From an uncultured Roseburia sp. (GTDB lineage Bacteria; Bacillota; Clostridia; Lachnospirales; Lachnospiraceae), in the NCBI GenBank assembly GCA_947567625.1, contig CANONN010000028.1, forward strand, positions 1 through 46,202: a stretch of DNA of 46,202 nucleotides, given 5' to 3'. Shown here piece by piece: positions 1-46,202 of this stretch; the stretch's first letter is position 1; every line of letters begins with the position of its first letter. The notes under the pieces are model-generated. The model did not search any database. It saw only the letters and a list, made by a program, of their open reading frames with translations, and was not told the origin of the DNA. The translations under genes and the position numbers were made by a program.

Positions 1-2033
1 TAGACTGCAAAAGTTTGAAAAGAGTGGATATTCCCGATAGTGTGACAAAGATAAATAAGGGGGCATTTTATGAATGTGATTCCTTGACAGAAGCCATCAT
101 TCCAGACAGTGTTATATCTATAGGTAATGATACATTCAGCGGCTGTACCAGTTTACAAAAGGTACACATTCCAAACATCCAGAAAAGCATAGTTCAAAAT
201 ATGTTTTACAATTGTACCGGCCTGTCTGAAATCAATCTGCCAGATACATTGACAGAGATCAGTAACAGTGCCTTTTACAACTGTGATGCACTCACTGAAT
301 TACAGTTGCCAGCACAATTACAAAAGATCGGCGCGAACGCCTTTTACGATTGTGACGCACTCACAAAAGTAACCATGCCAGGCACCGTCATCAGTTTGGG
401 AGATCATGCTTTTTACCACTGTGATACATTGGCGGAAGTCTCACTCGGAAGCGGCCTTACCTCCCTGCCTGACTATGTGTTTGCGCAGTGTCCCGCACTG
501 ACAAAGATTGTTTTGCCATACCGAATGACAAAGTTAAACGACAATGCCTTTAACGCCTGCGTGGGCCTGGTGGAGGTTACAATGCCAAAAAGTCTGGCAT
601 CTATTGGCAGCCAGACATTTTCCTATCCGGGCAAGATGACGATTTACGGTATAGGCGGTACCTATGCGGAAACTTACGCCAAGGAAAACGGTATTACATT
701 TGTAAACCGCGAAGTAAATGCGCAGAGCGCAGCATTGAACCTGACAGAGCTAAGACTCGGAAAAGGCCACAGCAGGCAGTTATTTTTGACAGCGTCGCCG
801 GAGGAGTTCACAGATGAAGTATCGTGGAAATCAGGTGACACCGGCATTGCGACGGTGGCGGGGGACGGGACGGTTAAGGCTGTTGCCTGCGGCACGACAA
901 TCATTAAAGTAAATGTTGGCAACGCATCGGCAAGCTGTAATGTGACGGTGTACCAGCCGGTGACGAGTATTCGTTTGAGTAAGTCCTCCGCAGAGCTGGC
1001 GGCGGGAGATACGCTGGAGTTGACGGCCACCGTCAATCCAAAAGATGCCACAAATAAGGAGTATCGCTGGAGCAGTTCGGATTCGGCCGTGGCGAGTGTC
1101 AGCGAGAGTGGATTGGTGACGGCGCTTGCGAAAGGGGAGGCAACGATTACGGCGACGGCGGCGGATGGAAGCGGGGTGACGGCAAGCTGTACGGTCAATG
1201 TGACGACACAGCTGGTGAAGGTGACAGACGTCAGAGATTTGCAGAGCCCGCACCCGTATGAGAATAATTGTTCTGATTCCTGGTTCTATACGCTTCCCGG
1301 TGCGGCAGGACTTAGCGTCGTATTTGATGAAAAGACGGAGATGGAGGGCGGGTTTGATTATATTCATCTTTACGGGAAAAACAATAAACTGGTCGGAACC
1401 TATACCGGAAAAGGGCTTGCCGGAAAAATGGTTTATGTGGCCGGAGATACGGTGCGGATTAAATTGGAGACCGATCAGGGCGGTAATGCCTATGGATTTG
1501 CAGTGAAATCTGTGACAGAGGCTTCCGGCATGCAGACGCCGGAGAGCGAAAAAATTGATACGCAGGGAACGGAGAAACCGGGTGTTCTAAATAGTGAGAC
1601 TTCCAGTTCGCAGGCATCCAATACGGAAAATGCCGGAACATCGAATCCCGGTACGTCCGGCTCGCAGGTACAAGACAGTGAAAATCCCGGTACGCCGGAT
1701 ACGCAGAAACCGGCGCAAAAGCCTGTGAAAAAACCGTCCGTTTCCAAGGTAAAGTCGTTCCAGATCAAGCCAGGGAAAAAGAAACTGGCGATGTCCTGGA
1801 AGAAGATTTCCGGTGCAGCAGGATACCAATTGCAGGTCAGCACGAAGAAGAATTTTATAGGGGCAAAGACTATTTCCATATCCAAATCAAAGAAGACTTA
1901 TACGAAGAATGGATTGAAAGCGAAGCGTAAGTATTATGTGCGTATCAGGGCTTATAAGACTTATAAGGATGCGAAAGGGAGGTCGCAGAAGGCTTACGGG
2001 AAATGGGCGACAGGGAATAAGAAAACGAAGTAG
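1..2033 (+). CDS. BspA-like LRR / Ig-like / CUB-like / FN3-like surface protein, 5' end outside window
   Basis: This is a secreted adhesin-like protein. The reading frame is open to the left edge (the codons before the TTG at 15 read D-C-K-S-L, the normal LRR register), so the true start and signal peptide lie outside. Counting residues from position 15, BspA-type LRRs (pattern LTEx.LPDSVxxIGxxAFYxCD) fill about 1-215. Two Big_2 Ig-like domains follow (about 240-315 and 315-398), then a CUB-like beta domain (about 405-505), a Thr/Ser/Pro/Glu linker, and a lysine-rich FN3-like module (about 585-672). No LPXTG motif or C-terminal membrane helix is present, so any wall attachment must be non-covalent. 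The last 393 nt align without gaps to the last 393 nt of the gene at 2296-7026. Domain calls are pattern-based; the ligand is unknown. Confidence 0.85.
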   Translation, partial: DCKSLKRVDIPDSVTKINKGAFYECDSLTEAIIPDSVISIGNDTFSGCTSLQKVHIPNIQKSIVQNMFYNCTGLSEINLPDTLTEISNSAFYNCDALTELQLPAQLQKIGANAFYDCDALTKVTMPGTVISLGDHAFYHCDTLAEVSLGSGLTSLPDYVFAQCPALTKIVLPYRMTKLNDNAFNACVGLVEVTMPKSLASIGSQTFSYPGKMTIYGIGGTYAETYAKENGITFVNREVNAQSAALNLTELRLGKGHSRQLFLTASPEEFTDEVSWKSGDTGIATVAGDGTVKAVACGTTIIKVNVGNASASCNVTVYQPVTSIRLSKSSAELAAGDTLELTATVNPKDATNKEYRWSSSDSAVASVSESGLVTALAKGEATITATAADGSGVTASCTVNVTTQLVKVTDVRDLQSPHPYENNCSDSWFYTLPGAAGLSVVFDEKTEMEGGFDYIHLYGKNNKLVGTYTGKGLAGKMVYVAGDTVRIKLETDQGGNAYGFAVKSVTEASGMQTPESEKIDTQGTEKPGVLNSETSSSQASNTENAGTSNPGTSGSQVQDSENPGTPDTQKPAQKPVKKPSVSKVKSFQIKPGKKKLAMSWKKISGAAGYQLQVSTKKNFIGAKTISISKSKKTYTKNGLKAKRKYYVRIRAYKTYKDAKGRSQKAYGKWATGNKKTK

Positions 2034-2035
2034 TG

Positions 2036-2179
2036 TTTGAGAGAAAAAATGAAAAAGGCTCCTATTCATGGTACGAAAAAGGAAATTATAAGGTAACGCT
2101 TGCGGCGGGAACGTATTATATCAGCGTAGAGGGGCTGTCTACCGATTCTACCGGATATTACGGTATTTCCTGGAAATAA
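2036..2179 (+). pseudogene. 3' remnant of a PPC-like secreted protein gene
   Basis: Directly after the stop of the LRR gene, in a different frame, about 48 codons stay open to TAA at 2177-2179. They encode a tail with AAGTYYISVEG and end in GYYGISWK. This is the same C-terminus as in the two PPC-like proteins at 9295-10407 and 10440-11522, which end KKGTYYVSLDG...SYSIQWK and KKGTYYFVVEG...SYTIQWK. There is no start codon with a ribosome binding site and no upstream part of such a gene. The simplest reading is that the rest of a third paralogue was replaced by the 3' end of the LRR gene. The homology is visible by eye; the mechanism is inferred. Confidence 0.75.
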
Positions 2180-2189
2180 AGGGAAAATG

Positions 2190-2216
2190 CCAAGCCTTAC
2201 GGCACATAAGGGTTGG
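2190..2216 (+). terminator. Hairpin without U-tract
   Basis: CCAAGCCTTA (2190-2199) pairs with TAAGGGTTGG (2207-2216) with one mismatch and a 7-nt loop. It lies between the gene remnant and the RCC1-repeat gene. No T-run follows, so it is at best a weak terminator. Confidence 0.3.
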
Positions 2217-2295
2217 TGTGTCTGCCAGAATAGGAAACGTTAAATTTGGGAGCCGTTGCTTTTGGTGTGGGGGACTGCCGGGGGAGAGGTACAAT

Positions 2296-5200
2296 ATGAG
2301 TAATATTGAAAGTAGGAAAGGTGAATCAATGGAAAGTAGAAGGAAAATGAGAAAAAATATGTTTCAAAGAATAATTGCAAGTTTCATGGCTTGTATGCTT
2401 CTTATCGGGACAGTGACAATGCCGGTAAATGCCTATGATACGTCTGCGGTTTCAGCCGGCGCCAATATGTCTGCGGATTACACGCAGGCTGGGGATATTG
2501 TCGAGCCGTTACAGAGTGAATGGTCCATAAAGGGGACGAATTCGTTTGGGAATTTGTTGCTGGACGAGATAATCCAGGAAAATGCATCATTACAGGAAAA
2601 CAGTGGGTACAACATTTTTTCTGTTGAAATGGACGGTCAGTCGGCAAATGTTACTTTTGAGACGGCAGAAGATGCAGAGCTGGTTGTCGCTATTTATGAC
2701 GAGACGGGTGTAAAGCTGCTTGTGACGGCGGATAAAGATGTTAAGGCTGGCGATATGCAAGCAACGGTCATGGTAGAAACAGAGGACATGCCAAAGTATT
2801 TTTATCTGCGGGGATTTTTGATTGAACCGGAAACGATGCGCCCACTTTGCGCCGCTTACGAGTCGCCGATGTATACAGAAGAGATGCAGCAGTTCCTGAA
2901 AAAAAGCACGGCAGATTTTGAGACGGAAAAAGTATTGAATCTGGACGAAAATGAAAAAGATAATTTTGCGGTATACAGTGACGATACGATATTGATTCCC
3001 CAGGAAGACGGCGTCAATGAAGTGAAACAGGCGGATGATGAAAAGCAGGTTTATGTGATAGAGAACGCAGATGAGACGATTTTATCTTTAATGCCGGGAG
3101 ATATTTTTTCGTATCCTTATGAAGATGGGGAACTGCTGATTGTAAAAGTTGCAAATATAACCGTTGATGGGACAACGGCGACTATTACAGGAGCGGAGGC
3201 ATCAATGGAGGAGGTTTTTGACTATGTAAAAATTGATACAGATGCGGGAGCAAAGGACGCAGACATTGATGCGTCTGGTCTGGAAGACGGCGTTACATAT
3301 GAGGGAGTGATAGAAATCGATACTTCCGAACCAAAAGAAGAAAACAGGGATGCTTCGGAGGATATAGAAGTGGAATCGGATATGCACGGCGCGCTTGTGG
3401 ACAAAGAGGACAGCATGTCGACTGCGTTATCCATAAACCTTTTTAAGAATAAAGATGAGGATATTTCCGGAACTCTGGATTTTTCTTTGAAAAGTTCGAT
3501 AAAGGTATATATTTCGTGGAATTACCAGTATTTAGAGATCATACCATTGGAATACTCAATGAAGCTGAGTATAGAATTATCGGAAAAACTGCCTTTAAAA
3601 GAAATAGCGCTGCCGGGCATCACGGTCAGCCCCATTGCGGGGGTGTATATTGAGGTGACGCCTAAATTTGTGGTTGAGGCGAGCGCCAAAATGAGCCTGA
3701 GCGGAACCTTGTATGGTACGGTTGGTTTTTCGGTATCGAGTGACGACGGTTTTAAAAATCTGTCGACAACGCCCAAATTTAAGACGGAGATGAAAGGGGA
3801 ACTATCTGTATTTATCGGTATTGCCATAGAGCCCAAAATCTGTATTATCAGTGAGAAGATTGCATCGGCGAAAGTGAAAGCGACCGTTGGTGCAGAAATA
3901 AAAGCGGAGCAGGTCATCAAAAAGCCGTCGGAGTCTGTCGTCCATACATGCGGGAATTGTTGGGCTGGGGAAATTAACGGGAAGGCAGAGGCAAAGTTTG
4001 AGGCGTCGATTCTTAAATTAAAGCGGCTCACATTTAAAAAGTCATGGAGCAAGACGGTGAAGCTATTTGATTTTTACTATTCTGTCGATTACGGTGAATT
4101 TGCGTTTACAAAATGTCCGCATTGTATGTATCTGATTACTGTAAATTTGACGGATGGGGATAAAAGCAACGGTCATGGAGTTGAAAATGCAAGGGTGACG
4201 GCTCCGTTCTATGTGAATCACAATGAAAGGACCGAAGCTGAAATAAAAAGGGATGATCTGGTACAAACAGATATGATTACAACAGATGAGAATGGAAAAG
4301 CGCATGGTTATCTTCCGGCGGGGACATATACGTTGGAATTGTCTGCCGACGGCTATAAACCAGCACAGAAAAAAATTACGATTACCGATGCCGGAAAAGA
4401 AGTGTTGGTGAGAATGGAATACGGCGGAAAAAAGGCGAGGGAGCTTTATTGTCTGGGCGACAGGAGCGCGGCGATTGCCGAGGACGGAAGCCTGTATACT
4501 TGGGGATCAAATTATAGGGGAAGATTGGGGAACGGAACGACAGAGGATAGCCTGACACCGGTAAAAATACTGGACAATGTGGTAAGTTATTATGGAAACG
4601 CGGCGATTACGGGAGATGGAAGTCTGTATATGTGGGGAGAAAATAAATATGGTCAGGTTGGAAACGGAACGACGCAAGACTGTCTTGAACCGGTAAAGGT
4701 GTTGGACAATGTGGCAGAGTTCCAGGATATTAATCATGGTGCGAGTGCAGCGGTTACGAAAGATGGGAGCCTGTATACCTGGGGATCAAATGATTATTGG
4801 GGAATACTGGGGAATGGGACGACAGAAAACAGCTTGGTACCGGTAAAGATATTGGATCATGTTGCTTATATGAGCTGGGAGTACAATTTTGCCGGGGCGG
4901 TTACGAAAGATGGAAGCCTATATATGTGGGGGAGTAATTTTGATGGGCAGCTTGGAAACGGAACAACGCAAAACACACTAGAGCCGGTAAAAGTAATGGA
5001 TCGTGTTGTTTCTATCAGTAGCAGTGATTGGTCAAATGTCTGTGCAGCGGTTACTGAGAATGGAAGTTTGTATATGTGGGGAAATAATCGGTATGGGCAG
5101 TTGGGAAACGGTACGAAAATAAACAGCAACAGACCAGTGAAAATTATGGATAATGTTAGATATGTAGATGCAATTGGGCATTATACAGTCGCAATTACAA

Positions 5201-7026
5201 AAAATGGCGATTTATATGTGTGGGGTCAGACCAGTAGTGGTAATACAGGTATTAACATCAATATAGAAGAGGTTCTAAACCCGACGAAAGTTCTTGGCAA
5301 TGTTAATAATGTACTGATCAATGCAAGCGCTAGTAGTGGAAGTGGCGCTATTACCCAAAATGGAGAATTATATGTATGGGGATATGATACAGTGGGGAAT
5401 CCGGTCAAAATTCCTTTGAACAATGTTGTTTCTTATAACAGGGGAGTGGCAGGAGAACCGATCGCCATTACTGGAGAAGGCGGTTTGTATATGTGGGGGT
5501 CGTACACTATAAACGAGGATGAGGACTTGTGGTTTGTATCATTGAATGAAGAGGATGTGGTCGATATCTCCGATACCATGCTTGCGGAAGGCAGATATAT
5601 TGTAAACAGCAATAAACCGGTTAAAATGCTGGACAATGTTGAACCTGCAGGTTTGATGGGCGGATGGAGTGATACAAGTGTGCTTACTAGAGATGGAGAT
5701 TACTATACATGGGGATTTAACTGGGCAGGTGAAGTGGGTGACGGAACAACGGTAAACAGTGCCGTGTTGAAACGAGTATTAAAAAATGTAAAAACAGCGT
5801 GCAGTTGTGAGATTGAAAGCCCAGGAGGCAGGGTAGAACACTACAGAGGTGCCATTACCAACGATGGAAGCCTATATATGTGGGGAGCCAATTATAACGG
5901 GCAGCTTGGAATTGGTACGAAAGAAAACAGTCTGGTTCCGGCCAGAGTATTTCTGCCAGACGACAGGGTGGTTGCCGGACTGTCTGGCGAAGACAGCAGG
6001 TTTTCTGAAATTGATATACCGAAGATATCTTATTTAAAAGCGGAGACTGTCAGCACAGAGGAAAACTCTTCCGTGCGGAAGGTAAATTTTACAGAGCTTA
6101 TACCAGAGAAAATCTATAATTATTATGTGATGAAAGAAAAGACGGCAGAGCAGCCGTTAGCAAATGAAAATCTGCTTTTTATCGGGCAGTCTGTGTCAGA
6201 TGTTGCTGGAAATATGAGCGTTACTTTAGAACCAAGGGAGGAGTATGAGGAGGCGGAAATTTTTGCCGTAAGCATGGAGAAAAAGGAGCTGTCGGGTGCA
6301 GACGTAACAATACCAGATATGACCTATACCGGAAGAGAGCAGATTGTCCATCCAATCGTTACCTTTGGGGATACAGAGCTTAACGAGGGAGTGGATTATG
6401 AACTGACAGGCGGATTTCGTGCTACGGATATTGAAAGTTATACGGTTCTCATTTCAGGGATAGGGTTGTATCAGGGACAGATTGCGGCAAATTATAAAAT
6501 CGTGAATGAAAAGAAACCGTCTGATGATGGTACACAGACTGAACCAGCCGAGACGCCAGGAACGGAACAAACGTCTGCACCGGAAACCGAGACAACCGAC
6601 ACACAGGAACCCAATACAGGAAATCCCGGTGCGTCGAATCCTGGCACGTCCGGATCGCAGGTACAAAACAGTGAAAATCCTGGCAAACCCGGTACACAGA
6701 AACCAACGCAAAAACCAGTGAAAAAGCCCTCCGTTGCCAAGGTAAAATCATTTAAAATAAAACCAGGCAAAAAGAAGCTGGCGATGTCCTGGAAGAAACT
6801 TTCCGGTGTGGCGGGATACCAGTTGCAAGTCAGCACGAAGAAAAACTTTAAGGGTGCAAAGACAATCTCTCTGTCCAAGTCAAAAAAAGCTTATACGAAA
6901 AAAGGGCTGAAGGCGAAGCGTAAGTATTATGTGCGCATCCGCGCCTATAAGACCTATCGGAACGCAAAGGGAAAGACGCAGAAAGTATATGGAAAATGGG
7001 TGACGGGGAGTAAAAAGACAAAGTAA
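2296..7026 (+). CDS. Large secreted RCC1-repeat protein with FN3-like C-terminus
   Basis: About 1,576 aa. ATG 2296 is chosen because GGAG (2283-2286) sits 9 nt upstream; ATG 2329, with a weaker AGGA/AAGG, is the alternative, and a GTG at 2218 is less likely. A basic n-region and a hydrophobic stretch ending near PVNA form a signal peptide. The next 600 or so residues are acidic and beta-rich without a recognised family. A CnaB/carboxypeptidase-regulatory-like domain follows (about 620-710, GTYTLELSADGYKPA). Ten RCC1-type repeats (about 714-1228) carry the pattern AAIT.DGSLY.WG.N..GQLGNGT...PVK.LDNV. An Ig-like domain containing MTYTGREQ, a Thr/Pro/Glu linker and the lysine-rich FN3-like module close the protein. 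RCC1 repeats form beta-propellers that usually bind proteins; here they must act outside the cell. Ligand and attachment are unknown. Confidence 0.85.
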   Translation: MSNIESRKGESMESRRKMRKNMFQRIIASFMACMLLIGTVTMPVNAYDTSAVSAGANMSADYTQAGDIVEPLQSEWSIKGTNSFGNLLLDEIIQENASLQENSGYNIFSVEMDGQSANVTFETAEDAELVVAIYDETGVKLLVTADKDVKAGDMQATVMVETEDMPKYFYLRGFLIEPETMRPLCAAYESPMYTEEMQQFLKKSTADFETEKVLNLDENEKDNFAVYSDDTILIPQEDGVNEVKQADDEKQVYVIENADETILSLMPGDIFSYPYEDGELLIVKVANITVDGTTATITGAEASMEEVFDYVKIDTDAGAKDADIDASGLEDGVTYEGVIEIDTSEPKEENRDASEDIEVESDMHGALVDKEDSMSTALSINLFKNKDEDISGTLDFSLKSSIKVYISWNYQYLEIIPLEYSMKLSIELSEKLPLKEIALPGITVSPIAGVYIEVTPKFVVEASAKMSLSGTLYGTVGFSVSSDDGFKNLSTTPKFKTEMKGELSVFIGIAIEPKICIISEKIASAKVKATVGAEIKAEQVIKKPSESVVHTCGNCWAGEINGKAEAKFEASILKLKRLTFKKSWSKTVKLFDFYYSVDYGEFAFTKCPHCMYLITVNLTDGDKSNGHGVENARVTAPFYVNHNERTEAEIKRDDLVQTDMITTDENGKAHGYLPAGTYTLELSADGYKPAQKKITITDAGKEVLVRMEYGGKKARELYCLGDRSAAIAEDGSLYTWGSNYRGRLGNGTTEDSLTPVKILDNVVSYYGNAAITGDGSLYMWGENKYGQVGNGTTQDCLEPVKVLDNVAEFQDINHGASAAVTKDGSLYTWGSNDYWGILGNGTTENSLVPVKILDHVAYMSWEYNFAGAVTKDGSLYMWGSNFDGQLGNGTTQNTLEPVKVMDRVVSISSSDWSNVCAAVTENGSLYMWGNNRYGQLGNGTKINSNRPVKIMDNVRYVDAIGHYTVAITKNGDLYVWGQTSSGNTGININIEEVLNPTKVLGNVNNVLINASASSGSGAITQNGELYVWGYDTVGNPVKIPLNNVVSYNRGVAGEPIAITGEGGLYMWGSYTINEDEDLWFVSLNEEDVVDISDTMLAEGRYIVNSNKPVKMLDNVEPAGLMGGWSDTSVLTRDGDYYTWGFNWAGEVGDGTTVNSAVLKRVLKNVKTACSCEIESPGGRVEHYRGAITNDGSLYMWGANYNGQLGIGTKENSLVPARVFLPDDRVVAGLSGEDSRFSEIDIPKISYLKAETVSTEENSSVRKVNFTELIPEKIYNYYVMKEKTAEQPLANENLLFIGQSVSDVAGNMSVTLEPREEYEEAEIFAVSMEKKELSGADVTIPDMTYTGREQIVHPIVTFGDTELNEGVDYELTGGFRATDIESYTVLISGIGLYQGQIAANYKIVNEKKPSDDGTQTEPAETPGTEQTSAPETETTDTQEPNTGNPGASNPGTSGSQVQNSENPGKPGTQKPTQKPVKKPSVAKVKSFKIKPGKKKLAMSWKKLSGVAGYQLQVSTKKNFKGAKTISLSKSKKAYTKKGLKAKRKYYVRIRAYKTYRNAKGKTQKVYGKWVTGSKKTK

Positions 7027-7060
7027 GGATGTCAGAATTAGCGGTAAGCAAACTCATAAT

Positions 7061-7088
7061 GCCAGGCCTGTCTGCAAACAGGCTTGGC
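7061..7088. terminator. Hairpin between convergent genes
   Basis: GCCAGGCCTGT (7061-7071) and ACAGGCTTGGC (7078-7088) form an 11-bp stem with one G-T wobble. It lies between the stop of the RCC1-repeat gene and the stop of the convergent radical SAM gene, the right place for a shared terminator. Neither side has a clear T-run. Confidence 0.45.
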
Positions 7089-7097
7089 GCGTATGAA

Positions 7098-7994
7098 TCA
7101 GAGCCTGTCAGAACTTAAGCGCCGGTTCTTCTTAATCTGCTCGTGGTAGAAAAAGTTGACAATGATCGGCGGGGCGTCAAATGCCCGTGACATGCTGTCG
7201 TCATTGGTGACATAATCAAGTCCCAATGACGCGGCAAAGTCCTTTAATTCCGCGTCAAGCGCCATCCAGTAGCCGCGGTTTTTGTCCTGGTAGATTTCGC
7301 GGTAGAGCGGCAGGTGCTGTGGGTAGTTCTGCTGTATATAATCCATGATTACGGTTTTATAGCCGCCGCGCAGGTTCAGATTTTCCAGCCAGATATAGTT
7401 ACACTGTGCTTTCACCTTGCCAATAATCCCTTTTACGTCCGTGATACCGGGGAAAATCGGAGAGATAAAGCAGGCTGTGCGCACACCCGCAAGATAAAAT
7501 GCTTTCATAGCGGCAAGCCGCCGCGCGATGGAAACGGCGCAATCCATATCTTCGCGAAAACTTTCGTCCAGCGTATTGATGGACCAGGAAACGCGCGCGT
7601 TTGGAAAAGTCCTGATTAAATCGAGGTCGCGCAGGATTAAATCTGACTTTGTGGAAATATTGAGCCTGACGCCGCTGTCCTTTAGCTGTAAAAGTAAGGC
7701 TCGTGTGCGTTCATATTGTTCTTCCTGGGGATTGTAGGGGTCTGTGACAGAACCGATAAACAGCTCTTTTCCCGCATATTTTCCTGGATTTTTGATATCG
7801 TTCCAGAGTTTGACATCTAAAAAGGTTCCCCACTTCTCCGAGTGGCCCGTAAACCTTTTCATAAAAGAAGCATAGCAGTATTTGCAGGCGTGGGTGCATC
7901 CGACATACGGATTGGCGGAGTATTCACACACGGGGAGGTTTGATTTCGATAAAATATTTTTAGTCTCAATGATCTGTATGATAGGTTCTTTCAT
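7098..7994 (-). CDS. SPL-family radical SAM protein
   Basis: 298 aa with the radical SAM cluster motif CxxxCxxC near the N-terminus (C-THA-C-KY-C-YA, about residues 33-41). A TIM-barrel-like core follows (GSVTDPYNPQEEQYERTR, then NISTKSDLILRDLDL). This layout belongs to the spore-photoproduct-lyase-like group (the Rv2578c-type radical SAM proteins), whose substrates are mostly unknown; true SplB is longer. The enzyme should bind a [4Fe-4S] cluster and cleave S-adenosylmethionine. It stands alone on the minus strand inside a run of plus-strand secreted-protein genes, with a possible shared terminator at its 3' end. Some relatives move with mobile DNA, but nothing next to it here proves that. 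Confidence 0.8.
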   Translation of the reverse strand: MKEPIIQIIETKNILSKSNLPVCEYSANPYVGCTHACKYCYASFMKRFTGHSEKWGTFLDVKLWNDIKNPGKYAGKELFIGSVTDPYNPQEEQYERTRALLLQLKDSGVRLNISTKSDLILRDLDLIRTFPNARVSWSINTLDESFREDMDCAVSIARRLAAMKAFYLAGVRTACFISPIFPGITDVKGIIGKVKAQCNYIWLENLNLRGGYKTVIMDYIQQNYPQHLPLYREIYQDKNRGYWMALDAELKDFAASLGLDYVTNDDSMSRAFDAPPIIVNFFYHEQIKKNRRLSSDRL

Positions 7995-8191
7995 AAACTT
8001 TGTCTCCTTATGGTAATAAGTTCTTAAGATTTTCCGTTATACTGTTTCGTTCTTAAAAGATAAAAATCCAAATAATTTATTTATTATATAGCAGAGCGGC
8101 CGCATTTTCAAGAGTGAGGCCGCAGGCTGAACTGTTACAAGAATTTTGGTTTGTTGCGGGCTGAACATTGATAAAGTGTAAATAATAATGA

Positions 8192-8220
8192 TTGACAAAA
8201 GCATAAATAATAAATAGAAT
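8192..8220 (+). promoter_or_regulatory. Sigma-A promoter of the PPC-like gene run
   Basis: TTGACA (8192-8197), a 17-nt spacer and TAGAAT (8215-8220) lie 60 nt before the start at 8281. The -35 is consensus and the surrounding DNA is AT-rich. It probably drives 8281-11522 and perhaps the CAP gene after it. Confidence 0.7.
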
Positions 8221-8280
8221 GATTATAAAGAGCAAACACGAGCGAAAAGTGTTTGCAAAGAGAAATGACAGGAGGAGATC

Positions 8281-9294
8281 ATGAAGAAAAAATTAATAGC
8301 AATAGCAATGGTTTTTGCCTTATTTTTATCGGGGATAATCTGGCAGCCGGATTCGGTTCGGGCGGCCGGGTGGCTGGATTATGTGCAGGAGTTGACGCTT
8401 GGAAACGCTGTTACGGGGTCTATGAAATCAGGGGATTTTTATAGTGATGATGATATTTGGCATATATACAAATTTACAATGCCGGAAAATGGACTATTGT
8501 CGGTATATCTGGAGACAGAATCGAAGACTTATTTTACTGGTACATTAATGCAGCTGTGTTCTGTGTCAAATGTAGATTATGAAATTTGGCGTGACAAACC
8601 TTCGTATGATTATAGCGCCGCGCGTGCGATTTATTATAGTTCAACAGAAATTTCACTGAATCGGGGAGAGTATTATTTCATATTCAGAAAATTTAAATAT
8701 CAAATTGATACCCCCTATTACCTGACATTAAGCTGCCGACAGCCAAACATCAACATCGCATCCATCACGCTTGATAAAACAAAAATGACGCTCCAACCTG
8801 GCGAATCGCGTGCCCTCCATGCTTCTGTCTCTCCGGCCAATGCCACGGATCAAACCCTGGTGTGGAGGACGACGAACCCGGCGGCAGCCGTCGTGGAAAG
8901 CGGCGTCGTGACTGCGGTTGCCGCTGGCTATGCGTCTGTCACTGTGTCGTCGTCAGACGGAGAAGTGTCCGCCGCCTGTTCCATAACCGTGACAGAACCT
9001 GCGGCAGTTTCCGAAGTAAAAACATCAAAGACAAAGATCACGAAGCTCTCGTCCGGGAAGAAAAAAGCGAAAGTGAGGTTTTCCCCGCTTAAAATCAGCG
9101 GAATCAATTATCAGATCTCTTACCGGAACGGCAAAGGAAAATGGAAAACCAAAAACTGCCATGGAACTTCTTTGACAATCAAAAAACTGTCATCTAAAAA
9201 GATCTATACGTTCCGTGTGCGGGGATATAAGAAAATAAACGGCAGGACGTATTACGGCAGATGGTCGGGGACAAAGAAAGTGAGGGTAAAGTAA
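8281..9294 (+). CDS. Secreted PPC-like / Big_2 / FN3-like protein
   Basis: 337 aa. The start follows a strong AGGAGG (GGAGGAGATC-ATG). The signal peptide is MKKK followed by a long hydrophobic stretch, with likely cleavage after VRA. Residues about 30-155 form a PPC-like beta-sandwich (LGNAVTGSMKSGDF, then LNRGEYYFIFR). A Big_2 Ig-like domain follows at about 160-238 (SITLDKTKMTLQPGESRAL). The rest is a lysine-rich FN3-like module ending RWSGTKKVRVK. There is no catalytic motif and no LPXTG. It is the first gene of a tight run; the next gene starts at the base after its stop. A role at the cell surface is inferred. Confidence 0.75.
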   Translation: MKKKLIAIAMVFALFLSGIIWQPDSVRAAGWLDYVQELTLGNAVTGSMKSGDFYSDDDIWHIYKFTMPENGLLSVYLETESKTYFTGTLMQLCSVSNVDYEIWRDKPSYDYSAARAIYYSSTEISLNRGEYYFIFRKFKYQIDTPYYLTLSCRQPNINIASITLDKTKMTLQPGESRALHASVSPANATDQTLVWRTTNPAAAVVESGVVTAVAAGYASVTVSSSDGEVSAACSITVTEPAAVSEVKTSKTKITKLSSGKKKAKVRFSPLKISGINYQISYRNGKGKWKTKNCHGTSLTIKKLSSKKIYTFRVRGYKKINGRTYYGRWSGTKKVRVK

Positions 9295-10407
9295 GTGAGC
9301 AAAATGTACATGAAAGCAATGAAAGTCTTACAGGTGCCAATGATGCTGGCGGTCGCATTTCTGTTGGTGTTCCTGCTAAGAGGAACGGTATCTGCCGCCG
9401 AAGCGCAGACAATTATTCCGTCAGCAGACGGTGCGGGGAACGCGTCCACATGTCAATATGAAGCCCCGGCACATTCAAAAGGAATCACCGTCAGCGCCCC
9501 GGTGCTGATATCCCGCGCAGGCGAGGTCAATATGACGGTTACGGTTGCATCGGAATCAAATGCCATTCGCATTATTTTATCGAAAAATCCAAGCCTGCAT
9601 GCGACAGACGACTGGCTGGACTGCGTGCCCAATCTGCAAGCGGAGGCTGGAAACCTCTACACGATAAGCCTCAAAGGCTATGCGGAGGGAGCGTGCACCT
9701 GGTATCTGCATTTGACCCCGCGGGATGATAACAGAATGTCGGTATCCGTGAGCGCCTGGCAGGACGTCAATAAAGTTACGACGGGCGGTGAGCTGAAAAA
9801 AGGAAAATGGAAAGACGGGTATATCTATAACGAGGAGCACCCGGCATATTTTAAGATCAAGGCAGCCTCTTCCGGCTGTATCAAAGTGGAGACCACATCG
9901 GATAAGACGATAACACTGTTAAACAGCAAAAAAAAGGAATTTTCCTTCGATACAGAAAACAAAGGGAAAACCGTATATTATGCCGTAAAAAAAGGCACCT
10001 ACTATTTGAAAGTGGCAGGGGAAGAGGGGTTTCGGATTCGTTATACCTTAGAATCCATTAAGACAGGTAAAAATACAAAGAGAGCGAAGGCCGCCCTTTT
10101 AAAGAAAGGGAAAACACAAAAAGGGATGTTTCCCGTGGGAAGCGTCAATAACAATCACTGGTACAAGTTTACACTGGAAAAAGATAAAACAATAAAACTG
10201 AATATAAAAACGAGAAGAAATGATGCGGCCGGTCCGGTGAAATGTATGGTGCTGTGGGAAAAGAGCGGAAAAAAAGACGAAATCCGTTCCTATGGTAATT
10301 TAAAACCCGGTGCGGCTACAATCAAAATGAGACTCAAAAAGGGCACTTATTATGTGTCACTGGACGGAGGGATTGACACCGGATCTTATTCTATTCAGTG
10401 GAAATAA
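9295..10407 (+). CDS. Secreted protein with PPC-like repeats, paralogue A
   Basis: 370 aa. GTG 9295 is chosen because GAGGG (9282-9286) lies 8 nt upstream; ATG 9304 is the alternative. The signal peptide has the core MMLAVAFLLVFLLRGTVSAAE. The mature protein has a beta-rich N-terminal domain and two PPC-like domains (about 155-250 and 255-370). Each carries the motif KKGTYY, and the protein ends SYSIQWK. It is clearly paralogous to the next gene: the signal peptides and both GTYY motifs align. PPC domains normally accompany secreted peptidases, but no peptidase domain is present in this protein. Confidence 0.75.
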   Translation: MSKMYMKAMKVLQVPMMLAVAFLLVFLLRGTVSAAEAQTIIPSADGAGNASTCQYEAPAHSKGITVSAPVLISRAGEVNMTVTVASESNAIRIILSKNPSLHATDDWLDCVPNLQAEAGNLYTISLKGYAEGACTWYLHLTPRDDNRMSVSVSAWQDVNKVTTGGELKKGKWKDGYIYNEEHPAYFKIKAASSGCIKVETTSDKTITLLNSKKKEFSFDTENKGKTVYYAVKKGTYYLKVAGEEGFRIRYTLESIKTGKNTKRAKAALLKKGKTQKGMFPVGSVNNNHWYKFTLEKDKTIKLNIKTRRNDAAGPVKCMVLWEKSGKKDEIRSYGNLKPGAATIKMRLKKGTYYVSLDGGIDTGSYSIQWK

Positions 10408-10439
10408 CAAAAATAGCAGAAGAAAAGGAGAAAATGAAC

Positions 10440-11522
10440 ATGGAGAAAATTAAAAAACTACAGTTGCCGCTCATGCTGGTGGTTGCATTTCTGCTCGTGT
10501 TTCTGGTAAGAGGAACGGCGTCTGCCGCCGAAGTGCAGACGATCGTTCCGACAGTCGGCGGGGCGGAGAGCGCGAGTGTTTACCAGTATGAGGTTTCCGC
10601 AAAAGCGGGAGGAACACTTACCGTTGTCCCGGTGCAGATCGCAAACGCCGGTCTTGTCAGTCTGGAGATTTCGGTTCAGGCGGAACAGAAAGATATTATG
10701 CTTGTACTGTCCCAATCTCCAAATTCCGTGGAGGGGGATAATTTGCTCAATTTTTCAATCGGTTGTCTGCATACGACATTGCATTATTATGCAGAAGAGC
10801 CATGTACCCGGTATCTGATGTTTTTTACAAAGGAGGAACAGGCATTGTCCGTCACGGTAAAAGCCTATCAGGATACGGTCACGGTTACATCAGACGGACA
10901 ATTACAAAATAAGAAGTGGGCCGACGGATATGCCTATACAGAAAAGGATGCCTTCTTTCGCGTGAATGTAGGTTCTTCCGGTTGTTTTAAGGTTGAAATC
11001 GAGCCGGAAGATGCGCAACAGAAAATTTCTGTTAATTTGCTGAATGGAAAGAAAAAAGAAATTTCTTCGGATGCAACTTCTTATGAGAAAATTACTTATT
11101 ACGGTGTAAAAAAAGGAACCTATTATTTTAAAGTCTCTACCACGGGCAAATTCCGCATACGGTCAACCTTTGAGACGGTAAAAGAGAAAAATAATACGAG
11201 TAAAGCAAAGGCTGTCGTATTAAAGAGAGGAAAGACGGAAAAAGGCTTATTCCGGCTGGGGGATAAAAAGATAGAGCGCTACTATAAAGTAAATCTCACA
11301 AAAGACCAGACGGTAAAGATTAGTATTCCATCCAAGGGTCATCTGGATGAACAGTTTTTCTTAGTCATATACCAGCTGAAAGGGAAAAAATTGCAGGCTG
11401 TCAAAATAACAGGGGGCCTTAAGAAAAAAGGCAATGTAAAGTTAAAGCTGAAAAAAGGCACTTACTATTTTGTGGTAGAGGGCTGTGGATATACCGGATC
11501 TTATACGATTCAATGGAAATAA
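10440..11522 (+). CDS. Secreted protein with PPC-like repeats, paralogue B
   Basis: 360 aa from ATG 10440, chosen because AAGGAG (10425-10430) has 9-nt spacing; ATG 10434 would leave only 3 nt. The signal peptide (LMLVVAFLLVFLVRGTASAAE) is almost the same as in paralogue A. The body has the same three-part layout, with KKGTYYFKV and KKGTYYFVVEG marking two PPC-like domains and an SYTIQWK end. The pair arose by tandem duplication, and the remnant at 2036-2179 is the tail of a third copy. Function is unknown; extracellular location is inferred from the signal peptide. Confidence 0.75.
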   Translation: MEKIKKLQLPLMLVVAFLLVFLVRGTASAAEVQTIVPTVGGAESASVYQYEVSAKAGGTLTVVPVQIANAGLVSLEISVQAEQKDIMLVLSQSPNSVEGDNLLNFSIGCLHTTLHYYAEEPCTRYLMFFTKEEQALSVTVKAYQDTVTVTSDGQLQNKKWADGYAYTEKDAFFRVNVGSSGCFKVEIEPEDAQQKISVNLLNGKKKEISSDATSYEKITYYGVKKGTYYFKVSTTGKFRIRSTFETVKEKNNTSKAKAVVLKRGKTEKGLFRLGDKKIERYYKVNLTKDQTVKISIPSKGHLDEQFFLVIYQLKGKKLQAVKITGGLKKKGNVKLKLKKGTYYFVVEGCGYTGSYTIQWK

Positions 11523-11544
11523 ATAATAAGGGGAGGATTAGGAT

Positions 11545-13737
11545 ATGAAGCGGGTAGTATGCGCCATAATGGCAGGGATATTGCTGTTGGCAGGCCAGAC
11601 GGCGGTGCCGGCGGCAGAAAAAACTTTATTGGGTATCACCGCAGTGCCGGGAGAAAACGATTCGTATTCTGCCATGAAAGCGGAGGCTGCCAACCCTGAA
11701 TACACATTCCAGACTGTAAACGGCGATACGGTTTCGTCGTTGTCAGACGGCACAAAGGATGTGACCGTCCTGGTTTTTGGCCGCATAAGCTGTGGCAATT
11801 CGGCCAGCACCATACAAAATATTGCGCAAAGCGGCTGGGTACATAATCCAAAGGTCAGGGTTATTTTTGTTGAGATGAATAAGGCGTCCTTAGAGGAGGT
11901 AAAGGGATTTGCAGATCTCTACGGCTGTGAGGATATCACGTTTTGCTATGATACAGGCAGCGGGGGCGTCGGTGCTATGTGGCATTACCTGAGCATGGCA
12001 GGGATATCCAGTTCGGTCACACTGCCGGGTACCGTCCTGATTGACGGGCAAAATAACGTACAAAATATTTTTACCGGCTATCAATCCTCGTATTCCATTT
12101 ATCTTGCGATGAACCAGTTTACCAAAGTCGGTGGCGAAGGCGAGCAGGAGGACGCATTGCGGGATATTGCTGTGGAGGGCCGCGAGGATTACGACGCCGT
12201 AAACCGGGTGCTCGCGCTTGTCAATGAGACGAGGGCGGCTGAGGGCGCCCCCGCGCTTGCGTTAGATGCTTCGCTTTGTGAGGCGGCGATGCTCCGGGCG
12301 GCGGAAATCTCCCTGTTCTATTCCCATACAAGGCCAAATGGACAGGACTGTTCGTCATTGCTCCGTAAAAGCAGTGCTCACGGTGAGAATATTGCGCTGT
12401 ATGCCATGGACGCGGATATGGTCATGGCGAACTGGAACCGGTCTCCGGGGCACCATGCAAATATTGTCAGTACGGCCTACACCAGTATCGGCATCGGATG
12501 TTTTATTGATGGCGACGGGAGCCGATGCTGGGTGCAGTGCTTCGACAATGTGGCAGCCACAGCGCCGGTTCGATCGGGCATTGTTCCTGTGACGCGCACG
12601 ATATCCGTCTGGCAGTCCATGATTGATTTGCAGACCACGGAAAAAAGTGAAATCGGATGCGGCGACACGCAGGCAGCCGTACAGATGGATGTGCGCAACA
12701 GCAATCGGGAGTGGAGCTATTGCCGGACAAAGCTTTCGGCCGCCAATTTTGATTTTACCAGCAGTAATCCCGGCGTGGCGGAAGTCAGTGAGGGAGGCGT
12801 GATCACGGTAAAGGCGGTCGGCACGGCCGTGATTACGGCGTCTCTCAAACAAAATCCGGCCATAAAGGTGAGCCGCACGGTTGCCAAAAAGGCGCACAGT
12901 TACCGTGATACTGTCGTTGCCCCGACCAATACCAGCCAGGGTTATACGCTTCATACATGCACATCCTGCGGGGACAGTTACAGGGATACTTACATGCCGA
13001 TACTGACGCAGCCGTCAGGCAGCGAGCCGGGAAACGGGGCGTCAGGCAGCGAGCCGGGAAACGGGACGTCAGGCAGTGGATCGGGAAGCGGGACATCAGG
13101 AAATGAACCGGGAAGCGGAACAACGGGCAGCAGTGAGTCGGGAAGCGCGTCAGGCAACCGCCCGGGAGACACACAGACAGTGGGAAATCAGACAGGCAGC
13201 CAGAAATTTGAGCTGCAGTCGGCACAGATTACACTGTCCTATACGAGCACAGTCTACAGTGGAAAAGAAAAGCGGCCGTCCGTTAAAGTAGTCGACCGGC
13301 ACGGACAGTTCCTTGGCAGCGAGCATTACACAGTACAGTACAGCAATAACAGCAATGTCGGACAGGCGGCCGTGAAGGTATTGCTGCGCGGCAGTTATGC
13401 GGGCAGCCTGTCAAAAACATTTACGATAGTACCGAAAGGAACGGCGATCTCCAAAGTTACTGCCGGCAAAAAAGGATTTACGGTCAAATGGAAAAAACAG
13501 AAAATCCAGACGAGTGGCTATGAGGTCGCGTATTCCACAAGCCGGAGGTTTGCGAAAAAAGCGAGCGGCACTGCGGTTATCAAAAAAAGCGGCGTGTCGT
13601 CAACAAAAGTGAAGCGGCTAAAAGCGAAAAAAGCATATTATGTGAGGATTCGCACCTATAAGACAGTGCGGATAAACGGCGTATCTACGAAGCTGTATTC
13701 GGGATGGTCCGCAATACGACAAGTGAAAACAAAGTGA
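11545..13737 (+). CDS. Secreted CAP-domain protein with thioredoxin-like N-terminus
   Basis: 730 aa. The start follows GGGGAGG. A signal peptide ends near PAAE. Residues about 45-190 look like a thioredoxin/redoxin fold (VTVLVFGRISCGNSAST, later PGTVLIDGQ), but the usual CxxC is reduced to one Cys (SCGN). A CAP/SCP domain follows at about 215-345 (LVNETRAAEGAPAL, FYSHTRPNG, GENIAL, SPGHHANI). Next come a Big_2-like domain, a short CxxC segment (HTCTSCGDSY), a Gly/Ser/Glu/Pro linker with near-repeats of SGSEPGNG, an Ig-like domain (VYSGKEKRPSVKV) and the lysine-rich FN3-like C-terminus. CAP proteins are common secreted proteins of Clostridia. The redox half probably cannot run a dithiol cycle by itself. 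Confidence 0.85.
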   Translation: MKRVVCAIMAGILLLAGQTAVPAAEKTLLGITAVPGENDSYSAMKAEAANPEYTFQTVNGDTVSSLSDGTKDVTVLVFGRISCGNSASTIQNIAQSGWVHNPKVRVIFVEMNKASLEEVKGFADLYGCEDITFCYDTGSGGVGAMWHYLSMAGISSSVTLPGTVLIDGQNNVQNIFTGYQSSYSIYLAMNQFTKVGGEGEQEDALRDIAVEGREDYDAVNRVLALVNETRAAEGAPALALDASLCEAAMLRAAEISLFYSHTRPNGQDCSSLLRKSSAHGENIALYAMDADMVMANWNRSPGHHANIVSTAYTSIGIGCFIDGDGSRCWVQCFDNVAATAPVRSGIVPVTRTISVWQSMIDLQTTEKSEIGCGDTQAAVQMDVRNSNREWSYCRTKLSAANFDFTSSNPGVAEVSEGGVITVKAVGTAVITASLKQNPAIKVSRTVAKKAHSYRDTVVAPTNTSQGYTLHTCTSCGDSYRDTYMPILTQPSGSEPGNGASGSEPGNGTSGSGSGSGTSGNEPGSGTTGSSESGSASGNRPGDTQTVGNQTGSQKFELQSAQITLSYTSTVYSGKEKRPSVKVVDRHGQFLGSEHYTVQYSNNSNVGQAAVKVLLRGSYAGSLSKTFTIVPKGTAISKVTAGKKGFTVKWKKQKIQTSGYEVAYSTSRRFAKKASGTAVIKKSGVSSTKVKRLKAKKAYYVRIRTYKTVRINGVSTKLYSGWSAIRQVKTK

Positions 13738-13815
13738 GTACAATTTTTTGTAACCATAGATCGGTGCACACATGTCTGAATTTGTGGAGAATAAGAAGTT
13801 ATACATGGTAAAGCA

Positions 13816-13836
13816 ATTGTGAATATAGTTCACAAT
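13816..13836. promoter_or_regulatory. 21-bp perfect dyad before the LRR gene
   Basis: ATTGTGAA (13816-13823) and TTCACAAT (13829-13836) are perfect inverted arms around TATAG, 18 nt before the start at 13855. It could be a repressor operator or a small hairpin close to the ribosome binding site. No regulator can be assigned. Confidence 0.45.
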
Positions 13837-13854
13837 ACAGAAATGGAGAAAAGA

Positions 13855-16800
13855 ATGAAAAGAAAAACAGGAAACAAATTTTTGGCGGCCTGCCTTGTGG
13901 CAGGCGTTCTGGTCGCACAGGCAGGGGAGGGCAGCCTGTATGCGGCGCAGAGCGTGCAGAATGAGAACCATGAGGTAATGGCCGGAAGCGTCCCGGAAAC
14001 GGAGGAGGCCGTAAGTAAAGCTACTGAAGGAGCAGAAAAGGAAGAATGGAAGGAAACCCAAAGCATTGAAGCGGAAAAGGTAGGATGGAAAGAAGCCCAA
14101 AGCGCTGAAGCTGCTGAAGGGGCGGAAAAGATAGGATGGAAAGAAGCCCAAAGCGCTCAAGCGGTAGAGGCAGAAAAAGCAGAGAAACAAGAAGCTATGG
14201 CCGTAGCTTTCCTGGAAGCAGAAAAAGCGGAGAAAAAGGAGGCTATGGCAGCGGCAATAGAAAAAAGAGAGAAAGCCGCGGAGGCTGACGATTCCTTTGA
14301 GGACGACTGGGAGATAGACGAGGACGATTGGCTCATCGAGGGGGATTTCAGCGTTTCACAGAATGAGGACGGAACATTTGCCCTTTCGCATTACAATGGA
14401 ACCGCGACAGATGTCACGGTGCCGGATACGGTTGCCGGCAAAAAAGTAACGTCGGTCGACTGGGGGGCGTTTTATGACTGCGGCGCTATTACCAGCGTGA
14501 CGCTTCCGTCTGGTGTGACAGCGATAGGCGGGTATGCATTTTGGAATTGCAGCAGCTTAAAGAACATAACGCTCCCGTCCGGTGTTACTGAGATTGGCTC
14601 AAATGCCTTTGCGGGCTGCAGCAGCTTAAGCAGTGTGACGCTTCCGTCCGGCGTTACGGGCATTAAAAATTATACGTTTGCGGATTGCAGTAATTTAAGC
14701 AGTGTGGCGCTTCCGTCCGGCGTTACGGACATTGGAATATCTGCCTTTGCGGGCTGCGGCAGTTTGGCCAGCGTGACGCTTCCGTCCGCTTTGAAAACCA
14801 TCGGCTGGAGCGCCTTTGCAGACTGCGGCAGCTTAACCGGTATCGTGATACCGGAGGGAATCACGGAGATTGAAATGCAGACATTTTCCGGCTGCCGCAG
14901 CCTAAAGACGCTTTCCCTGCCAAAGAATGTGACAAGGATTGCCGCAGATGCGTTTGGGAATTGCGGCGCGCTGGAAACAATCACGGTAGCCGCGGGCAAT
15001 GAAGCGTATCGCGTAACAGGCAATGCGCTTGTTGAGAAGGAGAGCAATGCTATCGTGCGTGGCACGAACAATACCGTAATCGCAGAGGATATAGCGGAGA
15101 TCGGCAGGTATGCGTTTTCCGGCTGCACCGGTCTAAAGAGCATCCATATACCGGAGACGATCAATACGGTTGGAGCGGCTGCCTTTGCAGGCTGCAGCGG
15201 CGTGGAGCATATCACGGTGGATGAGAATAACAGCTATTATTCCGACGGAAACGGTTCGGATATTTTACTGGCTGATTGGTACGACGGCGCGGAAGTGATC
15301 GCAGGCTGCGGAAATTCAAAGATTCCCGCCAATGTCAAGATCATCGGTGAGAGCGCTTTCGAGGGCTCTAAGACATTGACGGCGGTTTCGCTTCCTGATG
15401 GGGTGACCGAGATCGGGCGGCGCGCCTTTGCGGAGTGCGAAAGCCTTAAAAATATGGTGATTCCGTCCGGTGTAGAAAGGCTGAATACGGAGACATTTTC
15501 CGGCTGCCGCAGTCTGGAGAGTGTAACGCTTCCGGCGTCCATGACCTCTATCGAAGACCGTGGCTTTTTTGGCTGCGCAAGCTTAAAGAGCATCACACTG
15601 CCACAGGCTCTCACTTTGATAAGCAAAAGTGTTTTTGCGGGCTGCAGCAGTCTGACGGAGGCAGTGATACCAGGACAGGTGGAGAGGATTAATGATGATG
15701 CATTTATGGGATGCGCGGACCTGCAAAATATCACGATACCGCAAAGCGTGACATGGATAGGCGAGCAGGCGTTTGCGGACTGTGTGTCACTGCAGAGCGT
15801 TGCGATACCGCAGGGAGTGGAATCAATCAGTACGGAGGCGTTCGCGGGGTGCACAGCCTTACAGGCGATTGATATTTCAAAAAGCGTGACATTGATAGGC
15901 TCTGACGTGTTTTCCGGTTGCAGCGCCTTAGAAGCGATCCGCGTGGATGCGGCCAATCCGGTCTACGACAGCAGGGGAAACTGCAACGCACTGATTGAGA
16001 CGGAGGACGGCAGTCTGGTGCGCGGCTGCAAGAATACGGTGATACCGGATACGGTAACGTATATATATATGCGTGCGTTTGAGGGCTGTCTGGGGCTGCG
16101 GGAGATCAATATTCCGGTGAGCGTGGGCAGTATAGGGGAGCGTGCGTTTGCCGGGTGCAGCGATCTGGAAAAGGTGACCGCCTGGGGCGATGATACATGG
16201 ATTCGGAGAGACACCTTTGCGGGCTGTCCGAAGCTAAAGATTTATTGCAGGCTTGACAGCATGACCTATGATGACGCGGTGGACTATCAGATTCCTTATG
16301 TCACGGAGGGCGTCTCCGCGTACCACGCGCACACCTGGGGGGCGGCGCAGATGACGGTATCGCCGACCTGCAGCGCGGCGGGCGTCAATACCTTTGTCTG
16401 CACGAGATGCGGCGGGATGACGACGGAGGCCATAGCGCAGACGGCGCATGTGTTCGAGATCATTACGACAGCGGCCGGCAACGGCGCGGCCGGCTCGAAA
16501 GTAGAAAAATGTAAGATCTGCGGCGCCATAAACAGCAGCGTTTCTATTTGGGCGATCGGGAATATCGCGCTTGCAAAAGATGCATACACCTACACGGGTA
16601 AAGAGATCAGGCCGGAGGTGACCGTGCGGGATGCCGGCGGAAATGTGATACCGTCTGCGTTCTATACGGTTTCCTACAGAAATAATAAAAGTGTTGGTGC
16701 GGCGTCCGTGACCGTCACCTTTCAAGGAGATTACAGCGGCACGCAGACGAAAAATTTTGCGATCAATCCCAGGGGGACGACAATTTCCAAGCTGACGGGA

Positions 16801-17064
16801 GCAAAGAAGGGTATGACAGTCAAGTGGAAGAAACAGTCGGCGCAGACAAGCGGCTACGAGATACAGTATTCCACCAGCAAGAAGTTTACCGGAAAGAGCA
16901 CAAAGACAACGGCGGTGAAGAAGGCTTCGGCGACTTCCGTCAAAATAAAGAAATTGAGCGCAAAGAAGAAATATTATGTGCGGATACGAACCTATAAGAC
17001 CGTTGCCGGGAAAAAATATTGTTCCGAGTGGTCAAAAGCCAAAAACGTAACGACTAAAAAATAA
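13855..17064 (+). CDS. BspA-like LRR surface protein with Ig-like and FN3-like C-terminus
   Basis: 1,069 aa. ATG 13855 is chosen because GGAG (13845-13848) lies 6 nt upstream; the in-frame ATG at 13843 overlaps that site. A signal peptide (FLAACLVAGVLVAQA) leads to a Glu/Ala/Lys-rich, probably helical segment with near-repeats of GWKEAQSA. A short acidic stretch (DDWEIDEDDW) follows. About 25 BspA-type LRRs (pattern LPSGVTxIGxxAFAGCSSL) fill about 180-800. Then come two CxxC pairs (CTRC and CKIC), an Ig-like domain (YTGKEIRPEVTV) and a lysine-rich FN3-like module ending in VTTKK. Proteins of this class bind host or neighbour surfaces in other bacteria; the ligand here is unknown. A strong terminator follows, so the gene may be its own unit. 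Confidence 0.85.
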   Translation: MKRKTGNKFLAACLVAGVLVAQAGEGSLYAAQSVQNENHEVMAGSVPETEEAVSKATEGAEKEEWKETQSIEAEKVGWKEAQSAEAAEGAEKIGWKEAQSAQAVEAEKAEKQEAMAVAFLEAEKAEKKEAMAAAIEKREKAAEADDSFEDDWEIDEDDWLIEGDFSVSQNEDGTFALSHYNGTATDVTVPDTVAGKKVTSVDWGAFYDCGAITSVTLPSGVTAIGGYAFWNCSSLKNITLPSGVTEIGSNAFAGCSSLSSVTLPSGVTGIKNYTFADCSNLSSVALPSGVTDIGISAFAGCGSLASVTLPSALKTIGWSAFADCGSLTGIVIPEGITEIEMQTFSGCRSLKTLSLPKNVTRIAADAFGNCGALETITVAAGNEAYRVTGNALVEKESNAIVRGTNNTVIAEDIAEIGRYAFSGCTGLKSIHIPETINTVGAAAFAGCSGVEHITVDENNSYYSDGNGSDILLADWYDGAEVIAGCGNSKIPANVKIIGESAFEGSKTLTAVSLPDGVTEIGRRAFAECESLKNMVIPSGVERLNTETFSGCRSLESVTLPASMTSIEDRGFFGCASLKSITLPQALTLISKSVFAGCSSLTEAVIPGQVERINDDAFMGCADLQNITIPQSVTWIGEQAFADCVSLQSVAIPQGVESISTEAFAGCTALQAIDISKSVTLIGSDVFSGCSALEAIRVDAANPVYDSRGNCNALIETEDGSLVRGCKNTVIPDTVTYIYMRAFEGCLGLREINIPVSVGSIGERAFAGCSDLEKVTAWGDDTWIRRDTFAGCPKLKIYCRLDSMTYDDAVDYQIPYVTEGVSAYHAHTWGAAQMTVSPTCSAAGVNTFVCTRCGGMTTEAIAQTAHVFEIITTAAGNGAAGSKVEKCKICGAINSSVSIWAIGNIALAKDAYTYTGKEIRPEVTVRDAGGNVIPSAFYTVSYRNNKSVGAASVTVTFQGDYSGTQTKNFAINPRGTTISKLTGAKKGMTVKWKKQSAQTSGYEIQYSTSKKFTGKSTKTTAVKKASATSVKIKKLSAKKKYYVRIRTYKTVAGKKYCSEWSKAKNVTTKK
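14035..14170 (+). repeat. Imperfect tandem repeat coding for GWKEAQSAEA units
   Basis: Three in-frame units start with GAAAAG at 14035, 14073 and 14125. Each continues as (A/G)GATGGAA(A/G)GAA(G/A)CCCAAAGC. They encode EWKETQSIEA, GWKEAQSAEA and GWKEAQSAQA in the N-terminal part of the LRR protein. The units differ in length by whole codons, so copy number could change without loss of frame. Confidence 0.7.
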
Positions 17065-17090
17065 AACATTAAGTAGTTAAGGATCAAACT

Positions 17091-17141
17091 CCGCCACGAC
17101 TGAAAAAATAAGTTTAAAAATCAGTCCTGGCGGGGTTTTTT
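17091..17141 (+). terminator. Intrinsic terminator after the LRR gene
   Basis: CCGCCACGACTGA (17091-17103) pairs with TCAGTCCTGGCGG (17121-17133) with one mismatch, followed by GGTTTTTT. It closes the secreted-protein island. Confidence 0.9.
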
Positions 17142-17190
17142 ATGGGAACTATTTTTGGTAAGATGAGAGATGAAAAAATTTTCATTTCCC

Positions 17191-17220
17191 TGTCACAGGA
17201 CGGCCGTGGCGTTGTCTAAT
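17191..17220 (+). promoter_or_regulatory. Candidate ECF-type promoter, possibly autoregulated
   Basis: TGTCACA (17191-17197), 15 nt, then TGTCTAAT (17213-17220) lie 53 nt before the sigma factor gene. No sigma-A -35/-10 pair is obvious here. The TGTCACA -35 with a GTC-containing -10 resembles promoters described for the ECF41 group of ECF sigma factors. Assignment to this sigma factor is inferred. Confidence 0.45.
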
Positions 17221-17272
17221 CCTATATAGCCGATTTGCGGCTGTAAATGAATCATACAAGGAGAATAAGAGT

Positions 17273-18118
17273 ATGGAACAATCAACAAACAAAGAACTGC
17301 TGGCGCTGGTAGAGCAGGCGGCAGCAGGGGACAGACAGTCTCTTGAGACGGTAATGCTCGGCGTACAGGACCTGGTATTTAACCTTTCCCTTAGGATGCT
17401 GGGGAGCTTTGCGGACGCCCAGGACGCGTCGCAGGACATACTGCTGAAGGTCATGACCCATCTCTCGTCGTTTCGGGGGGAGAGCGCTTTTTCCACCTGG
17501 GTCTTTTCCATTGCGGCCAATCATCTGAAAAATTACAAAAAACATATGTTCGCGCAATTCCCGCTCAGCTTTGAATTTTACGGGGAGGATATCAAAAATG
17601 CGCCGATTTCGGATGTGCCGGATTTGACGCAGAATGTAGAGAAGGCTATTTTGGCGGAAGAGCTCAAGCTTTCCTGCACCAATGTCATGTTACAGTGCCT
17701 CGATGCCGAGAGCCGCTGCATTTTTATTCTGGGAACCATGTTCCGGGTGGACAGCAGAATTGCCGGCGATATCTTGGGTATCACGCCGGAGGCATACAGA
17801 CAGCGCCTTTCGCGCGTGCGAAAGAAAATGGCGGATTTTCTGAAAGAATACTGCGGTGAATACGGAAACGGGACATGCCGCTGTGCCGACCGTGTCAACT
17901 ATGCCATCAAAAATCACAGAATCCATCCGGCGCAGCTGGATTTTCACACGGCGCAGCCAAAGCGGGTGACGATGGACGTGAAGGAGGCCATGGAGGAGAT
18001 CGATGATCTGGCGCAGACATTCTTATTTTGTAAGACATATCAGGCGCCGGAACGGCTGAAACAGTTTATCGTGGAATTTTTAAACGGAGCATCTTTTTCC
18101 GTAGTAGAAAATGGTTAG
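17273..18118 (+). CDS. ECF-like sigma-70 family RNA polymerase sigma factor
   Basis: 281 aa. The start follows AAGGAG. Region 2 (about 15-90) contains AGDRQSLETVM, the DAQDASQDILLKV core-binding stretch and FSTWVFSIAANHLKN, the typical ECF region 2. Region 4 (about 125-195) contains SRCIFILGTMFRVDSRIAGDIL and AYRQRLSRVRKKM, the helix-turn-helix that reads the -35. About 80 extra residues follow, with several Cys (EYCGEYGNGTCRC) and a helical end. This is longer than a plain ECF factor and may be regulatory; it does not look like the SnoaL domain of ECF41. There is no anti-sigma gene nearby. The DUF2461 gene begins 9 nt after its stop and is probably co-transcribed. Confidence 0.85.
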   Translation: MEQSTNKELLALVEQAAAGDRQSLETVMLGVQDLVFNLSLRMLGSFADAQDASQDILLKVMTHLSSFRGESAFSTWVFSIAANHLKNYKKHMFAQFPLSFEFYGEDIKNAPISDVPDLTQNVEKAILAEELKLSCTNVMLQCLDAESRCIFILGTMFRVDSRIAGDILGITPEAYRQRLSRVRKKMADFLKEYCGEYGNGTCRCADRVNYAIKNHRIHPAQLDFHTAQPKRVTMDVKEAMEEIDDLAQTFLFCKTYQAPERLKQFIVEFLNGASFSVVENG

Positions 18119-18127
18119 GAGGTCTAT

Positions 18128-18811
18128 ATGAACACACAGTTGATCATGAGCTATCTGAAGGACTTGAGCGAAAATAATAATCGCGAATGGTATCATGAAC
18201 ATAAAGCCGAGTACAAAGAGGCCAATGCCGCGTTTGAAAACCTGGTGCAGGAGCTTATTTTTAAGATCGGGCAGTTTGACGGCAGCGTCTGCCAGAATGA
18301 AGCGAAAAACCTGACCTTTAAGTTAGTCCGGGACACCCGTTTTAGCCATGACAAATCTCCCTATAATCCGGCGTTTCGCGCACACATCGGCCCTAAGGGG
18401 AAACTGCCTGTGCCGGTGGGATATTATCTGATGATTCGGCCGGGAAACCGGTCTTTTCTGGGCGGAGGGCTGTTTGCAGATATGTTCAAGGATGCCACGG
18501 CCATGGTGCGGAATTATATAGCCGAAAACGGCGGGGAGTGGGAGAGGATTTTGCATGACCCCGCTTTTGAAGCGCATTTCACCGTGCAGGGCACGGCACT
18601 GAAAAATGTCCCTGCCGGGTATGACAAGGAACACCCGCAGGCACAATATTTAAAATACAAGAGCTGGTATCTGGAGTATCCGATTGCGGACGATCTGCTC
18701 GATGATGGAGCGCTATTTCTTTCGGAGGCGGAAAAACTTTTTCGCGCCATGAAGCCGTTTAACGACTATTTGAACCGGGCGCTTGCCGATTTTGAAATGC
18801 CGGCAAGGTAA
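18128..18811 (+). CDS. DUF2461 family protein
   Basis: 227 aa. The start follows TTAGGAGGTC. The sequence matches the DUF2461 (TIGR02453-type) layout: an N-terminal helix with NNREWYHEHKAEYK, then KLVRDTRFSHDKSPYNPAFRA, YYLMIRPGNRSFLGGGLF, and a late PAGYDKEHPQAQYLKYKSW. Biochemical function is not established for this family. No signal peptide or membrane helix is present, so it is cytoplasmic. It sits 9 nt after the sigma factor gene. Confidence 0.85.
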   Translation: MNTQLIMSYLKDLSENNNREWYHEHKAEYKEANAAFENLVQELIFKIGQFDGSVCQNEAKNLTFKLVRDTRFSHDKSPYNPAFRAHIGPKGKLPVPVGYYLMIRPGNRSFLGGGLFADMFKDATAMVRNYIAENGGEWERILHDPAFEAHFTVQGTALKNVPAGYDKEHPQAQYLKYKSWYLEYPIADDLLDDGALFLSEAEKLFRAMKPFNDYLNRALADFEMPAR

Positions 18812-19034
18812 AGCGGGGGTTCTTGTGACAGATTCTATCTGAATATCTGTTGAGCTTATGGACTTTGCGGAAAATGTAAAGCAGGACGACCCATTGGCTG
18901 CATAGTCCGTAAGTCCGTGCGGATTCGTTACCTCTCTGCGTCCGTGTTTGACATAAGGTATTGCAATTTATGTGTTCCTGTGCTATTTTCTTTGTGACAT
19001 GATACTGCGCATAGTAGACGGAGGGAGGAAATAG

Positions 19035-19682
19035 ATGGCATACCAAACAATATTATTTGACTTGGACGGAACACTGACGGACCCCGGTGTGGGCATCACC
19101 AATTCGGTTGCCTACGCGCTGGGGAAATATAAGATCACAGTGCCAGAGCGGGCTGCGCTCTACAAATTTATCGGACCGCCTCTGATCGACTCCTTTGAGC
19201 GCTATTATGGATTTTCACATGAAAGGGCAGTGGAGGCCGTAACCTTTTACCGGGAATATTTCAGTGAGACCGGCATATTTGAAAACCAAGTCTATGACGG
19301 AATCGGGGATTTGCTGCAGGAATTGCGCAAGGCCGGAAAGCAGTTGATCGTGGCGACCTCAAAGCCGGAGCAGTTTGCCGTGCAGATACTGGAGCATTTT
19401 GCACTGGCAGGCTATTTTGACTTTATCGCCGGCGCATGTATGGACGAGACCAGGACGAAAAAAGCCGAGGTCATCACCTATGCGCTCGAAGCGTGCGGCA
19501 TTACCGATAAGAGCCGGGTCCTGATGGTCGGGGACAGGGAGCATGATGTGCTGGGAGCAAAAGAAGCGGGCGTCGCCTCTCTCGGGGTACTCTACGGTTA
19601 TGGCGGCAGAGAAGAACTCGAGCGTGCCGGAGCCGATATCATAGCAGAGCGCGTGGCGGACTTGACAGATATCTTATTGTGA
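19035..19682 (+). CDS. HAD-IA family hydrolase, phosphoglycolate-phosphatase-like
   Basis: 215 aa. The start follows GGAGGGAGG. All four HAD motifs are visible: I FDLDGTLTD (residues 8-16), II ATSKP, III the KK of RTKKAEV, and IV MVGDREHDVLGAKEAG. The helical cap between motifs I and II is of the Gph/PgmB type. These enzymes hydrolyse small phosphomonoesters with an aspartyl-phosphate intermediate and Mg2+. The substrate cannot be read from the sequence. The 223-nt gap before it holds no gene. Confidence 0.85.
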   Translation: MAYQTILFDLDGTLTDPGVGITNSVAYALGKYKITVPERAALYKFIGPPLIDSFERYYGFSHERAVEAVTFYREYFSETGIFENQVYDGIGDLLQELRKAGKQLIVATSKPEQFAVQILEHFALAGYFDFIAGACMDETRTKKAEVITYALEACGITDKSRVLMVGDREHDVLGAKEAGVASLGVLYGYGGREELERAGADIIAERVADLTDILL

Positions 19683-19791
19683 CGGGGGGTGTGAATCGAA
19701 TAGAGAGGATTTCATCCTGTAATGAGGTTTGTTTGCATCAAACCGTTAGGATTCCCGGATTGTTTGCGGAGGGAACGTATGGGAGGCGTAT

Positions 19792-20610
19792 GTGACGGAA
19801 TTAGAACAATACTATAATAAGTTTAATGAAGAAAAGCGGCTGAATTCCAGGCATGGGCAGGTCGAATACCGTACCTCCATGCACTATATTCATGAGATCA
19901 TAGAGAAAATGGCGCCGCCAGAGCAGGTAAAAATCATTGATATCGGCGCGGGCACCGGGCGGTATGCCGTGCCGCTTGCCGACGAGGGGTACGACGTGAC
20001 GGCGGTGGAGCTCGTGAAGCATAACCTGGGACGGCTAAAGGCCAAGGGCAGCAGGGTGGACGCCAGATGGGGCAACGCGCTGAATCTGTCCAAGTTTGCG
20101 GAGGAAACATTTGATGTTGCCCTTTTGTTTGGGCCGCTGTATCATCTGTTTGGGTTTGAACAAAAATTGAGGGCGCTGCTTGAGGCAAAACGTGTCCTTA
20201 AAACAGAGGGCGTTCTTTTGGCGGCCTATTGTATGAATGAATACGCGGTGCTGACCTATGCGTTCAAAGAAAAGAATATCGGGAAATGTCTGAAAGAGAA
20301 CCGCTTGACCGCGGATTTTCACTGTCGGGGGGAGGAGAGGGATCTCTACGATTATGTGCGCGTCGAGGATATCGACAGTCTGGCAAAAGCGGCGGGGTTT
20401 GTGCGAAAGAAGCTGATCTCCGCCGACGGTGCGGCAAACTATATGCGCCCGACCTTAAAGGAGATGGACGCCGAAACGTTTGAGCAGTTTATGGCGTACC
20501 ATCTTGCCACCTGCGAGCGGCCGGAGCTTGTGGGTGCGGGCGCGCATACCGTTGATATTTTATATAAAACCGAAATGCGCGAGGGCGAGCTTGATACCGT
20601 CCGCGCTTGA
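19792..20610 (+). CDS. Class I SAM-dependent methyltransferase
   Basis: 272 aa. It starts at GTG 19792, with GGGAGG (19781-19786) 5 nt upstream. Motif I is VKIIDIGAGTGRYAVPLA (about 44-61), followed by the acidic end of strand 2 (YDVTAVELV). The motif IV region reads DVALLFGPLYHLF. The fold is Methyltransf_11/25-like, of unknown small-molecule or protein substrate. Its last 51 nt overlap the 3' end of the convergent HAD gene. Both C-termini look normal, so the overlap is probably real. Confidence 0.85.
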   Translation: MTELEQYYNKFNEEKRLNSRHGQVEYRTSMHYIHEIIEKMAPPEQVKIIDIGAGTGRYAVPLADEGYDVTAVELVKHNLGRLKAKGSRVDARWGNALNLSKFAEETFDVALLFGPLYHLFGFEQKLRALLEAKRVLKTEGVLLAAYCMNEYAVLTYAFKEKNIGKCLKENRLTADFHCRGEERDLYDYVRVEDIDSLAKAAGFVRKKLISADGAANYMRPTLKEMDAETFEQFMAYHLATCERPELVGAGAHTVDILYKTEMREGELDTVRA

Positions 20611-21354
20611 CGCTGCGGTCACATACGAAACGTGTTCTTTCAGCGAGGGAGGATAGGCGTTGCCCATGGCGATGCTGTTGGGCAGATAGGAGAGCATGGC
20701 AAGATCATTGTTGCTGTCGCCAAACGCGTAGGCGTTTGACTTTGGCAGACGGTAATAATCGAGCACCAGTTGCATACCGGTTGCCTTCGAGCAGCCGTGG
20801 GGCACAAATTCCCGAAAATGCCCGTGCCGGTCAATGCAGGTAAACCATTGGTCGCTGACGCGGCGAAACTCCCGAAGCTGGCGCTCACTCTCAAACCAGA
20901 TAACAAATTTATCGCAGGTAAATCCTGGCATGTCCGGCGTCACGGACATATTGTACCCCCGGTCGACAAACGCTTCATACTGCCGGATAGCGTCGATATG
21001 CTTAAGCGGCCTGGTCAGATCGTAGCTGACATAGTCTCTGGCCTCAAAAAGTATGTCGATGTTGACTTTTCTGGCAATGGAGAGTATGGCGGCGGTGACG
21101 GCGCTGTTTACCTGTCTGTAAAAGATACTTCTGCCGCCGCAGTAGACGTTGGTGCCGCAGCCGCAGACGTACCCGTCGAAACCGATGTCGCGGAAACGCG
21201 GTTCGACGTTCTGAAAACATCTTCCGGTGTTGATAAACATCAAATGTCCGTTTTCTCTGGCACGCCGTATGGCATAGACCGTACTGTCCGGTATCTCCCG
21301 GTCTATTTCCGAGGTAAGCGTGCCGTCGATATCAAAAAAGGCTATTTTTTTCAT
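20560..21354 (-). CDS. Cof-type HAD-IIB family hydrolase
   Basis: 264 aa. Motif I is AFFDIDGTLTSE (residues 5-16). Motif II is FINTGR, and motif IV is AFGDSNNDLAMLSYLPNSIAMGNA, the hallmark of the Cof/YidA group. The large alpha/beta cap (type C2B) lies between them. These enzymes dephosphorylate sugar phosphates, flavin precursors and similar compounds; the substrate is unassigned. The gene starts 24 nt downstream of the symporter stop on the same strand, so the two are probably co-transcribed. It overlaps the methyltransferase gene by 51 nt, tail to tail. Confidence 0.85.
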   Translation of the reverse strand: MKKIAFFDIDGTLTSEIDREIPDSTVYAIRRARENGHLMFINTGRCFQNVEPRFRDIGFDGYVCGCGTNVYCGGRSIFYRQVNSAVTAAILSIARKVNIDILFEARDYVSYDLTRPLKHIDAIRQYEAFVDRGYNMSVTPDMPGFTCDKFVIWFESERQLREFRRVSDQWFTCIDRHGHFREFVPHGCSKATGMQLVLDYYRLPKSNAYAFGDSNNDLAMLSYLPNSIAMGNAYPPSLKEHVSYVTAASSADGIKLALAHFGFI

Positions 21355-21378
21355 AGTATGTAGAAATCCTCTTGCTGG

Positions 21379-22857
21379 TCAGCTGTTTTTTGTCATCTGT
21401 TCGCGCTGTATCTCCGGAAATGCAGAGTAAAGCGGCGTTTCGTTTGACCCATGGAAATATCTGGCGACATAGTTTTTGGTTATTTTAGCGACGGTGCTAC
21501 TGAGCGCTACCACGCCCACCAGGTTGGGCAGCATCATCAGGCCGTTGAACGTGTCGGACAATGCCCAGGCGAGAGAGAGTTTCATCGTGGAGCCGACAAA
21601 AATCATCCCCACAAACACTAGCTTATAAATGATGACCGCTTTGGTGCCAAACAGGTATTCAAACGCCTTGCTGCCGTAGTGGCTCCAGCCCAGTGTGGTA
21701 GAGTAGGCAAACAGCAGAATGGAGATCGCAATAAACATAGGGCCGGCGCTGCCGAAAATGGTGCCGAACGCCTCTCCCACCAGGGAGGCGTCGGAGGAGG
21801 AGCTGATCATCGTCCCGGTTTCAAGGTTGACAAGGCCCGAGGTTAAAACGGTCAGGGCAGTCAACGTACAGACGACGATCGTGTCCATAAATACTTCAAA
21901 GATGCCCCACATGCCCTGCTGTACCGGCTCCTTCACGTTGGAATTGGAGTGCACCATCACGGAGGAGCCAAGCCCCGCCTCATTGGAGAAGGCGCCGCGC
22001 TTAAAGCCCCATGTGAGCGCGCTCTTGATGCCGTATCCGATGATACCGCCGCCGACTGCCTTAGCGCCGAACGCTCCCTTAAAAATTGCGGCGAATGCAG
22101 CCGGGACAGCGGAGATATTGCTAAAGATAATCACGATGGAGCCCAGCAGATATAACACCACCATGGTCGGCACCAGCTTTTCCGTCACGGAAGCCACGCG
22201 CTTTAGGCCGCCTAAGATCACGAGTGCCGATAAGATCACAAGCCCGATGCCGGTGATGTGGTTGGGAAGACCAAAAGCGGCGTTCATATTGTTGGCGATC
22301 GAGTTTACCTGGCTCATATTGCCGATTCCAAACGACGCCAGGATGCAAAAGCAGCTGAATAAGACGGCGAGAACGGAACCGACGGTCCGAAAGCCTTTCT
22401 TGGCGCCGAGCCCGTCTTTCAAATAATACATGGCGCCGCCGCACCACTCGCCGCGCTCGTTTTTCTTGCGGTAGAAAATGCCGAGCACATTTTCGGAGAA
22501 ATTGGTCATCATGCCAAAGAACGCCATAATCCACATCCAGAAAATGGCTCCGGGGCCGCCGCTGATGATGGCGCCTGCGACGCCGACGATGTTGCCGGTG
22601 CCCACGGTGGCTGCCAGGGCGGTGCAAAGGCTTTGGAACTGGCTGATGCTGCGGTCGCTCTTGCCCGTGTGTGCCGTGACATGCCGATTGGAAAAGATGG
22701 CGCCGATGGTGTGCTTCATCCAGTAGGCAAAATGCCGAATCTGAAAGATACCGGTGCGGCAGGTCATCAGCAAGCCCGCGATAAACAGCAGGCACAGGCC
22801 GACGGGCCCCCACACAATCCCGTTGATAACGTCATTGACATTCGTAATGAAATCCAT
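21379..22857 (-). CDS. Sodium:alanine/glycine symporter, AGCS (AlsT) family
   Basis: 492 aa from the ATG at 22857, chosen because GAGGG lies just upstream; the ATG at 22869 has no ribosome binding site. Typical AGCS features are visible: NVNDVINGIVWGPVGLCLLF near the start, the signature LAATVGTGNIVGVAGAI, GPGAIFWMW, the GGAMYYLKDG loop, and KRGAFSNEAGLGSS later. About ten membrane helices can be counted. It should import a small neutral amino acid with Na+. Its mRNA leader looks structured. It is followed by the Cof-type HAD gene. Confidence 0.9.
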   Translation of the reverse strand: MDFITNVNDVINGIVWGPVGLCLLFIAGLLMTCRTGIFQIRHFAYWMKHTIGAIFSNRHVTAHTGKSDRSISQFQSLCTALAATVGTGNIVGVAGAIISGGPGAIFWMWIMAFFGMMTNFSENVLGIFYRKKNERGEWCGGAMYYLKDGLGAKKGFRTVGSVLAVLFSCFCILASFGIGNMSQVNSIANNMNAAFGLPNHITGIGLVILSALVILGGLKRVASVTEKLVPTMVVLYLLGSIVIIFSNISAVPAAFAAIFKGAFGAKAVGGGIIGYGIKSALTWGFKRGAFSNEAGLGSSVMVHSNSNVKEPVQQGMWGIFEVFMDTIVVCTLTALTVLTSGLVNLETGTMISSSSDASLVGEAFGTIFGSAGPMFIAISILLFAYSTTLGWSHYGSKAFEYLFGTKAVIIYKLVFVGMIFVGSTMKLSLAWALSDTFNGLMMLPNLVGVVALSSTVAKITKNYVARYFHGSNETPLYSAFPEIQREQMTKNS

Positions 22858-22869
22858 GTTTTCCCTCAT

Positions 22870-23035
22870 TTCTGCGCGGCTTTAAAGGCTCAGCTTTGCT
22901 GAGACTATGCGCATGAACAAGTTTGCGGACGCCGCACAGACACAAACTTGCAGATTGAAAATCTAAATTATCAATCTTTTAACCTCACTTGTGCGCGCTG
23001 TTTCATATCCCGGTTCTATCGGGAGAAGTGATGAA
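22870..23035 (-). other. Structured leader region of the symporter gene
   Basis: The 337-nt gap between the divergent symporter and nrdG genes holds no gene. On the minus strand it can form several hairpins: TCCCG/CGGGA (about 23011-23028), AGATTGA/TCAATCT (about 22952-22978), CAAGTTTG/CAAACTTG (about 22918-22951), and CTCAGC/GCTGAG (22889-22903). I do not recognise a known riboswitch class and see no U-tract terminator. Regulation by RNA structure is only a possibility. Confidence 0.4.
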
Positions 23036-23071
23036 AAAATAAACTTGGCGGCTTTTTAAATAGATATAAAA

Positions 23072-23100
23072 AAAATAGCATATTTTGTGGATTCTGACAA
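23072..23100 (-). promoter_or_regulatory. Candidate promoter of the symporter gene
   Basis: Read on the minus strand: TTGTCA (23100-23095), 17 nt, TATTTT (23077-23072). The -10 is weak. It would give a leader of about 210 nt. Confidence 0.35.
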
Positions 23101-23128
23101 GAAAAAAGTAGGCAACGCATCGGTTTTC

Positions 23129-23137
23129 TGTTACAAT
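23129..23137 (+). promoter_or_regulatory. Extended -10 promoter of nrdG
   Basis: TG-T-TACAAT (23129-23137) is an extended -10 element 58 nt before the nrdG start. The -35 is poor, as is common when the TGn extension is present. Confidence 0.5.
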
Positions 23138-23194
23138 ATATGCAGATGTCGTCAATTGTAGGATGAAAGATTAAAAAGAAAGTTGAGTGGCACG

Positions 23195-23728
23195 ATGAAT
23201 TATTCAGCAATAAAGTACTGCGATATCGCCAACGGGACGGGAGTGCGGACCGTGTTGTTTGTGTCCGGCTGCCGCAATCACTGTAAAGGATGCTTTCAGC
23301 CCGAGACGTGGGACTTTGCGCACGGAGAGCCGTTTACGCCCGCGGTCGAGGAAGCGTTGCTCGCATCCTTAGAGCCGGACTATATCAGCGGCTTAACGCT
23401 GCTTGGAGGAGATCCGTTCGAGCCGGAGAACCAGCGCGCGCTGCTGCCGTTTCTGCAAAAAATGCGCAGCCGCTATCCGACCAAGGATGTGTGGGCATAC
23501 ACGGGTTACCTGCTGCATGAGGATTTGGCAGCCGGGGGAAAGTGTCATACAGAGGCGACCGATGCCATCTTGGACTGTGTGGATGTTCTGGTGGACGGTC
23601 CCTTTGTGGAGGAACTGGCGTCTATGATGTTAAAATTTAAAGGGTCTGCAAACCAGCGCGTCATCGACATGCGCAGATGGCGGGAGAGCGGGTTGATCGT
23701 GGACTTATATGAGAATGAGGAGGAGTAG
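23195..23728 (+). CDS. nrdG: Anaerobic ribonucleoside-triphosphate reductase activating protein
   Basis: 177 aa from ATG 23195 (MNYSAIKYCDI); a TTG at 23183 is the alternative, and the ribosome binding site is weak. The radical SAM motif is C-RNH-C-KG-C (about 26-33), preceded by GVRTVLFVSG. NrdG uses a [4Fe-4S] cluster and SAM to make the glycyl radical of NrdD, which reduces NTPs to dNTPs without oxygen. Residues TLLGGDPFEPENQ and DVLVDGPFVEEL are typical of the family. No nrdD is next to it, so it must act on an enzyme encoded elsewhere. Confidence 0.9.
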   Translation: MNYSAIKYCDIANGTGVRTVLFVSGCRNHCKGCFQPETWDFAHGEPFTPAVEEALLASLEPDYISGLTLLGGDPFEPENQRALLPFLQKMRSRYPTKDVWAYTGYLLHEDLAAGGKCHTEATDAILDCVDVLVDGPFVEELASMMLKFKGSANQRVIDMRRWRESGLIVDLYENEEE

Positions 23729-23733
23729 GGAAA

Positions 23734-24012
23734 ATGAGAATTTCTTGGAGGAGATTGCTGGCGCTCTTATGTTACTTTGCGGGAATTTTAGGCTGGTGCT
23801 ATGTGGGAGCGTACATGATTTTATCCAAGCCCGTGTGGGGGCTTGTGCGCGCGTTCGGTGCGCGGCAGCTTAGCGTGCTGACATTGCTTGGCGCCGTAAT
23901 CCAGGTATTTGTCTATCTGTCTTTGGCCGGGGCGGTGTGGTGCATCGGCTATATGTTGAGCGACTACTTCAAGGACAAAGACAAAGAGAGTGAGCGGCGC
24001 CGGCACGGGTAA
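23734..24012 (+). CDS. Small membrane protein, two helices
   Basis: 92 aa, 5 nt after nrdG, with a GGGA-type ribosome binding site. Two hydrophobic helices are clear: LLALLCYFAGILGWCYVGAY (about 8-27) and LSVLTLLGAVIQVFVYLSLA (about 46-65). The tail is highly charged (DYFKDKDKESERRRHG). I do not recognise a family. It lies in a plus-strand run from nrdG to the GGDEF-EAL gene and is probably co-transcribed. Confidence 0.65.
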   Translation: MRISWRRLLALLCYFAGILGWCYVGAYMILSKPVWGLVRAFGARQLSVLTLLGAVIQVFVYLSLAGAVWCIGYMLSDYFKDKDKESERRRHG

Positions 24013-24066
24013 GGAACCGGTTAAGACTTTTGTGCTATTGTAAACATGGATGGAAACAGGTAAAAT

Positions 24067-25587
24067 ATGACACAAAAACAAGAAGAGATATCGTTTGAAA
24101 CGTGCTGGGACGAGCTGTCGCGCGGAGAGCATGTAAGGCAGAATCTAAGCAGCCTGCGCAGTATTTTAAGAGAAAAAGGCGACAGGCAGGGGATGCCAGG
24201 CTGTGTGGGCGACGGCGCGGACATCATTGGACTGCTGTCGGACAAAGAACCGAAGGTGCGCAAAAACGCCGCGCTTTTGCTGGGAGACTTGGGGCTGTGC
24301 TCTGCGGTGGGTGAGCTGTACGCACATTATGAGAGTGAGGAGACGCTCTTTGTAAAAAGCGCCTACCTGGCTGCACTGCAAAAACTGGATGCCTCCGCAT
24401 ATATCGAAGCGTTTAAGGCAAGACGAAAAGAGCTGGCCTCTTATGTGCCGGCCGAGGAAGAAAAAAAGCATATCGCGGCGGAGCTGCGGCAGCTCGAGGA
24501 GTTGATCGCCGGCATCGAGGGGATTGGCCGCCACAGATTTATCGGGTTTGACGCGGAGCAGAAGTTTTTGCTCACGGCAAACCACAGGCAGAGCGAAGTG
24601 ATACTGGAGGAGACGGCAAAGATTTCTGCGTCCGTAAAGCGCAGTGCAAAGCTGCACCCGCTTGGGGTGCTGGTTAAGAGCCAAAAGCTGCTGCCGTTTG
24701 TGAAGCTGCGGACATACCGCGAGCTCTTGCTGTGCGTTCCGGTAAAGGAGCGCGTCAAGGCCACGCCGGAGGATGCCGTCAATGCCGTGTGGAAATCAGG
24801 AATTTATCAGATGCTCTCCGCCTGTATGGAAGGCGGGGAGGTATTTTATTTTCGGCTGGATGTCAGATCGGCCATGGGGCCGGACGAAAAGAGCGCCTTT
24901 GTCAAAGCGTTCGCGCAAAAGCTGGAGGCGATTTCCGGCAGGAGGTTTGTCAATGCGCCGAAATCGTACGAGATAGAATTTCGCCTGATTGCGGCAAAAG
25001 AAAGCGGATTTTTGCCGTTTGTGCGGATTCCGTCGCTTACGGCGGGCCGGTTTTCATACCGCAGGAATGTGGTTTCGGCCTCGATTCATCCGTCGCTTGC
25101 TGCGGTTTTGGCGGCTTTGGCACGGCCGTATCTCAAAGAGGACGCAAAGATTTTGGACCCGTTCTGCGGCGTCGGTACGATGCTGATCGAGCGCGATATC
25201 TTAGTTCCCGCCAGAGAAAAATACGGCGTCGATATTTATGATGACGCCATAAAGTTTGCGCGGGAAAACGCGGCGGCGGCAGGGGAACAGATTCATTTTA
25301 TACACAGGGACTACTTTGATTTTCGCCATTCGCACCGGTTTGACGAGATCATTGCCAATATGCCGCTGCGCGGCAGGAAAACAAAAGAGGAGATGGATGA
25401 ATTTTACAGACGATTTTTTGAGAAATCAAGAGAGCTTTTGGCGAAAGAAGCGACGCTGATTCTGTATGCCAACGAGGTAGGATTTATCAAAAAGCAGCTG
25501 CGGCTTAGGCGGGATTACCGGCTTTTGCAGGAGTTTGTGATACGCGAAAAGGAACAATTTCATCTGTTTATTATCAGAGCAGTGTAA
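24067..25587 (+). CDS. RNA/DNA-type methyltransferase with HEAT-like N-terminus
   Basis: 506 aa. Residues about 50-150 look like HEAT repeats (LLSDKEPKVRKNAALLLGDLG). The middle part resembles the N-terminal region of Trm11/TrmN-type methyltransferases. The C-terminal third (about 320-506) is a class I SAM methyltransferase: SASIHPSLAAVLAALA, then motif I DPFCGVGTMLIE, then YGVDIYDDAI. The catalytic tetrapeptide usually written NPPY appears as NMPL. N2-guanine or adenine methylation of RNA is likely from the family, but the changed motif leaves the target open. Upstream are nrdG and the small membrane protein; the GGDEF-EAL gene starts 31 nt later. Confidence 0.75.
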   Translation: MTQKQEEISFETCWDELSRGEHVRQNLSSLRSILREKGDRQGMPGCVGDGADIIGLLSDKEPKVRKNAALLLGDLGLCSAVGELYAHYESEETLFVKSAYLAALQKLDASAYIEAFKARRKELASYVPAEEEKKHIAAELRQLEELIAGIEGIGRHRFIGFDAEQKFLLTANHRQSEVILEETAKISASVKRSAKLHPLGVLVKSQKLLPFVKLRTYRELLLCVPVKERVKATPEDAVNAVWKSGIYQMLSACMEGGEVFYFRLDVRSAMGPDEKSAFVKAFAQKLEAISGRRFVNAPKSYEIEFRLIAAKESGFLPFVRIPSLTAGRFSYRRNVVSASIHPSLAAVLAALARPYLKEDAKILDPFCGVGTMLIERDILVPAREKYGVDIYDDAIKFARENAAAAGEQIHFIHRDYFDFRHSHRFDEIIANMPLRGRKTKEEMDEFYRRFFEKSRELLAKEATLILYANEVGFIKKQLRLRRDYRLLQEFVIREKEQFHLFIIRAV

Positions 25588-25618
25588 GAAAAGGCGGCAG
25601 GCAAAAGGGGTAAGCTAC

Positions 25619-28282
25619 ATGGCATTTTTTATTCGGAAAAATACAGAGAGACAACGGAAAGACGAATCGGGGTTATTGGATGCTTCCCTGATGCAGAATC
25701 TGCAGGATCGGTTCTGCGATGCAAATCATGTTTACCTATCCTGCCTTAGCAAGAAGAACGGTGTGATTACCAAGGCGTATGGTTCGAGAGAAGAATTGGA
25801 GTATATTCATCGGTGGGTCAACATGGATATGCATGTCTCTCTGCTGCATAAGCTCATAGACCAAAACGACAATCAATTTATCGAGGAAAGCTGCAAAGAC
25901 GGTATGAAGCTGTGCGGCGTGGTGATCAGCGTCGGAGGCGAGACCGCCGCGATCTGGGTGGTGATCGGCGTCATGGAAGCTGTGGAGGGGGAGGACGACG
26001 ACGTGCCTGAGTATATTCTGCGCACGACGCCGGAACGCTTCTACAAATCGCTGGAATTTTTGGCGACGCTCTCAAAGCAGATGTTTGCAGTCAAGATGGA
26101 GGAGCTGATCGCGCAGGAGGCATTTCGCAAGAGCCGCAGCGCCCAGACACAGATGGAGGCTGAGCTTAAGCGCAATGAGACGATGACGTCCGTTGTGCGC
26201 ATGCTTGAGTCCGAGAGCTCGTTTGAGAAAGTGGCGGATTGCATATTAAAAGAAGTCTGCACTTATATGGATATTTCCGAGGCAATGCTTATGGTGCGCG
26301 ATTCGGACAGTAAGAAAGTGACCGTGCTCTGTTCGTATGTCTCGCCGGAGAATGTCTCGGCAAAAGATAAGATCGAAGGGAGGCCGGTCAGTGAGCTGCC
26401 GTTTTTTAACAGTAAACCCTATATGATCTCTTCCAATTCGATGATGCCGGACGAATTCAGTGAATTTTTTGCGCTCATGGAATGGAGAGCGGCGATCTTT
26501 CTGCCGGTCGAGGTGGACGGCGGTATCGCGAGGTATCTTTGCTTTTGTGAGAAGAACAGGGAGCGCATCTGGGAAGTCAACGACATTAAGTTTATCAATG
26601 ACGTCAAGCGCATCGTACAGAGCATTTTGACAAAACGCATTGCCAAGGATTCCCTCACGAGTTCCTACGCTTCGCTCGATGCGATTCTTGAGAATGTGGC
26701 GTGCGGCATCTATGTTAAAGATCCGGTCAGGGATGTCATTTTGTATATGAATCAGCGCTTTCGCGATTCCTTTCGCAAGAGTATGGCGAGCGGCACATTG
26801 GAGCAGCGCATGGCCGAGACTACCGGTAACGGCAGGCGCGGTTATTTTTGTGAAATTTATTCGGAAGAGGAAGAACGCTGGTTTGATTTTCATGAGACTT
26901 CGATACGCTGGATTGACGGCAGAGAGGTGCTGCTTTGTACTATCTATGATATCACGGACAAAAAGCAGTATGAGAAAAAGATCGAGAGACAGGAAAATAA
27001 CGACCTGTTGACCGGGCTTTATAACCGTATGCGCTGTGAGCAGGACTTAGAGCGCTATATCAGCATAACGGAGGAGACCGGCGGCGAGGGAGCGCTGCTC
27101 TCCATTGACCTTGATGATTTTAAGAATATCAATGACGGGCTGGGGCACCAGTACGGCGATATTTTGTTAAAGAGTATCTCCAACAGCTTACAGCATATCG
27201 CGGGCGTGGAAAACAATTGCTACCGCATGGGCGGGGACGAATTTATCATCATTATCGCACATCAAAGCTACGACATGCTGCAGGAGATTTTAGAGGAAAT
27301 ACGGCTCATGTTCACGAAGCCGTGGATGTTAAACGGCACCGATTATTACTGTACCATGAGCATGGGCGTCGTGCGTTTTCCGACTGACGGACACACCGTC
27401 GAGGATTTGATTAAAAAAGCCGACCTTGCGCTGTACGGGGCCAAGTGCGCCGGGAAGAACCGCATCGAGTTTTACAATGACAGCGCGGAGGCGGCTTCCT
27501 TTAAGCGCCTTGATCTGGAAAAAAATATGCGCAATGCCACGCTCAACGCTTTCCAGGAATTTGAGGTGTACTATCAGCCTGTGGTGGATGTGACGGGGGA
27601 GAAGAGCGTCTGTGTCGGCGCGGAGGCTTTGATTCGCTGGAATTCCAAGGAGCTTGGCTTTATCACGCCGACAGAGTTTATCCCGCTGGCGGAATATCTG
27701 GGCCTGATCAACCCCATCGGCGATTATGTGCTGCGGGAGGCGTGCAAGAGCTGTAAGAAATGGAACGATGCGGGCTTTGACTACAAAATTAATGTCAATC
27801 TGTCGGTGGTGCAGCTTTTGCAGAACGATATCGTGGATAAGGTGCGCATGGTGCTCGAGGAAACGCAGATCGCGCCCAAAAACCTGACGCTCGAGGTCAC
27901 GGAAAGTCTGGCGGTAAACGATATGAACCGCATGAAATCGATTCTCTCGGAGATCAAGGCGCTGGGGGTGAAAGTGGCGCTCGATGATTTTGGCACGGGT
28001 TATTCCTCGCTCAACCATATCCGTGAGATGCCGATTGACATTATAAAAATCGACCGCTGTTTTATCCTCGACATCGGCAAGGACGATTTTTCGGACGCTT
28101 TCGTGCGCATGGTGGCGGAGCTGGCCAATGCGATTTGCGTCAGAGTCTGTGTGGAGGGAGTGGAAACATCCGAGCAGCTTGCGGCGCTTTTGCGCACCAA
28201 AATTCATCTGATCCAGGGCTACTATTTCGGCAGGCCCATGCCGTTAGCAGATTTTGAAGACCAATACATAAAAGTTTGTTAA
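25619..28282 (+). CDS. Diguanylate cyclase/phosphodiesterase (GGDEF-EAL) with sensory N-terminus
   Basis: 887 aa. The first 130 residues resemble a PocR-type ligand-binding domain (LMQNLQDRFCDANHVYLSC). A GAF-like region follows (about 190-345), then a PAS-like region (about 350-445). The GGDEF domain (about 455-620) has the intact motif YRMGGDEF near residue 537. There is no RxxD inhibitory site 5 residues before it. The EAL domain (about 640-885) has an intact EALIRW and the later DDFGTGYSSLNHI and IKIDRCF. Both catalytic halves therefore look active, so the protein could make or degrade cyclic di-GMP. No membrane helices are seen; it is probably a cytoplasmic sensor. Confidence 0.9.
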   Translation: MAFFIRKNTERQRKDESGLLDASLMQNLQDRFCDANHVYLSCLSKKNGVITKAYGSREELEYIHRWVNMDMHVSLLHKLIDQNDNQFIEESCKDGMKLCGVVISVGGETAAIWVVIGVMEAVEGEDDDVPEYILRTTPERFYKSLEFLATLSKQMFAVKMEELIAQEAFRKSRSAQTQMEAELKRNETMTSVVRMLESESSFEKVADCILKEVCTYMDISEAMLMVRDSDSKKVTVLCSYVSPENVSAKDKIEGRPVSELPFFNSKPYMISSNSMMPDEFSEFFALMEWRAAIFLPVEVDGGIARYLCFCEKNRERIWEVNDIKFINDVKRIVQSILTKRIAKDSLTSSYASLDAILENVACGIYVKDPVRDVILYMNQRFRDSFRKSMASGTLEQRMAETTGNGRRGYFCEIYSEEEERWFDFHETSIRWIDGREVLLCTIYDITDKKQYEKKIERQENNDLLTGLYNRMRCEQDLERYISITEETGGEGALLSIDLDDFKNINDGLGHQYGDILLKSISNSLQHIAGVENNCYRMGGDEFIIIIAHQSYDMLQEILEEIRLMFTKPWMLNGTDYYCTMSMGVVRFPTDGHTVEDLIKKADLALYGAKCAGKNRIEFYNDSAEAASFKRLDLEKNMRNATLNAFQEFEVYYQPVVDVTGEKSVCVGAEALIRWNSKELGFITPTEFIPLAEYLGLINPIGDYVLREACKSCKKWNDAGFDYKINVNLSVVQLLQNDIVDKVRMVLEETQIAPKNLTLEVTESLAVNDMNRMKSILSEIKALGVKVALDDFGTGYSSLNHIREMPIDIIKIDRCFILDIGKDDFSDAFVRMVAELANAICVRVCVEGVETSEQLAALLRTKIHLIQGYYFGRPMPLADFEDQYIKVC

Positions 28283-28297
28283 AATTGAATAAAAGAG

Positions 28298-28326
28298 TTG
28301 TAAATAATCAGTATATTTAGTAAAAT
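28298..28326 (+). promoter_or_regulatory. Candidate sigma-A promoter of the EF-G-like gene
   Basis: TTGTAA (28298-28303), 17 nt, TAAAAT (28321-28326), about 97 nt before the start at 28423. The leader between them can fold (CCCGG near 28340 with CCGGG near 28400). Confidence 0.5.
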
Positions 28327-28422
28327 ATAACCATGTCAAAAGCCCGGCTGTGACGAACACGAAACGGGGGCACGATACGGGTCAAAACTGTTATCGATAC
28401 CGGGCAAGAATGGAGGATTACC

Positions 28423-30513
28423 ATGAATATTTACACGACGGACAGAATAAGGAACGTGGTCTTACTGGGCCATGGAGGATGCGGCAAGACAAGTCTCGTG
28501 GAGGCGATGGCATATCTTGCAAAGATGGTGACGCGTATGGGGAAGGTCACAGACGGCAATACGGTCAGTGACTATGACAAGGAGGAGGCAAAGCGCCATT
28601 TTTCGATCAACACTTCGGTTGTGCCGATTGTCTGGGACGATACGAAGATTAATATTTTGGATACGCCGGGGTATTTCGATTTTGTCGGCGAAGTGGAGGA
28701 GGCCGTAGGCGTTGCAGACGCCGCGATCATCGTAGTGTCCGGCAAGGCGGGCGTCGAGGTCGGCACGCAAAAAGCATGGGAACTCTGCGAAAAATACAAA
28801 TTGCCGCGCATGGTGTTTGTGACGGATATGGATATCGACGAGGCGAGCTATCGCCAGGTCGTGCAGGATTTACAGGATATGTACGGCAAGCGGATTGCGC
28901 CGTTTCATCTGCCGATTCGCGAGAACAAAGAGTTTGTGGGCTACGTCAATGTGCTGCAGCAGAGGGCGAAGAGATGGACCGCGGACGGCAATGTGGAGAA
29001 GGCAGAGGTGCCGGATTATTCGGTCGAGAATTTAGAGCTCTGCCGCGAGGCATTGATGGAGGCGGTGGCCGAGACGAGTGAGGATTACATGGAGCGGTAT
29101 TTTAACGGCGACGAGTTCTCCGAGGACGAGATTCGCCAGGCGCTGCGCGTCAATGTCGCGGACGGAAGCATTGTCCCGGTATTGATGGGTTCTAATATTC
29201 TGGCGCGCGGCGTCTACACGCTGCTGGTGGATATCGTGAAATATCTGCCAAGCCCGGAGAAGCGTAGCTGTACCGGTATCAGCGCCAGAACCAACGAGGT
29301 TTATAACGCGGACTATGATTTCTCCAAGCCGAAGTCCGCGTATGTGTGGAAGACGATCGTCGATCCGTTTATCGGCAAGTATTCCCTGATTAAAGTCAAT
29401 TCCGGCGTCTTAAAGACCGACGACGTGCTGTTGAACTACCACAAAGATACCGAGGAGAAGATCGGCAAGCTCTATGTGCTGCGCGGCAATAAGCCGGAGG
29501 AAGTAAAGGAGCTGCACGCCGGGGATATCGGCGCGCTCGCCAAACTGACTTCCGTGGCGACGACCGATTCGCTCTCCACGAAAAATAATCCGATTCTGTA
29601 CATCAGGACCACGATCTCAACGCCCTATACTTATAAGCGCTACCGCGCGAAAAACAAAGGGGACGAGGATAAGATTTCCCAGGCATTGCAGAAGCTGATG
29701 TCCGAGGATTTGACGTTGAAGACGGTCAACGACAGCGAGAACGGGCAGACCTTATTGTATGGCATGGGAGATCAGCACCTGGAAATTGTGGCAGCCAAGC
29801 TTTTGGAGCGCTATAAGGTAGAGCTTGAGCTGACAAAGCCCAAGATTGCATTCCGCGAGACGATACGCAAAAAATCTGACGTTGAGTACAAATATAAAAA
29901 GCAGTCCGGCGGCCATGGGCAGTACGGCCATGTGAAGATGACGTTCGAGCCTTCCGGTGATTTGAGCGAGCCGTATGTATTTGAACAGTGCGTAGTCGGC
30001 GGCGCCGTGCCGAAGAATTATTTCCCGGCAGTGGAAAAGGGTGTGCAGGAGGCTGTGGCGAGAGGGCCGATGGCGGCTTACCCGGTTGTCGGCGTCAAGG
30101 CCGTGCTCTACGACGGTTCCTACCATACCGTCGACTCGTCCGAGATGGCGTTTAAGGTGGCGACCGTACAGGCGTTTAAGAAGGGCTTTATGGAGGCTTC
30201 GCCGGTTCTGCTTGAGCCGATTGCTTCCCTGAAAGTTTTGGTGCCGGACAAATATACCGGCGATATTATGGGAGATCTGAACAAACGGCGCGGGCGTGTC
30301 CTTGGCATGAATCCGACCGACAACGGCTATCAGGAGATTGCGGCCGATATCCCGTATCTGGAGCTATACGGATACAATACGGACCTGCGCTCTATGACGG
30401 GCGGCAGCGGCACCTACTCGTTTGAGTTTGCCAGATATGAGCAGGCGCCCTCCGATATACAGGAAAAAGAGATCGAGGCACGCGCTTCCAAGTTAGATAA
30501 CGGCGAGGCGTAG
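28423..30513 (+). CDS. EF-G-like translational GTPase
   Basis: 696 aa, close to EF-G length. The start follows TGGAGG. G1 is GHGGCGKTS (about 16-24), and G3 is DTPGYFDF. Domains II to V follow, including FRETI and GGHGQYGHV of domain IV. The G4 motif, NKMD in EF-G, reads TDMD (VFVTDMDIDEASY), so base recognition differs. It belongs to the second EF-G-like group of Clostridia rather than the fusA in the str operon: no rpsL, rpsG or tuf is nearby. A role in translocation, ribosome recycling or stress is possible. A hairpin follows the stop. Confidence 0.85.
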   Translation: MNIYTTDRIRNVVLLGHGGCGKTSLVEAMAYLAKMVTRMGKVTDGNTVSDYDKEEAKRHFSINTSVVPIVWDDTKINILDTPGYFDFVGEVEEAVGVADAAIIVVSGKAGVEVGTQKAWELCEKYKLPRMVFVTDMDIDEASYRQVVQDLQDMYGKRIAPFHLPIRENKEFVGYVNVLQQRAKRWTADGNVEKAEVPDYSVENLELCREALMEAVAETSEDYMERYFNGDEFSEDEIRQALRVNVADGSIVPVLMGSNILARGVYTLLVDIVKYLPSPEKRSCTGISARTNEVYNADYDFSKPKSAYVWKTIVDPFIGKYSLIKVNSGVLKTDDVLLNYHKDTEEKIGKLYVLRGNKPEEVKELHAGDIGALAKLTSVATTDSLSTKNNPILYIRTTISTPYTYKRYRAKNKGDEDKISQALQKLMSEDLTLKTVNDSENGQTLLYGMGDQHLEIVAAKLLERYKVELELTKPKIAFRETIRKKSDVEYKYKKQSGGHGQYGHVKMTFEPSGDLSEPYVFEQCVVGGAVPKNYFPAVEKGVQEAVARGPMAAYPVVGVKAVLYDGSYHTVDSSEMAFKVATVQAFKKGFMEASPVLLEPIASLKVLVPDKYTGDIMGDLNKRRGRVLGMNPTDNGYQEIAADIPYLELYGYNTDLRSMTGGSGTYSFEFARYEQAPSDIQEKEIEARASKLDNGEA

Positions 30514-30547
30514 AAGTAAAAACAAGTGCAGGCAAAACTGTTACGAA

Positions 30548-30595
30548 AACAATCTGATGTAAAGCAGGGAATGTTGTGTTTTGCATCAGATTGTT
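30548..30595 (+). terminator. Hairpin after the EF-G-like gene
   Basis: AACAATCTGATG (30548-30559) and CATCAGATTGTT (30584-30595) form a perfect 12-bp stem with a 24-nt loop, followed by GTTATTAT. The right arm belongs to the first tandem repeat unit. The left arm could also pair with unit 2 or 3. Confidence 0.5.
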
Positions 30596-30675
30596 GTTAT
30601 TATAGGAATGTTGTGCTTTACATCAAATTGTTGTTATGGGAATGTTGTGTCTACATCGGATTGTTGTAATTATGG
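30567..30675 (+). repeat. Three tandem units of 37 and 34 bp
   Basis: Units start with GGAATGTTGTG at 30568, 30605 and 30639. They continue as (T/C)(T)T(G/A)CATC(A/G)(G/A)ATTGTTGT(T/A)AT. The block lies between the EF-G-like gene and the AAA-ATPase gene. There are no unique spacers, so it is not a CRISPR array. Unit 1 also holds TTGTGT, 17 nt, TATTAT, which might serve as a promoter. Confidence 0.8.
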
Positions 30676-30703
30676 TTACAATGCGTGATAAGGGGATGTG
30701 ACG

Positions 30704-32245
30704 ATGAGAAAATATTTGAATCTGGGCAACGCAGGCTTTACATCCGTCCGAAAAGGGATTTATGTAGATAAGACGGGTCTGATTTCCTTTATCAATGGGA
30801 CGCTGGGGACGAAAGAAAAGCTTACCTGTGTCAGCAGGCCGAGGCGTTTTGGAAAGTCGTTTGCAGCGCAGATGCTTTGTGCTTATTACGATAAGACCTG
30901 TGATTCCAGGAGCCTGTTTGCGGGCTTGGAGATCGCGTCAGACAGGGATTATCTGAAATATCTGAACAAGTATGATGTGATTTATCTTGATATCACATGG
31001 TTTATTTCCATATGCAGGGATGTCGGGAGTATTTTGGACTACCTGCAAGAACAGGTGGTGGAAGAACTCGCGCATGTCTATCCGTCGGTGGCGCTGTCGT
31101 CCTCTCTGCCTGAGGCGCTCTCGGAAATCAGTGGTGCGACCGGAAATAAATTTATCATTATTATAGATGAGTGGGATGCACTCTTTCGGGAGGCAAAGGA
31201 GGATGCCGGACTGCAAAAAGAATACATTCAGCTGTTGCGGGGACTGTTTAAAAGCAGCCTCACGGACACGATGATAGAAGCCGCCTATATGACGGGGATT
31301 TTGCCGATCAAAAAGTACGGCACGCAGTCGGCGATGACAGATTTCCGCGAATACACAATGCTTGCACCCAAAAGGACGGCTCCATATGTCGGTTTTACGG
31401 AGCTGGAGGTAAAAAAGCTGTGCCGGGAATACAAAATGGATTTTGGCGAAGCGAAAAAATGGTATGACGGATATTCTTTCCGCACCATAAAATCTGTGTA
31501 CAATCCAAATTCCATCATGGAAGCGATGAAAAGCAGCGAATTTGGCAGTTATTGGACGCAGACGGAAACTTATGAGGCATTAAGATTTTATATCGACCTG
31601 GACAACGACGGTTTACAGGAGGCGATTGCTTCCATGATTGGCGGGGCGCATCTGCCGGTCGACACCGGGACATTCCAAAACGATATGACGAGCATTGGAG
31701 GACGGGATGATGTTTTGACGCTTCTCATTCATTTAGGCTATCTGACCTATGATGCGGAAGAAAAAAAGGTATCGATTCCCAATGAAGAAGTACGGCAGGA
31801 ATTTGTCCGGGCGGTAAAGTTTTGCCGCCATACCGAGATCGCAAATCTGGTAAAGAACTCTGATAAGCTCCTGCGGGATACTTTGGACATGGATGCGTCC
31901 AGGGTTGCCGCGCCGGTCTTTTACAATGATGAGCAGGCGCTTCGGAGTGTGGTGCGGTTTGCGTATATCAGTTGTGTGGAGGAGTTTTTGGATATACAGG
32001 AGCTGCCGTCGGGCAGAGGGTATGCGGATATTGTCTATCTGCCGAAGAAAAGCACGTCCATGCCGATTTTGGTAGTGGAATTAAAATGGAATAAGACTGC
32101 CGAGGGAGCGCTCGCGCAGATCAAAGAACGCAATTATCCGCAGATATTTGAGGGATACGGAAGCGAAATGCTTCTGGTGGGGATTAACTATGATGTAAAG
32201 ACGAAAAAGCATACTTGTGCCATTGAAAGGCATCAGAGATATTGA
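30704..32245 (+). CDS. AAA-ATPase-like protein with PD-(D/E)XK nuclease-like C-terminus
   Basis: 513 aa from ATG 30704; AGGGG (30691-30695) lies 8 nt upstream, while a GTG at 30698 would be too close. The N-terminal half is of the AAA-ATPase_like (PF09820) type: YVDKTGLI, a Walker A variant RPRRFGKS, and Walker B FIIIIDEWD. The C-terminal part is PDDEXK_9-like (PF08011), with YADIVYLP and VVELKW giving the D...ExK residues. Such proteins occur in many copies in gut Clostridia and Bacteroidetes. Their role is unproven; defence or mobile-element functions have been suggested. Here the gene lies between tandem repeats and a tRNA-linked hotspot. Confidence 0.85.
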   Translation: MRKYLNLGNAGFTSVRKGIYVDKTGLISFINGTLGTKEKLTCVSRPRRFGKSFAAQMLCAYYDKTCDSRSLFAGLEIASDRDYLKYLNKYDVIYLDITWFISICRDVGSILDYLQEQVVEELAHVYPSVALSSSLPEALSEISGATGNKFIIIIDEWDALFREAKEDAGLQKEYIQLLRGLFKSSLTDTMIEAAYMTGILPIKKYGTQSAMTDFREYTMLAPKRTAPYVGFTELEVKKLCREYKMDFGEAKKWYDGYSFRTIKSVYNPNSIMEAMKSSEFGSYWTQTETYEALRFYIDLDNDGLQEAIASMIGGAHLPVDTGTFQNDMTSIGGRDDVLTLLIHLGYLTYDAEEKKVSIPNEEVRQEFVRAVKFCRHTEIANLVKNSDKLLRDTLDMDASRVAAPVFYNDEQALRSVVRFAYISCVEEFLDIQELPSGRGYADIVYLPKKSTSMPILVVELKWNKTAEGALAQIKERNYPQIFEGYGSEMLLVGINYDVKTKKHTCAIERHQRY

Positions 32246-32285
32246 AAGATATGTTTCAATATTTTCTATTCCCAGAGCATATCCT

Positions 32286-32302
32286 TTATGCCTATGGCAT
32301 AA
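32286..32302 (+). terminator. Short hairpin after the AAA-ATPase gene
   Basis: TTATGCC-TAT-GGCATAA is a 7-bp stem followed by GATTTTATCTT, 41 nt after the stop codon. It is a weak terminator candidate. Confidence 0.3.
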
Positions 32303-32373
32303 GATTTTATCTTACTGAGAATAGTCGTAGAAAAAGCGTTCAAAAAATTTTAAAGAAAAATACATTATAACAC

Positions 32374-32402
32374 TTGACATTATCCTTTTATTTTGGTATT
32401 AT
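32374..32402 (+). promoter_or_regulatory. Promoter of tRNA-Leu
   Basis: TTGACA (32374-32379), 17 nt, TATTAT (32397-32402), 30 nt before the mature tRNA. The -35 and the spacing are consensus. Confidence 0.8.
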
Positions 32403-32432
32403 TATCAAGTCGTCATGAGACATGATTGAGAT

Positions 32433-32516
32433 GCGGAAGTGTCGGAACTGGCAGACGAGCAAGACTAAGGATCTTGTGGCAGCAATGTCGTGTGGGTTCA
32501 AGTCCCATCTTCCGCA
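32433..32516 (+). tRNA. tRNA-Leu(AAG)
   Basis: 84 nt, class II. The acceptor stem is GCGGAAG/CTTCCGC with discriminator A. The anticodon stem is CAAGA/TCTTG around the loop CTAAGGA, so the anticodon is AAG. A long variable arm follows, then a T arm with loop TTCAAGT. CCA is not encoded. An A at position 34 is presumably edited to inosine by TadA, which lets it read CUU, CUC and CUA. The 3' 19 nt are part of an attachment-site duplication. Confidence 0.93.
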
Positions 32517-32518
32517 CT
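32498..32518 (+). repeat. attL: tRNA 3' end copy 1
   Basis: A 21-bp segment beginning TCAAGTCCCATC and ending CCGCACT covers the T-loop to the tRNA end plus 2 nt. It is repeated exactly at 33983-34003, 1,485 bp downstream. Such a repeat is the normal trace of tyrosine-integrase insertion into a tRNA gene. Confidence 0.85.
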
Positions 32519-32532
32519 TAACCCTTGGGAAG

Positions 32533-32563
32533 CCTTGTAAATCATAGATTTACAGGGTTTTTT
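32533..32563 (+). terminator. Intrinsic terminator after tRNA-Leu
   Basis: CCTTGTAAATC (32533-32543), loop ATA, GATTTACAGGG (32547-32557), then TTTTTTC and more T. It lies inside the inserted element, so the element seems to have supplied a new terminator for the tRNA. Confidence 0.9.
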
Positions 32564-32656
32564 CTTTTTCTAAAACTTTTTATCTGTTCCTTTTTACTCG
32601 CAAGACCACTTTGCAGTTTTCTGGACGTTTGACGAGCATAAGAAAGGAGCATTTTC

Positions 32657-32836
32657 ATGAAAAAATTATCCCTTAAAAACTCAGACAACTTAACTGTAGA
32701 TGAAGCGTTTGCAGATTTCAAAGGACACTGCCGGATTAAAAATCTGTCTGGGGAAACAATCAAACTTTATCAGTATCAATTTAACATATTCCACCGTTTC
32801 TTTAAAATCCGTATTCCAAAGGTAGACACTAAGTGA
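32657..32836 (+). pseudogene. N-terminal stub of a tyrosine recombinase/integrase
   Basis: 59 codons with a good AAGGAG ribosome binding site 7 nt before ATG. The peptide (LTVDEAFADFKGHCRIKNLS, then ETIKLYQYQFNIFHRFF) is the start of the SAM-like core-binding domain of phage-type integrases. It stops at TGA (32834-32836) before any catalytic domain. No R...HxxR...Y region is found downstream. It lies just inside attL, where the integrase gene of a tRNA-integrated element is expected. It is a decayed integrase; whether the stub is translated is unknown. Confidence 0.75.
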
Positions 32837-32920
32837 GTGGGCGATTGCCCTAATTTTTGAAAGAGCCGAAAAATGCTTGTTTTCAGATACATTGTCATAA
32901 GATATGTTGCCTTTTTCCTG

Positions 32921-32973
32921 TTAAAACAACTGCTGCCATAAAGATGATTTCCAATGGGCAGCAGTTGTTTTAA
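32921..32973 (+). terminator. Strong 17-bp hairpin inside the mini-element
   Basis: TTAAAACAACTGCTGCC (32921-32937) and its exact complement (32957-32973) form a perfect stem with a 19-nt loop, followed by AAATTATTTT. The 326-nt gap from the integrase stub to the antitoxin otherwise holds only a 13-bp direct repeat, TTAAAGACTATGA, at 33001 and 33030, and the promoter at 33110. Confidence 0.65.
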
Positions 32974-33109
32974 AAATTATTTTAAATTTAGGGGTTCGTT
33001 TTAAAGACTATGAGCCATTATGGAAATGCTTAAAGACTATGATGTAAACGTGTCATACCTATGAATCAAGCTTTTTCTCATTTCTATCCTGACTAACACA
33101 AACTTTTGA

Positions 33110-33138
33110 TTGACTTTCCTGGTTTCTACTGCTATGCT
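33110..33138 (+). promoter_or_regulatory. Promoter of the PIN toxin-antitoxin pair
   Basis: TTGACT (33110-33115), 17 nt, TATGCT (33133-33138), 24 nt before the antitoxin start and just ahead of its AGGAGG. Confidence 0.65.
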
Positions 33139-33162
33139 TAAGCACAAGGAGGTAAACTGCCT

Positions 33163-33429
33163 ATGTCAACCTTGGAAAAAGCAATCGGATTATTGCAAAG
33201 AATGCCCGAACATAAGCTGGAAACCATATATACGTATATGCGTTTCGTAGATTCACAAATCGATAACGCAGATTCTGCTTCTACTGAAAAGAATGACACA
33301 GACTCTATAGCAAGAAAACGAAAGGGATTTCAGGGACTTCTATCTTTTGCCGGGACGTTGCCGGAAGATTTTGATTACAAAAAAGAACTTGAGGAAGCAA
33401 GGGAAGAAAAATATGCTCATTTTATTTGA
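33163..33429 (+). CDS. Putative antitoxin of a PIN-toxin module
   Basis: 88 aa, starting 10 nt after AGGAGG. The N-terminus (LEKAIGLLQRMPEHKLETIYTY) is helical; the C-terminal half is charged and probably disordered until it binds the toxin. Its end overlaps the PIN toxin start by 17 nt, the normal antitoxin-first arrangement. The MPEHKL motif resembles LPEYKI in the antitoxin at 34362-34583. It should neutralise the toxin and repress its own promoter. No DNA-binding domain is obvious, so the family is not assigned. Confidence 0.65.
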   Translation: MSTLEKAIGLLQRMPEHKLETIYTYMRFVDSQIDNADSASTEKNDTDSIARKRKGFQGLLSFAGTLPEDFDYKKELEEAREEKYAHFI

Positions 33430-33829
33430 CACGAATATCATACTTGATATCCTTGAAAAACGCCAGCCCTTTTATGAAGCATCCAAGTCTGTTTTAGAGG
33501 AATGTATTTCAAATGATATACGTGGCTTTATTGCACTGCATTCTGTATCAAACATTTATTATATTTTGCGAAAACGCTTTTCAGTCTCAGACAGGCGAAA
33601 GCTTCTCCTTGATCATCTGGACTTGCTGCAAGTGGCAGGCACTGACCATGAACATGTAAAAAACGCTCTGCAAAGAGAATGCTTTTCCGACTTTGAGGAC
33701 TGCCTGCAAGATGAATGCGCAAAACAGGTTCATGCAGATTATATTGTAACCCGAAATATAACGTACTTTTCCACATCGGATATACCGGCAGTAACCCCGG
33801 AAGATATGCTTAAAATCTTTCATCGATAA
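33413..33829 (+). CDS. PIN-domain (VapC-like) toxin ribonuclease
   Basis: 138 aa from ATG 33413, chosen because the PIN fold begins at once (MLILFDTNIILDILEKR). Asp at DTN and Glu at EEC are early acidic residues; FEDCLQDECA and YIVTRNITYF give the later acidic and N-T-R/N parts of the active site. PIN toxins cut tRNA or rRNA with Mg2+. The start overlaps the antitoxin gene by 17 nt. The module lies inside the tRNA-Leu mini-element and may explain why the decayed element persists. The exact RNA target is unknown. Confidence 0.8.
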   Translation: MLILFDTNIILDILEKRQPFYEASKSVLEECISNDIRGFIALHSVSNIYYILRKRFSVSDRRKLLLDHLDLLQVAGTDHEHVKNALQRECFSDFEDCLQDECAKQVHADYIVTRNITYFSTSDIPAVTPEDMLKIFHR

Positions 33830-33982
33830 ATGACCGAAAATCCTTTACTTTTCCCGCAAGAATAGAAATAATAAAAGGGACAAGAAGTAAATAGCAACTC
33901 GTCAGACTACTTTCTCCAAATCGGGTAGTTTTACGAGCAGAAACTGAAAAGTATCTTGCGTGATGAAAAGACGGATTCATAA

Positions 33983-34003
33983 TCAAGTCCCATCTTCCGC
34001 ACT
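33983..34003 (+). repeat. attR: tRNA 3' end copy 2
   Basis: Exact 21-bp copy of 32498-32518. It lacks the rest of the tRNA. A long intrinsic terminator begins 12 nt later, as expected if this was the original tRNA 3' flank before insertion. Confidence 0.85.
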
Positions 34004-34014
34004 GGTTGAACGAT

Positions 34015-34052
34015 ACGGGAAGTCTTATTTTATAAGGCTTCCCGTGTTTTTT
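34015..34052 (+). terminator. Probable original tRNA-Leu terminator, now displaced
   Basis: The stem of 14 pairs (ACGGGAAGTCTTAT with ATAAGGCTTCCCGT, one G-T wobble) has a 3-nt loop and is followed by GTTTTTT. No gene ends just upstream of it except the tRNA fragment in attR. Confidence 0.85.
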
Positions 34053-34101
34053 ATTCCCGCATTTCGAAAGTACGTTCTGTACGATTGTGTTTCCAGTTCC
34101 G

Positions 34102-34365
34102 CTAATACTTATTGTATATCTGTCCCCTGTTTCCGGCATCAATCACACAAATAATTAATTCGTGGCTGTTCACTTTATATATAATCCGGTAATCGCCCAC
34201 ACGGAGCCTGTAAAACCCCGCGCTTTTCCTGCCTTTTAACCTCTTTATGTCGTTTCCTTCCGGCAGTTCATGAATTGCCCTTAATACCCTCTCTTTATCC
34301 GGCTTTGGCAGTTTTATGATAAACTTTTCTGCCATTTTTTCAATGACTATCCTGTACTTTTTCAC
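34102..34365 (-). CDS. RelE/ParE-family toxin
   Basis: 87 aa. The RelE/ParE fold is clear: KKYRIVIEKMAEKFIIKLP, then VLRAIHELPEGNDIKRLKG, and GFYRLRVGDYRIIYKV followed by ELIICVIDAGNRGQIY. Members cut mRNA on the ribosome (RelE) or poison gyrase (ParE); the sequence alone does not decide. The start overlaps the antitoxin stop by 4 nt (ATGA-type), so the two are translationally coupled. It lies just outside attR. Confidence 0.85.
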   Translation of the reverse strand: MKKYRIVIEKMAEKFIIKLPKPDKERVLRAIHELPEGNDIKRLKGRKSAGFYRLRVGDYRIIYKVNSHELIICVIDAGNRGQIYNKY

Positions 34366-34583
34366 AGTACAACCTCTTCCCTTGCCGCTAGATCTTCAAG
34401 TGTAACTGTCTGATGCTTTTCGGGATCCGGATTATTCAGATATTCTTCTACTAATTTTTCACAATACAGATCATCCTCTATATCATCGTCAAACTGTATT
34501 CCTCTTAAAAAAAGAAGCAGACTGCTGATTTTATATTCCGGCAGTTTATCAATAATCTGTTTCGCTAATTCCCGTTCACTCAA
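34362..34583 (-). CDS. Antitoxin of the RelE/ParE module
   Basis: 73 aa from TTG 34583, chosen because AGGAGGGG lies 5 nt upstream; a longer reading to 34652 has no such site and an unnatural hydrophobic start. The helical N-terminus (ELAKQIIDKLPEYKISSLLL) is followed by an acidic tail (FDDDIEDDLYCEKLVEEYL) suited to wrapping a basic toxin. The N-terminus resembles that of the antitoxin at 33163, although the partner toxins belong to unrelated families. Confidence 0.7.
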   Translation of the reverse strand: MSERELAKQIIDKLPEYKISSLLLFLRGIQFDDDIEDDLYCEKLVEEYLNNPDPEKHQTVTLEDLAAREEVVL

Positions 34584-34670
34584 AGCAACCCCTCCTAAAA
34601 TTAAAATTCCTATGTTAGAAATAAAATGTAATTGACCCAAAAACAACCGCATAAATAAGGATGTGTCCCT

Positions 34671-35066
34671 ATGAGAAATAGTATACAGTATTTTACGGAA
34701 AATGGAATACCTGAATTAGAAAAAATAAAATTGAATTTTTTGGAAAACCCTGCGATGTTCGACAAATGCGTGGATAAAGTTTGGAAAGTGTTCCTTCAGA
34801 CCGCATGCTGTTTGATCTGCGGATGGTTAGAAGAATACAACACTTTTTTGGAGAGCAGCCTGAAAAGGCGTCTGTACTGGCAGGTGAAAGACCGTGGCCA
34901 GAAAAATATCCTTACAACACCTGAAATTGCGTTTCATGGAAGCCAGGCCCTTTCCCCCTCATCCAGCGTCCACCTAGCCACTAAAAAACGCAACACAATG
35001 TCAAAAAAGTTTCTTTTCTGGAGGTGTTGTAAAGCTTGCCAATATATGGACTCTCAGGTGTTGTAA
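34671..35066 (+). pseudogene. Truncated ISLre2-like transposase (N-terminal part)
   Basis: The first 83 codons (to about 34919) resemble the N-terminus of ISLre2/UPF0236 transposases: IQYFTENGIPELEKI, then WLEEYNTFLESSLKRRLYW, then KDRGQKNILTT. After that the frame runs by chance through the composite repeat at 34943 to a stop at 35066. The catalytic part is missing. No ISLre2 right end is visible, so this is a dead fragment and its breakpoint is near 34920. Confidence 0.65.
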
Positions 35067-35096
35067 AGCCCGCAGAGTCGTCCGCTTAGCCACTAA
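34943..35096. repeat. Composite repeat, left copy
   Basis: Contains internal direct repeats: AGGTGTTGTAAAGC at 35022 and 35056, and GTCC(A/G)C(C/T)TAGCCACTAA at 34969 and 35080. Three segments recur in inverted orientation near the right edge: CCAGGCCC-TTT-CCCCCTCATCC (34943-34964), TGCCAATA...GACTCT (35038-35054), and an 18-bp exact match starting AGCCCGCAGAG (35067-35084). It lies at the junction between the accessory hotspot and the AraC gene. Confidence 0.7.
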
Positions 35097-35965
35097 TGTT
35101 CACAAGACACATACTTCTTCGGAGATACCCCAACCATTTTTGTAAATGTTTTAAGAAAATTACTATAATCCTGAAACCCGCATAAAATACTGGTCTCTGT
35201 CACCGAATGCCCGTCCGAAAGCAGCAATTTCGCCATCGAAATCCGCTTGGCAATAATATAGCGGGTAATCGTCGTACCTGTAGCATCCTTAAAGAGCTTG
35301 CGCAGATAAGAGCTGCTGAAATGGAGCCTGGAAGCCAGAACCGGAATTGAGAGGTCCTCCGCCAAATGCTGGTTGATAAAGGACAAGAGCTCGTCAATTT
35401 CTTCATAATGGGCGCTCGTCAGCATCTGTGTGGCAGGCATTTCCATATTCCCGTTGCAGCAGGAGATAAAAATATAATTCAGGCAGGCCATCATCTCCTG
35501 AAAGACCGCACGGTCGATAATATCCTGCCCGTAATCCCTGCTTTCCGACAGCTTATGGATAAAGAAGGTAAACCGTTTCTGATATTCCTTGGAGAGCATA
35601 ATCTTATGCCCGAAAGGCGTATCCCGGCAGGTAAAGCAGTAGCTTAGATCTGTCTGCGTCGTGGAAAGCCGCTTTAAATATTCCGGGTGAATCGAGATTA
35701 CAATCCGTTCATGGGCTGCCGCATCCACCTGCGTAAGATGATGGCTTTCAAACTGATTAATGAAAAAAATATTTCCGGGGTCCACATCATATAACCGTCT
35801 GTCGATCAGAAACTGCTTTCCGCCCGAAATAGAAAAATAAATCTCATAACAATCATGGATATGCATATCCATCGTCTTTTCATCGCTGTACATCCACGCG
35901 AGGGCAAATGTCCGTGTCCCCAGGCAGGACTGTATGGCAGGCTGGCAGGAATCATAAATAGTCAT
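35093..35965 (-). CDS. AraC-family transcriptional regulator
   Basis: 290 aa from ATG 35965, chosen because AAGGAG lies 9 nt upstream; a longer reading to 36049 runs through the hairpin at 36002. The N-terminal part is a cupin-like sensing domain (HIHDCYEIYFSISGGKQFLID). The last 100 residues hold two helix-turn-helix units (DLSIPVLASRLHFSSSYLRKL and SVTETSILCGFQDYSNFLKTF), ending in GVSPKKYV. It should activate genes in answer to a small molecule, perhaps a sugar. No arabinose-type operator is assigned, and the pentose genes lie 5.5 kb away. Confidence 0.88.
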   Translation of the reverse strand: MTIYDSCQPAIQSCLGTRTFALAWMYSDEKTMDMHIHDCYEIYFSISGGKQFLIDRRLYDVDPGNIFFINQFESHHLTQVDAAAHERIVISIHPEYLKRLSTTQTDLSYCFTCRDTPFGHKIMLSKEYQKRFTFFIHKLSESRDYGQDIIDRAVFQEMMACLNYIFISCCNGNMEMPATQMLTSAHYEEIDELLSFINQHLAEDLSIPVLASRLHFSSSYLRKLFKDATGTTITRYIIAKRISMAKLLLSDGHSVTETSILCGFQDYSNFLKTFTKMVGVSPKKYVSCEH

Positions 35966-36001
35966 AATATTGTCTCCTTCAAAATATACAAAAACAGCAA
36001 G

Positions 36002-36038
36002 AAAGCCAGCCTCTTTGTATTGAAAAGAGGCCAGCTTT
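36002..36038 (-). terminator. Terminator or attenuator between the LexA-like and AraC genes
   Basis: AAAGCCAGCCTCTTT (36002-36016) pairs with AAAGAGGCCAGCTTT across a short loop, with internal mismatches at the CA/CA step. On the minus strand the tail is CTTGCTGTTTTTG, only partly U-rich. No clear AraC promoter lies between it and the AraC start, so leaky read-through may supply AraC mRNA. Confidence 0.6.
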
Positions 36039-36073
36039 GTTGTTATCATCCGTTTTACAGCCAGGGCAAGCTT

Positions 36074-36277
36074 CTAATCCGCAAATTCAATAATACTCTT
36101 CGCCGGAATCTCTGTCACAACAATCTTTCCCATCTGCTGCATCTTTTGAATGCTCTTCTCCACTTCACTTTCGTCCAGCTGCAGCTGCTGCGCTGTCTGC
36201 CTGACGGTTGGCGCATATCCATTCTGATCCGATAAGGATTTCATATAATTATATACTTGCATCGTATGATCGTCCAT
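36074..36277 (-). CDS. Free-standing LexA-like winged-helix protein
   Basis: 67 aa, with GAAGG 8 nt before ATG. The whole protein matches the LexA N-terminal DNA-binding domain: QVYNYMKSLSDQNGYAPTVRQ, then LDESEVEKSIQKMQQMGKI. The autoproteolysis domain is absent, so it cannot be cleaved like LexA. It has a consensus promoter (36413-36385), and the AraC gene follows on the same strand. It could repress its own divergent region or compete for LexA-like sites; neither is shown. Confidence 0.75.
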   Translation of the reverse strand: MDDHTMQVYNYMKSLSDQNGYAPTVRQTAQQLQLDESEVEKSIQKMQQMGKIVVTEIPAKSIIEFAD

Positions 36278-36384
36278 AAAGATACCTTCTTTCTTTCCTT
36301 TGTGCTAATAGTATCCCTTGGATCCGCTGAAATATCATGTCAGTTTGAAGCAGCTTTGGAAGGTTTTGGGCTTACTTACTTTGT

Positions 36385-36413
36385 ATTATATCTTTACCAT
36401 TCCTGATTGTCAA
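36385..36413 (-). promoter_or_regulatory. Consensus sigma-A promoter of the LexA-like gene
   Basis: On the minus strand: TTGACA (36413-36408), 17 nt, TATAAT (36390-36385). Both hexamers are perfect. The 359-nt gap 36278-36636 holds only this promoter and the divergent one at 36487. Confidence 0.85.
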
Positions 36414-36486
36414 CATACGATGGATCAATGTTTTCTATTTCTGCGGCAGCTTGGGGACTTTTTTCTACAATTTTCGCAATTTCCTC

Positions 36487-36515
36487 TTGACAGCCCTACC
36501 CGCATACTTTATTCT
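36487..36515 (+). promoter_or_regulatory. Sigma-A promoter of the chaperone gene set
   Basis: TTGACA (36487-36492), 17 nt, TATTCT (36510-36515), 121 nt before the GrpE-like gene. No CIRCE element (TTAGCACTC-N9-GAGTGCTAA) is present, so HrcA control is unlikely. Confidence 0.75.
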
Positions 36516-36636
36516 GATTAAAAACAACTTGATTTTTCTCTCTCAATCCGCTATTTTGTTAATAGCAATCCCATGATCAAAAGAAGCGTAACCCACGCGA
36601 ATGGAATTTACTCTATCATGAAGGCAGGATAAAAAA

Positions 36637-37359
36637 ATGTTTTTTAAAAAACGCAAAAACCAGGAAGATTCCCTCCGCCAGCTGGCAGACCAGCTTGCCG
36701 CCCTGTCGCACAACGAAACAGCCGCAAAAGAAGGTCTGGAGCAGCTGCTTGGCCTGCGTCAGGAATGCAGCGGTATGTCGCAGCAGCTGGCCCGGTATTT
36801 TTCCGGCGCTGCCCGGGAAAAAGACGAGCTGCAAAGCGCCCTGCAGCAGACAGCCGGACGCCTGGAACAGCAGCTGGGCCAGCTGCAGTCTGACGTACAC
36901 AAGCATGACATGGCGATCGAGAATCTGCTGGATGAATGGGAAGAAAAAAAATCGGATGAAGAAAGCGTAAAAGCGCGCCAGCAGGAATCTGACCAGACGG
37001 AGCAGCTGCTGCTTGGCCTGTTTGAAGCTTACCAGGAACAATTTTGGAACTTAAAGCACTATGCCGCGTCCAAAGACGGCAGCTGGGCTGCCCAGATTGC
37101 TTTAATGGAAATCAATCTGGAGCATTACCGGCGCACCTGTGCGATCAGCCTGATTCAGGATTGCGGGGTGGGCGTGGATTATGACCTGCATGAAGTGATC
37201 GAGGCCATTGATACGACAGACCCTTCACTGGATAAAACGATTGCCGATATTTACCGCTGCGGCTATCTATATAAAGGAAAGGTTCGTAAGAAGGCCCGGG
37301 CAGCCGCATACCGCTTCACCCCTGCTGCTCCGGACAGCCAGGAAAACGGACAGACTTAA
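36637..37359 (+). CDS. GrpE-like nucleotide exchange factor
   Basis: 240 aa. ATG follows GGCAGGATAAAAAA. Residues 1-130 are a long Glu/Gln/Leu-rich helix with coiled-coil character. The C-terminal 60 residues match the GrpE beta domain: VDYDLHEVIEAIDTTDPSLD, then IADIYRCGYLYKGKVRKKA, like FDPNxHEAV...GYxLxGKVxRPA. GrpE opens the nucleotide pocket of DnaK. The gene stands 95 nt before an Hsp70 gene, which strengthens the call. It is too divergent to be the housekeeping GrpE, and no hrcA, dnaJ or canonical dnaK is here. Confidence 0.7.
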   Translation: MFFKKRKNQEDSLRQLADQLAALSHNETAAKEGLEQLLGLRQECSGMSQQLARYFSGAAREKDELQSALQQTAGRLEQQLGQLQSDVHKHDMAIENLLDEWEEKKSDEESVKARQQESDQTEQLLLGLFEAYQEQFWNLKHYAASKDGSWAAQIALMEINLEHYRRTCAISLIQDCGVGVDYDLHEVIEAIDTTDPSLDKTIADIYRCGYLYKGKVRKKARAAAYRFTPAAPDSQENGQT

Positions 37360-37454
37360 CAAGAACCATGCGCATATCCGGTTTTGGCCGGAATCTTTCA
37401 CTACAGGCGCGCCGCCGGAAGCAGCCGGCAGGCGCGCTGGAAACAGGAGTTTAA

Positions 37455-39158
37455 ATGAGTACAATAATAGGAATCGATCTCGGTACATCCACGACGGAGG
37501 CAGCTGTCATCCAGAACGGAAAGCCGCTTATGATCTTTAATCTGGAAAACGAAATTATCACCCCGTCCGCAGTCGGCCTGGATGCCGACGGTACGTTTGT
37601 AATCGGGGAAAAAGCAAGGGCGCAGTATTTATTATCACCGGAACGCACAGCGATCGAGGTCAAGCGCAAGATCGGTACAAACGAAAAGATCCCGCTTGGC
37701 AAGGATACGTATACGCCCGTCGAGCTGTCCGCAAAGCTGCTGGAGTATGTCAAATCCTATGCATCGGAATATTTAAAGACCGAAATTACCCGCGCCGTCA
37801 TCTCTGTACCGGCTTATTTTGATGACCTGCAAAGGCAGGCTACGGTAGAAGCGGGAACAAAAGCCGGCCTGGAGGTCATGCGGATCTTAAATGAACCGAC
37901 GGCCGCCGCCCTCAGCTACGGCCTGGAGCATATGGAAGAGGAAAGCCATATCCTCGTCTATGACCTTGGCGGCGGTACGTTCGATGTCACGCTGCTGGAG
38001 ATGTTTGACGGCGTGCTGGAGGTAAAGGCCAGCAGCGGCGACAACCAGCTCGGCGGCAAGGATTTTGATGAAAAAATTATGGACTGGCTGATCAGCCAGT
38101 TTAAAAGCAAGCATGGCATTGACCTTTCCAAGGACAAGTTTGCTATGGTGAAGCTGAAAGAAGAAGCGGAACGATGCAAAAAGACGCTGAGCTCCTCCAG
38201 CGCCTGCCAGGTCCTGATCCCGATGATTGCCGAAAAGTCCGGCGAACCGCTGGCTTTGGACGAAACAATTACCGTAGAGGCTTTTGAGGAAATGACAAAA
38301 GACCTGATCAACCGCACACACCCGCCGATCGACGTCGTGCTGACGGACAGCGGTATCCTTGCGGAAGAGATTGACCGGGTGATTCTCGTCGGCGGTTCTA
38401 CCAGGATGCCGCTTGTGGCGAAGGATATTGAGGCGTATCTTCATATGGAGCCTGCGCAGGCGGTAAATCCGGATTATGCGGTTGCAGAAGGCGCCGCGAT
38501 CCAGGCTGGTATTATCGAAGGCAGTATCCATCAGGAAGACAGCATTATTATTACGGACGTAAATCCTTATACCTTGGGTATCCGTGTTGTGGATGATTTT
38601 TCCATGGACCGGATGGCTGTTGTAATACCGCGGAATGTAACGATTCCTGTGACACGCAGCGAGACTTACTTTACCAGCACCGATTACCAGACGGTTGCCC
38701 ATATCGAAGTCTACCAGGGCGAAAGCACCACTGCGAGCAGAAACCATTTTCTGGGAGATTTTGAGATCCACGGCATTCCTGCTAAAAAGGCAAAAGCGGA
38801 GCGCATCAACGTGGAATTTTCCTATAACCTGAACGGTATGCTGAATGTAACAGCCACGATTCCAAGCACCGGCGCAGATGCATCCATTGAAATTAATATG
38901 ATGCAGGAGCAGGATTCCGAGGAGGAAACCGTCGATGTAAGCGCCTGGAAGGAAGCGCCGCATGCCAAGCAGTTCCGTACGATTATCCGCCGCGCGGAGC
39001 GCATGCTCAAGGATCCGAAGGTGCAGGAAGACCCGCTGCTGGCAGAAGATCTGGACGCCGCCATTTACGACTTAAAAGAAGCGATCTTATCCGACGACCT
39101 CGAACTGGCAGGTGTGTGCGAATCAGACCTGATGTATCTGCTGGATGAATTATCGTAA
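37455..39158 (+). CDS. Accessory Hsp70-family chaperone, short form
   Basis: 567 aa, against about 610-640 for DnaK. GGAG lies 4-5 nt before ATG. The ATPase domain is complete: GIDLGTSTTEAAV (phosphate 1), ILNEPTAAALSYG, YDLGGGTFDVTLLE (phosphate 2), and RVILVGGSTRMPLV (adenosine). The substrate-binding beta domain (about 375-490) contains NPYTLGIRV and LGDFEIHGIPA, and the helical lid is short with no EEVD-like or disordered tail. Size and layout recall HscC-type Hsp70s. It lies between a GrpE-like gene and a J-domain gene, forming a full chaperone cycle. Clients are unknown. Confidence 0.9.
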   Translation: MSTIIGIDLGTSTTEAAVIQNGKPLMIFNLENEIITPSAVGLDADGTFVIGEKARAQYLLSPERTAIEVKRKIGTNEKIPLGKDTYTPVELSAKLLEYVKSYASEYLKTEITRAVISVPAYFDDLQRQATVEAGTKAGLEVMRILNEPTAAALSYGLEHMEEESHILVYDLGGGTFDVTLLEMFDGVLEVKASSGDNQLGGKDFDEKIMDWLISQFKSKHGIDLSKDKFAMVKLKEEAERCKKTLSSSSACQVLIPMIAEKSGEPLALDETITVEAFEEMTKDLINRTHPPIDVVLTDSGILAEEIDRVILVGGSTRMPLVAKDIEAYLHMEPAQAVNPDYAVAEGAAIQAGIIEGSIHQEDSIIITDVNPYTLGIRVVDDFSMDRMAVVIPRNVTIPVTRSETYFTSTDYQTVAHIEVYQGESTTASRNHFLGDFEIHGIPAKKAKAERINVEFSYNLNGMLNVTATIPSTGADASIEINMMQEQDSEEETVDVSAWKEAPHAKQFRTIIRRAERMLKDPKVQEDPLLAEDLDAAIYDLKEAILSDDLELAGVCESDLMYLLDELS

Positions 39159-39241
39159 CAGTTCCATGGGTGATCTGAACGGTTACGAAATTATCCGCAG
39201 CATGATAAGCAAGCAAACGTACCATCCGGAGAGTGAATTTC

Positions 39242-40636
39242 ATGAATAACGATTATAAGATACTCGGGCTGGAACAAGGCGCATCACAGGCGGACATAAA
39301 AAAGGCTTATTTTAAAATGGTCCGCCTGCATTCGCCGGAATCCGATCCGGAGCAATTCCAGAAAATACGTAAAGCCTATGAAAATCTGAAAGATGCACAG
39401 AAAAAGCCGGACGGGCCTGTATTCCCGCCTCTGAGCAATCCGCAGGCGATTAAAATGATGCAGCAGATCCAGCTCTACCGCAAGGAAAAAAACATTACCC
39501 GCTATCGGGACTGCTGCGAAGAAGCCTGGAAAAAATTTCCGGACGACATTCATTTTCTATATCTGCTCATCATGGCGCAAAGGCGCTGCGGAAATACCGG
39601 AAAAGCGGTAAAAAACGCGGAGCTTTTAGTCAGTAAGGACCCCAACAACAAGTGGTATCAGATGGCCCTGGCCTTTTCCTGCCAGGAGCGCGGGTACTGG
39701 CAAAAAGCCCTGGCCGCCTGTGAAAAAGCCTTTTTCCTCGGATGCCGGGACATTGACTTTTTGTTAATGTACGCCAGCGCCTGTGATGATTATAATGACC
39801 CCCAAAAAGGCGTCCTGGTCCTTTCTGAAATTGTCCGCAAAAAAACGCGCTGGTCCAGAGAGGAAGTCCCGAAGGTCGCAGACGCTTTTTCCGGCCTGCT
39901 GGCTATGCACAAAGCAGCCGGTACGATCAGCTTGCTGGAAATTCTGGAGCTGCTGTATCCTTTTTTGACACAGTACGGCATTTATTTAAAAGAATTTACC
40001 CCGCAGCTGTGCCTGATCCTTTCAGGCGCCTGTGCGAACGTCACTTATGGCAGCGCGGAATACCAGAAAGCGGATGAGATCTTTTCCTATATCCAAAAAT
40101 CATGCACTGACTTTTCGGACAATGAGCTGATCGCCGCTGCCATTGAAAACTTCCACTTTCACCGCGCACTGTGCGATCCCCGGCTGAGTGAGCTGATGCT
40201 TGCTTATCTGGAGCTGTTTCATGATTACGACGAGGACGAGGACGATCCGCTCTTTAAAAAATTCGCCATGCTGGACGCACAGCTGATGATGCTTGAACAG
40301 CGGGAAGACACGCTGCGCCAGGCACAGATCCTGCGGACCGAGCATCCGCAGGAGTACCGGAATATTGAGGATTTTGTGAAAAAGCTGGAAAATCCCTCCA
40401 AAATCCCGCTTTTAAAAGAGCATCTGCAAAAGACCTACCGGCGCCTGGAGCCATACTATGCGTGCGGCCATTATTACGAAACGTATCCGCAGGAAAAAGT
40501 CAGGGCCATGGGCAGTATCATCAACGAAGGCCATGAATCGGAGCCTTTTGTGCGCACCGGTAAAAAAATTGGCCGCAACGACCCATGCCCCTGCGGCTCC
40601 GGCAAAAAATACAAGCACTGCTGTATGCCGAAATAG
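39242..40636 (+). CDS. J-domain / TPR / SEC-C protein
   Basis: 464 aa from ATG 39242; GGAGAG (39228-39233) has 8-nt spacing, and the GTG at 39233 overlaps it. The J-like domain (about 1-60) keeps helices II and III ([14 protein letters not shown] and [15 protein letters not shown]), but HPD reads HSP. Residues about 75-400 are helical, TPR-like. The last 22 residues are a SEC-C zinc motif ([16 protein letters not shown]), as in SecA tails, which binds ribosomes or SecB-like partners. It should deliver clients to the adjacent Hsp70. The lost HPD Asp raises the question of how it triggers ATP hydrolysis. Confidence 0.8.
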
Positions 40637-40651
40637 CCAAAATGCATACAG

Positions 40652-40689
40652 GCAGTAACCGTTCCGCGGATGACCGGAATTGTTACTGC
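40652..40689 (+). terminator. Hairpin after the J-domain gene
   Basis: GCAGTAAC (40652-40659) and GTTACTGC (40682-40689) are perfect arms, extended inside by TTCCG/CGGAA. No U-tract follows, so it may be an RNA-processing hairpin instead. Confidence 0.4.
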
Positions 40690-40755
40690 AGATCTGTCAC
40701 CTGCAGCATCTGTTTTCCATATGCTAGAGAAAGAACTTTTATGGAGCGCTTCATC

Positions 40756-41292
40756 ATGCAGGACAAAACAACTCTACGAACGGAATCATGCAGCTTTGCA
40801 GGCATCCGGCCGGCAATGGCGGACCTTCCTTACCCGCCCATTCAGGTAAGCGCAAAAAACCCGGCCTGCGCCAGCCTGCTAGCGATCGATTACTGCGGCT
40901 CTGTATCCGAGCTTTCCGCAATCACACAATATATCAACAATGAAAACCGCATTTCCTGCGAAAATTGCCCGCTTGCAAAGACATTTCTGGGCATTGCGAT
41001 GGCGGAGATGATGCATCTGCAAAAACTGGGCGAGCTGATCCATCTGCTGGGCGGCGCCGTCAGCTATGCGGCCAGGCAGCCAAACGGCCATATGCGCCTG
41101 TGGACACCGGAATACCTCACCCTGGCGGATCAGGCCGGCAAAATGATTGCCGCCAATATCGAAGCCGAACAGGCGGCGATCCGTCAGTACCAGATGCATA
41201 TGAAAATGATTCAGGACGACCATGTAAACGCGGTCCTTGCGCGGATCATCAAGGACGAGGAATACCACATTTTCCTGCTGCGTTCGCTGTAA
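40756..41292 (+). CDS. Ferritin-like diiron protein
   Basis: 178 aa from ATG 40756, which has GGAG 9 nt upstream; ATG 40741 is the alternative, and longer readings overlap the J-domain gene. The four-helix ferritin-like fold is shown by SELSAITQYI, EMMHLQKLGELIHLLGG (ExxH), NIEAEQAAIRQYQMHM and DEEYHIFLL (ExxH). The nearest groups are rubrerythrin/manganese-catalase-like proteins of Clostridia. No rubredoxin CxxC domain is present; one CENC occurs near residue 63. It may remove peroxide or store metal. It lies 120 nt after the chaperone set and could be co-transcribed. Confidence 0.75.
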   Translation: MQDKTTLRTESCSFAGIRPAMADLPYPPIQVSAKNPACASLLAIDYCGSVSELSAITQYINNENRISCENCPLAKTFLGIAMAEMMHLQKLGELIHLLGGAVSYAARQPNGHMRLWTPEYLTLADQAGKMIAANIEAEQAAIRQYQMHMKMIQDDHVNAVLARIIKDEEYHIFLLRSL

Positions 41293-41366
41293 AGCAGCAA
41301 TACAATCCCTTGCACAAATACTTGCAAAATTATGGTAAAAAAAGACTGATTTTTTCGGAAGAAATG

Positions 41367-41396
41367 TTGGAACATTCTGAAAAAGAGTGCTATAAT
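41367..41396 (+). promoter_or_regulatory. Sigma-A promoter of the pentose block
   Basis: TTGGAA (41367-41372), 18 nt, TATAAT (41391-41396), 141 nt before the aldolase gene. Confidence 0.7.
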
Positions 41397-41409
41397 AGAT
41401 GGCAGTAAC

Positions 41410-41461
41410 GCAGGATACGGATCCATGGCCGTTTCCGATACGTCACCGGAAGGTATCCTGC
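41410..41461 (+). other. Structured 5' leader of the pentose block
   Basis: GCAGGATAC (41410-41418) and GTATCCTGC (41453-41461) form a perfect 9-bp stem. An inner CGGA/TCCG pairing is possible. It starts about 7 nt after the expected transcription start. I recognise no riboswitch class, and no terminator follows. Confidence 0.45.
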
Positions 41462-41536
41462 CTGCTGAACCATATAGGAACCAAACGATAGAAAGGGAAT
41501 GGGGAAACCCAGGAAAATGGAAGGAGAACCAAAATT

Positions 41537-42178
41537 ATGAAATTTTTTGTAGACACTGCGATTGTTGAGGAAATCAAAAAAGCAAATGATATGGGCGTTA
41601 TCTGCGGCGTAACCACGAATCCGTCGCTGATTGCAAAATCAGGCAGGGACTTTGCAGAGGTTATCAAAGAGATTACAGACATTGTGGACGGCGCGATCAG
41701 CGGTGAAGTAAAGGCTACGACACAGGATGCGGAAGGCATGATCGCAGAAGGCCGTGAAATTGCAAAAATCCACCCGAATATGGTCGTAAAAATCCCAATG
41801 ACCGTAGAAGGCTTAAAAGCAGTAAAACAGTTGTCCTCCGAAGGGATTAAGACAAATGTAACGCTGATCTTTAACGCAAACCAGGCGCTGCTTGCTGCCA
41901 GGGCAGGCGCTACCTATGTATCTCCGTTCTTAGGCCGCCTGGACGATATTTCCGTACCCGGCGTAGACCTGATCCGTACGATTGCAGAGATTTTCGCCAT
42001 CCATGATATTGAGACTGAAATTATTGCGGCATCTATCCGCAATCCGATCCATATTATCGACTGTGCATTGGCGGGCGCACACATTGCAACCGTTCCTTAC
42101 AATGTCATTGAAGCAATGACCAAACATCCGCTGACAGATGCAGGCATTGAAAAATTCATTCAGGACAGCACAAAATAA
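41537..42178 (+). CDS. fsa: Fructose-6-phosphate aldolase / transaldolase, short type
   Basis: 213 aa, with AAGGAG before ATG. It has the short TalC/FSA (MipB) layout: MKFFVDTA at the start, [13 protein letters not shown], and the Schiff-base lysine in VVKIPMT (residue about 86). [26 protein letters not shown] and IIAASIRNP follow. The enzyme makes or breaks the C3-C4 bond of fructose-6-phosphate or sedoheptulose-7-phosphate. In Gram-positive bacteria many members are true transaldolases, and the adjacent transketolase halves support that. It is cytoplasmic and first in the pentose operon. Confidence 0.9.
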
Positions 42179-42243
42179 ACCCGACAGACAACCGATCATA
42201 CCAGGAAACGATGGAATGGCATCTTCTGGGAAAGGATATTACT

Positions 42244-43083
42244 ATGACTGATTTAGAACTTCAAAAAATGGCAGTGGAAGTAAGAAAAGGGATCGTGACG
42301 GCTGTCCACGGCGCAAAAGCCGGGCATCCGGGCGGGTCTTTGTCTGCTGCCGACGTTTTTACCTATTTGTATTTTGAAGAAATGAACATTGATCCGAAAG
42401 AGCCGAAAAAGGCAGACCGCGACCGCTTTGTATTATCCAAGGGGCATACGGCGCCCGGCTTATATTCTACACTTGCAAACCGGGGATTTTTCCCTGTGGA
42501 AGACCTGCCGACGCTGCGCCATATCGGCTCCCATCTGCAGGGCCACCCATGCGTACAGCATACGCCAGGCATTGACGCTTCTTCCGGCTCTCTGGGGCAG
42601 GGGATTTCCGTAGCTGTCGGCATGGCGCTTTCCGCAAAGCTCAGCAATGACAGCTACCGTGTCTATACACTGCTCGGAGACGGCGAGATTCAGGAAGGGC
42701 AGGTATGGGAAGCAGCGATGTTTGCCGGACACCGCAAGCTGGACAACCTGTGCGTAATTGTGGACAACAACGGGCTGCAGATTGACGGAAAGATTGAAGA
42801 CGTATGCTCTCCATATCCAATCAGCGATAAATTTCAGGCTTTCAATTTTCATGTAATTGATGTTGCGGACGGAAATGACATGGCACAGCTGCGCGCCGCG
42901 TTTACCGAAGCAAAACAGACCAAGGGGCAGCCGACGGCAATCATAATGAAAACCGTCAAAGGCAAATGCGTTTCCTTTATGGAAAACCAGGTCGGATGGC
43001 ACGGCAAGGCGCCGAACGACGAGGAATACGCAATTGCGATGGAGGATCTTAAGAAAGCAGGTGAAGCATTATGTCAGAAGTAA
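42244..43083 (+). CDS. Transketolase, N-terminal subunit
   Basis: 279 aa from ATG 42244, chosen for AAAGGA 8 nt upstream. The thiamine-diphosphate binding half is complete: GHPGGSLSAADVFTYLYF, LSKGHTAPGLYS, GSLGQGISVAVGMAL, and the GDGEIQEGQVWEA...NNGLQIDG motif that binds Mg2+ and TPP. It is a separate polypeptide, as in many Clostridia and archaea. It must pair with the next gene product, whose start overlaps its stop by 13 nt. Together they move two-carbon units between pentose phosphates. Confidence 0.93.
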   Translation: MTDLELQKMAVEVRKGIVTAVHGAKAGHPGGSLSAADVFTYLYFEEMNIDPKEPKKADRDRFVLSKGHTAPGLYSTLANRGFFPVEDLPTLRHIGSHLQGHPCVQHTPGIDASSGSLGQGISVAVGMALSAKLSNDSYRVYTLLGDGEIQEGQVWEAAMFAGHRKLDNLCVIVDNNGLQIDGKIEDVCSPYPISDKFQAFNFHVIDVADGNDMAQLRAAFTEAKQTKGQPTAIIMKTVKGKCVSFMENQVGWHGKAPNDEEYAIAMEDLKKAGEALCQK

Positions 43084-44012
43084 AAAAGATAGCAACCAGA
43101 GAAAGCTACGGCAATGCCCTGGCAGAGCTGGGCAAGGAAGCGGACAATCTGGTCGTATTAGACGCGGACCTGGCGGAAGCTACCAAGACAGGCACCTTTA
43201 AAAAAGCTTTTCCTGACAGACATATTGACTGCGGCATTGCGGAATGCAATATGATGGGCATTGCGGCAGGACTTGCTTCCACCGGCAAAGTGCCGTTTGT
43301 AAGCTCGTTTGCGATGTTTGCAGCCGGACGCGCGTTTGAACAGGTGCGCAATTCCATCGGCTATCCGCATCTGAATGTCAAAATCGGCGCCACGCATGCC
43401 GGGATATCCGTCGGGGAAGACGGCGCCAGCCACCAGTGCAACGAAGACCTCGCACTGATGCGTGTTATTCCGGGCATGGTCGTCATCAATCCTTCGGACG
43501 ATGTGGAAGCAAAAGCAGCCGTCCGGGCAGCTTATGCGCATGAAGGGCCTGTGTACTTAAGATTCGGCCGCCTGGCAGCTCCGGTCATCAATGACCGCCC
43601 GGATTATCAGTTTGAAATCGGAAAGGGCGTTACCTTAAGGGACGGCAAAGACCTGACACTGGTTGCCACCGGCCTTTGCGTATCCGGCGCGCTGGAAGCC
43701 GCTGAAAAGCTTGCCGCGGACGGCATAGACGCAAGAGTGATCAACATCCATACGATCAAACCGATCGATGAAGACCTGCTGGTCCAGGCAGCCCGCGAAA
43801 CCGGAGAAATTATCACCGTAGAAGAGCATTCCGTCATCGGCGGCCTGGGCGGTGCAGTCGCTGAAGTACTCAGCGAGAAATACCCGGCCAAAATGCTGCG
43901 CATCGGTGTGCAGGATACCTTCGGCGAATCCGGCCCGGCTGTCAAGCTTTTGGAAAAATACGGACTGGATGCAGCAGGCATCTACCAAAAGGTAAAGGCA
44001 TTTCATTCTTAA
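43071..44012 (+). CDS. Transketolase, C-terminal subunit
   Basis: 313 aa. Its start overlaps the N-terminal subunit gene by 13 nt, so translation is coupled. The pyrimidine-binding half contains HIDCGIAECNMMGIAAGLAS (with the catalytic Glu) and GEDGASHQCNEDLALMR. The C-terminal transketolase domain follows, with VINIHTIKPID and VEEHSVIGGLGGAVAE. It forms the active enzyme with the preceding product. A long hairpin after the gene separates it from araD. Confidence 0.93.
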   Translation: MSEVKKIATRESYGNALAELGKEADNLVVLDADLAEATKTGTFKKAFPDRHIDCGIAECNMMGIAAGLASTGKVPFVSSFAMFAAGRAFEQVRNSIGYPHLNVKIGATHAGISVGEDGASHQCNEDLALMRVIPGMVVINPSDDVEAKAAVRAAYAHEGPVYLRFGRLAAPVINDRPDYQFEIGKGVTLRDGKDLTLVATGLCVSGALEAAEKLAADGIDARVINIHTIKPIDEDLLVQAARETGEIITVEEHSVIGGLGGAVAEVLSEKYPAKMLRIGVQDTFGESGPAVKLLEKYGLDAAGIYQKVKAFHS

Positions 44013-44023
44013 AAACCGGCAGG

Positions 44024-44098
44024 ACTGTCACATAAGACTTTGTAATCGTGTACGGCATGGATGTAAACCAGATTACTAAGATTTATGTGGCAGTTTTT
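44024..44098 (+). terminator. Intrinsic terminator between transketolase and araD
   Basis: ACTGTCACATAA (from 44024) pairs with TTATGTGGCAGT, and GTAATC with GATTAC further in. TTTTTATTTC follows. The araD gene therefore needs read-through or its own promoter, which I do not see clearly. Confidence 0.75.
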
Positions 44099-44186
44099 AT
44101 TTCAGCACAAACAGGGCCGCCGTTTTGCCTGGCAAAACCTGCCGCGCCCTGTTCCTGTGTACATAGGAAGGGAGAAGGACAATCAG

Positions 44187-44882
44187 ATGCTGGAACAGTT
44201 AAAACAACAGGTCTATGAAGCAAATATGGAACTTCCCAAACGCGGCCTTGTCACCTATACTTGGGGCAATGTCAGCGGGATTGACCGAGAAACAGGCTAT
44301 TTTGTCATTAAGCCAAGCGGCGTGGAATACGACGTGCTGACCCCGGACGATATGGTCGTAATGGACCTTCAAATGAACAAAATCGAAGGGAACTATAAGC
44401 CTTCGTCCGATACAGCCACACATGCGGAATTATACAAAAAATATCCGCAGATCGGCGGCATCGTACATACCCATTCCACAACAGCCACATCCTGGGCGCA
44501 GGCCGGCAGAAGCATTCCGCTCTACGGCACGACACATGCAGACTACTTTCTCGGAGCCATCCCATGTGCCAGAAGCCTGACGCCTGAAGAAATTAACGGC
44601 GAATACGAAAAAAACACCGGGCTGGTCATTATCGAAACACTGGAAGAAAACGGGATCAACCCGATGTATACACCAGGCATCCTCTGTAAAAACCACGGGC
44701 CGTTCACCTGGGGCAAGGACGCGGGCCAGGCGGTCTACAATGCCGTCGTACTGGAAGAAGTTGCCAAAATGGCGCTGAATACCGAGCTGATCAATCCAAA
44801 AGCAGAACCGGCGCCGGACAGTATCAAAGACAAGCATTTTTACCGTAAACACGGCGCCAATGCTTATTACGGACAAAATTAG
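44187..44882 (+). CDS. araD: L-ribulose-5-phosphate 4-epimerase
   Basis: 231 aa from ATG 44187, with GAGAAGGA 6-8 nt upstream; longer readings run into the terminator. The class II aldolase/AraD fold is clear: [37 protein letters not shown], the zinc ligands in [27 protein letters not shown] and [10 protein letters not shown]. It turns L-ribulose-5-phosphate into D-xylulose-5-phosphate, a substrate of the transketolase upstream. The kinase (araB) and isomerase (araA) are not in the window. Confidence 0.93.
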
Positions 44883-44894
44883 GAGGAACCCCAC

Positions 44895-45959
44895 ATGCTG
44901 GATCTATATCAGGAAGCAAAAGAATCATTTGGCACAAGCAAACAAGGCGAAGCCGTATCCGTATATCTGCTGCAGAATAAAAACGGCATGAAAGTACGCG
45001 TTACCGACTACGGCGCATCCCTTGTTTCCATTATCGTACCGGACAAAAACGGCAGCATGACCGACGTACTGCTCGGCTACGACAATGTCACCGGCTACGA
45101 AACCCACACCTGCTACTTCGGGGCCGTCATCGGCAGAAACGGCAACCGGATCGCAAACGCACAGCTGACGATCAACGGCACCGTATACAGCCTGGACCAG
45201 AACGACAACGAAAACAACCTGCATTCCGGCGTAAAAGGCATGGACGCAAAAGTATGGGCCGTCAAACAGGCAACAGACACTTCCATCACACTGACATGCA
45301 AAAGCGCAGACCGGGAACAGGGCTTTCCGGGAAATATGGACGCGCAGGTCACTTACGTACTAACCGACGACAACGCTGTCGAAATCCATTACGAAGCCGT
45401 TTCCGACCAGGATACGGTCGCGAATTTTACAAACCACGCCTATTTCAACCTATCCGGCCACGGCTCCGGCGACGTGCTGGGCCAGGAGCTGATGCTGCGG
45501 GCCTCCCATTTCACCCCGGTCATCGATGCCAAAGCGATTCCGACCGGAGAGATCGCACCCGTTGCTGGAACACCGATGGATTTTACAACCGCCAAAACGA
45601 TCGGGCGCGACATTGCATCAGATGATATCCAGATTGGTTACGGCGGGGGATTTGACCATAATTTTGTACTGGATAAAGCTGAAAAAGGCGCATTTGAGCT
45701 GATGGCACAGGCGTACGCGCCAGATACCGGAATTGAGATGAAAGCTTATACAGACCTGCCGGGCGTGCAGTTTTATTCCGGGAATTTCGTGACAGAGCAG
45801 GAAGGAAAACAGGGCGCTGTTTATGGGAAACGGCATGGATTCTGCCTGGAATCCCAGTATTTTCCAAATTCGGTAAATGAACCTGGGTTTGAATCGCCGA
45901 TTTTGAAAGCGGGGGAAGTGTACCGGACGAAGACTAGTTATCAGTTTGGAGTGAGATAA
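44895..45959 (+). CDS. galM: Aldose 1-epimerase (mutarotase)
   Basis: 354 aa, with AGGAGG at 12 nt after araD. Family features: VTDYGASLVSIIVPDKNG, GAVIGRNGNRIANAQ, NLHSGVKGMDAKVW, NFTNHAYFNLSGHG (catalytic His), GGGFDHNFVLD, and GVQFYSGNF with the catalytic Glu in LESQYFPNSVNEP. It interconverts alpha and beta anomers of aldoses such as galactose, glucose or arabinose. Its place after araD suggests L-arabinose or a related pentose. A terminator follows. Confidence 0.93.
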   Translation: MLDLYQEAKESFGTSKQGEAVSVYLLQNKNGMKVRVTDYGASLVSIIVPDKNGSMTDVLLGYDNVTGYETHTCYFGAVIGRNGNRIANAQLTINGTVYSLDQNDNENNLHSGVKGMDAKVWAVKQATDTSITLTCKSADREQGFPGNMDAQVTYVLTDDNAVEIHYEAVSDQDTVANFTNHAYFNLSGHGSGDVLGQELMLRASHFTPVIDAKAIPTGEIAPVAGTPMDFTTAKTIGRDIASDDIQIGYGGGFDHNFVLDKAEKGAFELMAQAYAPDTGIEMKAYTDLPGVQFYSGNFVTEQEGKQGAVYGKRHGFCLESQYFPNSVNEPGFESPILKAGEVYRTKTSYQFGVR

Positions 45960-45970
45960 AAATGTTTACG

Positions 45971-46001
45971 GAACTGCCAGCGTATAGGGTGCTGGCAGTT
46001 C
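45971..46001 (+). terminator. Intrinsic terminator after galM
   Basis: GAACTGCCAGC (45971-45981) and GCTGGCAGTTC (45991-46001) form a perfect 11-bp stem, followed by TTTGTGTG. It closes the pentose block. Confidence 0.85.
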
Positions 46002-46046
46002 TTTGTGTGCTGTGCGCGGCGCTGGATCTGTATATCTATCTTGAAC

Positions 46047-46181
46047 TAGCCGGACGACTCTGCGGGCTGGGGCCAGGGGACGCGCCCGCAGAGTCTGGTT
46101 ATTGGCAGGCTTAGCAAGACCTGAATGATCAGTTTCATGTATAGCAGGAGAAAACCAGCCGGATGAGGGGGCGGGGCCTGG
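46047..46181. repeat. Composite repeat, right copy (inverted)
   Basis: On the complementary strand it repeats segments of 34943-35090 in the same order: the 18-bp match at 46051-46068, GACTCT/TGCCAATA at about 46090-46109, and CCAGGCC...CCCCCTCATCC at 46161-46181. It also has its own 12-bp palindrome, GACTCTGCGGGC (46056-46067) with GCCCGCAGAGTC (46084-46095). The rest of the right edge to 46202 holds no gene that I can support. Confidence 0.7.
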
Positions 46182-46202
46182 ATTTCGGCGACGTTGGAAG
46201 AA

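Follow-up and report, generated by a model that had tools for sequence, protein, structure and literature searches.

The HPD motif is regarded as indispensable to J-proteins, and its histidine is thought to be essential for switching Hsp70 on. Type IV J-proteins, which retain a clear J-domain in which HPD has been non-conservatively replaced, are presumed to be without ATPase stimulation. The accessible text of one source names three types of prokaryotic Hsp70, DnaK, HscA and HscC, the last with a length range of 550-580 aa, and states that changing the HPD His to Gln or the Asp to Asn abolishes stimulation in every tested system (PMC8215388). HPE is described as the only tolerated HPD replacement in a 2026 review, which calls it enigmatic whether the remaining cases of HPD loss arose by accident or were selected, and which reports that a designed J-domain analogue without HPD is able to stimulate Hsc70 (PMC13254874). 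In simulations of an H33A variant, as given in the accessible part of the report, J-domain binding was kept and the hydrolysis-ready state was blocked (PMC13012618). A linked J-protein without the HPD histidine therefore provides a natural test of the Hsp70 switch mechanism. The locus described here contains such a gene next to those for an Hsp70 and a GrpE, and our reading, of moderate confidence, is that this single cluster encodes a dedicated Hsp70 machine whose J-domain works independently of the histidine.

Gene organization and genomic context

Three genes in the order GrpE-Hsp70-J occupy positions 36637..40636 of the window, the 46,202-nucleotide stretch of DNA analyzed here, and form open frames on the same strand with short spacing (Table 1). 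A window scan allowing up to three mismatches detected no CIRCE element, and a perfect CIRCE was found in front of the housekeeping hrcA-grpE-dnaK-dnaJ operon, in agreement with the first-pass annotation, which had described the triad as lacking CIRCE.

Table 1. Features of the locus and their positions in the window
Feature	Position	Strand	Basis
LexA-DNA-binding-like ORF, 67 aa, divergent	36074..36277	-	Pfam LexA_DNA_bind
Candidate sigma-70-type promoter, TTGACA-17-TATTCT	36487..36515	+	Consensus scan, 10/12 matches; ~120 bases 5' of triad
GrpE-type nucleotide exchange factor, 240 aa	36637..37359	+	Pfam GrpE, profile match 1dkg_A, hhalign
Accessory Hsp70, 567 aa, own clade	37455..39158	+	Pfam HSP70, tree and residue tests
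J-domain (SPE at HPD site), TPR and C-terminal SEC-C protein, 464 aa	39242..40636	+	Pfam, motif

The divergent LexA-like regulator proposed by the same annotation fared less well. The ORF passes the Pfam LexA DNA-binding cut-off, if barely (24.3 bits against 23.7), but the DNA-binding part alone is matched, without the autoproteolytic domain that LexA also carries, and its length leaves no room for a peptidase domain. It is present in one of the 80 related loci, L095, which shares an identical Hsp70 segment with the window. It has been seen in this species alone. This ORF probably lies outside the triad system and was rejected as a component of it. A rough survey that took, for either flank of each locus, the longest ORF lying within 1.5 kb recovered no conserved neighbor gene; the 125 neighbors spread over 92 clusters, the largest with eight members, so that no client gene was identified next door. 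A role in phage defence or phage biology was likewise rejected, as the sole PADLOC match is to the J-protein's SEC-C tail, and the Hsp70, J and SEC-C families matched in PHROGs are all without function.

Conservation of the gene cluster

A search that used a segment of the Hsp70 supplied the 80 relatives retained for comparison, and 74 of these loci carry the three genes in the same order and on the same strand. The six incomplete loci, five without GrpE and one without J, all lie at contig ends, and removal of the five loci that had seeded the query left a complete triad in 69 of 75. Gaps of at most 100 bases separate GrpE from Hsp70 in 65 and Hsp70 from J in 66 of the 74 loci. A search across the phylum gave matches in 277 of 398 genomes, most of them scoring under 60 bits, and the best 12 places after the window were inspected, yielding eight triads and four housekeeping operons; one further, lower-scoring match (G408, 45 bits) contained a GrpE-Hsp70 pair without a J gene. 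The triad was thereby seen in eight genomes from eight other families, mostly with one extra ORF. Its carriers include some gut and other anaerobic bacteria. Such constant linkage led to the rejection of chance neighbors and bears out both the expectation that the three genes stay together in relatives and, along with the sequence and profile evidence for GrpE given below, the proposal of a self-contained accessory system. Values of dN/dS are low for all three genes (0.04-0.21 where computable), and the J-domain is lower than the middle part of the J-protein in 4/4 pairs with both values computable; degeneration was rejected on these grounds. The triad is named in none of the titles and abstract openings that the literature searches brought up.

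The exchange factor and the Hsp70

The product of the first gene scores 31.7 bits against Pfam GrpE (cut-off 25.8) over residues 65-220; its score of 15.0 falls well short of the equivalog cut-offs that NCBIfam sets for GrpE (212). It is poorly retrieved by single-sequence searches, of which the one against the PDB returned no GrpE, and profiles were required. With a profile built from 72 family members, the top PDB match was E. coli GrpE (1dkg_A, E 5.4e-8), spanning profile positions 13-192 of 205, almost the whole length, and hhalign against five housekeeping GrpEs gave a probability of 98.9%. The protein is therefore, judged by sequence, a divergent but full-length GrpE homologue with the helical part included, and the initial description of a GrpE-like beta domain only, on a long helix, has to be given up. 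Whether the first gene is a GrpE had been set beforehand as a test that could refute the system, and sequence and profile both identify it as one.

The second gene encodes an Hsp70 (Pfam HSP70, 514.5 bits), which, with 567 aa where the genome's housekeeping DnaK has 623, is indeed short, as first annotated. The ATPase residues D8, G10, K70, E171, D194 and T199 are invariant in 81/81 triad Hsp70s. Scores against the NCBIfam DnaK equivalogs lie below cut-off (531.1 against 648; 518.2 against 822.55), and in a midpoint-rooted tree the protein stands outside the clade of 33 DnaKs. The triad Hsp70s form a separate clade of 81, to which the three HscC compared are sister with a support of 0.999 in the full-length tree; this relation has a support of 0.347 in the tree of the substrate-binding domain (SBD) and is absent from that of the nucleotide-binding domain (NBD). 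L1,2 is longer by 4 to 8 residues in 81/81, and the helix A-B region is shorter than 55 residues in 77/81 uncut sequences, corresponding to the HscC trait of a 4-8 residue L1,2 insertion with a shortened helix B, from which one of the three compared HscC itself departs by lacking the insertion. The deletion of the GrpE signature (290-295) that also marks HscC is not shared: the loop at 284-300 has 16-17 residues in 81/81 triad Hsp70s, as it does in 33/33 DnaKs, against 10 residues in 3/3 HscC and six in the one HscA compared. Within this loop, G292 and H295, invariant in the 33 DnaKs, are changed (H295 in 81/81), P293 is the sole residue kept in all 81, and R56 of one cleft salt bridge is mostly lost, and therefore the loop gives no proof of GrpE binding. 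As read from the alignments, the triad Hsp70 thus has an HscC-like substrate domain together with a GrpE-signature loop that is not shortened, and it is a probable further clade beside DnaK, HscA and HscC, with its own GrpE.

The J-protein and its partner surface

The third gene encodes a J-domain (Pfam DnaJ, 43.8 bits, cut-off 27.8) fused, as the first-pass annotation recognized, to TPR-like helices (TPR_14, 31.0) and a SEC-C motif (41.6), the latter present in 67 of the 79 J ORFs that are complete. That annotation overlooked the loss of HPD. The window's J-domain reads S-P-E at this site, and none of the 81 J-domains has His at position 33 (S 52, T 15, P 12, A 1, D 1), nor is it found outside Lachnospiraceae, where 7/7 read PPD or PPE. 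The rest of the domain is well kept, with L10, Y25, F47, A53 and Arg at 51 in 81/81, P34 in 80/81 and an acidic residue or Gln at 35 in 81/81 (E 75, D 4, Q 2). The window's J-domain accordingly matches the J-domain profile of classes A-C, the HPD motif of those classes is absent here (His in 0/81), and a clear J-domain with S, T, P, A or D at 33 in every case corresponds to the definition of type IV. In 38 of the 81, the window's included, the residue just before, at the site of Tyr32, is a His, which might in principle substitute for the HPD histidine. Two loci (L124 and L149) each have a second J gene, likewise without the histidine, and no HPD-type J gene occurs among the J matches in the 80 loci. 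All three genes are present, but with a J-domain that lacks the histidine the complete DnaK cycle claimed in the first-pass annotation is not to be taken for granted. A dedicated client pathway is conceivable, and the SEC-C motif may hint at ribosomes or the Sec system.

On the partner side, R167, N170, D393 and P419 are present in 81/81 triad Hsp70s, and the linker residues that the HPD histidine contacts are altered alongside its loss. L392 is T in all 81, and position 391 is not Leu in 79/81, against Leu in 33/33 DnaK and 3/3 HscC; K155, basic in all 33 DnaK and three HscC, is hydrophobic in the 81. Such counts ignore phylogeny, and since the genes are co-inherited, the two partners may have acquired their changes in a single ancient event. 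D477 is lost as well, but the three HscC lack it too, although K48 is retained in their partners DjlB and DjlC, so that the D477/K48 pair is weak evidence.

Proposed mechanism and alternative explanations

The boldest reading, somewhat less likely than not (probability roughly 0.43), makes the triad a bacterial Hsp70 machine of a fourth kind: J-protein and Hsp70 would have evolved a histidine-independent switch, with Ser, Thr or Pro in place of the HPD His, the linker (L391 to M/I, L392 to T) and position 155 re-made to match, and a private GrpE, with a re-made binding loop of its own, closing the cycle. In the reading we prefer, that of a dedicated machine, the J-domain would dock on its partner through contacts kept on both sides, putatively Pro34 with Pro419, Glu at 35 with R167/Q378, and the basic residues of helix II, and would pass the hydrolysis signal to the re-made linker with no HPD histidine involved. 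The linker-backbone hydrogen bond that His33 supplies in DnaJ may come from Ser or Thr, and the Pro variants would work without it. Client choice would fall to the TPR and SEC-C parts, and resetting of the cycle to the private GrpE.

The main rival is a non-stimulating tether, a type IV (pseudo-) J-protein that binds Hsp70 and places it at a client or site, with hydrolysis being intrinsic, client-driven or provided via housekeeping DnaJ. Somewhat unlikely in our judgment, it nevertheless draws on the absence of the histidine in all 81 J-domains and the seven outside the family, on simulated H33A, which in the accessible part of the report binds yet blocks the hydrolysis-ready state (PMC13012618), and on the Pro at 33 in 12/81, which is unable to replace the hydrogen bond. 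The motif has not been lost at random, however, given the retention at 34 (80/81) and 35 (81/81); the Hsp70 linker has changed too, and a dedicated GrpE suggests that a cycle is in use. A known HscC-type system of HscC with DjlB/DjlC, plus an added GrpE gene, is improbable. The sister position in the full-length tree, a window Hsp70 length inside the HscC range quoted above from the accessible text (PMC8215388), the longer L1,2 and shorter helix A-B region, the T or A at 392 and loss of D477 common to both groups, and the resemblance of the triad J-domains to DjlC would all fit it. Against these stand the discordant domain trees, an identity of 33% to E. coli HscC compared with 40% to the same-genome DnaK, the HPE in all four HscC-linked J-proteins seen (the fourth judged by eye), and the GrpE loop, which is present rather than deleted as in the three HscC compared and on which a plain HscC system was rejected. 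That the Hsp70 is a spare DnaK served by housekeeping co-chaperones, with incidental or decaying neighbors, we regard as scarcely credible: the patchy occurrence (6/394 Lachnospiraceae genomes) and the broken reading frames in several relatives would suit it, but the constant linkage, the low dN/dS of all three genes and the stronger constraint on the J-domain than on the protein's middle part run counter to it.

The histidine loss is thus complete among the sequences examined and under purifying selection; it is linked genetically to a single Hsp70 and a single GrpE, and the linker contacted by that histidine is altered as well. This makes the HPD question testable with three proteins, for which homologues from named, sequenced strains are available, for example Eubacterium plexicaudatum ASF492 and Caldicoprobacter algeriensis.

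Comparison with known systems

HscA and HscB resemble the triad as a dedicated Hsp70/J pair, but HscA lacks the GrpE-signature loop and is set among isc genes, and the triad Hsp70 remains far under the HscA equivalog cut-off (408.3 against 708.55). E. coli HscC with DjlB and DjlC is similar in having an accessory Hsp70 of comparable length and shorter lid near J genes, whose J-domains are similar in sequence to those of the triad, with Glu in place of Asp. In contrast to the triad, HscC is without the GrpE-signature loop and has no GrpE among its listed adjoining features, the histidine is retained in DjlB and DjlC, which read HPE, and neither SEC-C nor TPR was matched in DjlC, the one of the two scanned. 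Pam16/Tim16 and other type IV J-proteins, as described in the available part of the review, likewise possess a conserved HPD-less J-domain tied to one Hsp70 machine, but Pam16 is partnered by the HPD J-protein Pam18 (PMC13254874). In Myxococcus xanthus, the additional Hsp70 MxDnaK2 likewise shares an operon with a GrpE of its own, MXAN_6672, but that operon is described as having two genes and hence no linked J gene (PMC11019930).

A linked GrpE, Hsp70 and J-protein gene set

The co-directional set of GrpE-like, Hsp70 and J/TPR/SEC-C genes proposed in the first-pass annotation is present within 36637-40636 and is supported by Pfam (Table). Its first product is firmly assigned, at the level of sequence, as a GrpE because its Pfam GrpE score exceeds the cut-off, its best PDB match (with a profile built from 72 relatives) is E. 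coli GrpE over almost the whole chain, and its profile comparison with five housekeeping GrpEs gave 98.9%. Given the extent of the match, the earlier description of this protein, as keeping no more than a GrpE-like beta domain on a long helix, understates it.

Table. Features of the window and of fetched loci (L + number)
Location	Strand	Feature	Length
Window, 36637-37359	+	Triad GrpE	240 aa
Window, 37455-39158	+	Triad Hsp70	567 aa
Window, 39242-40636	+	Triad J-domain/TPR/SEC-C protein	464 aa
Window, 36074-36277	-	LexA-like ORF, divergent to triad	67 aa
Window, 36385-36413	-	12/12 sigma-70 consensus (TTGACA-17-TATAAT) preceding LexA-like ORF	
Window, 33163-34652		Two small gene pairs upstream of triad, resembling toxin-antitoxin modules (PIN-like, RelE-like ORF; by eye)	
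L015 (own genome, contig C10), 5690-8652		Second accessory Hsp70, then J-protein (motif HPE)	570 aa; 422 aa
L136, 370-3000		Triad GrpE, very long acidic low-complexity C-terminal tail	876 aa
L141, 4241-6223		Triad GrpE, very long acidic low-complexity C-terminal tail	660 aa
L150, 4922-6319		Triad GrpE, very long acidic low-complexity C-terminal tail	465 aa
L155, 4433-5881		Triad GrpE, very long acidic low-complexity C-terminal tail	482 aa
L124, 1917-4777		Two tandem J genes beside triad Hsp70, neither with HPD histidine	
L149, 3662-5979		Two tandem J genes beside triad Hsp70, neither with HPD histidine	
L054, ~7162		In-frame TAG early in triad Hsp70 gene	
L090, 3504-8059		GrpE-like protein flanked by two dynamin-like GTPase genes (by eye)	294 aa
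L237, 820-3391		GrpE-like and Hsp70 pair without triad J gene, directly before sbcD/sbcC-like genes (by eye)	572 aa (Hsp70)

Linkage and distribution

Relatives were sought in 84,980 species genomes with a 123-residue stretch of Hsp70, taken from an alignment of six sequences. This query contained nothing of GrpE or J, although its six seeds came from loci first found via GrpE; it matched 285 relatives, and the best 80 were retained. Among these best 80 of 285, the three genes stood in order on one strand at 74 loci, or 69 of 75 without the five belonging to seeds or to the window's own species (L095, L118, L134, L159 and L160, the last from Catenibacillus scindens), bearing out the expectation that they stay together in related genomes. 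GrpE was absent in L115, L124, L126, L133 and L173 and J in L142, each at a contig end. Among the 80 are carriers labelled as Eubacterium, Lachnospiraceae and further Clostridia from gut or rumen, and a single Caldicoprobacter.

When the phylum was searched with GrpE, eight of 12 places checked were triads from eight families and four were housekeeping operons. An extra ORF of 163-215 aa lay in the cluster in seven of these eight triads and in locus L169; the one scanned, in L197, where triad gene order differs, encodes a TPR protein. Distribution is patchy: within the family, 6 of 394 genomes, own included, carry the triad, some of these genomes being incomplete, and the only congeneric genome sampled gave no match. 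The genes flanking the loci, in a rough survey, included none that was conserved. Frame breaks in Hsp70 or J (L102, L123, L173, L174) and the TAG of L054 could reflect sequencing errors or real loss. The 12 kb fetched around the L090 GrpE-like gene held no Hsp70 match, and the L237 Hsp70 falls outside the triad clade.

The own genome has six Pfam HSP70 rows, among them three full Hsp70s: the triad Hsp70, the DnaK of the housekeeping operon (hrcA, grpE, dnaK, dnaJ; perfect CIRCE) and the second accessory Hsp70 on C10, the last two showing 43% and 37% identity to the first. Only two GrpE genes exceed the cut-off, housekeeping and triad, and no GrpE occurs among ORFs of the 9.3 kb fetched around the C10 Hsp70. 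The latter is of HscC type with a shortened GrpE loop, and its J-protein has a probable transmembrane segment (by eye).

A composite Hsp70

A tree built from 120 sequences (81 triad, 33 DnaK, 3 HscC, 1 HscA, 2 unplaced) places the triad Hsp70s in one clade (support 0.994) with HscC, represented by only three sequences, as sister (0.999); this relation was not recovered in the NBD-only tree and had a support of 0.347 in the SBD-only tree. Six catalytic residues are invariant in 81/81. The GrpE-signature loop has 16-17 residues in all 81, as in the 33 DnaKs, versus 10 in HscC and 6 in HscA. Within this loop all 81 retain P293, whereas G292 and H295, invariant in DnaKs, are changed. Such a pattern fits a dedicated GrpE that makes contacts of its own, or else a site that has been weakened. 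L1,2 has gained 4 to 8 residues in 81/81 and the helix A-B part is shortened in 77/81, both HscC traits according to PMC8215388. With this likeness and a GrpE loop of normal length, the triad Hsp70 combines an HscC-like substrate domain with an ATPase domain that bears such a loop.

A J-domain without the HPD histidine

Alignment of 82 J ORF rows, one of which (L102) covered just the C-terminal part of a gene that is split, gave 81 J-domains from 79 sources, with the window and L095, from its own species, each included; L140 has a further ORF without J-domain. Aligned to DnaJ, they show SPE, TPE, PPE and similar at the HPD site, with histidine at position 33 in 0/81 (52 have S, 15 T, 12 P, and A and D occur once each) and H 38, Y 33 or F 10 at the preceding Tyr32 position. 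In the eight triads outside the family, all seven readable J-proteins have PPD or PPE (the eighth is cut). HPD occurs in 5/5 housekeeping DnaJs, two more having been retrieved with a pattern presupposing H-x-D, and HscC-linked J-proteins carry HPE: the one on the own contig C10, DjlB and DjlC of E. coli and, by eye, a fourth in L238.

Apart from the histidine, the J-domain is strongly kept: L10, Y25, F47, A53 and R at 51 occur in 81/81, as does K or R at 22, and P34 in 80/81. Changes affect K26, which is F in 77, and M30, replaced by R in 80; at K48, 49 have Q and only 27 a basic residue. Where computable, dN/dS versus five relatives was 0.04-0.21, a rough range because dS was saturated or undefined in many pairs. 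SEC-C is present in 67/79 complete J ORFs and 7/7 outside the family; some J-proteins lacking it end in an acidic, Asp-rich tail (L114, L141, L143, L150, L155).

Contact sites and mechanism

DnaK-DnaJ contact sites were taken from PMC8215388 and PMC13012618; His33 of DnaJ touches L391/L392. Triad Hsp70s keep R167, N170, D393 and P419 in 81/81 and Q378 in 75/81. K155, a position with a role in signalling, is changed to a hydrophobic residue in 81/81. Residue 391, Leu in 33 DnaKs and 3 HscCs, is M in 56, I in 20, V in 3 and L in 2, a change that goes with histidine loss, since DnaK and HscC keep Leu and their J-partners keep His where seen, in counts uncorrected for shared descent. L392 (T in 81/81) and D477 (S, T or A in 81/81) do not track this loss because HscC has both changed too.

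On the most economical interpretation, the three proteins would form a closed Hsp70 cycle, equipped with a dedicated exchange factor and histidine-independent J-domain signalling. The J-domain would dock on Hsp70 via the kept contacts and signal without histidine, a Ser/Thr hydroxyl at 33 (not the Pro form) possibly supplying a hydrogen bond to the linker backbone, and the triad GrpE would complete the cycle. The strongest rival holds that the J-protein is a tether, positioning Hsp70 without stimulating it, as simulations in which H33A binds yet fails to reach the hydrolysis-ready state would suggest (PMC13012618); however, the same paper cites systems where even a triple alanine change leaves activation not fully abolished, and a designed J analogue without HPD stimulates Hsc70 (PMC13254874).

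Comparison with known systems

The triad Hsp70 differs from HscC, whose GrpE signature is deleted, and scores below the NCBIfam cut-offs of both DnaK and HscA, while its J-protein departs from the HPD of ordinary J-proteins. Accessory Hsp70/J pairs are known. Myxococcus provides a precedent for an accessory Hsp70 with its own GrpE (PMC11019930). In the titles and opening lines of abstracts searched, from a literature with few subscription papers, no complete triad with a His-less J-domain was named; set beside the pairs and the accessory Hsp70 with its own GrpE, it may be new.
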